Source of the DNA: a virus
Length of the DNA stretch: 35,588 nucleotides
Reading direction: 5' to 3' (one strand)
IMG/VR virus record: IMGVR_UViG_3300022540_000454
Location: 1 to 35,588 of that record
Shown here: one piece after another, positions 1 through 35,588 of the stretch
Position numbering within the stretch: the stretch's first letter is position 1
Layout: each line of letters starts with the position of its first letter
Made by a program: the position numbers and the translations under genes
Notes under the pieces: generated by a model
The model's input: the letters and a program-made list of their open reading frames with translations, nothing else
What the model was told of the DNA's origin: nothing
Databases searched by the model: none

Positions 1-1068
1 CTGCTTCTATTGGTGGTCTTGCCTCCGTTGGCACTCCCTCTTCTGTAAATCTCTTAGCTGAATAAAATCTATCTATATATGAAGGGCTTAATTCTTCTGT
101 GACTGTTCCATACTTTTTACCTTTAGCGTGAGTCATTATATACTTGCCGTCTCTTATAGCTGTAATAATTCCCGTATGTGTAACAGGTGCATACTTTTTA
201 CCTATTTGACTTGGCTTAAAGTAGATTGTATCACCTATTTGCATATCATCAAAGGCTATATTTTTGCCTTGGCTTCCTTTGGCTTGACCCCATGCAGTCC
301 TTGGGAGATTAATCCCTTGTTCTTTATGGATTGATTGAACAAGCCCCGAACAGTCTGCACCCGTTTTAAGATCTGTTCCGCCCCATACATATTTGTTACC
401 TTGTAAGACTTGGGCTCTTTCAACTATATTACCAACTGTAGCAGTTATCTCTGGTGTTGGCATTATCGGTTCTTTTATAGGTTGTGCGATTTCTATATCA
501 TTTGCTTTAAATTCTGCGATTTCTTCTGGGGAGAGACGCTCTAAAATAAGTGCATCTCCTTCTTCTTTAGTTGCCATACCATCGTATTTATCTATCTCAT
601 CTGTTATCTCTTTTGGTTTGATATCGTCTGCTTGTGCAAAACTTTCTTCAAACTCTTTGACTTCAATTTCGTAGCCATTATCTACATCTCTTTTGGCAAG
701 TTCATCTCTGAGGCTTATTTCTTCTATATCTGGATTGGTTTTAGTGTTTATATCGATGTCTGTTGCGTCTGCTATGTCAACGGGTCTGCCATTGTCCATA
801 TCTTCCCGGGCTTTAGCTATTAAGGATAAATGTTTATTGGTATCCTGTGTTAGTTTATATTCTTCTCTTTGAAAGAAACGATTTACTATTTCTTTGTCTA
901 GTGGGTTTTTGACATCTTTGTTTATTTGTTTAAGCATTTTGTTTTTTGCTATTTTATCTATTGTTCCACTTCCTATCGCTCTGAAAGTTCCTCCTAGCCC
1001 TGCACCTAATAAAATTTGAGATACGCTATCCCATAAAGTATAGTCTAAATCAGCTTTTTCCATGTGCT
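1..1068. repeat. Left copy of 1068-bp terminal direct repeat
   Basis: Bases 1-1068 are identical to 34521-35588, with a constant offset of 34520. The repeat starts and stops inside a gene and has no inverted ends. The simplest reading is that the sequence is circular, or circularly permuted, and was written out with an overlap. A genuine terminal repeat cannot be excluded from sequence alone. Confidence 0.95.
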
Positions 1069-1717
1069 CACGAATACGCTGCTCTCTTGCAACTTCTCCG
1101 ACTAAGCCCACTGCTCCTTCTGCTACAAATGCTTTCGCCATACCTTTTAGAACGGTTTTTCCCATTATCTTTGCAGGACTTGTAATTATCTCCTGAACAG
1201 TTTCTCTTTGAAACATATGACCTGCAATAATCCCACCTACATAACCAAGAGTAGAAGTGCCTTCTTTGTGTTGTGCGATTAATTCTGATTGTTGTTTTGC
1301 TAGTTCTCCATATTGAGTGTTGAAAGTATCTCTAGTATATCCATGCTTCCTAGCTAATAATGCACCTCTCATAGCATCCATATCAAAAAGTATCTGCATA
1401 CCCTGAACACCGTTTGAACCTAAGATTATATTGTCGCCTGAATCAAGTCTGAACTCATCATTCTCTATGGCTTTGTCGTATCTTACTATATTGGTGGCTC
1501 CGAAAGTCCATTCGTTTACATTTCTCCAAGCATCATAATCTTTAGTATTTTCTGCATAGTCTGGAAAACTCTTGATTATATTTTGATAAGTTTCCTCTTC
1601 AAGATTTCCACCGTAACTAAGTTGTGCTGTCTCCCATCCTGTACCAAAGCCCGTTGGCTCTTCTTTTAGAAGTTCATTAACATCTCCAAGCTCTTCACCA
1701 CCTTGATACATTTCCAT
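1..1717 (-). CDS. Internal virion (ejection) protein with NlpC/P60 peptidase, N-terminal part; cut by window edge
   Basis: This is the 5' part of a gene whose remainder lies at 33871-34520 (repeated copy 33871-35588). Joined across the repeat, the protein has 788 residues. The ATG at 1717-1715 overlaps the stop of the upstream gp15-like gene (TAATG); a second in-frame ATG lies two codons later. An NlpC/P60 domain spans about residues 429-558 of the joined protein. Its catalytic Cys456 sits in ADCSGLV, with His514 in THTGI and His530 following. Position downstream of the gp14- and gp15-like genes implies an ejected core protein that opens peptidoglycan during DNA entry, as the transglycosylase domain of T7 gp16 does. 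The role is inferred from domain and gene order; the domain itself is clear. Confidence 0.88.
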   Translation of the reverse strand, partial: MEMYQGGEELGDVNELLKEEPTGFGTGWETAQLSYGGNLEEETYQNIIKSFPDYAENTKDYDAWRNVNEWTFGATNIVRYDKAIENDEFRLDSGDNIILGSNGVQGMQILFDMDAMRGALLARKHGYTRDTFNTQYGELAKQQSELIAQHKEGTSTLGYVGGIIAGHMFQRETVQEIITSPAKIMGKTVLKGMAKAFVAEGAVGLVGEVAREQRIREHMEKADLDYTLWDSVSQILLGAGLGGTFRAIGSGTIDKIAKNKMLKQINKDVKNPLDKEIVNRFFQREEYKLTQDTNKHLSLIAKAREDMDNGRPVDIADATDIDINTKTNPDIEEISLRDELAKRDVDNGYEIEVKEFEESFAQADDIKPKEITDEIDKYDGMATKEEGDALILERLSPEEIAEFKANDIEIAQPIKEPIMPTPEITATVGNIVERAQVLQGNKYVWGGTDLKTGADCSGLVQSIHKEQGINLPRTAWGQAKGSQGKNIAFDDMQIGDTIYFKPSQIGKKYAPVTHTGIITAIRDGKYIMTHAKGKKYGTVTEELSPSYIDRFYSAKRFTEEGVPTEARPPIEA

Positions 1718-3774
1718 TATTTAGCCCTTGGATATTTTAAAACGAATGGTGTTCCATCCTCGTTCATATGTATGATAGGTTTTCCATTGTTTCTTGATCT
1801 TATCATATATTCGCCAGGTGCATAGAACATTAATTGCAAATCTCCTGTAGCGAAAAAGTCTGTAATATCTTGCAATCCCTCCTGTAAATCCAGATTGCCA
1901 GGGATTTGTATATTATCAAGCCAATTTTCAAACTCACTTGTAGTAATTCCTTGAGGTAATATAGTATCTTTGTCATTATATTTCTCTATTCCGCCTATAG
2001 AATTTTCAAGCATAATATTTACTTTTTCAGAAGATGGATCAAGCGGTTCTCCTTCTAATGCAGTACCTTTAGCATAGTCCATTACACCATTGAAATATCT
2101 ATTAAACAAATCACTTTGATATCCTCCAAACGCATTACCGAGTCTTGTTTTGAGTTCTGTTGCATATCCGCTAGGAATTAATACATCTGCACCTTTACCA
2201 AGCATAGCTACTCTAGCCGCTTCTGTGTTTCCTGAGATTGAAAGTGCCGCAGCAAAACCGAATGTAGGAGCATTTTTACCGCCTATTTGATTAAATATCA
2301 TAGTGGCATTTTCTGGATGATTTACTTCAATAGCTTCTATCACTTCTAATTTCTTCGCTATAGCGATTTGAGGATTATTCATATAATCAGCCCAACTCTT
2401 AGCATCGCCTTTTGACATCATGTTGATATAGGCTTCTCCATATTTTGCTTTAAGTACATGGGTATAACCTTCCATTTGATTTAATCCTTGTAATAGTCCT
2501 TCTATACCATCTTGAACCCCCATATTTAATGGTGCTGGTATAACTCCATCTCTTACTGCTAAACCAACTACGTCATTATCTGCCATTGTTCTAAGATCTT
2601 TAAGGTCTTTTCCTATTTCAGCCATGACTTCTATACCTATACGGTCTGCTTCTTCCGTTCCTTCTAATACATCATATACATCTTCTTTTTCCGTTATTGT
2701 AAGCCCTTCGATTTTCTGAGTTTCTTCAAAGACTGCTTGTGCTATTTCATATTCATGTCGTTTTGTTTCTGATGCTAAATATTTTTGACTTTCTAGTTCA
2801 TCTATATTATCTGGATATTTACCTGCCCTAAAGATTTTCGTACCATCTCCCAAGGCTATATTTGCTGTCTTTCCTTGAGCTGTTATTAAAGCTTTTTGCT
2901 GAGTTAGATAAGTAGTCATTCTTTTAAGATGATCTGCATAAGTCTTTTTATTCTCATTCATGTCCATTTCTGGATTATTTAATTCTTTTAATCCTGATAT
3001 GATTTCACTAGCTTCAAGTATATTTCCATCTTCTAATAAAATATCAAAATTCTTTAAAGAAGTTTCATTTGTTATTGTAAATTTAGAACCTTTGGATAAT
3101 TGAACTAATTGACTTGCTTCTAAAAGTCCTGTATCTACCATCACTTGACCTTGTGCTAGCTTAGCCTCTATGAAAACAGATGCTCCTGCTGTATCTCCCT
3201 TATGTAACATATCTGCGATTTGAGGTACTGCATTAGCCCAACTATTTATAAATGTTTGAACTTGATATTCTTTTAATTCTTTATTTTCTTTGATTGCAAG
3301 TCTACCAAATCCTGCATTAGAGGTTTTCTTTCCATATATCCCGATAACAGTCTTTAATGATGGTGTAGGAGCATTCTTTACTAATCCCCCTACATAAGAG
3401 TCCATAGCCTGACTATAGCCTACGGGATCATTCTCGAATTGCAAAGAAAATTCTTGTGCTTTTCTGCTTATATTTATTTCAGCATTTGAAGCATATGTTG
3501 CACTTAATGTATTATTATAAGCTTTTCCATAAATAGTATAAACTTCTTCTTTATGAAATGGCACTCCTGCCGCAGAATCTTTTAAGGCTTGATCTTTGGC
3601 TTTGTCTGCTACTACTTCGGCGTGTCTTTGAAACATAGCTTGTGAGAATTGTTCCAGTCTGCCTGATAAAGTGGAAAGTTGTTGTGCTGCTTCTGCTGCC
3701 GCAGGTGCTATCATTGCTGGTGGTTGAGCTATCTTTGGTGCTGTTGGTTGAAAACCCTTTAATCCATCTGGCAT
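1717..3774 (-). CDS. Internal virion protein, T7 gp15-like (ejectosome)
   Basis: The protein has 685 residues, is largely helical and has no membrane segment. Its N-terminus is rich in Ala and Pro, followed by long charged helical stretches. T7 gp15 is about 750 residues and lies between gp14 and gp16 in gene order. Here the gene sits between a gp14-like gene and an NlpC/P60 ejection gene, matching that position. The ATG at 3774 overlaps the stop of the upstream gene (TAATG), so translation is probably coupled. The expected role is an inner-core protein ejected into the periplasm to form part of the DNA channel. The assignment rests mainly on position, size and composition, because I see no diagnostic motif. 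Confidence 0.6.
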   Translation of the reverse strand: MPDGLKGFQPTAPKIAQPPAMIAPAAAEAAQQLSTLSGRLEQFSQAMFQRHAEVVADKAKDQALKDSAAGVPFHKEEVYTIYGKAYNNTLSATYASNAEINISRKAQEFSLQFENDPVGYSQAMDSYVGGLVKNAPTPSLKTVIGIYGKKTSNAGFGRLAIKENKELKEYQVQTFINSWANAVPQIADMLHKGDTAGASVFIEAKLAQGQVMVDTGLLEASQLVQLSKGSKFTITNETSLKNFDILLEDGNILEASEIISGLKELNNPEMDMNENKKTYADHLKRMTTYLTQQKALITAQGKTANIALGDGTKIFRAGKYPDNIDELESQKYLASETKRHEYEIAQAVFEETQKIEGLTITEKEDVYDVLEGTEEADRIGIEVMAEIGKDLKDLRTMADNDVVGLAVRDGVIPAPLNMGVQDGIEGLLQGLNQMEGYTHVLKAKYGEAYINMMSKGDAKSWADYMNNPQIAIAKKLEVIEAIEVNHPENATMIFNQIGGKNAPTFGFAAALSISGNTEAARVAMLGKGADVLIPSGYATELKTRLGNAFGGYQSDLFNRYFNGVMDYAKGTALEGEPLDPSSEKVNIMLENSIGGIEKYNDKDTILPQGITTSEFENWLDNIQIPGNLDLQEGLQDITDFFATGDLQLMFYAPGEYMIRSRNNGKPIIHMNEDGTPFVLKYPRAK

Positions 3775-4226
3775 TATTTCTCTCCTATTTTATAGAGTGA
3801 TTGCTCTATTGTACCAAGTCCTTTAGTAATTGCACCAAGCCCACCACCTATAAGAGCTGTTCTTCCTGCTATTCCATATTGTGCTGCTTGTGCTTGATAG
3901 CCTGACTCTTGAATTTGTGCAGAAAGTCTAGTAAAATCTACATCCCATCTAAATTGTGCTTCTGCCGCTCTTGCTATTCCTACAACGCTTGGTCCTGTGC
4001 GTCCTTGAGCTGCTGCCATAACTACATTAGATGCCATTGTTTGATTAAATTGTCTCTGTAGAGTGAGTGCATCTGCTTCTCCCTGCATTTTTGCTATCTT
4101 TGCTCTTGTCTTGGCTTCCATCTTTTGAATATCATATTGAACTGATTTAACATAAGCTCCGCCTATTCCTGCTGCGATAGAACCTAGTCCTGAATAAGTA
4201 GCTCTTTGTTCTGGTGTTAATGGCAT
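3774..4226 (-). CDS. Internal virion protein, T7 gp14-like
   Basis: The 150-residue protein has a Gly/Ala-rich N-terminal hydrophobic stretch (about residues 12-27, GSIAAGIGGAYV). A helical middle is rich in Ala, Gln and Lys, and a second Gly-rich hydrophobic stretch follows (about 118-138). This pattern is usual for gp14-type ejection proteins, which insert in the outer membrane. It lies directly after tail tubular protein B and before the two larger ejection proteins, the usual order in T7-like virion modules. The start is well supported by AAGGAGATAAA just before ATG 4226. Confidence 0.65.
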   Translation of the reverse strand: MPLTPEQRATYSGLGSIAAGIGGAYVKSVQYDIQKMEAKTRAKIAKMQGEADALTLQRQFNQTMASNVVMAAAQGRTGPSVVGIARAAEAQFRWDVDFTRLSAQIQESGYQAQAAQYGIAGRTALIGGGLGAITKGLGTIEQSLYKIGEK

Positions 4227-4235
4227 TTTATCTCC

Positions 4236-6224
4236 TTAATATGCAACTTCATAGCCTATAGCTCTTACAAGCATAGGTAATGGATTTTCTTGTGTTATCT
4301 CTAATTGTACTATTCTATCATATCCCAAGAGATATAACTCTTTAAAGCCTGTAAATGGTTCTGGTGCTTTGTCTAAAGCCACCGTGAATTTTCTATCTGA
4401 CGCGTAAATGTTCTTAACATATATTCCTAAACTCTCATATACATTAATATCTACTTTCACTATACGTTTTCTTCTATGTAACGTAGCACCATTTCTTAGC
4501 ATTGTATTTAGAGGCAGAGTAGTTATCTTAGTAGTATAGTCTAATCCGACTTCTAAACGATAGGCGTTTCTAGTTATAGTAAATTTATTATCGCCTGGTG
4601 ATGTAATTTCAGGAAGAGCATCTGGCATTATAGATAGATCCGCTATTACTTTAAAGTAAATAGTATCAAAAACAGGGTCAAAATCTGTGTCTATTTCTGT
4701 TATTGGTGTACCTGTGCTAAAATCTGTGTATATTACATTGTTTCCATCATAAATTACATTAAAATCATTATATATTACATTATCACAAGTTGGTTCTGTT
4801 CCTGTCGAAACTACATTATGATCAGTATAAGAGTCCTCATTTAATAATTCAATAAAATATTCACCCTCTCTTTTAACTAGAAAATAAACTGTCTTATCTA
4901 CTACGCAAACATCGAGAAATTCTCCGTCTGTAGTCCAGTGTGTCCATCCCAAAATACCTTCATTTCTCAGCGTATTCATTACTGCCAAAGTTCCGTCTGT
5001 GTTAACTACATAAACAAAATCAGATACATCTATGTCCGTACCTTTGATAACTGACAATGATTTAATGTCTGTCAAGAGATGCGAAGCTAAAAGTGTAATA
5101 TTATTAGAAACATGAGCATCCTCATTATAATTATAAATAAATTCTCTTATAGTTTTTTTTGAACTATCTACAAAGAGAGTCGCACCATCTATAAAGATAG
5201 GTCTTATGCCTTTTGAGCCGTGTCCTGTCTGAGCTTCCCATGCTGAATTAGCAGGAGTAATAATTTCAACTGAATTGACAAACTCTGCACCGGTTGTAAA
5301 TACCTGCAAACTCCTCCCACTAAAGATGTTTGTGATTTTATTATATTGTCCTGACTCTATTGTATCGGAGATAGCATGATCGTCTGGAATAGAACCACCT
5401 ATTTCATCTGCTGTAAAATCAAAATATCCATTTACTTTTGATCCCCAAACTGTAGTTGGCTTTGCTGTGCTTCCTCCGAACCAAAGTCTATTATTATGAA
5501 ATGTGCATGATATTGGATATCCTCTCGTAGCACTCCACGCAACCTCTGTTCTAGAGCCTGTGTAAGTCCAATTTGCTGTAACTCTATAATCTTCAATATC
5601 TAAATTTAAATCAATACTACTTCTCTCTAAAACTGACTCATAAAATCCGTATGATATCCCAATAGCTCTCTTTGAGTTTAAATATACTATATCACCTATT
5701 TGTAAAGTAACTATTTGTTCGCTATGCGTTGCTGTCAAATCATAAGCAACATTATCATAATTTATTCTAGGCATTGTTAGACTTATTGGAGATAAAGTCC
5801 AGTCTGCGTCCGTAGCACCTCTTACAAGTTTTCTGGGTGCATGATCTTCATGCGTGATGATAACTGTATCTGCTGACTGAATAATATCTAGCTCATCTAC
5901 TTCTGTGATAGTCGTGTATGGAGACACTATATCAGCCTTAACGATTACACCATCTCTTAACACGTCTATAAATCCTGCCCTGAATACTAAAAGATATTGC
6001 TGTGCTTTGTTGAACACAAAAGGACTTAATCTCGCATCTTCACCTACAACTCCATCCTCTATCTTGGAAAGTCCTGGTCTGCGTCTCAGTCCCCCCTGAG
6101 GAACTATAACGACATTTTCTGCATGAGCCACCGAAGTATTATATTTGTCTATGTCTATACGTGCATGAAGTTCTGGTGCAAGTTCTCCGCCTGTTAAATT
6201 AGATTGAATATGTTGTATTCCCAT
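4236..6224 (-). CDS. Tail tubular protein B (nozzle), T7 gp12-like
   Basis: At 662 residues it is somewhat shorter than T7 gp12 (about 790). The N-terminus holds the family signature: SNLTGGELAPELHARID, then a Tyr/Asn-rich stretch and GGLRRRPG at about residues 44-51. The rest is beta-rich, as expected for the propeller-like nozzle that forms the tail tip and anchors fibres. It starts two bases after the stop of tail tubular protein A and is followed by the gp14-like gene, the standard tail-to-ejection order. Confidence 0.88.
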   Translation of the reverse strand: MGIQHIQSNLTGGELAPELHARIDIDKYNTSVAHAENVVIVPQGGLRRRPGLSKIEDGVVGEDARLSPFVFNKAQQYLLVFRAGFIDVLRDGVIVKADIVSPYTTITEVDELDIIQSADTVIITHEDHAPRKLVRGATDADWTLSPISLTMPRINYDNVAYDLTATHSEQIVTLQIGDIVYLNSKRAIGISYGFYESVLERSSIDLNLDIEDYRVTANWTYTGSRTEVAWSATRGYPISCTFHNNRLWFGGSTAKPTTVWGSKVNGYFDFTADEIGGSIPDDHAISDTIESGQYNKITNIFSGRSLQVFTTGAEFVNSVEIITPANSAWEAQTGHGSKGIRPIFIDGATLFVDSSKKTIREFIYNYNEDAHVSNNITLLASHLLTDIKSLSVIKGTDIDVSDFVYVVNTDGTLAVMNTLRNEGILGWTHWTTDGEFLDVCVVDKTVYFLVKREGEYFIELLNEDSYTDHNVVSTGTEPTCDNVIYNDFNVIYDGNNVIYTDFSTGTPITEIDTDFDPVFDTIYFKVIADLSIMPDALPEITSPGDNKFTITRNAYRLEVGLDYTTKITTLPLNTMLRNGATLHRRKRIVKVDINVYESLGIYVKNIYASDRKFTVALDKAPEPFTGFKELYLLGYDRIVQLEITQENPLPMLVRAIGYEVAY

Positions 6225-6225
6225 C

Positions 6226-6783
6226 TTAATATCTTATATCCACATAAGGATTATCTATAAATGATTCTTGTGGATGCTGTGTAGAATCTGTAAATTTGGC
6301 TTTTTTTAATTCAAACAAATACATTCTTGAAAAGTAATTTCCTTTTTCCATGTCTCCCGTTAAAGAAAGTGCAAACTGTGAAGCAAGGAAAAATTCTAGC
6401 ATTTTTATAAAGTATGGAGGAAGATTGCTCTCATCAACTCTATAGATATAATCTATTTTTATTTCTATATCATTAGTATAAAGTTTGCTTTCATATATTT
6501 GATAATTTCTAGAAGTTGTTTTGATTAAATAAAGGCAATCTGATGGTAACTGAAAAGCATAATTGTATTCATTAAGTGGAGTTTCGACAAGTCTTGCTAA
6601 TTGTGTTTTTTTCGTAGCAAATCTCCATCTATGATTAGTAAGTAAACTTAAATAGGAATTTTCATAAAGATTGGCAGCTATAGTTGCTCCTGCTGTTCCT
6701 TCATCAAAACTTGCTATAGTTTCATGACCTAGTAAAAGTAAAGCATTTGAAGCGAGTGAGATGCTTGAAGTAGTTCCTGTCAT
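6226..6783 (-). CDS. Tail tubular protein A (adaptor), T7 gp11-like
   Basis: The 185 residues match the usual size of gp11-like adaptors (about 190). The N-terminal pattern, ISLASNALLLLGHETI followed by an acidic DEGTAG and a helical stretch ending in LLTNHRWRFATKK, is typical. It forms the ring joining the portal to the nozzle. A GGAG site lies 6-7 bases before ATG 6783. It is flanked by the small beta-rich protein upstream and tail tubular protein B downstream. Confidence 0.85.
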   Translation of the reverse strand: MTGTTSSISLASNALLLLGHETIASFDEGTAGATIAANLYENSYLSLLTNHRWRFATKKTQLARLVETPLNEYNYAFQLPSDCLYLIKTTSRNYQIYESKLYTNDIEIKIDYIYRVDESNLPPYFIKMLEFFLASQFALSLTGDMEKGNYFSRMYLFELKKAKFTDSTQHPQESFIDNPYVDIRY

Positions 6784-6833
6784 AATTGCTCCTTAGTAGA
6801 TAGCCCAACTCTCCATAAAGAGCTGAGTATTCA

Positions 6834-7097
6834 CTATACAATTACTGCATAGCCTGTTGTAACTGTTGTACCATCATTTGATGCAACGTAAAGAGGTGCT
6901 AAACCTGGTGTTCCGTCTGTATCAAATGTTACATTAATTTGATCGCCTACTTTCAAAATGCCTGCGATATCATTAAAATAGCCAGATGCTATAACCTCTG
7001 CTTTTGTGTCGATTGAACCATATACATATAAACTAGGAGCGGCTGAACCTGCCCCCACGTTTCCTGAAAATGTTGCTTTAGTGAATGCTGCCATCAT
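6834..7097 (-). CDS. Small beta-rich virion protein next to the capsid gene (possible head decoration)
   Basis: The 87-residue protein is rich in Gly, Ala, Val and Thr and has no membrane segment. It contains the pattern ASGYFNDIAGILKVGDQI followed by alternating beta-like residues and TTVTTGYAVIV. This YFND...L..GD pattern recurs in small phage structural proteins encoded beside capsid genes, and in some fibre domains. It lies 7 bases after the capsid gene. Two start codons are adjacent; the second (7094) has the better spacing from GGAG. The decoration or fibre role is inferred from context. Confidence 0.55.
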   Translation of the reverse strand: MMAAFTKATFSGNVGAGSAAPSLYVYGSIDTKAEVIASGYFNDIAGILKVGDQINVTFDTDGTPGLAPLYVASNDGTTVTTGYAVIV

Positions 7098-7104
7098 TTA
7101 CTCC

Positions 7105-7941
7105 TTATGGTGCTACTTTAAGATATTCTACAGGGATAATTCCCTCAATATCAATTGCTACTGTTCCTGCTTTCCACATACCGAGAGATAACCAAGATGC
7201 TTTATGAGGAACCCAATCAACTCTTGTATTCATATCAATACCTACTGCATGACCGATTGCTGACTTATGGAATGCAAAACCTGTTCTAACAGTTGTTACA
7301 TATGGAAGTCCGCCTTCTGCTCTTGCAGAACCTATAATTTTCCATTTGAAACCCATGAATGAATTAATTTCACCACTCATTAACATTCTAACAGAATTAT
7401 AATCTGCCGATGTAATAGTCGAGTCATTAAGAATATCATTAAGCCCTTTTTCATCAACGAGGAAGTATCTATCTTCCATTGGTGCTTCTACCGAATTAAG
7501 TGATTGTGCTGCTTCTGTGATAGCTGCCAAATCAAGTGCCTTTGTACCATCACCTACTACTGTAGTAGTTGAAGTGTTTAGTGCATCAATGATTGATTGA
7601 TCGTCTCTTCTACCCATAGCTCCTGCGATTGTTTGTGCAAGTTCTACAACTTCATCAAAGTTTACTGTAGCTTTATCATAAATATCTGTGTATTCTGGTG
7701 CTTCATAATCAAGTAGAGTAGCTACTTTAACGCTGTGAGCGATACCCATTGGAACAACATCTGCAGAACTACCTGTTCTTTGTGTTGCTTGACCTTTTCC
7801 CATCAATCTAAAATCGTATTTATCTCCGACTACATTGTTGCGTGTTTTTACACATTCTCTCAAAGTTCTCATACCTTGATATGCATGTTTTACTTCTGTG
7901 TCAAACTGCTCTGCAGCTACACCTGAAAGATGTTGTGACAT
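7105..7941 (-). CDS. Major capsid protein (HK97-fold, podovirus type)
   Basis: The 278-residue protein begins MSQHLSGVAAEQFDTEVKHA, a typical start for the short T7-like/podoviral capsid family. It has a conserved middle with DIYDKATVNFDEVVELAQTI and MGRRDDQSII, and a C-terminal region ending IDIEGIIPVEYLKV. It is the first gene after a divergent promoter pair and has a strong site (AAGGAGACACT) before ATG 7941. An unusual structured leader precedes it (see 7953-8048). The scaffold gene, normally its immediate neighbour, is separated from it by an opposite-strand cassette. Confidence 0.85.
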   Translation of the reverse strand: MSQHLSGVAAEQFDTEVKHAYQGMRTLRECVKTRNNVVGDKYDFRLMGKGQATQRTGSSADVVPMGIAHSVKVATLLDYEAPEYTDIYDKATVNFDEVVELAQTIAGAMGRRDDQSIIDALNTSTTTVVGDGTKALDLAAITEAAQSLNSVEAPMEDRYFLVDEKGLNDILNDSTITSADYNSVRMLMSGEINSFMGFKWKIIGSARAEGGLPYVTTVRTGFAFHKSAIGHAVGIDMNTRVDWVPHKASWLSLGMWKAGTVAIDIEGIIPVEYLKVAP

Positions 7942-7952
7942 AGTGTCTCCTT

Positions 7953-8048
7953 ATCTGTTTTAATATGGTTTGATTGCTTGTCATTTGGAGGTGTCCTTGA
8001 CCAATTCAAGGCTCTAAATGCAAATACATTTGAACGCTTAAAACAGAT
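7953..8048 (-). promoter_or_regulatory. Structured 5' leader of capsid mRNA, three-way junction
   Basis: In the transcript starting near 8083, an 11-bp perfect helix closes the element: 8038-8048 pairs with 7953-7963 (ATCTGTTTTAA with TTAAAACAGAT). Inside are hairpins 7995-8000/8006-8011 (6 bp) and 8016-8020/8027-8031 (5 bp). The closing helix ends a few bases before the AAGGAG site of the capsid gene. It could set translation level or mRNA stability. The function is inferred; the pairing is visible. Confidence 0.5.
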
Positions 8049-8089
8049 CAGGTTCTTTCGAGGTGTCTGGAGTTTTAATATTCTGTCAT

Positions 8090-8098
8090 ATTATAACA
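8090..8098 (-). promoter_or_regulatory. Extended -10 promoter for capsid/tail genes
   Basis: The minus strand reads TGTTATAAT, with the -10 hexamer TATAAT at 8095-8090 and the TGn extension directly before it. There is no clear -35, and the upstream DNA is A/T-rich. Transcription would begin near 8083, giving a leader of about 140 bases before the capsid ATG. It is back-to-back with the plus-strand promoter at 8155-8163. Confidence 0.6.
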
Positions 8099-8154
8099 TA
8101 AATTTAATTCATTAACTTCATAAATTTAATTGATTTTTATTATTGTTTGTTTGT

Positions 8155-8163
8155 TGGTATAAT
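8155..8163 (+). promoter_or_regulatory. Extended -10 promoter for the four-gene plus cassette
   Basis: The sequence TGGTATAAT gives a perfect TATAAT preceded by TGn. Upstream is a T-rich run with repeated TTTG but no clear -35. The predicted start near 8170 lies about 11 bases before ATG 8181. This gives the plus cassette transcription independent of the late operon. Confidence 0.6.
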
Positions 8164-8180
8164 GAAAGAAAAGAATTAAA

Positions 8181-8432
8181 ATGAGAGAAACCACGATTTT
8201 TACTGCGAGAGATGGAAAAATATTTAAAGAAAAATATGATTGTTTGATTTATGATTACAAGAATTGTACTAAAGAAAATGAGGCTTTTGTTGTATCTAGT
8301 GGTTTTTATGGTCAATATAGAATCATTCTTAAAACATATGAAGAAACTTTATTGTTTCAAAAAAAAGCAAAAGAGCAAAACTTGTTAATTGATAGAATTG
8401 ATTTAGGGAAATATTCCTTAAATAAAATATGA
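8181..8432 (+). CDS. Hypothetical protein, first gene of plus cassette
   Basis: The 83-residue protein is charged, soluble and Lys/Glu-rich. I do not recognise it. Visible features are a Tyr-rich stretch (CLIYDYKNC) and a C-terminal amphipathic helix (EETLLFQKKAKEQNLLIDRI) suggestive of a nucleic-acid-binding or modification domain, without a specific motif. It starts just after an extended -10 promoter with only a weak site (AAAGAAAAG). Its stop overlaps the next start (ATGA). A minus-strand frame across the same DNA is a shadow. Confidence 0.6.
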   Translation: MRETTIFTARDGKIFKEKYDCLIYDYKNCTKENEAFVVSSGFYGQYRIILKTYEETLLFQKKAKEQNLLIDRIDLGKYSLNKI

Positions 8433-8632
8433 TGCTAGAACTAATACAAAAGATTAAAGACTATACAGAAGCAGGGATTATTTTAGAGCATATGGAATTG
8501 TTTGATGAGCTAATGGAATACAACTTAGAATTCTTTGATACATTTACTATTATGGAAAAAGGTGTCGAAAATATGAGAGATGAACTAGATAAAAAAATTA
8601 TAAAAGATATAAAAGATGCAATACACATTTAA
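8429..8632 (+). CDS. Hypothetical acidic helical protein
   Basis: The 67-residue protein is almost entirely helical by composition, with a hydrophobic heptad-like pattern (LELIQKIKDY, ILEHMELFDELMEYNLEFFDTF) and an acidic character. No membrane segment or known motif is seen. The start overlaps the previous stop by four bases, and the end overlaps the next gene by 17 bases, so the cassette is translated as a coupled unit. Confidence 0.55.
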   Translation: MMLELIQKIKDYTEAGIILEHMELFDELMEYNLEFFDTFTIMEKGVENMRDELDKKIIKDIKDAIHI

Positions 8633-8828
8633 ACTAAATAAAACATGGACGGCACTTACAATCGTACTTTTTGTTGGTATCATATTAGTAATGTATTTTA
8701 ATGGAAGTTCTGGAGAAGATATACTTAGAGTTTCAGCTCTTATGTTTATGATGTTCTTCTTTGTACTTGGAAGTGCTTTTTGGGTTGTGTTTCCTATTGT
8801 GGTTTTATGGAAGTGGTGGAGGAAATAA
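8616..8828 (+). CDS. Small membrane protein with two transmembrane segments
   Basis: The 70-residue protein has hydrophobic segments at about residues 12-28 (ALTIVLFVGIILVMYF) and 40-63 (SALMFMMFFFVLGSAFWVVF). It ends in a basic KWWRK tail. Such two-segment proteins can be holins, superinfection-exclusion proteins or simple membrane morons. Because it belongs to a separately promoted cassette inside the late region, a host-modifying or exclusion role is plausible but unproven. Confidence 0.55.
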   Translation: MQYTFKLNKTWTALTIVLFVGIILVMYFNGSSGEDILRVSALMFMMFFFVLGSAFWVVFPIVVLWKWWRK

Positions 8829-8829
8829 A

Positions 8830-9039
8830 ATGAAAATGAATGTAAAAATAGGAACTGATGAAAAAGGAAAATTTCTTGAATATAATCTTGAAAATGATTT
8901 TGATAAAAATTTAGGAATGATAACAAGACAATATTATGAATTTGTAGATAGACAATTGCTTGAAAATATGCCTGATAATATTTTATATGATTTGGAAATA
9001 AAAATACACAATGAGATAAAAAGGAGAGGAGAGGATTAA
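8830..9039 (+). CDS. Hypothetical protein, last gene of plus cassette
   Basis: The start is placed at 8830 because GGTGGAGGAAATAAA gives a strong site before this ATG; an earlier in-frame start would overlap the membrane gene. The 69-residue product is acidic. It contains a short helical motif (RQLLENMPDNILYDLEIKI) and is not recognised. Its stop overlaps the stop of the oppositely oriented scaffold gene, so the two genes converge with no room for a conventional terminator. Confidence 0.55.
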   Translation: MKMNVKIGTDEKGKFLEYNLENDFDKNLGMITRQYYEFVDRQLLENMPDNILYDLEIKIHNEIKRRGED

Positions 9040-9719
9040 CTCCCTCCCATCATTTCAGCTTCTAATGCTTCAACCTTCGCCCTATAAGCAGGATCAATAC
9101 TCATTCTACGTTCTCCGCTGTTCTTATCAATTGCAAATCTCATCTCACTAAGAGTATCTTTACTGACTGTTTGTGTTTGTTGTGCTGGTGCAGGTGCTGT
9201 ACCTTGCATTTGTTTCATTAAACCTTCCATCATTTCAACACCTTTAGCAGAGGTTATCATAGCTCCGAAAGTATCCATCATTTCTTCACCTACTTGAGCT
9301 CTAGCCCAATCAGATAGATTAGTTAATCTTGTTTCTGCATCTTTACCAAGAATTTCTTTTTGTTCTGTTACATAAGCTTCTTGAGCTTTCTCTGTAGCTT
9401 CTACATCCATTTGGACTATAGAATTTAGAGCATCATTATTAAGTTGGTTTTCTTTTCCCCATGCTTGTAATGCTTCAAGTCTGGGGGTGGTTTCGATACC
9501 TTCATCCAATGTATAAGTTTCTGGTGATCCATCAAATCCTCCTAGTTTCTGTGAGTAACTCTTCTGTAGTTCGCTATATCCTGTCTCTAGTGCTGATATG
9601 CTATTATACTTTCCATCAGCATAACTGACCGTTTGTTCTGTTGCTTCTCCGTTGTTTTCTACTACTGTTTCTGTCTCAGTAGCTACTTGCTCTGAGGCTA
9701 CTTGTGTTTCTTCACTCAT
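9036..9719 (-). CDS. Capsid assembly scaffolding protein
   Basis: The 227-residue protein is acidic and has a low-complexity Glu/Thr/Val-rich N-terminus (about 1-35). A helical middle follows, then a Gln/Met-rich linker with PAPAQQTQTVS, and a C-terminal segment ending in a helix (DPAYRAKVEALEAEMMGGS). This charged, helical, low-complexity make-up and the location in the head module match podoviral scaffold proteins. The start has AAGGAGATACCT before ATG 9719. It is normally adjacent to the capsid gene; here the plus cassette intervenes. Confidence 0.78.
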   Translation of the reverse strand: MSEETQVASEQVATETETVVENNGEATEQTVSYADGKYNSISALETGYSELQKSYSQKLGGFDGSPETYTLDEGIETTPRLEALQAWGKENQLNNDALNSIVQMDVEATEKAQEAYVTEQKEILGKDAETRLTNLSDWARAQVGEEMMDTFGAMITSAKGVEMMEGLMKQMQGTAPAPAQQTQTVSKDTLSEMRFAIDKNSGERRMSIDPAYRAKVEALEAEMMGGS

Positions 9720-9757
9720 AGGTATCTCCTTGCCAGTTTATCGAGGATAGGGCTCGT

Positions 9758-9904
9758 TTATTTCTTCTTTTTATAAAGACTAGCTTTGATAGCTTGTCCT
9801 TGCTTCTTCGCTTTCGCTTTAGCGTCTTTGCCTGTGTAACAAAATCCTTTATTTCCCCATTTCTTACCGCTTTTACCTTTAGATGTGCATTGTTTAATTG
9901 GCAT
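9758..9904 (-). CDS. 48-residue Lys/Gly-rich phage protein
   Basis: An ATG at 9904 opens a 48-codon frame ending TAA at 9758. The product is strongly basic and contains KSGKKWGNKGFCYTGKDAKA followed by KKQGQAI. This W-G...G.CYTG..AK.KA..QG.AI pattern is common to small phage proteins of unknown role. The two cysteines (residues 6 and 22) may bind metal or form a disulfide. It sits between the amidase and scaffold genes in the late operon. Confidence 0.65.
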   Translation of the reverse strand: MPIKQCTSKGKSGKKWGNKGFCYTGKDAKAKAKKQGQAIKASLYKKKK

Positions 9905-9907
9905 TTT

Positions 9908-10429
9908 CTATCCTTGTCTGATTTCTTCTAATTGTTCATCGGTAAGCATTGGACAACCCCTGCTGCTATGCCCTGGATATTCATTATGATTTTTAATATC
10001 ACTAGATAAAAGATCATACATATCCTCTGATATTAGTAATTGAGATAATTTCTTAATGGCAAGAAGTTGCAAAGGTGTTGCATCATAAACAGTATTACCC
10101 CTATTATCCTTTCCTCCCTCTCTAACTATTCCAGTAGTATCAGCATTGGAACCTTTTACGTGGGCTCCCATATAATCAATCCATCTACCTTTAAAGATGT
10201 TTCCTTCTTTATCTATAAAATAGTGATAACCTATCCCTGAATTCTTCCCCCATCGCTCCACATGCCAACGATCAATAGTGAACACATCGTCACCTCTTCC
10301 TATTGGACTTGCAGTACAATGCAAAGCAATAGAGGTTATTTTTCTTTTGTTGGTTTTATATGTATGTCCTGCACTGATTTCAGCATTTAATTTACGTCCT
10401 ATCGAAGAGAATTTTTTATGTCTTGCCAT
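9908..10429 (-). CDS. Endolysin, N-acetylmuramoyl-L-alanine amidase (T7 lysozyme-like, Amidase_2)
   Basis: The 173 residues match single-domain T7-like amidases (about 150). The fold is readable in order: SIALHCTAS with zinc ligand His37, WGKNSGIGYHYFIDKEG (Tyr68), GAHVKGSN (His90), and near the C-terminus NHNEYPGHSSRGCP with His148/His154 and Cys159 as remaining ligands. It cleaves the amide between N-acetylmuramic acid and L-alanine. There is no signal peptide, so it needs the holins encoded just upstream. In T7 the homologue also inhibits the phage RNA polymerase; none is seen here, so lysis is the likely role. Confidence 0.88.
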   Translation of the reverse strand: MARHKKFSSIGRKLNAEISAGHTYKTNKRKITSIALHCTASPIGRGDDVFTIDRWHVERWGKNSGIGYHYFIDKEGNIFKGRWIDYMGAHVKGSNADTTGIVREGGKDNRGNTVYDATPLQLLAIKKLSQLLISEDMYDLLSSDIKNHNEYPGHSSRGCPMLTDEQLEEIRQG

Positions 10430-10432
10430 TAT

Positions 10433-10516
10433 TTAATCCTTATAACGTTTAATTACCATTTCTAAAACAATAAGTCCTAGTACAATATTTATCAATATTA
10501 TTACCAAATCATTCAT
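10433..10516 (-). CDS. 27-residue single-membrane-span protein in lysis cassette
   Basis: An ATG at 10516 overlaps the stop of the holin gene (ATGA). The frame runs 27 codons to TAA at 10433. The peptide is a single hydrophobic helix (LVIILINIVLGLIVLEMVI) with a short basic tail (KRYKD). Position between holin and endolysin suggests a lysis accessory such as an antiholin or small spanin-like component. That is an inference from context. Confidence 0.55.
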   Translation of the reverse strand: MNDLVIILINIVLGLIVLEMVIKRYKD

Positions 10517-10926
10517 TTTGAATGCACACCTTTTAGTTTTTCATATGTTCTAAGTCCACCAAAACCAAGCATAGCCAGAATAAGATTAAATAACACGCCC
10601 ATATCAAGCGCAGGTGCTATTATACTATGCCCATATAATTCTGCTATCCATATAATGATAGGCTGTCCTATAAAAGAATAAGCTAATGCCATACCGCCTA
10701 CCCATCCAATAAAAGGTCTCCATCCTGATACAAATAAATTTGAAGATTTTGCTTCTTCTAGATTGACTTGTATTTGTCCTAAAGCTGAGGCTTGTTCAAG
10801 TTCTCTTAGTTTAAGTTCTAGTTGCATTACCTTTTCTGGATCTTTGATCGCTTCACCTGTAATAGCTTCTCTTATATCTTTAAATACTCCGCCTATATCA
10901 TTTAAACTAAAATCTATTAAGCTCAT
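10513..10926 (-). CDS. Holin, three-transmembrane (GTA-holin-like) family
   Basis: The 137-residue protein has a soluble, charged N-terminal half with a coiled-coil-like stretch (VMQLELKLRELEQ). The family signature follows: SGWRPFIGWVGGMALAYSF, then IIIWIAEL and a third hydrophobic segment FNLILAMLGFGGLRTYEKL. This arrangement matches the 3TM holin family first described in gene-transfer agents. It overlaps small membrane genes on both sides by four bases and lies just before the amidase. It is expected to permeabilise the inner membrane to release the endolysin. Confidence 0.8.
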   Translation of the reverse strand: MSLIDFSLNDIGGVFKDIREAITGEAIKDPEKVMQLELKLRELEQASALGQIQVNLEEAKSSNLFVSGWRPFIGWVGGMALAYSFIGQPIIIWIAELYGHSIIAPALDMGVLFNLILAMLGFGGLRTYEKLKGVHSK

Positions 10927-11039
10927 CCTTTATACCTCGTACACATTTCTAACATTTCCAAAGTGACTACAAAAAATCCTACTGAACAGAAAGTCACTAA
11001 CCAAGTTTTTAAACGTTCTTTTTTATTTCTTGCTAACAT
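10923..11039 (-). CDS. 38-residue single-span membrane protein in lysis cassette
   Basis: An ATG at 11039 is preceded by GGAGATTAAAA, a good site. The 38-codon frame ends with TGA overlapping the next ATG (ATGA). The product has a basic N-terminus (ARNKKERLK), one hydrophobic helix (WLVTFCSVGFFVVTLEML) and a short tail. It overlaps the preceding holin-like gene by 17 bases. Tight coupling on both sides argues it is a real gene; it may act with one of the holins. Confidence 0.6.
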   Translation of the reverse strand: MLARNKKERLKTWLVTFCSVGFFVVTLEMLEMCTRYKG

Positions 11040-11364
11040 TTTTAATCTCCAGATATTTGGTAAGCTTTTCCTTAAAAGCTAAAGGCATAAAAGTCAGGAT
11101 TATTCCTAATGCTTCCATGCTTATTAATGAACTAAGAGCATAAAGCGATATTGCTAACCTACTATTGTCACTTATACCTAAAATATCAAGAATAAGAGGA
11201 ACAATATACAAAGCAACAAATATACTTGAGACAATGATCGTTGCCGCTACTTTAAAAGTCTTGCTGCTTCCTAGAAAGAATTGAATAAACATTCCAAAGA
11301 GAACAGCTGTCATTATCTGCGATTCATGTATCGCTTCTGATAATTCATGAAGTTTATTTTGCAT
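11023..11364 (-). CDS. Putative second holin, multi-span membrane protein
   Basis: The start is taken at ATG 11364, which has GGAGACAAAG directly upstream; upstream in-frame starts have poor spacing. The 113-residue product has three or four hydrophobic segments (about 17-31, 39-60, 70-84 and 85-95) and a basic C-terminus (KEKLTKYLEIKNVSKK). Size, topology and position at the head of the lysis genes suggest a holin or antiholin. I cannot assign it to a named holin family. Confidence 0.6.
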   Translation of the reverse strand: MQNKLHELSEAIHESQIMTAVLFGMFIQFFLGSSKTFKVAATIIVSSIFVALYIVPLILDILGISDNSRLAISLYALSSLISMEALGIILTFMPLAFKEKLTKYLEIKNVSKK

Positions 11365-11404
11365 CTTTGTCTCCATCACTTCCTACGTTAAACAGTCTAA
11401 TCAT
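11354..11404 (-). CDS. Possible 16-residue leader peptide ahead of the putative holin
   Basis: A strong site (GGAAAGGAGAATAAC) precedes ATG 11404. The frame is only 16 codons (MIRLFNVGSDGDKDAK) and its stop lies just past the holin start at 11364. Ribosomes ending here would be placed on the holin start, so it may couple or time holin synthesis. The site is better than that of the holin itself. Existence as a translated peptide is unproven. Confidence 0.35.
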   Translation of the reverse strand: MIRLFNVGSDGDKDAK

Positions 11405-11437
11405 GTTATTCTCCTTTCCTTATTTTTTTATTGTATC

Positions 11438-12040
11438 TTAAAAGATAGTTTTTTCCATACTGCCTGCTGACTGTACTATTGTTAAATCCGTTGATGCACT
11501 TGCTGTCGCATATAATTCTAAATAATCATCTGCTGCAAACTCTGCATTTGCCATTCGGCAAAGATGAAATACCGTTGTACCTTGTCCTGATAATGTAAGA
11601 GGAACACCAAAAGGAGAACCGTTTTTATATATTTGCCATTCAATATCTATATGGCTTGCATAACTAACAAATGCTTCAAATCTCATTTTAAAAAGACCCG
11701 ATAAGGTAATAGTTACTTTATCATCTACAAAACTAGCTTCTGTACCTACTCCTACTTCAAGTGCTAAGGCATCAAAAGTATTAAGCTTAGTTGGTGATGT
11801 TCCAATTGTTTGTGGTGCTATACTTGTTCCAGTCATTACTGACATACCAACTTCGCCCAAAATTGCTAATGCTGCTTGAACTGATACTGCAGTAATTCCT
11901 AAATCTGTATCATCAAAAGATGAATTAGCAGCAGTCATATCTTCTTTAATTTGTACTTTCTTTGGTGAAGTTGCTGCACCGATATAAATGCTATTGATTT
12001 CACCTGAGTTAAGTATCGTTTGTAATTCTTTATCTGCCAT
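11438..12040 (-). CDS. Putative virion surface or fibre protein with jelly-roll-like C-terminus
   Basis: The 200-residue protein is beta-rich. Its C-terminal half (about 95-195) has alternating hydrophobic strands (KVTITLSGLFKMRFEAFVSY, IDIEWQIYKNGSPFG, TTVFHLCRM, DDYLELYATASASTDLTIV) like the C1q/TNF-type domains often found on phage head fibres and tails. It lies between the Bbp19-like gene and the lysis genes. A head-fibre or appendage role is plausible. The start overlaps the previous gene by 11 bases. Confidence 0.5.
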   Translation of the reverse strand: MADKELQTILNSGEINSIYIGAATSPKKVQIKEDMTAANSSFDDTDLGITAVSVQAALAILGEVGMSVMTGTSIAPQTIGTSPTKLNTFDALALEVGVGTEASFVDDKVTITLSGLFKMRFEAFVSYASHIDIEWQIYKNGSPFGVPLTLSGQGTTVFHLCRMANAEFAADDYLELYATASASTDLTIVQSAGSMEKTIF

Positions 12041-12251
12041 GTTGTACCTCTCTTATGATTTTCTTAATGACATTCGCTTCACCTTGTCTGAGTGTTGTCT
12101 CTTCAAAAGATTGTCCTACTTTATAAATCTCTCTGTCAACAAAAGTGGCTTTTAAATGCTCTAAACATTTTCTTCCTATCTCTGTTTCAAAAGTACCTAC
12201 GAGTAGCTTATGTATTTCTGTAGCTTTTCTTGTTCTTTGTGCATCTATCAT
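12030..12251 (-). CDS. Bbp19-like phage protein
   Basis: The 73-residue protein resembles the small Bbp19-type family encoded next to portal genes in T7-like podoviruses. It has a conserved core of the form GRKCLEHLKATFVDREIYKV, then G..F...T...G...V...I. Function is unknown. Its start overlaps the stop of the portal gene (ATGA), and its end overlaps the next gene. Confidence 0.6.
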   Translation of the reverse strand: MIDAQRTRKATEIHKLLVGTFETEIGRKCLEHLKATFVDREIYKVGQSFEETTLRQGEANVIKKIIREVQHGR

Positions 12252-13783
12252 GTTTGCTCCTGTGCTTCAACTTGTGCTGCTGCCATCATTTGTTCTTGTT
12301 GAGCTTGTTGTTCTCTTTGTTGTTGCCTCATCTGCTTCTCTTCATCAGTTCTTTTGAACTTAGCAGGTAATCCAAGTATATCAAGTATCTCTGATGGTAC
12401 TTTCTCTACTGCGATTTCTTCATTAACTAATTCTGGTGGAAGTACTTGCATAAATTCCATAAATCTACCTATAGCTGCTAGTTGTGATTCGTCCTGGCTT
12501 CTACTTGATGGTGAAGTGAATTTAATAGCTACTTCTTTTCCATCTACTTTAAACTCTGCTATCTTGCCTGCTTGTTTAAGCACAAATACACATCTTGCTA
12601 CAAGTCTTTCAAGTAGTTCGTTTTGGATGCGTCCTGATGCTCCTAGTGAACTTTTAGCCATATCTGCATTACGAATACTCATCTCTGTTGCTGTTCTAAC
12701 AGGGGACTCTTCTATATTTCCGAATGGTTTAGAAATCATAATACGTCTAATGTTATCTTGTAATGATCTTATCTCGTATTGAAGTACTTTATAATCTCCT
12801 GCTGGTGCTAATGGTCTTAGAGTTGGATTATCATTTGCATTTGAACCTACAGGAAGAATTGTACCAGGTTGTAGTCTGATTGTGTAAGGATTGATTACTC
12901 CATCATCTGTTGCTGTATAGATTGGGTTTGCTGTAAATGCTGCAGCTTTGAGATGATCTTCTACCATCTTATTTAAAGTCTTGATGTCTGGTAATGCTCT
13001 CATTACTCTACCACGACCCATTGTCTCACCTGGGATTGTAGACTCTCTAAACACTACCCAAGGATTAGACTCTAAAGTTTCATCTATAAGATAATGCTTT
13101 TCTTCTTTAAAGACTACGATTGATTGATATTTATTACCTTCTTTATACACACCTTCAAGGATTGGTACTTCTGTTGTAGGCTTATCTTTGATGAGTTGTT
13201 TTAACTTCTCATTGAGCTTCGCACCTTTCCAAGTATCAGGTATATCTTGAACAGGAATTTGAAATTCTCTGAATACTGTATCAATTATGCCTTTGCTTGA
13301 TTGTTCAAGGATTAATTCTGAAAGCGAAACACATCTAAAATTAAGTGAAGATTGTATTCCGTCTCCTGCTTCTACGATAACTGCACCTGTTGAAATTCCA
13401 AGATCAAGGAATGCTTCATGTATTTGAGATGAGAAGTTAGATGATTTTATATGATTAAATACTATATCTGTTGTTTGCTCTAGGTATTCATTTACTTTAT
13501 CTTGTTCCTCTTCTGGAATATCTGTACCGACTTCTAATTTCATCCAATTAAGATTAGGAGGCACAAGTTCGAGTTCCATACGTGTTGCGAAGTCTTCCAA
13601 AGCATCTTCTGCTGTAGAGTCAAACACATATTCACGTTTCTTTGAGCCTTTACTCCATTTATCTATGGTATTACGCTGAGGCATGGCATAACGATAACAC
13701 TCCCTAATGTGATGTTCCCATAAAGCTTTATTGGATTTGGCAGCATTAACACGCTTGATTAGCTTTTCATAGTTTGTTGCCAT
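12248..13783 (-). CDS. Portal protein (head-tail connector), T7 gp8-like
   Basis: The 511 residues match T7-like portals (about 535). The N-terminus (YEKLIKRVNAAKSNKALWEH then CYRYAMPQRNTID) and the central VFRESTIPGETMGRGRVMRALPDIKTLN stretch are characteristic. So is the later PVRTATEMSIRNADM motif. The last 35 residues are Gln-rich. It forms the dodecameric ring through which TerL packages DNA and to which the tail adaptor binds. It follows three small genes after TerL. The site AAAGGTAATCAAAG supports ATG 13783. Confidence 0.9.
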   Translation of the reverse strand: MATNYEKLIKRVNAAKSNKALWEHHIRECYRYAMPQRNTIDKWSKGSKKREYVFDSTAEDALEDFATRMELELVPPNLNWMKLEVGTDIPEEEQDKVNEYLEQTTDIVFNHIKSSNFSSQIHEAFLDLGISTGAVIVEAGDGIQSSLNFRCVSLSELILEQSSKGIIDTVFREFQIPVQDIPDTWKGAKLNEKLKQLIKDKPTTEVPILEGVYKEGNKYQSIVVFKEEKHYLIDETLESNPWVVFRESTIPGETMGRGRVMRALPDIKTLNKMVEDHLKAAAFTANPIYTATDDGVINPYTIRLQPGTILPVGSNANDNPTLRPLAPAGDYKVLQYEIRSLQDNIRRIMISKPFGNIEESPVRTATEMSIRNADMAKSSLGASGRIQNELLERLVARCVFVLKQAGKIAEFKVDGKEVAIKFTSPSSRSQDESQLAAIGRFMEFMQVLPPELVNEEIAVEKVPSEILDILGLPAKFKRTDEEKQMRQQQREQQAQQEQMMAAAQVEAQEQT

Positions 13784-14003
13784 CTTTGATTACCTTTTTC
13801 TTTCTAGTTTTCCTGACTTTACCTATTCCTTTGATCTTCTCCCCTGCCTGTAAGAAAATCTCATTCTTATTCGCATCAAGGATTCTTGCATAGGCTGTTA
13901 CTATATAGTCGCCCTCAAAGGCTTCAAACTTCTTATTAGGGATAAGTATAACATCTTCACAGTCATTACCGATTAAGTGTGAATATTCATTAGTGATAAA
14001 CAT
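13767..14003 (-). CDS. Hypothetical protein between TerL and portal
   Basis: The 78-residue protein has a beta-like N-terminal half (DVILIPNKKFEAFEGDYIVT) and a strongly basic C-terminus (KVRKTRKKKVIKDGNKL). No known motif is recognised. The basic tail could contact DNA. The start overlaps the previous stop (TAATG) and its end overlaps the portal gene by 17 bases, so it is part of the coupled late operon. Confidence 0.55.
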   Translation of the reverse strand: MFITNEYSHLIGNDCEDVILIPNKKFEAFEGDYIVTAYARILDANKNEIFLQAGEKIKGIGKVRKTRKKKVIKDGNKL

Positions 14004-14278
14004 TATGAACTCCCAAGAAGTGTTGCTTGTGTTTCTCCTGTTATACCTGTCTCCGCACCTGTTAAGAGTTCACGCTGTGAAAGTCTTTGTCTGCGTTCCT
14101 GTGTTGCTTTTTCTTGTTTCTTTCTCTCTACTTCGATTTTGGCTTCTTGTTTCTTAAGCAGTCCTGCTTGTTTCATTGCTTCTTCTTCTGCTCTACGTTT
14201 TGCTTTTATTGTCTGTGCTGTGGAATAAACTGTTCCCGCTGCTGCTAATGCTCCTAAAATTGGAATTATCGGTGCCAT
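14003..14278 (-). CDS. Small virion-type protein with N-terminal membrane helix and coiled coil
   Basis: The 91-residue protein starts with a hydrophobic, Ala/Gly-rich helix (PIIPILGALAAAGTVYS). A highly charged helical region follows (AEEEAMKQAGLLKKQEAKI, then a Lys/Gln/Arg-rich stretch) that could form a coiled coil. The Thr/Gly-rich tail ends LLTGAETGITGETQATLLG. Similar small proteins lie near portal genes in many podoviruses and have been suggested as ejected or head-associated proteins. Both ends use TAATG overlaps. Confidence 0.55.
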   Translation of the reverse strand: MAPIIPILGALAAAGTVYSTAQTIKAKRRAEEEAMKQAGLLKKQEAKIEVERKKQEKATQERRQRLSQRELLTGAETGITGETQATLLGSS

Positions 14279-14622
14279 TATAAAATCCTTTTCTTTATGT
14301 ATGTAGGCAGAATATCTTTTATATACTGCATCTCTGGATAGACTGATATAATATATTTAAGTCCTTTGCTATATGCTTTTATCCCTTGGAAGGAATTATC
14401 GCACCACGAATAACCCATATATTTAGTGTTATTTATCACTATTATACAACAAAAAGCCATGATTTCATCAGTTTTATTAATATTTATTAAATTTATGTGT
14501 TTATTGGAAAAATAGGCATCGAAATCCTCTTGAGTATAGATTGAATTGTCGATTTCATTCATTTTCTCTTCTATGAAAGCTCTTATGCTATCATCTACTA
14601 TTTGCAGGAAATCTTTGCTCAT
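14278..14622 (-). CDS. Hypothetical protein, possibly T7 gp13/GNAT-like
   Basis: The 114-residue protein has an acidic helical N-terminus, then a beta pair (EIMAFCCIIVINNTKYMGYSW) and a helix (GIKAYSKGLKYIISVYPEM). The layout loosely recalls the gp13-type, acetyltransferase-like proteins of T7-like phages, but the usual C-terminal N...FL...GF segment is absent. The protein may be truncated, or unrelated. It is linked by four- and one-base overlaps to its neighbours. Confidence 0.5.
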   Translation of the reverse strand: MSKDFLQIVDDSIRAFIEEKMNEIDNSIYTQEDFDAYFSNKHINLININKTDEIMAFCCIIVINNTKYMGYSWCDNSFQGIKAYSKGLKYIISVYPEMQYIKDILPTYIKKRIL

Positions 14623-14777
14623 CTTGTTAAGAATCTTATTTCTGCTAGTTTTCTTTCTAAGCGGATTATTTCACTTTCTATCCTTTTGCGTGCAATAAAC
14701 TCTAACAGATATGCTTCGTAGATTTCCTTTTTAGTCCAATTGTTGAACTTTACTTCATCTTCTTTAGTCAAAAACAT
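14619..14777 (-). CDS. 52-residue helical protein after TerL
   Basis: An ATG at 14777, inside the last codons of the terminase gene, opens a 52-codon frame ending TGA at 14619, overlapping the next ATG. The product is mostly charged helix (NNWTKKEIYEAYLLEFIARK, then SEIIRLERKLAEI), a probable short coiled coil. It fills what would otherwise be a 140-base gap. Function is unknown. Confidence 0.6.
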   Translation of the reverse strand: MFLTKEDEVKFNNWTKKEIYEAYLLEFIARKRIESEIIRLERKLAEIRFLTR

Positions 14778-16080
14778 TCCATTCGTTTGTATTTCCATGC
14801 GATTGTCTCCTATTTTGTTTACTTAATTGATCATTCCAGCTTAATGCAAAGTATCTCCATGCATCTGCACCATGTGAAGCCCAATCATGTAAAGGTTTAT
14901 CTTTGAACACATTATGCTTCTCATCAAACTCTTTACGATAGTTCTTTAAACATTTAATACCTTCTTTACAGTTCTCAGCATCAAACCAAACTCTACCTAT
15001 AATGTTTCTTCCTGCCTCAATACCATCCATTAAGCCTTTGTTTGGCACAAGTCTAACATTGATACCCATCTTCCTAAGTGCTACCTCCCTGGATTGTCCT
15101 GTACTTAATTCTCTAACTCTTATATCATGTGGGAAATAGTGACCTTCAAAGACAAAGTCATGAGTATCTCTTAGATCATGTAACCAATTCACATAATGCC
15201 TAAGCCCTTCTCCACTATTCTCATAATATGCAACTGCTCTTAGTTCATTACCATGAGCCTGTATTACCCAAATGCTTGTAGCATCTGCTATCCCTAAATC
15301 CCAATAAGAGAATGTTTTAAGTGTTGGCTCTATTGGTATATCGGTTATGCGTCCTGCTTTGGCAGCTACATTCATTTGTTTAATGTAGTATGCTCCCTCT
15401 ATATCCATATCATTCCATGAACCATCTAACCATTGTTCCCTTAGCCCGGGAGGTAAATTCTCTAAATATTTAAGATACCCTGGATCTGCATCCATCAAGT
15501 ACTTATTATCTCTGATAGTTGCAGGTATATAGATGCGAGTTTTTCCGTCTATTTCAAACTTAACGCTATGCTCTTTAGTATCTATACGAAATCTATCTTT
15601 AACCCATTCGTGACCCTGTCCACCTGGATTAGTAGTTAAGTATATCTGAGTCCTTATACCTGGAACTGTGGAACGGACTGAACCTAATAGCTTTTCATAT
15701 AACTTCTCTGTGGGTATATGAGTAACTTCTTCCATTAATAGACGGTGTATTTCCCATCCTTGATATTTAGTGTAAGCATCTGATGTTGCCAAATGTCCTG
15801 TATAAATTGTAGCACCTGATGGGAATTTGATTGTAACGGGATTGCCTGAGAATTTAGCACCCATCGGAGTGTATTTTGTTCTAGCTCTATCAACGAAATC
15901 TGCCAGGTCTGTTGCATTACGTCTAATAACTAACTGTCTTAAACCTTTATTGTCTATATCATAAAGTAACCATTGTAATGCACCATCCGTCTTGCCTCCA
16001 CCTCTTGAACCTCCGAATAGAACTTCATCTGCTGTAGTCTCTAATGATAGTTCTTGTTTAGGAGTTGGCTTCCATGTCAT
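14764..16080 (-). CDS. terL: Terminase large subunit (packaging ATPase and nuclease)
   Basis: The 438-residue protein contains Walker A GGSRGGGKT (residues 23-31) and Walker B LLMEEVTHI (about 114-122). A coupling motif YLTTNPGG follows. The RNase H-like nuclease domain has Asp261 in YWDLGIADATS, Asp319 in PHDI and a C-terminal Asp (399 or 406). The PHDI...G.SR pattern places it with the Terminase_6 / headful-type large subunits rather than T7 gp19. It drives DNA into the prohead through the portal and cuts the concatemer. Its ATG overlaps the TerS stop by four bases. Confidence 0.93.
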   Translation of the reverse strand: MTWKPTPKQELSLETTADEVLFGGSRGGGKTDGALQWLLYDIDNKGLRQLVIRRNATDLADFVDRARTKYTPMGAKFSGNPVTIKFPSGATIYTGHLATSDAYTKYQGWEIHRLLMEEVTHIPTEKLYEKLLGSVRSTVPGIRTQIYLTTNPGGQGHEWVKDRFRIDTKEHSVKFEIDGKTRIYIPATIRDNKYLMDADPGYLKYLENLPPGLREQWLDGSWNDMDIEGAYYIKQMNVAAKAGRITDIPIEPTLKTFSYWDLGIADATSIWVIQAHGNELRAVAYYENSGEGLRHYVNWLHDLRDTHDFVFEGHYFPHDIRVRELSTGQSREVALRKMGINVRLVPNKGLMDGIEAGRNIIGRVWFDAENCKEGIKCLKNYRKEFDEKHNVFKDKPLHDWASHGADAWRYFALSWNDQLSKQNRRQSHGNTNEWNVFD

Positions 16081-16448
16081 TTAGACTTATCTTTCTTTGG
16101 TGCGTAGTAGTGAACTTCTTGAGTAGCTTTGATTTCTTGTCTCTCTATATATATGCCTTCCATCCTATTAAGCATATCTATTGATTTACCATCACCTTCT
16201 TTAGCCCATTTTGTAAGTAATTTCTTTCTTTCTTCTATGGTTAATATATGAGGTGAATACTCTTGCATCTGCAATTCATGTATTCTTAGGGCTACCTTAG
16301 AGTTGTGTAATACATCGTGTGCTTGCACATATATGGAGCTATCTGAGTCTGTTTTTGAGTCATATATTTTTCTATATGCTTTTGCTGCAGTACCGCCATT
16401 TAACACATATTCAATTGCAAAAAGTTCTTGTTTTTCTGTTAGTTTCAT
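16077..16448 (-). CDS. terS: Terminase small subunit
   Basis: The product is 123 residues from ATG 16448 (125 from an in-frame TTG at 16454). The N-terminus carries the Terminase_2 signature, KLTEKQELFAIEYVLNGGTA followed by AKAYRKIYDSK, an HTH-type DNA-binding region. A helical middle with the family's LTIEERKKLLTKWA stretch follows. It recognises the packaging site and regulates TerL. A perfect extended -10 lies only a few bases before the ATG, so its mRNA may be leaderless (see 16454-16462). Confidence 0.85.
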   Translation of the reverse strand: MKLTEKQELFAIEYVLNGGTAAKAYRKIYDSKTDSDSSIYVQAHDVLHNSKVALRIHELQMQEYSPHILTIEERKKLLTKWAKEGDGKSIDMLNRMEGIYIERQEIKATQEVHYYAPKKDKSK

Positions 16449-16453
16449 TCTCA

Positions 16454-16462
16454 ATTATACCA
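16454..16462 (-). promoter_or_regulatory. Extended -10 promoter at the terminase start
   Basis: The minus strand reads TGGTATAAT with TATAAT at 16459-16454. Five bases separate the hexamer from ATG 16448. A normal start 6-7 bases after the hexamer would fall on the first bases of the ATG, giving a leaderless transcript for terS and the late genes. No Shine-Dalgarno is present between. Confidence 0.5.
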
Positions 16463-16507
16463 TATTCCTAAAAAGTTATATACTCAAAATACTTTTGTGC
16501 TTTGCCT

Positions 16508-16608
16508 TTAGAGTAAAACACTTTTAGTATGTGAAAATTTTTCTGATTTATCTATTCGCATACAAACCATTAATCTCCTCTGTCTGACTCTTGCACAAAC
16601 TTATCCAT
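16508..16608 (-). CDS. Two very short coupled frames upstream of terS (12 and 20 codons)
   Basis: An ATG at 16608 with AAAGGAAC upstream encodes 12 residues (MDKFVQESDRGD). Its stop overlaps ATG 16570 (TAATG), which has GGAGATTA before it and encodes 20 residues ending at 16508. Both sites are good, but the peptides are too short to judge by composition. The sequence from here to terS (16463-16507) shows an AT-rich stretch and a weak hairpin only. Treat as tentative. Confidence 0.3.
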
Positions 16609-16619
16609 TTATTGTTCCT

Positions 16620-16730
16620 TTATTTTCTCTTGTCTTTTATCCATAATATCCCTTTGCGATATTTATCATTAACTTCTTTCGCGGCTTCTTCTTTGAGTCT
16701 TTCGCTTTTTTGTGCTTTTGTTTCACTCAT
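16620..16730 (-). CDS. 36-residue basic helical protein
   Basis: The ATG at 16730 overlaps the preceding stop (ATGA). The frame runs 36 codons to TAA at 16620. The peptide is Lys/Glu-rich and probably a single amphipathic helix (QKSERLKEEAAKEVNDKY). Coupling to the upstream gene is the main evidence. No function can be assigned. Confidence 0.5.
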   Translation of the reverse strand: MSETKAQKSERLKEEAAKEVNDKYRKGILWIKDKRK

Positions 16731-16948
16731 TGTGCGGAATCTGAACATTCTCCATTTGGATGAATAAGATTGTTTTCCCATCCCTCTCTTGGGTTTTCCA
16801 AATTATTTGCTTCTATAAAAGTAGCTACCAATTCTGCCCAAATACTTGCATCATGATGAGCACTTGCTGTAACTTCTTCATCTCTTGTCGTTAGCCATCC
16901 AGCAAATCCGTAGAGTGCTTCGCTTGGTGTTGATTTTTCTTGTGTCAT
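16727..16948 (-). CDS. Conserved small phage protein (GFAGWLTTRDE type)
   Basis: The 73-residue protein has the pattern ALYGFAGWLTTRDEEVTASA, then HHDASIWAELVATFIEANNL and PREGWENNLIHP. Small proteins with this pattern are widespread in tailed phages near recombination or late-gene borders; no function is established that I know of. It overlaps ninG upstream and the 36-residue gene downstream by four bases each. Confidence 0.65.
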   Translation of the reverse strand: MTQEKSTPSEALYGFAGWLTTRDEEVTASAHHDASIWAELVATFIEANNLENPREGWENNLIHPNGECSDSAQ

Positions 16949-17517
16949 ATCAATGTTTCCTTTTTATATTTATAGTGCTTCTCGATTTCTCTTAAATCAT
17001 CTTCACTATATTTTCTCGGTACGTTGTTGCTTTCTAGTTGCTCAACTTTATCAAGACCTATTCTTTTGATAAGGTTTGGTCTATATCCTGTATGAAGCCC
17101 GCCGCCCTTGTGTACGTTGCAGTGGTCGCATTGTAAGTGTATATTGTTCTCATTGTACCTAAGGTCTTGTCTTTCACTTACGGATTTCCAATGCCCTGCG
17201 TGTTGTGCTCTGCCAATATTAGGAGTAACCCAAATATAGCCACAAGAGATACATGGATAGCCTTGATCTCTTTTTACCACATAGGAGTTACAAGCTGTTT
17301 CTGCTCGTTTCTTTAGTTTAGATATAGTATTTTGTTTTGATTCTTTGGCTGCCTTTTTCTTCTCTTGTGCTATTTTCTCTTTAGCAAAAGGAATGGCACA
17401 TTCGGGCTTCATGCAAATCAACTGACCTTCGTTGTCGGGTCGGAACCATATTTTACAAGTTTTACATTTTCGCTTTCTGTAACGATTTGTTTTGGTTTGA
17501 TCTGTTTTACTTATCAT
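16945..17517 (-). CDS. ninG: NinG recombination protein
   Basis: The 190 residues agree with lambda NinG (about 200). A zinc ribbon lies at the N-terminus (CKTCKIWFRPDN, then C..PEC). A Lys-rich helix follows. The C-terminal HNH-like region is well preserved: CISCGYIW, GRAQHAGHW, YNENNIHLQCDHCN, KGG. NinG (Rap) nicks recombination intermediates and is used with single-strand annealing systems, in keeping with the ERF and SSB proteins here. The gene begins one base into the stop of the Cys-rich gene upstream (TAATG). Confidence 0.88.
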   Translation of the reverse strand: MISKTDQTKTNRYRKRKCKTCKIWFRPDNEGQLICMKPECAIPFAKEKIAQEKKKAAKESKQNTISKLKKRAETACNSYVVKRDQGYPCISCGYIWVTPNIGRAQHAGHWKSVSERQDLRYNENNIHLQCDHCNVHKGGGLHTGYRPNLIKRIGLDKVEQLESNNVPRKYSEDDLREIEKHYKYKKETLI

Positions 17518-17996
17518 TATGCGTTCACCGAAATAACATCTGCTGTATTCCCGTTTGAGATATTGCCTCTCACTAAAAATCTTTTGGCTATTCCGCTTTT
17601 TTGCTCTTTGTTTTCTTCTTTAGTCATTTTAGCAACCTCTTTTTTTTTGATTGCTACTGTTTTAGCTATTATTGCGTTACTTTCATTCTGGGATTTCTTA
17701 CGTTTTGCACTTCTACAGTCCTCATTATAGTATGCTTGGAGTGGTGATTTAGGTGGAACTTCAAAGGGCTTTTTACACTCATCGAAATTGCAGATCCTAA
17801 GCTTCTTGGGTTTTGGGTTGTTTATCTTGTCTTCTGCTCTGCGTTTTGCTGCCTCTAGTTGGTTCATTTTATAGGCACAATCCGTATCTTTGCAATATTT
17901 CTTTAGTGTTGATGCGTCTTTTGGTAGTAGTTTTCGACATTTGATATATTTACAAAATTTTGGCGGTTGTTTTAGGTTTTTATCTTTATGTGGCAT
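17517..17996 (-). CDS. Cys-rich protein with two NinG-type zinc ribbons
   Basis: The 159-residue protein is highly basic. It has two Cys modules: one at about 15-42 (CKYIKCRKLLP, then YCKDTDCAYK) and one at about 69-93 (CNFDECKKPFEVP, then YYNEDC). Both resemble the N-terminal ribbon of NinG, encoded next door, but this protein lacks the HNH-like region. It looks like a ribbon-only partner or a duplicated fragment. DNA or RNA binding is likely; the specific role is unknown. Confidence 0.6.
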   Translation of the reverse strand: MPHKDKNLKQPPKFCKYIKCRKLLPKDASTLKKYCKDTDCAYKMNQLEAAKRRAEDKINNPKPKKLRICNFDECKKPFEVPPKSPLQAYYNEDCRSAKRKKSQNESNAIIAKTVAIKKKEVAKMTKEENKEQKSGIAKRFLVRGNISNGNTADVISVNA

Positions 17997-18162
17997 TGAT
18001 AGCCTTTAGGAATTTTCTTGTCATTCGGACTAATAATTTTGCTTTAGTCCCATGATGATTTTTATTACTCTTTGCATTAGAGGCGTTATGTCCTCCGCAG
18101 CAACAAGTTTTAGTATGCGAGTGTTCTTTGTGTTTACTACTTGAAAAAGGTATTTCCATCAT
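17986..18162 (-). CDS. 58-residue Cys/His-rich protein
   Basis: Two adjacent ATGs (18162 and 18159) follow GGAGGCTACAGC, and the first has the better spacing. The product contains HKEHSHTKTCCCGGHNASN, a dense Cys/His cluster that could bind metal. A basic tail follows (KLLVRMTRKFLKAI). The start overlaps the stop of the HTH gene and the end overlaps the next gene by 11 bases. It is not recognised beyond this. Confidence 0.5.
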   Translation of the reverse strand: MMEIPFSSSKHKEHSHTKTCCCGGHNASNAKSNKNHHGTKAKLLVRMTRKFLKAINAT

Positions 18163-18389
18163 GCTGTAGCCTCCGTCTTGTAAAAAAGTGCCAAAACATC
18201 TATCTTCTTGTCAAAACAATAGTCTAGGAGCTTTTTATATGGAATGGCGTTCCTTGCCACAGCGTTGCGAAAGGTGTTTTGATTAATGTTCATGTCATCG
18301 GCTAAATATTTGTCTTTGCTTATATACTGTATGCCTTTGAGTTGTTCTTTAATTTCCCAAAAACTTCTCTTGGATTTTTTAATGCTCAT
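18159..18389 (-). CDS. CI-type helix-turn-helix protein
   Basis: The start is set at ATG 18389, which has AAGAGAAAAACAG upstream and overlaps the previous gene by only 11 bases; a start at 18422 would overlap it by 44. The 76-residue product matches the N-terminal DNA-binding domain of phage CI repressors: YLADDMNINQNTFRNAVARN (HTH), then AIPYKKLLDYCFDKKIDVLALFY. There is no C-terminal cleavage or dimerisation domain, so it is a stand-alone HTH. It may control early transcription. Without an integrase it is not evidence of lysogeny. Confidence 0.7.
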   Translation of the reverse strand: MSIKKSKRSFWEIKEQLKGIQYISKDKYLADDMNINQNTFRNAVARNAIPYKKLLDYCFDKKIDVLALFYKTEATA

Positions 18390-18627
18390 CTGTTTTTCTC
18401 TTAAATTTGTTGCAACCATCATCGCAATATATTGCTTCTTGTGATGTAAATGCTATTGACTCTTCATTAAAACATTGTTTCTTTTCTTCGCTCCAATGTT
18501 CACAATTTTCACAGATCCTTGACTCGAAATCATCATATATTTCATCCACTGTTTGGGGAATAGTAGAACTATTGTGTTTATGGTTTGATTGAAATACTAA
18601 TATTTTTTTTGCTTCTTCTTTTGTCAT
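18379..18627 (-). CDS. Small Cys-rich protein, possible zinc binder
   Basis: The 82-residue protein has a C-terminal cluster CENCEHWSEEKKQC and, later, CDDGCNKF, giving five regularly spaced cysteines. The N-terminus is charged. This resembles small treble-clef or zinc-knuckle proteins common in phages. The start overlaps the previous stop by four bases. Confidence 0.55.
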   Translation of the reverse strand: MTKEEAKKILVFQSNHKHNSSTIPQTVDEIYDDFESRICENCEHWSEEKKQCFNEESIAFTSQEAIYCDDGCNKFKRKTDEH

Positions 18628-18809
18628 GTGTGAACCTTTACTGTCACTTCATGGAGTCCATCCTTACGAAAAGACTTGACTATCTCAACCAGAGAACCGT
18701 CTATTTCTTGTGAGTCTATTGCCTTATCAACCATGTTGAGAATTTCTAAGCGTTGGGGCTCACAACTGATAGTAAGTTTTGTATCTATGTTTGTAATTGT
18801 TGTTGTCAT
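18624..18809 (-). CDS. Hypothetical 61-residue protein
   Basis: The start is placed at ATG 18809, which overlaps the stop of the preceding gene (ATGA); an in-frame ATG at 18836 would overlap far more. The product is soluble with alternating beta and helix (ITNIDTKLTISCEPQRLEIL, ending LHEVTVKVHT). No motif is recognised. Confidence 0.5.
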   Translation of the reverse strand: MTTTITNIDTKLTISCEPQRLEILNMVDKAIDSQEIDGSLVEIVKSFRKDGLHEVTVKVHT

Positions 18810-19156
18810 GACGTAGCCTTTTGCTCTAGTATCCATTCACAAGCTTTGAAGATTGCTTCTGGTTCTGTATCTGCACAATATGTGCCACCTATTTTTGGTA
18901 ATACACCGCTACTAAGTCTTGCAAAGGCATCCCCACAATGGTCAATAAATGAAAAAATTACAATATCTTGATTTAAAGCCCATTTTTTACATTTATAAGC
19001 TAGTTCGTGGATGTTGATAATATCTTGAAATCTATTTCCTCTTTGAGTTTCATCTTTGACTTCATACTCTATTGCGTCAAATCCATATTCAGAAGTAAAC
19101 TCTAGCCATAAAACATCTTTACCAAATACTTCACTTAATAATTCTTTATTTATCAT
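18806..19156 (-). CDS. Hypothetical protein, tandem paralogue B
   Basis: The 116-residue product is a paralogue of the gene immediately upstream. Both start with ELLSEV, share INIHELAYKCKKWA in the middle and end in a helix with ILEQKA. The divergent part holds FSFIDHCGDAFARLSSG and a CxxW pair. At DNA level a 45-base block is identical between the two. Function is unknown; similar short proteins with ELAYKCK.WA occur in phages. Confidence 0.6.
   Translation of the reverse strand: MINKELLSEVFGKDVLWLEFTSEYGFDAIEYEVKDETQRGNRFQDIINIHELAYKCKKWALNQDIVIFSFIDHCGDAFARLSSGVLPKIGGTYCADTEPEAIFKACEWILEQKATS
18976..19020. repeat. 45-bp direct repeat, copy in paralogue B
   Basis: It is identical to 19323-19367 and encodes the shared INIHELAYKCKKWA segment. 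Shorter matching blocks at both ends of the two genes (around 18815/19162 and 19126/19457) show that the whole gene was duplicated. Confidence 0.9.
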
Positions 19157-19485
19157 GACTTAGCCTTTTGCTCTAGTATATATTGACATCCTTCAATAAT
19201 TTCTTCTGGTTTTACACCATGAAGCTTATATCTTTCTATTAATACTCTCTCATGCCCTGTGCTTGTGAACTTTGATATTACTAATGAATTTTTACTCTCT
19301 TTAATATCATACCCTAAACCATAAGCCCATTTTTTACATTTATAAGCTAGTTCGTGGATGTTGATAACCTTAGGAATATCATATTCAGTACTATAATATA
19401 TTTTGTTTTCTATGAGTTGTGTTTCTCCCCTAAGGGTGCTTATTTCGTCGCCCGTAACTTCACTTAATAATTCTGCACTTACCAT
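19153..19485 (-). CDS. Hypothetical protein, tandem paralogue A
   Basis: This is the 110-residue first member of the duplicated pair. It has the same N-terminal ELLSEV, central INIHELAYKCKKWA and C-terminal YILEQKAKS as its neighbour, with a different loop (LVISKFTSTGHERVLIERY). It overlaps paralogue B by four bases and follows ssb. Identical DNA in the core with free divergence outside suggests a recent duplication, or gene conversion of the core. Confidence 0.6.
   Translation of the reverse strand: MVSAELLSEVTGDEISTLRGETQLIENKIYYSTEYDIPKVINIHELAYKCKKWAYGLGYDIKESKNSLVISKFTSTGHERVLIERYKLHGVKPEEIIEGCQYILEQKAKS
19323..19367. repeat. 45-bp direct repeat, copy in paralogue A
   Basis: This is the second copy of the block at 18976-19020, 347 bases away, within the tandem gene duplication. 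Confidence 0.9.
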
Positions 19486-19497
19486 TATAGCCTCCTA

Positions 19498-20001
19498 TCA
19501 AAATGGAATATTATCTGCATCAATGTCAATCTCTGGAACGCTTGACGGTGCAGGTTGGTTTGGTGGTGTTTGTCGTGCAGACTGTGGGATGTTGTCGCTT
19601 TTTCCATAATATGGAGTACCATCGGGATTTCTGTCTAGTGTTTCTCTGTTTTGCTGTAGTACTTGTTGGTTATCTTGCTTTGTGTCGAGCATTTCAAGTT
19701 TATCAATCTTTAATGAGTGCATGGATTTTTTATTTCCTTGTGCATCTTCCCACTTGTCTTGTTTTAGGCTTGCTGATATATATACCTTGCTTCCTTTGTG
19801 ACAATAATCAGAAATTATTTTTGCCAAGCCACCAAAAGCAGTCACTTTTACAAAACACGAATCTTCACGCTGTTCCCCTGTTTGAGTTTTATACTTATCG
19901 CTATTCACCACGGAAAAACTTGTTATTTGCTTTCCTGCTTGTGTGAATCTTGTTTCTAAATCCGTAGCTATTCTCGCTACTCCTTGCACACTAAACAACA
20001 T
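19498..20001 (-). CDS. ssb: Single-stranded DNA-binding protein
   Basis: The 167-residue protein has an N-terminal OB fold: VQGVARIATDLETRF, ITSFSVVNSDKY, CFVKVTAFGGLAKIISDYCH then KGSKVYISASLKQDKWED. A Gln/Asn/Pro-rich linker follows. The acidic tip is DIDADNIPF, the standard site for recruiting partner proteins. It coats single-stranded DNA during replication and ERF-mediated annealing. The tip argues that it also binds host repair proteins. Confidence 0.92.
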   Translation of the reverse strand: MLFSVQGVARIATDLETRFTQAGKQITSFSVVNSDKYKTQTGEQREDSCFVKVTAFGGLAKIISDYCHKGSKVYISASLKQDKWEDAQGNKKSMHSLKIDKLEMLDTKQDNQQVLQQNRETLDRNPDGTPYYGKSDNIPQSARQTPPNQPAPSSVPEIDIDADNIPF

Positions 20002-20179
20002 AACTTCTCCCTTTTACTAGCTTCAACTCATCACATTCTTTGAGTTGCTTTTCAAGTTGTTCGATTTCACATTCATAACTCTTAGCATCTGCTTTATAAT
20101 CCTCAATATTGCTATTACAGGAAGATAGGCATCTTTTTGTGTGGTCTATTTCGTTTTGAATTTCTTGTTTTTTGTTCAT
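19991..20179 (-). CDS. Short coiled-coil protein
   Basis: The 62-residue protein is almost wholly helical with heptad-like spacing (NEIDHTKRCLSSCNSNIEDY, then CEIEQLEKQLKECDEL) and four cysteines. It starts where the GIY-YIG gene stops (TAATG) and overlaps ssb by 11 bases. It is likely oligomeric; function is unknown. Confidence 0.5.
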   Translation of the reverse strand: MNKKQEIQNEIDHTKRCLSSCNSNIEDYKADAKSYECEIEQLEKQLKECDELKLVKGRSYVV

Positions 20180-20718
20180 TATGCATCCTCTCTTTTTATT
20201 GATTTGTTTGCTTTAAAAGCATGAGGATTATTTTTCATGACTTTTTCTATTTTTTTCTGCCTCTTTTCGTCACTTATTGAATAACTTCCTGCTACTTTGG
20301 AGATATAATTATCACTATACTTTCCTTTAAGTGATGCTATATATTTCTTGCGTTCTTCTTTTCTTTTTATTTTTTCTTGTATTTTTTGGCTTCTTGATCT
20401 TCCGTAAACATCTTCATTTTTAAATACCATAGAATTAAATTCAGAAGGTTCTATGTTTGCAACTTCTGATATTAGTGCTATAAACCTTTTAAACTTAAAA
20501 AACCACTCTCCATAGGTATTGTGTTCAGAGAATCTTTTATGTACCTCTTTTTCTAAATTATACGCTCTAGCTTTGTCGTGAAGAAATATGTAGTGAATAT
20601 CCTCTATTGGGAGTGGACATCCCGTCTGAATCTCTGAGGCTCTGTCTAGTATTTTTCTTGAAGTAACACCTATTTTTATAAAATCGCCTGCTCGCATTAT
20701 ATAAAGCTTATGTTTCAT
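20179..20718 (-). CDS. GIY-YIG nuclease-fold protein (T5orf172/MUG113 type)
   Basis: The 179-residue protein has an N-terminal domain of the MUG113 group: LYIMRAGDFIKIGVTS, then R...IQTGCPLPIEDIHYIF, LEKEVHKRFSEHNTYGEWF. These supply the Tyr, KIG, Arg and Glu positions of the GIY-YIG fold. The C-terminal half is Lys-rich and probably binds nucleic acid. Members are DNA-processing or mobile endonucleases. Its Shine-Dalgarno (AGAGGGG) is buried in a predicted pseudoknot (20728-20816), an uncommon control for such a gene. Confidence 0.72.
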   Translation of the reverse strand: MKHKLYIMRAGDFIKIGVTSRKILDRASEIQTGCPLPIEDIHYIFLHDKARAYNLEKEVHKRFSEHNTYGEWFFKFKRFIALISEVANIEPSEFNSMVFKNEDVYGRSRSQKIQEKIKRKEERKKYIASLKGKYSDNYISKVAGSYSISDEKRQKKIEKVMKNNPHAFKANKSIKREDA

Positions 20719-20727
20719 GTAGTTAAT

Positions 20728-20816
20728 CCCCTCTCATGGAATTACGTCTTACTAAGAGGAACTTACTCACCCAACCATTGAGAGGGAAGAGTAGCAAGTA
20801 AGCCCTTAGTAAAGAC
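20728..20816 (-). promoter_or_regulatory. H-type pseudoknot over the Shine-Dalgarno of the GIY-YIG gene
   Basis: In the minus-strand transcript, 20805-20816 pairs with 20746-20756 (GTCTTTACTAAG with CTTAGTAAGAC, one bulge). Also 20775-20786 pairs with 20728-20739 (CCCTCTCAATGG with CCATGAGAGGGG, one bulge). The two helices interleave, so together they make a pseudoknot. The second helix contains the AGAGGGG ribosome site of the gene starting at 20718. The spacer 20719-20879 has no reading frame and also holds small hairpins near 20822-20843 and 20858-20873. Confidence 0.6.
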
Positions 20817-20879
20817 TCTTTGGTTAAACGATTGCCCGAAACCTTAACTCTATTTTACCTACTTACTCTTAGGGTTTTA

Positions 20880-21515
20880 TTAAAATAGCCTAGATGTTTG
20901 CTCTATTATCTCAACACATAATTCGTTAGGTATTTTTGATCTACTGTATGCTGAAGCAAGCCCTTGTGTTCCAGTTCGACTTCCTCTTGGTGCTACTTCA
21001 TGATGACAATCTCTATTTCCATTAAAACACATTTGCCTAGGCTGCCATCCATTCTGATTAAACAGACTTATAAGATTGTTGCTCCAAATATCCGTTGGCT
21101 TCATACGAATATCATCATAACTACAGTATGTAACCGTTGTTCTCGGTAAATGCTTCATGAAATCCATCTTCCTCATCATGCCTCGTGGATTTTCGATGTA
21201 GTATATGCAATTAAAGTGCTTTATGAGTTTTAGTGTATTTAGCACAAGTCTATCGCTCTTTTTTGCAAACTCACTCTTTGCTGTTTGCCCGTCTCTATGG
21301 TGAGATATCGCAGCTATACTGTAAGTCGTGCATGGAGGAGAAGCCCATATCATGTCTGGTTTGAATGGTATATCTTCTGGCATTATAAATTCAATATCTT
21401 TAGCAAGATCAATACCGTCAAAATCTTGTATGTCTATACTGAAAACTTCGTGACCCATAGCTTCCGCAGTTTTACCTATTGAGCGAGAGCCTGCGAATAA
21501 TTCAAGTATTTTCAC
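20880..21515 (-). CDS. DNA cytosine-5 methyltransferase
   Basis: The 211-residue protein is short for the family and near-minimal. Motif I is ILELFAGSRSIGKTAEAMGH with the cofactor acidic residue in SIDIQ. Motif IV is WASPPCTTYS with catalytic Cys62, and motif VI is IENPRG (Glu108). A conserved phage variant of the later motifs reads YCSYDDIRMKPTDIWSN. The target-recognition region is small. It probably methylates phage DNA to evade host restriction, together with the Lar-like protein nearby. No cognate nuclease is seen. Confidence 0.88.
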   Translation of the reverse strand: MKILELFAGSRSIGKTAEAMGHEVFSIDIQDFDGIDLAKDIEFIMPEDIPFKPDMIWASPPCTTYSIAAISHHRDGQTAKSEFAKKSDRLVLNTLKLIKHFNCIYYIENPRGMMRKMDFMKHLPRTTVTYCSYDDIRMKPTDIWSNNLISLFNQNGWQPRQMCFNGNRDCHHEVAPRGSRTGTQGLASAYSRSKIPNELCVEIIEQTSRLF

Positions 21516-21754
21516 TTCAATTCCCCAACTAATCTCTTCATCTCCAAAAAATCACAATCCTCTTTTTTGACTATTTCTCTAGTCTCATACATATCATCCT
21601 CTGAATAATGACCCCCCAAATATCCTGCTATTGCAGATTGCTTTAAAATTGGCAAAGAGTTATCAAAAACTACATAAAACTCATCATTGTGACAAATATA
21701 TCCTTTGTCCCCCAAAACAGTACCATTTCCATATTTTTTATGTTTTACTCTCAT
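21512..21754 (-). CDS. Small beta-barrel-like protein (KOW/tudor-like start)
   Basis: The 80-residue protein begins MRVKHKKYGNGTVLGDKGYI and continues with a strand pair FYVVFDNSLPIL. This resembles the small SH3-like barrels found at the C-termini of UvrD/PcrA helicases. The remainder is a charged helix. It overlaps the methyltransferase gene and the gene upstream by four bases. Function is unknown; nucleic-acid or protein binding is possible. Confidence 0.5.
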   Translation of the reverse strand: MRVKHKKYGNGTVLGDKGYICHNDEFYVVFDNSLPILKQSAIAGYLGGHYSEDDMYETREIVKKEDCDFLEMKRLVGELK

Positions 21755-22302
21755 CTCACACCTCCTATTAATCTCTTCATGCGTTGCTGTCCTGATGTTA
21801 AGGACTCGTATTTTGATTTTGTTATATACTTGCTCAAAAATAATTCAATCAAATTATCCTCTAATTTGTGCTGTTCACTAAGTTCGATTATCACACTTGA
21901 CCTCCCAAGTCCCGAAAGTGCTTTGATCTCTTTATCCGTAAAAAACTTATGTCCATCTACAGTCAAAGATGAAAACGGTCTTTCACTCCCAAGCTCGATT
22001 TGGTTTTTGATGTACGTCCTGGCTTGTTCGACTTTGTGCGTGAGTTGCTTTGAGAAGTTCATCGCTGTTTTGTGTGGCAACTTGGCTTTCTCTTGGAGTT
22101 TTTTATACATTCGTGACAAAGTCATTAAGCGTTCTGGTTTCTCGTCTTTCCCATATGTTGTGATGCTGTCCTTTTTATCTGCCAAGAACTGATAAAAGGC
22201 TTCTGTGTTCTCTATACCGTGTAAGGCTTCGGTTATTGCTACTCCATGTTGAGCCGACTTAGTATCTAAGCCCATAAGGTTAGCTATTCTCAATGGTAAC
22301 AT
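21751..22302 (-). CDS. Hypothetical helical protein of the replication region
   Basis: The 183-residue protein is soluble, basic and helical, with stretches such as MTLSRMYKKLQEKAKL and VEQARTYIKNQIELGS. A possible HTH lies near residues 125-145 (FTDKEIKALSGLGRSSVIIE). It overlaps the replication-like gene upstream by 23 bases. Position suggests a role in replication or its control. I do not recognise a family. Confidence 0.5.
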   Translation of the reverse strand: MLPLRIANLMGLDTKSAQHGVAITEALHGIENTEAFYQFLADKKDSITTYGKDEKPERLMTLSRMYKKLQEKAKLPHKTAMNFSKQLTHKVEQARTYIKNQIELGSERPFSSLTVDGHKFFTDKEIKALSGLGRSSVIIELSEQHKLEDNLIELFLSKYITKSKYESLTSGQQRMKRLIGGVR

Positions 22303-22573
22303 CTATCACTTCCCTTTGTTGTTGCATTTGCCATTCAATAGAACCAACTTCTGCTTCTTTTTGTGGATAACATCTTGCTTTTTTAGCAAATAATCCTTGC
22401 CACCCATTAAGTATAGAAGTTTCTATTATCTCTATATGGTTTTCTTTGTGTTGCTCTAAAAGTTTCAACTGCCTTTTAATTGTTGTAGGCTTCAAGGGCT
22501 TTCTTAGTTCTTTGCGAAACTGTACCCATTCTGCCCAGGCTTCTTTGTTTAACCATTGTGGTAAATTTTTCAT
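22280..22573 (-). CDS. Replication-protein C-terminal-like fragment (stand-alone)
   Basis: The 97 residues match the C-terminal module of many phage replication (O/DnaT-like) proteins: LPQWLNKEAWAEWVQFRKEL, a basic LKPTTIKRQLKLL and a conserved ILNGWQGLFAKK. The N-terminal winged-helix or DUF domain usual in full-length proteins is absent, so it is either a minimal form or a split gene. It could load a host helicase. It lies between the Lar-like gene and the helical gene. Confidence 0.6.
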   Translation of the reverse strand: MKNLPQWLNKEAWAEWVQFRKELRKPLKPTTIKRQLKLLEQHKENHIEIIETSILNGWQGLFAKKARCYPQKEAEVGSIEWQMQQQREVIDVTIENS

Positions 22574-22806
22574 CCTTCAGCCTTTTCACGTTTATTCCAC
22601 AGTTTTGCCATAACTTTTTCAAGAAAATAGAAATTGTGAAGCTTTGACGCGTCAACACGCTTAATTCTACAGTTAGGACATTTTATTTCTATTTTTCTGT
22701 TTTTAGTGTAATCATTTCCTATATATTTAATAATAGGAAAGTGTCCACAAAAAGGACAGCTCAACAGTTTTATTTCGTCAATACCATTATATGATTTATA
22801 TTTCAT
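22570..22806 (-). CDS. Lar-like restriction alleviation protein (zinc ribbon)
   Basis: The 78-residue protein has the family's LLSCPFCGHFPIIKYIGND, then IKCPNCRIKR and a C-terminal ..AKLWNKRE (usually W N R R). The four cysteines form a zinc ribbon. In Rac-type prophages Lar modulates type I restriction. Here it lies upstream of the methyltransferase, so the pair may jointly counter restriction. The biochemical role of most homologues is untested. Confidence 0.7.
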   Translation of the reverse strand: MKYKSYNGIDEIKLLSCPFCGHFPIIKYIGNDYTKNRKIEIKCPNCRIKRVDASKLHNFYFLEKVMAKLWNKREKAEG

Positions 22807-22807
22807 A

Positions 22808-22939
22808 TTACACCATCCCTTTTAAAAAAATAACATCTATTCCTGATATTGGTATATTGTTACTATTTCTATTTAAGTTCAAATCTATTTTTTTAGCTTT
22901 CAAAATTCGTTTTAATCTTTTTATTTGTTTCCGTGTCAA
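22808..22939 (-). CDS. 43-residue basic protein with TTG start
   Basis: A TTG at 22939 preceded by AAAGGATACAAC, the same ribosome-site module used elsewhere in this phage, opens a 43-codon frame ending TAA at 22808, one base before the Lar gene. The N-terminal half is a basic helix (LTRKQIKRLKRILKAKKIDL). It is the first frame after the large structured RNA. The weak start codon makes it tentative. Confidence 0.45.
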   Translation of the reverse strand: MTRKQIKRLKRILKAKKIDLNLNRNSNNIPISGIDVIFLKGMV

Positions 22940-22965
22940 GTTGTATCCTTTGAGGTTTTAGTTTA

Positions 22966-23409
22966 GGTTAGTTTTTGACAGTATTCGCCCTTTTACAGGT
23001 GAACACTTGTCTTTATCCTCAGATGTATAGAAAGGAAGTAAAGGCAGTCAAACTAACCATTTAACAGGGTTAACTTAAATCATAATAACTTAGATGGGCG
23101 GTCTCTTTGACCCACCTTGCTAGGGCTTCTAGCTATGATTATTCGCACATTGACGGCGTATGTCCTCAACTTATGCTAAGGGTTAAATACTCTATTTTCT
23201 GCTTGGCTCGGTTTACATTCCCTTGAGCTTAAAGGGTAGAGGCTGAATTTGGTTAAGGCAGTTAGCTTCTGCTCGCTACAGAACAATGATAATATTTAAA
23301 GGGGGATTTCTAATCTAAGAAGATGATACTCGCAATAACATCTTTCTTAATATCCTTAAACCTAACCGAAATTAGGTGATGCTACTGCGAGTAGGTTTAA
23401 AGATACTTA
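22966..23409 (-). ncRNA. Large structured RNA of unknown class
   Basis: No reading frame fits this stretch. In the minus transcript these helices are visible: 23392-23400/23356-23364 (9 bp), 23339-23348/23317-23325 (9 bp, one bulge), 23279-23283/23267-23271, 23032-23036-type AAGGG hairpin at 23220-23236, 23134-23140/23078-23084 closing a three-way junction with hairpins 23119-23133 and 23093-23116, 23061-23073, and 23047-23058/22966-22979 (12 bp) enclosing 23038-23045/22987-22996. Loop bases 23386-23393 (TACTCGCA on the transcript) pair with loop 23327-23334 (TGCGAGTA), a kissing interaction. The complexity recalls phage-borne ornate RNAs such as GOLLD or ROOL, but I cannot match it to one. 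Confidence 0.65.
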
Positions 23410-23415
23410 TTCGTA

Positions 23416-23424
23416 AGTATAGCA
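23416..23424 (-). promoter_or_regulatory. Promoter of the large structured RNA
   Basis: The minus strand reads TGCTATACT, an extended -10, with a TTGCTT -35 at 23444-23439 separated by exactly 17 bases. Transcription would begin near 23409, at the edge of the first helices. It is the only candidate here with both elements at ideal spacing, suggesting strong, separate expression. Confidence 0.6.
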
Positions 23425-23465
23425 AACCCCGACTTAAAAAGCAAGGGTTTTAATTGGTGTCAAGT

Positions 23466-23720
23466 TTATTCCTCTAGTTTAATTACTTCCGTTAGATCAT
23501 CAAGTAGTTTTGCTGTTCTTTTTTTTGATGCAAGATATTTATTTTCAATGTGCTTGACTGCATATTCCTTGGCTTCGTCAAAAGTATCAAATGCAGCAGA
23601 GTATTCAGTTCTTTTAGCATTTCTGTTCCCATTGATCCAATAGCTCTTTTCCGTTTCTTTTTCTATTTCTATCTTTTCTATTTTGTAATTAGAAAAAAGA
23701 ATAACTGTATATTTTATCAT
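23466..23720 (-). CDS. Hypothetical 84-residue protein
   Basis: The start is ATG 23720, which has AAGGAGAAGTA upstream and overlaps the previous stop; an earlier in-frame ATG would run over the 27-residue gene. The product has a beta pair (YTVILFSNYKIEKIEIE) and a helix with FDTFDEAKEYAVKHIENKY, a pattern seen in small phage proteins of unknown role. It is the last gene before the structured-RNA region. Confidence 0.55.
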   Translation of the reverse strand: MIKYTVILFSNYKIEKIEIEKETEKSYWINGNRNAKRTEYSAAFDTFDEAKEYAVKHIENKYLASKKRTAKLLDDLTEVIKLEE

Positions 23721-23803
23721 TACTTCTCCTTCAATTCGTATGATGCGAAACACTTACCGTTCCGCGTGATTTTCCTAGTGATGATATTTGTACAGCATTT
23801 CAT
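23720..23803 (-). CDS. 27-residue Cys-containing peptide
   Basis: An ATG at 23803 preceded by AAAGGATAACAA, the recurrent module of this operon, opens a 27-codon frame. The frame ends TAATG with the next gene. The product begins MKCCTNIITRK and has a third Cys near residue 18. Coupling at both ends supports it as a gene; no function can be given. Confidence 0.5.
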   Translation of the reverse strand: MKCCTNIITRKITRNGKCFASYELKEK

Positions 23804-23967
23804 TTGTTATCCTTTGGTGTTTCTGGGTATTTAATTTTATCAAATAGTCTATCAATAACAACATCTGTATCCTCGTCTATTACACTCATATTTAAAACAA
23901 GCATATTAAGGACGGCTACCTCTTCACGATATTCTTTTTCCTTTTGTTTGTATTCTTCTTGAGTCAT
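23800..23967 (-). CDS. 55-residue acidic protein
   Basis: The ATG at 23967 overlaps the preceding stop (ATGA) and follows AAAGGATAAGAA. The product has a charged helix (EEYKQKEKEYREEVAVLNML) and ends PETPKDNK, where the last codons form the ribosome site of the next gene. Function is unknown. Confidence 0.5.
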   Translation of the reverse strand: MTQEEYKQKEKEYREEVAVLNMLVLNMSVIDEDTDVVIDRLFDKIKYPETPKDNK

Positions 23968-24191
23968 TTCTTATCCTTTGTGTTGTCTTTTATCATATCT
24001 ATTAGATTGTCGGTACACTCTTCAATATTTTCATATACGTAATTTTTATGTTTGGTTATGTTGGAATCTAATATATAATAAACATCTTCACTCTCTCGCA
24101 CTTCTGCATTGGTAATATTTCCCTTATTGATTCTATTATTGTTCACATAATATACTATCTCTCCGATACTATATACTTTTGTATAATTCAT
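23964..24191 (-). CDS. Hypothetical 75-residue protein
   Basis: The protein is soluble and beta-rich at the start (KVYSIGEIVYYVNNNRINKG) with an acidic C-terminus ending NTKDKK. It starts after an exact copy of the AAAGGATAACAAATG module, separated from the preceding gene by a short non-overlapping gap. No family is recognised. Confidence 0.5.
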   Translation of the reverse strand: MNYTKVYSIGEIVYYVNNNRINKGNITNAEVRESEDVYYILDSNITKHKNYVYENIEECTDNLIDMIKDNTKDKK

Positions 24192-24201
24192 TTGTTATCC
24201 T

Positions 24202-24312
24202 TTAATCATTAGTCGCAATAAGATGTACTATCCAAATAATAAAAGCCAATGGGTAAAACCATCCACTCATATCAAAACCGTTTATTAGCAGTATGCTTAT
24301 AAAAAGTGTCAT
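24202..24312 (-). CDS. 36-residue membrane protein
   Basis: An ATG at 24312 overlaps the previous stop (ATGA) and follows the repeated ribosome-site module. The 36-codon product is hydrophobic through most of its length (TLFISILLING, then WFYPLAFIIWIVHLIAT), giving two short or one long membrane segment. Function is unknown. Confidence 0.5.
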   Translation of the reverse strand: MTLFISILLINGFDMSGWFYPLAFIIWIVHLIATND

Positions 24313-24515
24313 TTGTTATCCTTATACAAATGTTTTTCAAAGTTTTCACTTTCTATCCATACATGATGCCCTATTAGTTCATTAAATACAATATATCCAT
24401 CTGACTTATCAACTGGCAATGACCCATCAAAATAATTCAAATATCCTTTTCTACCTGCGGTATTCCTATCCATTGGTTCTGCTTGTATTTCTGAAATGAT
24501 TCTATATGTTTTCAT
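24309..24515 (-). CDS. Hypothetical 68-residue phage protein
   Basis: The product begins KTYRIISEIQAEPMDRNTAG and continues DGYIVFNELIGHHVWIESEN, then a helix FEKHLYKDNK. The IQAEPM and GY.V......HH.W......F pattern recurs in small phage proteins of unknown role. It ends with the KDNK junction module. Confidence 0.55.
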   Translation of the reverse strand: MKTYRIISEIQAEPMDRNTAGRKGYLNYFDGSLPVDKSDGYIVFNELIGHHVWIESENFEKHLYKDNK

Positions 24516-24634
24516 TTGTTATCCTTTAGTTCAATTTTAAAAATTTCAAGCTCTGCAGCTCTCATCATCTCATCCCAAACATCATCTACCATCTCGTCTG
24601 CTATCATTATTTTTAATTTTCTTTTGCATATCAT
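24512..24634 (-). CDS. 40-residue helical protein
   Basis: The ATG at 24634 follows the junction module and overlaps the preceding stop. The peptide has a basic start (MICKRKLKIM) and an acidic helix (DEMVDDVWDEMMRAAELEIF), ending KDNK. It is linked to both neighbours by ATGA overlaps. Function is unknown. Confidence 0.5.
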   Translation of the reverse strand: MICKRKLKIMIADEMVDDVWDEMMRAAELEIFKIELKDNK

Positions 24635-25056
24635 TTGTTATCCTTGTGTATTCCTATTACTTCAACTTCTGCTTCAAGACTAAGAGTGTCTAATGCATTC
24701 TCACCATCAAGATCTATAAATTTGCTGCGTTCTTGCTTTTTATCAAATACTGCAACATATTTTAAATCTTTATATTTAACAATGCAACCACCTATCCAAT
24801 ATTCTGAAAAGGAAAAGAATATTGGCTTATTATTTTTATCTTTTTTGTCAAAATAGATTGCCAGGGTTGATGGGTCTATATTGCTCCATTTTTTATCAGA
24901 TATTATCCACATACTTAATACATCTTCAATATCTGTTTTTACCCATTCCTCGTTAGATGTTTCTTTTAGGTCATATTCTGTATCTGGTAGTATATATCCT
25001 TCTATCCACTCATCACTATCTATCTTCTTTGCTCTATATTCTGGTATTTGTGTCAT
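24631..25056 (-). CDS. YopX-family phage protein
   Basis: The 141-residue protein matches the YopX pattern: EYRAKKIDSDEWIEGYILPD at the N-terminus, a middle IDPSTLAIYFDKKDKNNKPI (usually TGLKDKNGK.IFEGD), GGCIVKYKDLKYVAVFD and a C-terminal VEVIGIHKDN. YopX proteins are common in early operons of phages and prophages; their function is not known. It is the largest gene in this run of tiny genes. Confidence 0.75.
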   Translation of the reverse strand: MTQIPEYRAKKIDSDEWIEGYILPDTEYDLKETSNEEWVKTDIEDVLSMWIISDKKWSNIDPSTLAIYFDKKDKNNKPIFFSFSEYWIGGCIVKYKDLKYVAVFDKKQERSKFIDLDGENALDTLSLEAEVEVIGIHKDNK

Positions 25057-25226
25057 TTGTTATCCTTTCTTTCTATTGAAAATATAATAAGTAGCGTACA
25101 GCCAAGCAAGGTAGTCACTAAGTCTTCATGCATTGGTGTAGTTGTTGTATATTCAATCCATCCTGTTTTTAAGCCTGCTTGAATAATGACTTGAAGTAAA
25201 AATAGTATTGATATCCATGTTTTCAT
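25053..25226 (-). CDS. 57-residue protein with two membrane segments
   Basis: The ATG at 25226 overlaps the previous stop. The product has an N-terminal hydrophobic helix (WISILFLLQVIIQAG), a polar Thr-rich loop and a second helix (LVTTLLGCTLLIIFS), ending in KDNK. The loop would face the periplasm if both ends are cytoplasmic. A membrane-located host-modifying role is possible but not shown. Confidence 0.5.
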   Translation of the reverse strand: MKTWISILFLLQVIIQAGLKTGWIEYTTTTPMHEDLVTTLLGCTLLIIFSIERKDNK

Positions 25227-25417
25227 TTTTTACCCTTTTGTAGAAAAGCCAAATGACAATCATCTGTTGCTTTCTCTATAAGATATGTATCTTCTGTATC
25301 AAGATATTTTGCATTTTCAATAGTCCATTTAATTATCCAATTAGTGTCTACCCAACTATGGATAATTCCATTTCTTTTTATCATGTATCTTATAAATAAT
25401 TTATTTAACCAATTCAT
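25223..25417 (-). CDS. Hypothetical 64-residue protein
   Basis: The protein is Trp- and Ile-rich (MNWLNKLFIRYMIKRNGIIH, then WVDTNWIIKWTIENAKYL) with a more polar C-terminus ending LAFLQKGKK. It is not clearly membrane-spanning; the amphipathic start could lie on a membrane. It is coupled to both neighbours by ATGA overlaps. Confidence 0.5.
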   Translation of the reverse strand: MNWLNKLFIRYMIKRNGIIHSWVDTNWIIKWTIENAKYLDTEDTYLIEKATDDCHLAFLQKGKK

Positions 25418-25572
25418 CTTTTATCCTTTTTAAATATATAAACACCCCAATCTTTTAGGTGCTTTTTAATCGTATTTACAGAGCAGTGATGATGCTTTGC
25501 TAGTTTTCTTAAACTAAGACCCATTTCATAATGCTCTATGATTTTTTCTTTGTTTGCTTCAAGATGTTTCAT
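25414..25572 (-). CDS. Small helix-turn-helix protein, first gene of leftward operon
   Basis: The ATG at 25572 follows AAAGGATATAA. The 52-residue product reads as a resolvase- or transposase-type HTH: KIIEHYEMGLSLRKLAKHHH, then CSVNTIKKHLKDWGV. Being the first gene after the divergent promoter region, it is a good candidate for a regulator of that region. It is below the size at which family calls are safe. Confidence 0.6.
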   Translation of the reverse strand: MKHLEANKEKIIEHYEMGLSLRKLAKHHHCSVNTIKKHLKDWGVYIFKKDKR

Positions 25573-25597
25573 TTATATCCTTTTTGTCGATTTCCAT

Positions 25598-25606
25598 ATT
25601 GTATCA
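25598..25606 (-). promoter_or_regulatory. Leftward early promoter (extended -10)
   Basis: The minus strand reads TGATACAAT with the -10 hexamer TACAAT at 25603-25598. Transcription would begin near 25591, about 19 bases before the HTH gene. The stretch 25607-25670 between this and the rightward promoter is AT-rich with no other visible signal. Confidence 0.5.
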
Positions 25607-25670
25607 TAGTTTTCTTGAAGAAGTATTAAAAGTGATTTATATTGTATTAATAAAGATTTAAGGTTAGAAT

Positions 25671-25679
25671 TGATATACT
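25671..25679 (+). promoter_or_regulatory. Rightward early promoter (extended -10)
   Basis: The sequence TGATATACT gives an extended -10 with hexamer TATACT at 25674-25679. The predicted start, near 25686, coincides with the first hairpin of the structured RNA. It is divergent from the promoter at 25598-25606. Confidence 0.55.
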
Positions 25680-25685
25680 GCTTTT

Positions 25686-26078
25686 AGAAGTTGAGTTTAG
25701 CTTCTGTGATATTTAACATTTTGAGCTTTTTATGAAGTGGTGTTTAAGCATAGTGTTACTCGGGTACGTCGCAGAGCGTATGACTGGCAACATTGTGGAG
25801 AAGACAAGGAAACTATGCCGCTATGTGTATCTGCCACCACTTCACCAAGAGCTTTTGATGCAGGAAATAAAGACGGTGACTAATCCGTTGAGCGGTAGAG
25901 GTTGAATGCCGATGAGACCAATCGGAATGAATATGTTGAGATACTATTCTTCCTGCACAAAGAGCTTTCACACGGGGATAGCACTATTTTTTAAACTTCC
26001 TCCTTTTTAAATAGTACCAACCTATCGCTATCCCCTTGTGAGGGCTTTACCTCTAAAGTGCATGACTTTATCATGTAA
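25686..26078 (+). ncRNA. Structured RNA or long leader of the rightward operon
   Basis: No plausible gene occurs in 25607-26153. Perfect helices are visible in order: 25686-25690/25701-25705, 25733-25742/25835-25844 (10 bp) enclosing 25748-25754/25812-25818 (7 bp), hairpins 25770-25778 and 25793-25807, 25859-25866/25950-25957 (8 bp) enclosing 25873-25888 and 25909-25925, then 25969-25982/26027-26040 (13 pairs, one mismatch) with 25983-25989/26009-26015 inside, and hairpins 26040-26053 and 26061-26075. The motif GAGCTTT recurs at each junction between the main helices (25723, 25849, 25962). It could be a free RNA or a 5' leader; no terminator with a T-run is seen. Confidence 0.6.
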
Positions 26079-26091
26079 ATAATGGTCTTAT

Positions 26092-26143
26092 ATGAGTAGT
26101 AGCATTGGTTTTCCTGCTACTCTTCATGTAAGCCGAAAACCAA
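26092..26143 (+). promoter_or_regulatory. H-type pseudoknot before the first rightward gene
   Basis: Stem 1 pairs 26098-26104 with 26115-26121 (AGTAGCA/TGCTACT) and is extended by ATGA/TCAT at 26092-26095/26124-26127. Nine of its ten loop bases (26105-26113, TTGGTTTTC) pair perfectly with 26135-26143 (GAAAACCAA). That second helix ends inside the AAAGGAT ribosome site of the gene at 26154. This is the layout of a translational operator. Confidence 0.6.
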
Positions 26144-26153
26144 AGGATAAAAG

Positions 26154-26366
26154 ATGAAAAAGATAGATAGATGTGTGGGGTGTAGAGACAATATGTATAA
26201 CCACGGTGGACTACACGGAAGAGATAAAAAATGTTGGAAGTTTGATAATGCAAAGGTTGTCTTTAGAAGAAGAGTTCATGTTGACACAATTCCACCATAC
26301 ACAAACAAGAAAGAAAGATTTTTAGATTGCTATCATCAAGATAGATTTGCATTTCTTACATACTAA
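26154..26366 (+). CDS. Cys-rich small protein, first gene of rightward operon
   Basis: The 70-residue protein has CVGCRDNMYNHGGLHGRDKK followed by CW, a basic middle (VVFRRRVHVDT) and DCYHQDRF. The C..C...(Y/W)N...CW...AK pattern is shared by small early phage proteins that probably bind zinc. Translation would start from AAAGGATAAAAG next to a predicted pseudoknot. Function is unknown. Confidence 0.6.
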   Translation: MKKIDRCVGCRDNMYNHGGLHGRDKKCWKFDNAKVVFRRRVHVDTIPPYTNKKERFLDCYHQDRFAFLTY

Positions 26367-26375
26367 AGGATTAAC

Positions 26376-26573
26376 ATGAAAGTGACATATGATATTGTTA
26401 ATATACTACCTCACAGAGGACAACAACCCATGAAAGTATTTATATACCATGATGACAAGTTTATGCGGTATTTATGGATGAGTAAAAACGATCTAGACAA
26501 AAATATAGAGATTGACAAAAAAGATGGTGATGAGCATGAAATAAAAGAGAGCTACAAAAAGGATATAACATGA
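26376..26573 (+). CDS. Hypothetical 65-residue protein
   Basis: The start at 26376 has AAAGGATTAAC upstream. The product is basic to neutral with a beta-like start (KVTYDIVNILPHRGQQPMKV) and an acidic/lysine-rich tail. No motif is recognised. Its stop overlaps the next start (ATGA). Confidence 0.5.
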   Translation: MKVTYDIVNILPHRGQQPMKVFIYHDDKFMRYLWMSKNDLDKNIEIDKKDGDEHEIKESYKKDIT

Positions 26574-26755
26574 AAATAGAAACATTATGGGAACTATTAC
26601 AAGATGAGAGATATTCTTGTCTTACTGTATCGGAGTTTGTGGAGATTATAAAAGACTCTAAAGTTATGGAAGAAGATGAGTTAGCATTTTTAACGGATGA
26701 GAATTGGAAGCCTGAAACGGTAGTACATTATATAAACAAGGAGGAAGAGAAATGA
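26570..26755 (+). CDS. Hypothetical acidic 61-residue protein
   Basis: The product is strongly acidic and helical (KIETLWELLQDERYSCLTVS, then VEIIKDSKVMEEDELAFLTD). It starts after AAAAAGGATATAAC and its stop overlaps the next ATG. Small acidic early proteins of phages often bind host proteins; nothing specific is shown here. Confidence 0.5.
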   Translation: MKIETLWELLQDERYSCLTVSEFVEIIKDSKVMEEDELAFLTDENWKPETVVHYINKEEEK

Positions 26756-26949
26756 GTGGATTGCCAAAAGAAATATATGTTGTTGTATCAGAGAGTGATA
26801 CATATATAGATAAAATTGAACATGGAAGAACTATTCCAATCGCATTTGAGACTAACGCACTAGATATTGATAGTGCCAAAGCTTTTCAGAAAAGAATAGG
26901 AACAAAATATGGGAAAACGGCTATCTATAAAGCTGAAAGGATAAAATAA
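26752..26949 (+). CDS. Hypothetical 65-residue protein upstream of ERF
   Basis: The product has a beta strand pair (EIYVVVSESDTYIDKIEHGR), then a helix (IDSAKAFQKRIGTKYGKTAI). It may be a small alpha/beta protein. The site is AAGGAGGAAGAGAA before ATG 26752. Its stop overlaps the ERF start (TAATG), so the two are translated together. Confidence 0.5.
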   Translation: MSGLPKEIYVVVSESDTYIDKIEHGRTIPIAFETNALDIDSAKAFQKRIGTKYGKTAIYKAERIK

Positions 26950-27515
26950 TGAGTTTATCTAAAATCCAAACAGAGCTAAATGCTCCGAAAAACCAATTTA
27001 ATAATTTTGGGAACTATGCTTACCGATCACTTGAAGATATTACTGATGCATTAAAACCCCATTTAAAGGCTTTTAACTACTCCTTGATAGTATCTGACCT
27101 AATGGAAGAGATAGGCGGTAGAATGTATGTTAGAGCTACAGCAGAGCTATATGATGAGACCATGAAGATAATTGCTGCCAATACTGCTTATGCTAGAGAG
27201 CCTTTATCTATTAAAGGAATGTCTGAAATGCAGATTACGGGTGCTACTTCATCTTATGCCAGGAAATATGCTCTTAATGGATTATTTGCGATTGATGACA
27301 ATAAAGATGCAGATAGCCATGACAATTCAAAAATAACTGTTACGCCCAAAATAAGTGAAGATGATGTATTGACTATTCAGAGTCTAATCTCACAAACAAG
27401 CACCGAGCTTGATAAATTCTTAGGTGTGTATAAAGTAGCAAAGATTATTGATCTTGATAAAGTTCAAGCTGAGTCTGCAATTACTTTGCTTACTAAGAAA
27501 TTGACAAAGGCTTAA
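26949..27515 (+). CDS. erf: ERF-family single-strand annealing protein
   Basis: The 188-residue protein carries the ERF core: NNFGNYAYRSLEDITDALKP, a beta segment LIVSDLMEEIGGRMYVRATA, and SEMQITGATSSYARKYALNG followed by LFAIDD. The last block (G...SY..RYAL...f.i) is the family signature. The C-terminal third is a helical linker and oligomerisation region. It anneals complementary single strands in phage recombination and would work with the SSB and NinG encoded on the other strand. No partner 5'-3' exonuclease is visible. Confidence 0.87.
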   Translation: MSLSKIQTELNAPKNQFNNFGNYAYRSLEDITDALKPHLKAFNYSLIVSDLMEEIGGRMYVRATAELYDETMKIIAANTAYAREPLSIKGMSEMQITGATSSYARKYALNGLFAIDDNKDADSHDNSKITVTPKISEDDVLTIQSLISQTSTELDKFLGVYKVAKIIDLDKVQAESAITLLTKKLTKA

Positions 27516-27700
27516 TGATGAAACGAGATACTAGGTTTATGGGTGGTGAAAATGCCCTTGAGATAATTCAAGAGGACATGAAAGAAGAGATTGATGCACT
27601 AATAGAAGAACTTATCGAAAAAGTCATAACCCTCTCTGTCTTTAGAGAGGGTTATGACTTGAGAGGATTTGCATTGAGATATTTAAAGGATTCGTTGTGA
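27515..27700 (+). CDS. Hypothetical 61-residue protein with inverted repeat in its gene
   Basis: The start overlaps the ERF stop (TAATG), with a second ATG one codon later. The N-terminal part is acidic and helical (NALEIIQEDMKEEIDALIEE). Codons 36-49 lie in a perfect 17-bp inverted repeat (27621-27660). The C-terminal half may therefore be shaped by that element rather than by protein function. Its stop overlaps a GTG start of the next gene. Confidence 0.5.
   Translation: MMKRDTRFMGGENALEIIQEDMKEEIDALIEELIEKVITLSVFREGYDLRGFALRYLKDSL
27621..27660 (-). terminator. Perfect 17-bp inverted repeat, likely leftward intrinsic terminator
   Basis: Arms 27621-27637 (AAGTCATAACCCTCTCT) and 27644-27660 are perfectly complementary around a six-base loop. 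On the minus strand the stem runs into TTTTTCG (27622-27616), the form of an intrinsic terminator. On the plus strand there is no T-run. It would stop leftward read-through from the tailspike end before it crosses the ERF gene. Confidence 0.6.
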
Positions 27701-27894
27701 AAAAATATGAACATTTACCAGACTATGTACAAAGAGCCATAAATGCTAAAGAAAAGCTACTTAAGGCAAGAGCATTGGCATTGGGAGAAAAGACCTCTAC
27801 TGAGCAATATGATGCGTTCTATAAGGGTAAATCGATTGATAACTCTAATAACTATGATAAACAAGAGATAAATTCCAACATGGAACTAGAGTAA
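27697..27894 (+). CDS. Hypothetical 65-residue protein, GTG start
   Basis: The GTG at 27697 overlaps the previous stop (GTGA). The product has a basic helical N-terminal half (LPDYVQRAINAKEKLLKARA) and a polar, Asn-rich C-terminus. It resembles no family I can name. It ends in TAATG shared with the next gene. Confidence 0.5.
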   Translation: MKKYEHLPDYVQRAINAKEKLLKARALALGEKTSTEQYDAFYKGKSIDNSNNYDKQEINSNMELE

Positions 27895-28286
27895 TGAACA
27901 TTGAAATAGAAGTCATAGATAATGTAATTCAGCCTAAATATGTAGAGTTGAAAAATGGTAAATATATGGCGAAAGTCACCAATATTGATTTAAGAACACA
28001 AAAACAGTCTGACTCTATGTGGCTATGGCTTACACAAATAGCCAATCTCTTTAATAGATTAAATCTTGATATAACAATGGTTTTGAGAATGGACACAAAA
28101 TGGAATAAAGATAAAATTAAAGCAACTGTGTGGGATGAACTTATGTTAAAGCTTTATGATAAAAAGAGCAGCACGAAGTTAAATAAAGATGAATTTGAGT
28201 TAATCATCTTAACTATGATCAAGGCTTTCGGAGGGCGTGGTGTAACTTTGCCAAAATTTCCGTCAATAGATGTAAAGGAGAAATAA
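27894..28286 (+). CDS. Conserved phage protein of recombination region (RT..Q...LW..L family)
   Basis: The 130-residue protein fits a widespread phage family with the pattern: RTQKQSDSMWLWLTQIANLF, N..NLD...VL.....WNKDKIKATVWDELM, KKSSTKLNKDEF and a C-terminal GVTLPKFPS (often GV..PFPS.E). It is usually found near annealing proteins or nucleases. Biochemical function is not established; a recombination role is suggested by neighbours. NinB-like function is an alternative I cannot test. Confidence 0.6.
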   Translation: MNIEIEVIDNVIQPKYVELKNGKYMAKVTNIDLRTQKQSDSMWLWLTQIANLFNRLNLDITMVLRMDTKWNKDKIKATVWDELMLKLYDKKSSTKLNKDEFELIILTMIKAFGGRGVTLPKFPSIDVKEK

Positions 28287-28471
28287 TGGGATGGTTTAGT
28301 AATCCAAATTGCCCTAGATGTGGAAGAGAAACAAAACTAGCTACTGCATGGGATGGAGATTATTATACTTGTCACTCTTGCAACATGAAAGCAAGAGAAG
28401 AAGTAAAAGAGAAGCAAGACATTAAAGATAGAATATCTAAACTTGAAAAACTGCTGAAGGATAACCAATGA
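28286..28471 (+). CDS. Small zinc-ribbon protein
   Basis: The 61-residue protein has NCPRCGRETKL and, 15 residues on, YTCHSCNMKARE, a canonical CxxC...CxxC ribbon. A charged coiled-coil tail follows (DIKDRISKLEKLLKDNQ). It is linked to the genes on both sides by TAATG and ATGA overlaps. It probably binds nucleic acid or a protein partner. Confidence 0.6.
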   Translation: MGWFSNPNCPRCGRETKLATAWDGDYYTCHSCNMKAREEVKEKQDIKDRISKLEKLLKDNQ

Positions 28472-28632
28472 TACCAATAAAAATCGCTGATTACATCATC
28501 AAATTCTTACTTGTGATAGCTCTATTGTTGATAGGGTTATCCACTACAAGTAGGGCTTGTGATGATAACATGGCATTGGATATGGAAATAATGAGGTACG
28601 TTGATGTTAATTTGACGCTAAATGAAAAATAG
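28468..28632 (+). CDS. 54-residue protein with N-terminal membrane anchor or signal
   Basis: The ATG at 28468 overlaps the previous stop and follows AAGGATAACC. The N-terminus is a hydrophobic helix (IIKFLLVIALLLIGLSTTSR) followed by ACDDN. It may be a signal peptide with a Cys at the mature start, but the residues before Cys do not fit a good lipobox. The remainder is a short acidic tail. A secreted or membrane-anchored early protein, or a spanin-like part, are options. Confidence 0.5.
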   Translation: MIPIKIADYIIKFLLVIALLLIGLSTTSRACDDNMALDMEIMRYVDVNLTLNEK

Positions 28633-28751
28633 AAAGAATTTTATGTAAAGAATTTAAAATAAAATATTTAGGACTAATAGCCGCGTTTCTTTTTGCTTTG
28701 GGACTTTATGCTTTCGCGGCGTATGGTGTACTTAGAATATTTTTAAGCTAA
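28626..28751 (+). other. Open frame for a membrane peptide lacking a normal start codon
   Basis: From 28626 a frame runs to TAA 28749-28751 and reads like a real membrane protein (KYLGLIAAFLFALGLYAFAA, then GVLRIFLS). It has no ATG, GTG or TTG at its head; only ATT (28638) or ATA are available. It overlaps the end of the 54-residue gene in the -1 frame. It may be a decayed gene, an ATT-started gene or a frameshift extension. Confidence 0.3.
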
Positions 28752-28761
28752 AGGAGAACAA

Positions 28762-28794
28762 ATGAAAAACAAAAAAATGAAAAAGCAGATATAA
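28762..28794 (+). other. Ten-codon frame with strong ribosome site
   Basis: AAAGGAGAACAA precedes ATG 28762, the best-looking site at the end of the rightward operon, but the frame is only MKNKKMKKQI. A further AAGGATAGCAAA at 28807 has no start codon after it. These look like remnants of lost genes at the operon end. The stretch to 28848 holds nothing else visible. Confidence 0.25.
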
Positions 28795-28848
28795 TACACC
28801 AAGCATAAAGGATAGCAAACAATTAAGCACCTAGACAACTACAAGCTA

Positions 28849-31329
28849 CTACGTTATGGAAATTTTGCCCCAATTGCTGTTGTCTGTAGTGTTTCCGCCT
28901 TTAATATAATTACTATCTGCTTGAACACTTGTTCCGAAGTCACTATATAACACACCTGTAAACGCATTTGCTGTTGGAGCTCCTGTCCCCGCATACCTTC
29001 CTGCCATAATTATAACACTTGCATCTAGGACATAGGCTACATTTCTGTCATATATTGAATTTCCGTTAAGCATAACTTTACCGCCATTAAGATCTAAAAA
29101 AGTAGAGGGTACTGTACCGTTTGATTCTACGAATGAGTTGGCAGATACAGAACCAGCAGTGTTTGCCTTAGTTGCTGAGTCCAATACTAGGACTATTCCT
29201 TTTGTTGAATCATCGGCAGTCCTAATGCTGTTTCCATCAACAGAATATGTCAGGCAGGATACAATGGTTGTAACATTAATTGCCTCCACTGTGTTATTGT
29301 TGATGTAAAAACTTGATACTTCCGAGTTATTTTGAATCCTAATTCTACCTAGTGAACCATTGTTGCCACTAATCCCAAGTGCAGAAGTCTTTGTTTGTTC
29401 AAGAGTTAAATCCGTTACAGTACTAAAAATATTGTTTGAAATCATAATATCTTTAAAGTTTAATTCCTGTGCAAATATGAACGATTCTGACAGATTGGTC
29501 GGTTTAGTAAAAGTATTATTTGAAATGTCAATCAAATCAAATTGTTCTGGATATATATCAGTTCCATAGAACCCTATCCCTCCAGATATAAGATTATTCT
29601 TTATTGAAATAGACCTAGCCCCATTAATACCTATTGAGAATGCTCTTTCTTGTGCAAGTATATTGTTGCTTTCTATAAGAATATTTCTAGTTATATATCC
29701 GACTAAATTTATTCTTGATGATATTTTAATTGCACTTGTTTCATCGTTTAGTTGAGTAAACCTACTTAAGTCCACAGAGTTCCCAGATATTGTGATCATG
29801 TTCTGAGCACCTTGTATATACACTGCATTTTGAAACCATCTTGTAACACCATCATATATGAATGGAACTACAAAATCTTTAGTCCACTTAAATACATTAT
29901 TACTAATAACTATACTACCCGTTGAATCTTGTGCAGATACATCTTGTAGTATATTCTCAGAAAGTTTAATCCCACTACCCCACGCATTCATAAAGTGGTT
30001 ATCACTAACAATCAACCCGTTGGTACCCGCTCCGTAAGTGGATAATTGCTGAAAGTAATTAAATACATTCCCAGTAATGATATTGGAATCAGATATAGTA
30101 ACAATAGTTGCTGGAGATGTTGCATAACCTGTAACAGACACAGCAAATCCTTCTATACCATTTATGTTACAACCATTTAGTGTGCATCTTCTAGTGGCGT
30201 GAAACATTACAGCACCTCTATCGCTAACATCAACATAGGTGCTATCTGGAATAAATCCTCCGGCGATTTCTATACCATCTATGCTGCACCCGTAACAATC
30301 ATCTAAAATAATACACACTACTCTCTTTGTTGTCGTTCCCTTGTTGTATATTAGCTTACCGTTACCGTGTATTTTAATTCTCTGCTTGCTTTTAAGATAA
30401 AACAGTGCATAATCTCTATCCTGCTCAAGAATATCTGTTATATTTTCATCGGTAGGTTCTACTATATACTCACCTTCTATAATAAGAGAACTGTTTGAGC
30501 TAAGTGATGCAAATGCTTTTTTAATTGCTTCTGTACTGTTTTGACTGTTTACTGCACCGAACCAAGATACATTGACTGCTCCCGAATATTGCCTGATCCA
30601 ACACCCGGCTCCAATTCCAGTTCCCTGATTTGGCAAAGAAACACTAGGATCAATGATTATACCGCCGTTTGCGTTTGCTTTATTCATAGATGAATTCCAA
30701 TTAAATAAACCTCCTCCGTCGTCATTTTCTGAATAATATCCTCTTACATTAACAGTTGAATATGCTGTATAAGATGTTGTTAAAATATCTTCCATTGTAC
30801 TCACATTAAACACATTTACAAAAACTCCATCATCCACAATAGACGCATTTTCGAGTGCTTTTTCATCTGCTCTCCATCTTAAAATTTTAAGGGCTTGTGG
30901 TGTAGGAAGAATATTATCCATTCCTTGCAGATTCTTTTCAAATATTAAAGTTCTTTCTGATATTTGTTTATTATCTGCAAGTAAATAAGTTTGATATTCT
31001 TGATCATCATTTAGTGTTTCTGCAAGTAAATCACCACTTGTTTGATATTCAATCTCTCTTGTAGTTGATAGATCTCTTAAAAGCGTAATAGCATCATCAA
31101 TACTTGCTGCTGATAATAAAGTTATACTACCTCCTGCATCTCCATCAATAGATACTGTATAATCCGTATCTAAGATTAAAAGATCGTTTGTTTCATTTGG
31201 CACTATATTAGCTAAAGTTTTATAAACTTTTATATCTATATTGTTAAAAATCTTAAAAACAAATGGAAATAAAGTTTGTCCTGTTGATGCTATATATTCT
31301 GCTCGTCCTGTGTTTGTATTAAATGACAT
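28849..31329 (-). CDS. Tailspike or tail fibre with T7-fibre-like N-terminus and beta-helix body
   Basis: The 826-residue protein starts with the virion-binding domain of T7-type fibres (about 1-150): FNTNTGRAEYIASTGQTLFP, DTDYTVSIDGDAGGSITL, LLRDLSTTREIEYQ. After a linker, GAVNSQNSTEAIKKAF opens a right-handed beta-helix region (about 250-780) with many short repeats of the ISNN.F / I..N.I type. Such bodies often carry polysaccharide lyase or hydrolase activity against capsule or O-antigen. No catalytic residues can be assigned by eye. The ATG follows AAAGGATTACT. It converges with the rightward early operon. Confidence 0.85.
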   Translation of the reverse strand: MSFNTNTGRAEYIASTGQTLFPFVFKIFNNIDIKVYKTLANIVPNETNDLLILDTDYTVSIDGDAGGSITLLSAASIDDAITLLRDLSTTREIEYQTSGDLLAETLNDDQEYQTYLLADNKQISERTLIFEKNLQGMDNILPTPQALKILRWRADEKALENASIVDDGVFVNVFNVSTMEDILTTSYTAYSTVNVRGYYSENDDGGGLFNWNSSMNKANANGGIIIDPSVSLPNQGTGIGAGCWIRQYSGAVNVSWFGAVNSQNSTEAIKKAFASLSSNSSLIIEGEYIVEPTDENITDILEQDRDYALFYLKSKQRIKIHGNGKLIYNKGTTTKRVVCIILDDCYGCSIDGIEIAGGFIPDSTYVDVSDRGAVMFHATRRCTLNGCNINGIEGFAVSVTGYATSPATIVTISDSNIITGNVFNYFQQLSTYGAGTNGLIVSDNHFMNAWGSGIKLSENILQDVSAQDSTGSIVISNNVFKWTKDFVVPFIYDGVTRWFQNAVYIQGAQNMITISGNSVDLSRFTQLNDETSAIKISSRINLVGYITRNILIESNNILAQERAFSIGINGARSISIKNNLISGGIGFYGTDIYPEQFDLIDISNNTFTKPTNLSESFIFAQELNFKDIMISNNIFSTVTDLTLEQTKTSALGISGNNGSLGRIRIQNNSEVSSFYINNNTVEAINVTTIVSCLTYSVDGNSIRTADDSTKGIVLVLDSATKANTAGSVSANSFVESNGTVPSTFLDLNGGKVMLNGNSIYDRNVAYVLDASVIIMAGRYAGTGAPTANAFTGVLYSDFGTSVQADSNYIKGGNTTDNSNWGKISIT

Positions 31330-31354
31330 AGTAATCCTTTATGTTATTGTATCA

Positions 31355-33871
31355 TTATTTCAAGAGAAATTCTTGACCTCTTTGTTTCATATATTTCTCT
31401 CTACGTCTAACTTTCTTGCGATAATCTGGATCAATAAGTTCTCCAAAAAATTCACCTAGTGTTCTTTCTACTATTGCTCTGGTATACCAAAGGTTTTGAC
31501 CTGGTATATATTGTTTCGCCATATTGTAATTTTGAGCCCATCTTTCCCTGCTTAAAGGTTCTTTGATTGTTCCCATTGCCTTGGAAATATCTTCTATCGT
31601 TCCTGCAGGTACTCCGACTAAGGTTGTTATGTAGGAATGTCCGTATCTGTCTGTGTCTGCACCCATTGTTAAATCAGCGAATATCCCTAGTCCTCCTGAT
31701 TTAAGGATTGACTCTATTACATATTCTTTTTCTCTACCTTCAAATTTCCTTGGAGTTTTCCCTGTAACGGTGTCGTACATCATCCAAGTAATGCTACCCA
31801 TTATTACACTTTGTCCAAGAAGTGCAGCACCATAAGCAGCTTTTCCCATATTGGTACTTATTTTTCCAACTCTTCTTGAGTGCATCATAAATACTGCGAT
31901 AGGGAATGATTTAAATAGGAAGATGTTTCTTGCTGCTTCTCCTTTTAGTGTTCCCTTTTTTGCTCCCCATGTAGTATAAAGTCTTGTTCTATCTGTTGGC
32001 ATGATTACAAATGCATCCATTTCATTCGTGAACATTTCATTAACTCTATATCCTAATGCTTCATCAACATCATAGATTTTAGCAAAATCAAGGAATTCTG
32101 CACCATCGATTTCTCTAGCCTTGGTTTTTCTAATAACATCCCATTCTTTAGCAGATATTCCATATTCTTCAAATAATTTCCAAAAAGGTGTATCGTCTAA
32201 CTTTTTACCAAAATTCTCTGCTAGGTTTCCTGCGAGCTCAAGCCCTACTGCTGATCTCAAAGATGTTGTATATGCTCCAAGCCCTGATGCACGTATAACT
32301 ACTTCTGCTGCCTTTTGAGCCCATCCTGTGCCTACTTCTGCATATCTACTGTTAGCAAGTGAAGCCGAAGCAAATTCACTCACTACACCTATTCTATTGG
32401 CTATTTGAATTTTCTTTGCTGTTCCCCCTATAGTGGTTGCCTCTTGTAATAATGTCTTTAAGCTATTGCCAAGCAAACGGATAGTATTAAGCCCTCTATA
32501 TTCTGAACCCAATATCAAATTCCCCACATCTGCCGTAGCTGTTATCTGTGCAGTACCTAAAGAACCTGCTGACTTTAACGCCCTATGTGTTCCTCCTATC
32601 GCTGCTATGAGTGCATCTCTACTATCTAATATCGCGTCTCCGTCTGCTTGACCTGTAGAAATTCTCCATAACGCATCTAATTTTTCTGCAAAATCTGTAC
32701 CCATACCATCTGCTAAAGCTATCTCTTTCATTTTATTGAAAGTGTCCTCTGGGTTTGAACCAAATAGTTTCAATACTGCTATTTCATTTGATTGCTGTCT
32801 GATATGTGCATCCATAGTCGAGAAAGTATCGGGATTTCCGAACTCATTCTTGTAGGTTATCATATCATCACCTGTTTTAAAATGTAGAGTCCTATGAGCT
32901 TCTCCTCTTTTTGCAAGAACTCCTGTTCCTCTTCCTCCCGTCATTTCAACATCTGGTGTAGTTATATTTTTATAAGCATCATAAAGAACTTCCTCTAATG
33001 GTCTGTTCTGTTCTGCCTCTATCCTTGCCTTGTCTAGTTTGTCTCTAATTGAATAGCTCCACTTTTCAAAGCCTGCCTTTCTTATTTTTTGTGCATCATG
33101 GCTTTGAGGAAGTATCCAATCTTCTAGTTTACCTATTCTCGCTCCTGCTCTATTCCTAAGTCCTTTGATTTTATCTGATGCTTTAGCCCATTGATCGGCT
33201 ATCTGTTTGACTTCTGCTAATCGTGCAGTATTTTTAATTTGTCCATCTTTAAGATATCTTATTACTTCATTTCCCAGCTCCACATCTTGTTTAATACCGA
33301 GCCATTTAGTCCTCATCCCCTCTTTGAGTTCAAACATATCTGCACTTACTCTATTATAAATAGCGGTTGACATTCCCTCGATTGAGCTAAAGCTTTTCCC
33401 TGCTCCTGGTGTTGTTGCTATTCTTGCAGCTATTGAATCTTGCGGTGTCATTCCTTCCGCCCTACTTGCTGTATAAAGTTTTATATTCTCTTGTTCTTTT
33501 TTTAATTTATCTGCTTTTAAGAAAAGGTTACGCTGTCTCTCTTGTAGCATTGTAATTCTATCTGCTTCCTCTTCTGGTGTAACTCTGAGTCTTTCCTCTA
33601 CTCTAACTTTTTCTGCGTAAGCGACTCTCTTTTCTCTAAGTATATCCTCTTCACGTATTCTTGCAAATTCTTCAACTTTCTCTTTTTTGAAAAATTCATC
33701 AACTGCCTTGACTCGTTCTTCTGGGGGAAGTATTCTGATTTCTTCTGGTACTTCGGCTAATTCTTTAAAAACTTTTCTAGGTGCTTTTTTCGCTATGATT
33801 TCGGGAGCTTCTTTGAGTGCTTCTTCTGCTAATGTTCCTAATGTTTCTTTTACTATTCGTCCTATTGGCAT
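31355..33871 (-). CDS. Large internal virion (ejection) protein, C-terminal gp16-like partner
   Basis: The 838-residue protein has a long charged, coiled-coil-rich N-terminal third (Arg/Glu-rich, about 50-280). A helical middle follows, then one clear hydrophobic segment near residues 675-700 (AAYGAALLGQSVIMGSITWM). Its ATG overlaps the stop of the NlpC/P60 gene. Position and size suggest that this protein and the NlpC/P60 protein together replace a single T7 gp16. It would be ejected and span the inner membrane. No enzyme motif is visible. Confidence 0.6.
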   Translation of the reverse strand: MPIGRIVKETLGTLAEEALKEAPEIIAKKAPRKVFKELAEVPEEIRILPPEERVKAVDEFFKKEKVEEFARIREEDILREKRVAYAEKVRVEERLRVTPEEEADRITMLQERQRNLFLKADKLKKEQENIKLYTASRAEGMTPQDSIAARIATTPGAGKSFSSIEGMSTAIYNRVSADMFELKEGMRTKWLGIKQDVELGNEVIRYLKDGQIKNTARLAEVKQIADQWAKASDKIKGLRNRAGARIGKLEDWILPQSHDAQKIRKAGFEKWSYSIRDKLDKARIEAEQNRPLEEVLYDAYKNITTPDVEMTGGRGTGVLAKRGEAHRTLHFKTGDDMITYKNEFGNPDTFSTMDAHIRQQSNEIAVLKLFGSNPEDTFNKMKEIALADGMGTDFAEKLDALWRISTGQADGDAILDSRDALIAAIGGTHRALKSAGSLGTAQITATADVGNLILGSEYRGLNTIRLLGNSLKTLLQEATTIGGTAKKIQIANRIGVVSEFASASLANSRYAEVGTGWAQKAAEVVIRASGLGAYTTSLRSAVGLELAGNLAENFGKKLDDTPFWKLFEEYGISAKEWDVIRKTKAREIDGAEFLDFAKIYDVDEALGYRVNEMFTNEMDAFVIMPTDRTRLYTTWGAKKGTLKGEAARNIFLFKSFPIAVFMMHSRRVGKISTNMGKAAYGAALLGQSVIMGSITWMMYDTVTGKTPRKFEGREKEYVIESILKSGGLGIFADLTMGADTDRYGHSYITTLVGVPAGTIEDISKAMGTIKEPLSRERWAQNYNMAKQYIPGQNLWYTRAIVERTLGEFFGELIDPDYRKKVRRREKYMKQRGQEFLLK

Positions 33872-35588
33872 TAGATATAATCCTTCATGTATTTAATTAC
33901 TATTTCTTTCATCTTTTCTGATGTAAATGCTTTACCTGCTATATGAACTCCTGCCGCTCCTAATGCTCCTTTGGCTATATTATAAGTCCAATATCCTTCT
34001 TCATCTTGTTCAAAGCCATATAGTGCTCCAACTGTTTCGGGTTTCACAAAAGGTATGATTTTGTCTAGCGTCTTTTTGTCTATTCGTGTCATAACTTCGG
34101 TTTGCTCTTCTAGTGATAAAACTTGGAAATCTTCTATTTTATTTGTTGATTTCTTTATATCCTCTGTTACTTTAAGCATATCTGCTTCATACTTCGCATC
34201 TATTCTTGCTAATTCTGCTTTGGTCATTCCTTTGTATTCTTTATCTTTTAAAATTCTCTTCTTTTGGACTTTCATTTTTTCTCGTATGATATCCTCGTCT
34301 GCTCCAAATTCTTTTTCAAGTTGTTCTCTTTTTGCTGCTATTCTTGCTTTTGCTGCTTCGCTTTTCTTGCTTATAGTTGGTGCTATCTCTGATGCTTCTT
34401 CTAGTTTATTAAATTCTATAGTATCTAGTTCTTCTTGTTTGAGAAATTGTTGTTCCATTTCTGGTGTTATTTCCTCATCTATGATGATTTTTTCTTTTAC
34501 TTCTTTAGGCGTTGGTACTTCTGCTTCTATTGGTGGTCTTGCCTCCGTTGGCACTCCCTCTTCTGTAAATCTCTTAGCTGAATAAAATCTATCTATATAT
34601 GAAGGGCTTAATTCTTCTGTGACTGTTCCATACTTTTTACCTTTAGCGTGAGTCATTATATACTTGCCGTCTCTTATAGCTGTAATAATTCCCGTATGTG
34701 TAACAGGTGCATACTTTTTACCTATTTGACTTGGCTTAAAGTAGATTGTATCACCTATTTGCATATCATCAAAGGCTATATTTTTGCCTTGGCTTCCTTT
34801 GGCTTGACCCCATGCAGTCCTTGGGAGATTAATCCCTTGTTCTTTATGGATTGATTGAACAAGCCCCGAACAGTCTGCACCCGTTTTAAGATCTGTTCCG
34901 CCCCATACATATTTGTTACCTTGTAAGACTTGGGCTCTTTCAACTATATTACCAACTGTAGCAGTTATCTCTGGTGTTGGCATTATCGGTTCTTTTATAG
35001 GTTGTGCGATTTCTATATCATTTGCTTTAAATTCTGCGATTTCTTCTGGGGAGAGACGCTCTAAAATAAGTGCATCTCCTTCTTCTTTAGTTGCCATACC
35101 ATCGTATTTATCTATCTCATCTGTTATCTCTTTTGGTTTGATATCGTCTGCTTGTGCAAAACTTTCTTCAAACTCTTTGACTTCAATTTCGTAGCCATTA
35201 TCTACATCTCTTTTGGCAAGTTCATCTCTGAGGCTTATTTCTTCTATATCTGGATTGGTTTTAGTGTTTATATCGATGTCTGTTGCGTCTGCTATGTCAA
35301 CGGGTCTGCCATTGTCCATATCTTCCCGGGCTTTAGCTATTAAGGATAAATGTTTATTGGTATCCTGTGTTAGTTTATATTCTTCTCTTTGAAAGAAACG
35401 ATTTACTATTTCTTTGTCTAGTGGGTTTTTGACATCTTTGTTTATTTGTTTAAGCATTTTGTTTTTTGCTATTTTATCTATTGTTCCACTTCCTATCGCT
35501 CTGAAAGTTCCTCCTAGCCCTGCACCTAATAAAATTTGAGATACGCTATCCCATAAAGTATAGTCTAAATCAGCTTTTTCCATGTGCT
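33871..35588 (-). CDS. Internal virion (ejection) protein with NlpC/P60 peptidase, second copy of partial gene
   Basis: This is the 3' portion of the gene also found at 1-1717; bases 34521-35588 repeat 1-1068. It is open to the window end, and the true start lies at 1717 on the closed circle (218 further residues upstream of the internal Met at 35583). The NlpC/P60 domain lies near 34560-34960, with Cys in ADCSGLV and His in THTGI. The C-terminal region is a long charged helical segment, ending in a hydrophobic patch (AKGALGAAGVHIAGKAF). The stop overlaps the next ATG. Confidence 0.88.
   Translation of the reverse strand, partial: HMEKADLDYTLWDSVSQILLGAGLGGTFRAIGSGTIDKIAKNKMLKQINKDVKNPLDKEIVNRFFQREEYKLTQDTNKHLSLIAKAREDMDNGRPVDIADATDIDINTKTNPDIEEISLRDELAKRDVDNGYEIEVKEFEESFAQADDIKPKEITDEIDKYDGMATKEEGDALILERLSPEEIAEFKANDIEIAQPIKEPIMPTPEITATVGNIVERAQVLQGNKYVWGGTDLKTGADCSGLVQSIHKEQGINLPRTAWGQAKGSQGKNIAFDDMQIGDTIYFKPSQIGKKYAPVTHTGIITAIRDGKYIMTHAKGKKYGTVTEELSPSYIDRFYSAKRFTEEGVPTEARPPIEAEVPTPKEVKEKIIIDEEITPEMEQQFLKQEELDTIEFNKLEEASEIAPTISKKSEAAKARIAAKREQLEKEFGADEDIIREKMKVQKKRILKDKEYKGMTKAELARIDAKYEADMLKVTEDIKKSTNKIEDFQVLSLEEQTEVMTRIDKKTLDKIIPFVKPETVGALYGFEQDEEGYWTYNIAKGALGAAGVHIAGKAFTSEKMKEIVIKYMKDYI
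34521..35588. repeat. Right copy of 1068-bp terminal direct repeat
   Basis: This stretch is identical to 1-1068. See the left copy. Unique genome length would be 34520 bases. Confidence 0.95.

Follow-up and report, generated by a model that had tools for sequence, protein, structure and literature searches.

A conserved structured RNA with two competing 5′ folds at the head of a phage replication operon

What is encoded in the ∼445 gene-free bases that precede the replication genes of this phage, and what might the product do there? The window, by which we mean the whole stretch of 35,588 nt analysed here, is a virus record with an exact terminal direct repeat of 1,068 bp (1–1068 and 34521–35588), which suggests that the genome of ∼34,520 bp is probably circular/closed or permuted. 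It encodes tailed-phage proteins, among them a head-tail adaptor/portal-type protein and NinG, Erf, SSB and O-like functions. Neither a tyrosine integrase (PF00589) nor a ParA-type protein (PF13614) was matched in the window or in the related phages G001, G002, G014, G015, and G016, even though the window carries NinG/Erf/repressor-like genes. An earlier note, made from the letters alone, had proposed a large structured RNA with its own promoter on the minus strand of the gene-free region.

Promoter, homologues and overall fold

The structured RNA extends over 22966–23412 on the minus strand (∼447 nt), with its predicted 5′ end at GAAUAAG (23412). The promoter (23416–23444, minus strand) is as the earlier note had described it, with TTGCTT at 23444–23439, a spacing of 17 nt and the extended -10 TGC-TATACT at 23424–23416. 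The -10 with its TG is also present in the homologous loci L002 (TATGGTACAAT), L052 (TATGGTATAAT), and L053 (TATGATATAAT), as well as in L114 (TATGGTATACT), which belongs to a sister phage that lacks the RNA, while the -35 is not kept in these. In each of the five phages examined, the RNA-less L114 included, a GAATA start follows three bases past the extended -10, and conservation sets in where the transcript is predicted to begin (23412).

Relatives were collected via the O-like protein encoded downstream of the RNA. The same non-coding stretch was found in three other phage contig sets, namely G014 (L002 4930–5388), G015 (L052 11684–12025 plus L004 1–113), and G016 (L053 304–1 plus L003 1–152). 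The last two sequences were joined across contig ends, as the contigs break inside the RNA; near-identical copies within one metagenome probably confuse the assembly at these breaks. Identity between the window and the homologues is 71% in the first 141 nt and 53% along the full alignment (249/467 columns), while the RNAs of G014, G015, and G016 are 95–96% identical to one another. The sample thus consists of four sequences but effectively two diverged lineages. Scanning viral contigs for exact motifs (AAGCAGAAAATAGAGT; GAATAAGTATCTTTNAAC; three gapped patterns) led back only to the three homologous contigs already named; all further matches lacked the remaining blocks and lay mostly in coding-like sequence. 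A gapped pattern gave 23 matches in genome_contigs, all judged to be chance. Phage and plasmid records held no DNA match beyond short chance ones, and the further phages fetched by TerL were sisters without the RNA. In G015 the 3′-terminal 37 nt of the unit (L004 77–113) recur exactly at L052 10849–10885, ∼0.8 kb upstream, where they form the end of a short ORF; this could be a recombination joint between gene cassettes.

The minus strand of 22807–23465 contains no ORF of at least 45 aa, and a six-frame comparison across the RNA gave only weak, stop-interrupted matches. No match to Rfam 15 at the gathering threshold (including GOLLD, ROOL, OLE, introns, and RNase P) was obtained for the window, L002, L052, or L114, and an E-value search of 22800–23600 gave matches only far under threshold, none of them credible. 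These searches support the view, raised as a possibility in the earlier note, that the RNA family is undescribed as far as Rfam 15 goes.

Folding of the minus strand of 22950–23440 gave -127.2 kcal/mol vs. -102.7 kcal/mol for dinucleotide shuffles (z -3.8, 0/100). RNAalifold on the MAFFT alignment, compared with column shuffles, reached z -3.7 for the four sequences and -5.1 for the pair (0/100). Outside the 5′ hairpins P1/P2 described below, MAFFT aligned the diverged halves too poorly for a covariance model. Structural alignment of the window with L002 scored 210.7 against 152±13 for shuffled sequences (z 4.4, 0/120), with 100 shared pairs. Sixteen helices hold at least three shared pairs, nearly all of them with two-sided changes; summed over the whole structural alignment, the count of such changes is reached by 11 of 120 shuffles and was therefore not used as proof.

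The three-way junction (23078–23140, minus strand) folds as stated in the earlier note, with a closing helix at 23139–23135/23083–23079 and hairpins at 23133–23119 and 23117–23092 (z -3.1 in the window). Two-sided changes separate L002 from the window in 10 of its 18 shared pairs and in all three helices. The long closing helix that had been placed at 23047–23058/22966–22979 shrinks to UUGAC/GUCAA at 23051–23047/22979–22975, with five shared pairs, three of them two-sided changed, rather than 12. It closes a 3′ domain (22975–23051, minus strand) with hairpins at 23043–23011 and 23005–22982, in which 11 of 19 shared pairs are two-sided changed between the window and L002 (z -3.7 in the window). 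Further towards the 5′ end, a CCCUU(U).../AAGGG hairpin (23220–23236, minus strand) is replaced by GUUUGG/CCAAAC in L002 (six shared pairs, four with two-sided changes). The RNA also contains conserved minus-strand blocks. The 16-nt block AAGCAGAAAAUAGAGU (23189–23204) is identical in all four homologues and predicted to be mostly unpaired, AUCCCCCUUUA (23297–23307) is shared by the window, L002 and L052, with a single base change and an insertion in L053, and UUAUCAUUGU (23283–23292) is shared by the window and L002, with L052 (AUAUCAUUGU) and L053 (UUAUCACUGU) one base off.

Inverted repeats fold on either strand, and the complement strand also beats its shuffles (z -2.6 to -3.1). The palindromes might therefore act as double- or single-stranded DNA, for example as an origin structure or primosome assembly site, with the transcript being incidental. 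We regard this as very unlikely. Folding is stronger on the RNA strand (z -4.8 vs. -2.6 in the pair, and -3.8 vs. only -1.7 in the window alone), the shared structure contains 12 G-U pairs in the window, and conservation sets in at the predicted start of the transcript.

Competing hairpins in the 5′ domain

The 5′ domain can fold in two ways on the minus strand. In the first, hairpin P1 encloses P2 (23328–23392); P1 pairs 23392–23378 with 23342–23328 over 15 bp, and P2 pairs 23377–23371 with 23366–23360. The loop-loop pairing of 23386–23393 with 23327–23334 that the earlier note had proposed did not hold up, since these bases form the nested foot of P1 with P2 inside. The alternative is an early-forming hairpin, P0 (23350–23406), which had been absent from that description and in which 23406–23392 pairs with 23364–23350 over 15 bp. 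As P0 uses bases of P1 as well as of P2, it excludes the full P1/P2 fold.

All 22 pairs of P1/P2 form in all four sequences and 10 of them show two-sided changes, a result reached by none of 500 shuffles; one pair has a two-sided change also within the L002/L052/L053 group. Folded alone, P1/P2 gave z -7.75 in the window and -5.3 in L002. P0 is likewise 100% paired in the four sequences, while slid controls were all at most 53% paired, and the first 66 nt alone gave z -5.6 in the window and -4.65 in L002. Its two two-sided changes are matched by 36 of 500 shuffles, and covariation-type support is weaker for P0 than for P1.

The two folds are close in predicted energy, as forcing P0 in the 5′ domain costs 0–1.4 kcal/mol relative to the free optimum. 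P0 reaches -28.7 vs. -29.5 kcal/mol for the optimum in the window and -23.6 vs. -25.0 kcal/mol in L052, and in L002 the optimum is P0 itself (-27.4 kcal/mol). When the growing chain was modelled by simple truncation, not by kinetic simulation, P0 was able to form ∼20 nt earlier in transcription, with ∼60 nt made vs. ∼85 nt for P1 and P2 together. Computation thus shows the first 85 nt, as modelled, to be a conserved bistable switch with two mutually exclusive folds of near-equal predicted energy.

These results bear on whether the pairing is merely the functionless, chance folding of a spacer. The values for L002 would fit such a spacer, being only z -1.1 for the three-way junction, -1.5 for the 3′ domain, and -1.4 for the whole RNA folded alone. 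Yet the RNAalifold result and the structural alignment were equalled by 0/100 and 0/120 shuffles, and the two-sided changes in 10/22 pairs of P1/P2 by 0/500. Chance folding is already refuted for the 5′ domain and can hardly be credited for the RNA as a whole. Homologues, covariation and shuffles thus agree with the large structured RNA of the earlier note, with covarying pairs found at a conserved position and no ORF conserved at the protein level.

The replication operon in RNA-bearing and RNA-less phages

Directly after the RNA, and also on the minus strand, comes a small ORF of 43 aa behind AAAGGA (22808–22939), followed by a Lar-like restriction-alleviation protein (22570–22806; PF14354, 34.9 bits, over cut-off). 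Next is a free C-terminal domain of an O-like initiator (22280–22573), which has 97 aa, lacks the N-terminal HTH and matches positions 218–285 of 346 in phrog_678. A conserved gene of unknown function (21751–22302) comes after it and is 73–77% identical in G014, G016, and the RNA-less G001. The operon thus runs from the RNA through small ORFs, the free O C-domain and the conserved unknown gene to SSB. Computation shows, within these sequence comparisons, a conserved structured RNA of ∼447 nt with a conserved predicted promoter at its 5′ end. No terminator-like site was found on the minus strand within or directly after the RNA, and its 3′ end is thus undefined by a terminator.

The closest sister, G001 (locus L114; TerL 92%), has no such RNA. 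In its slot the same -10/start sequence (TATACTTACGAATA) drives a full O of 210 aa with HTH_36, three 22-nt in-gene iterons and the C-domain. L114 and L002 share the gene that precedes the slot (MSQSQN…), and the slot in L114 is followed by one extra ORF and then the homologue of 21751–22302. The 22-nt iterons inside full-length O genes (L114 2700–2765; L161 1789–1846) correspond to a classical lambda-type origin. All four RNA phages, in contrast, carry the O C-domain only, with 95–97 aa and a longer tail in L004. HTH_36 over cut-off is absent from the four genomes, and repeat finders, which could miss degenerate or dispersed repeats, gave neither repeats in the O gene nor an iteron-like array in the 1.5 kb upstream, apart from one two-copy 11-mer in L004. 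The same distinction was seen among O relatives, as most full-length genes hold in-gene repeats and the free-domain genes hold none.

The RNA phages are otherwise diverse. G015 has a TerL 47% identical to that of the window and G016 a portal 42% identical but no TerL match; their structural genes fall into three kinds or more, and the O C-domain is among the few genes common to all four. As the RNA stays 95–96% identical across differing structural genes, it belongs to, and travels with, the replication module.

The explanation we favour, tentative but quite possible, is that the RNA is a cis-acting leader or origin RNA of the replication module, standing in for the iteron-plus-HTH half of a lambda-type O origin. 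The swap in the sister, where the same promoter serves a full HTH/iteron O, counts for this reading. In sequence terms a noncoding transcript from its own putative promoter takes the place of a protein initiator, as in RNA-based origins, while the HTH O with in-gene iterons of lambda-type origins is missing from the RNA phages. On this view the transcript would serve to mark or open the origin, as an R-loop or primer (cf. ColE1 RNA II and the RNA-based origins of mycobacteriophages), with the free O C-domain helping to recruit the host helicase. P0 would form first, with ∼60 nt made, and be replaced by P1 and P2 at ∼85 nt; this switch might decide the replication competence of the nascent transcript and thereby provide timing or copy control. 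Against an origin count the two lineages, the absence of a consensus promoter on the plus strand in or near 23328–23412, opposite the 5′ domain, and the absence of a DnaA-box cluster. Two perfect DnaA boxes (TTATCCACA) at 22362–22370 and 24903–24911, one on each strand, bracket the RNA in a span of 2.6 kb; they may be there by chance.

The free O C-domain also occurs without the RNA in four other phages (L013, L018, L019, and L021). The domain hence does not require the RNA, which would be one solution among several. The gaps before these other free domains follow no general rule (z -2.9 in L018, -0.9 in L021, 0.25 in L013). In L018 the 240-nt structured gap (4950–5190) is unrelated in sequence to the RNA.

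The main rival is that the RNA is a regulatory 5′ leader, not part of an origin, which tunes transcription of the replication operon by antitermination that modifies RNA polymerase in the manner of HK022 put, by pausing or by Rho/protein-responsive control. It lies between the operon promoter and the first gene with no strong terminator after it, and the first downstream ORF is a different one in each relative, which fits operon-wide action. Moreover, the RNA-less L114 has a structured leader of 157 nt before its O gene at the same promoter (2289–2445, z -3.25), in which a hairpin predicted to form early competes with a three-way junction that can form later, although this leader resembles the RNA in the start sequence only; G002, a sister with an HTH_36 O and 22-nt iterons, is without such a leader. 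A switching leader therefore need not mean an RNA origin, as L114 has a full O as well, and this keeps the leader rival strong. On the other hand, no U-run follows P0 or P1, so that there is no classical attenuator, and the lack of a terminator together with the varying ORF fits neither an intrinsic attenuator nor a riboswitch platform. The ∼447 nt far exceed the ∼70 nt of put RNA (PMC9378689), and a leader leaves the replacement of the HTH/iteron half of O unexplained. We consider a leader a real possibility, if a somewhat doubtful one. Even as a mere leader, the RNA would represent an undescribed family in which two conserved folds exclude each other.

A trans-acting noncoding RNA (for host take-over, as a decoy, in anti-defence or as an ornate scaffold) that sits in the replication operon by chance would agree with the several structured domains, the invariant unpaired 16-mer and the 95–96% identity across otherwise different phages. 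Its unchanged slot across the four phages, the absence of a terminator setting the 3′ end, and the lack of an Rfam relative all speak against it, and we judge it clearly improbable.

Returning to the origin reading, its fullest form would be a new origin class in which a large bistable RNA replaces the DNA-binding half of a lambda-type initiator and its iterons, works with the orphaned, helicase-recruiting O C-domain and licenses initiation through the P0-to-P1 switch. This we place on the unlikely side. If true, it would extend RNA-directed replication to lambda-like modules and tie it to a co-transcriptional switch. The apparent swap of a classical protein/iteron origin for an RNA among closely related phages, with the initiator cut to its C-domain, makes for a testable case.

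Comparison with known systems

GOLLD and ROOL are large structured phage RNAs that form homo-oligomeric RNA cages. They often occur near tRNA islands (PMC12286853), while ARAGORN found no tRNA or tmRNA gene in the window. The likeness suggested in the earlier note goes no further than being a large structured RNA in a phage, as the window RNA, at ∼450 nt, is smaller than GOLLD, is unmatched by the Rfam models, has no kissing loop and lies in a replication operon. HK022 put, too, is structured and lies at the beginning of a phage transcript, but it consists of two stem-loops in ∼70 nt (PMC9378689) as opposed to ∼447 nt with a bistable 5′ domain. The lambda-type O/iteron origin shares slot and promoter through the sister phage, and the O C-terminal domain is kept in the RNA phages, where the HTH domain and in-gene iterons were not found.

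The ColE1 RNA II primer is several hundred nt long, has its own promoter and alternative 5′ folds, and lies before the replication region. The window RNA is similar in size, predicted promoter, alternative 5′ folds and placement; it differs in that no promoter for an antisense RNA I was found, in having no Rfam match and in the presence of an initiator fragment. In the cluster A mycobacteriophages RedRock, Alma, and LadyBird, prophage origins are RNA-based, and mycobacteriophage prophages carry an HTH RepA in some cases and an ncRNA origin of ∼600 bp in others (PMC7157519). The RNA-based origins are associated with parABS and are required for maintaining the prophage but not for lytic growth, whereas the window RNA lies in a replication operon beside an O C-domain, with no ParA-type or integrase gene found. 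Common to both is an ncRNA-expressing region of ∼400–600 bp at the place where sister phages have an HTH initiator.
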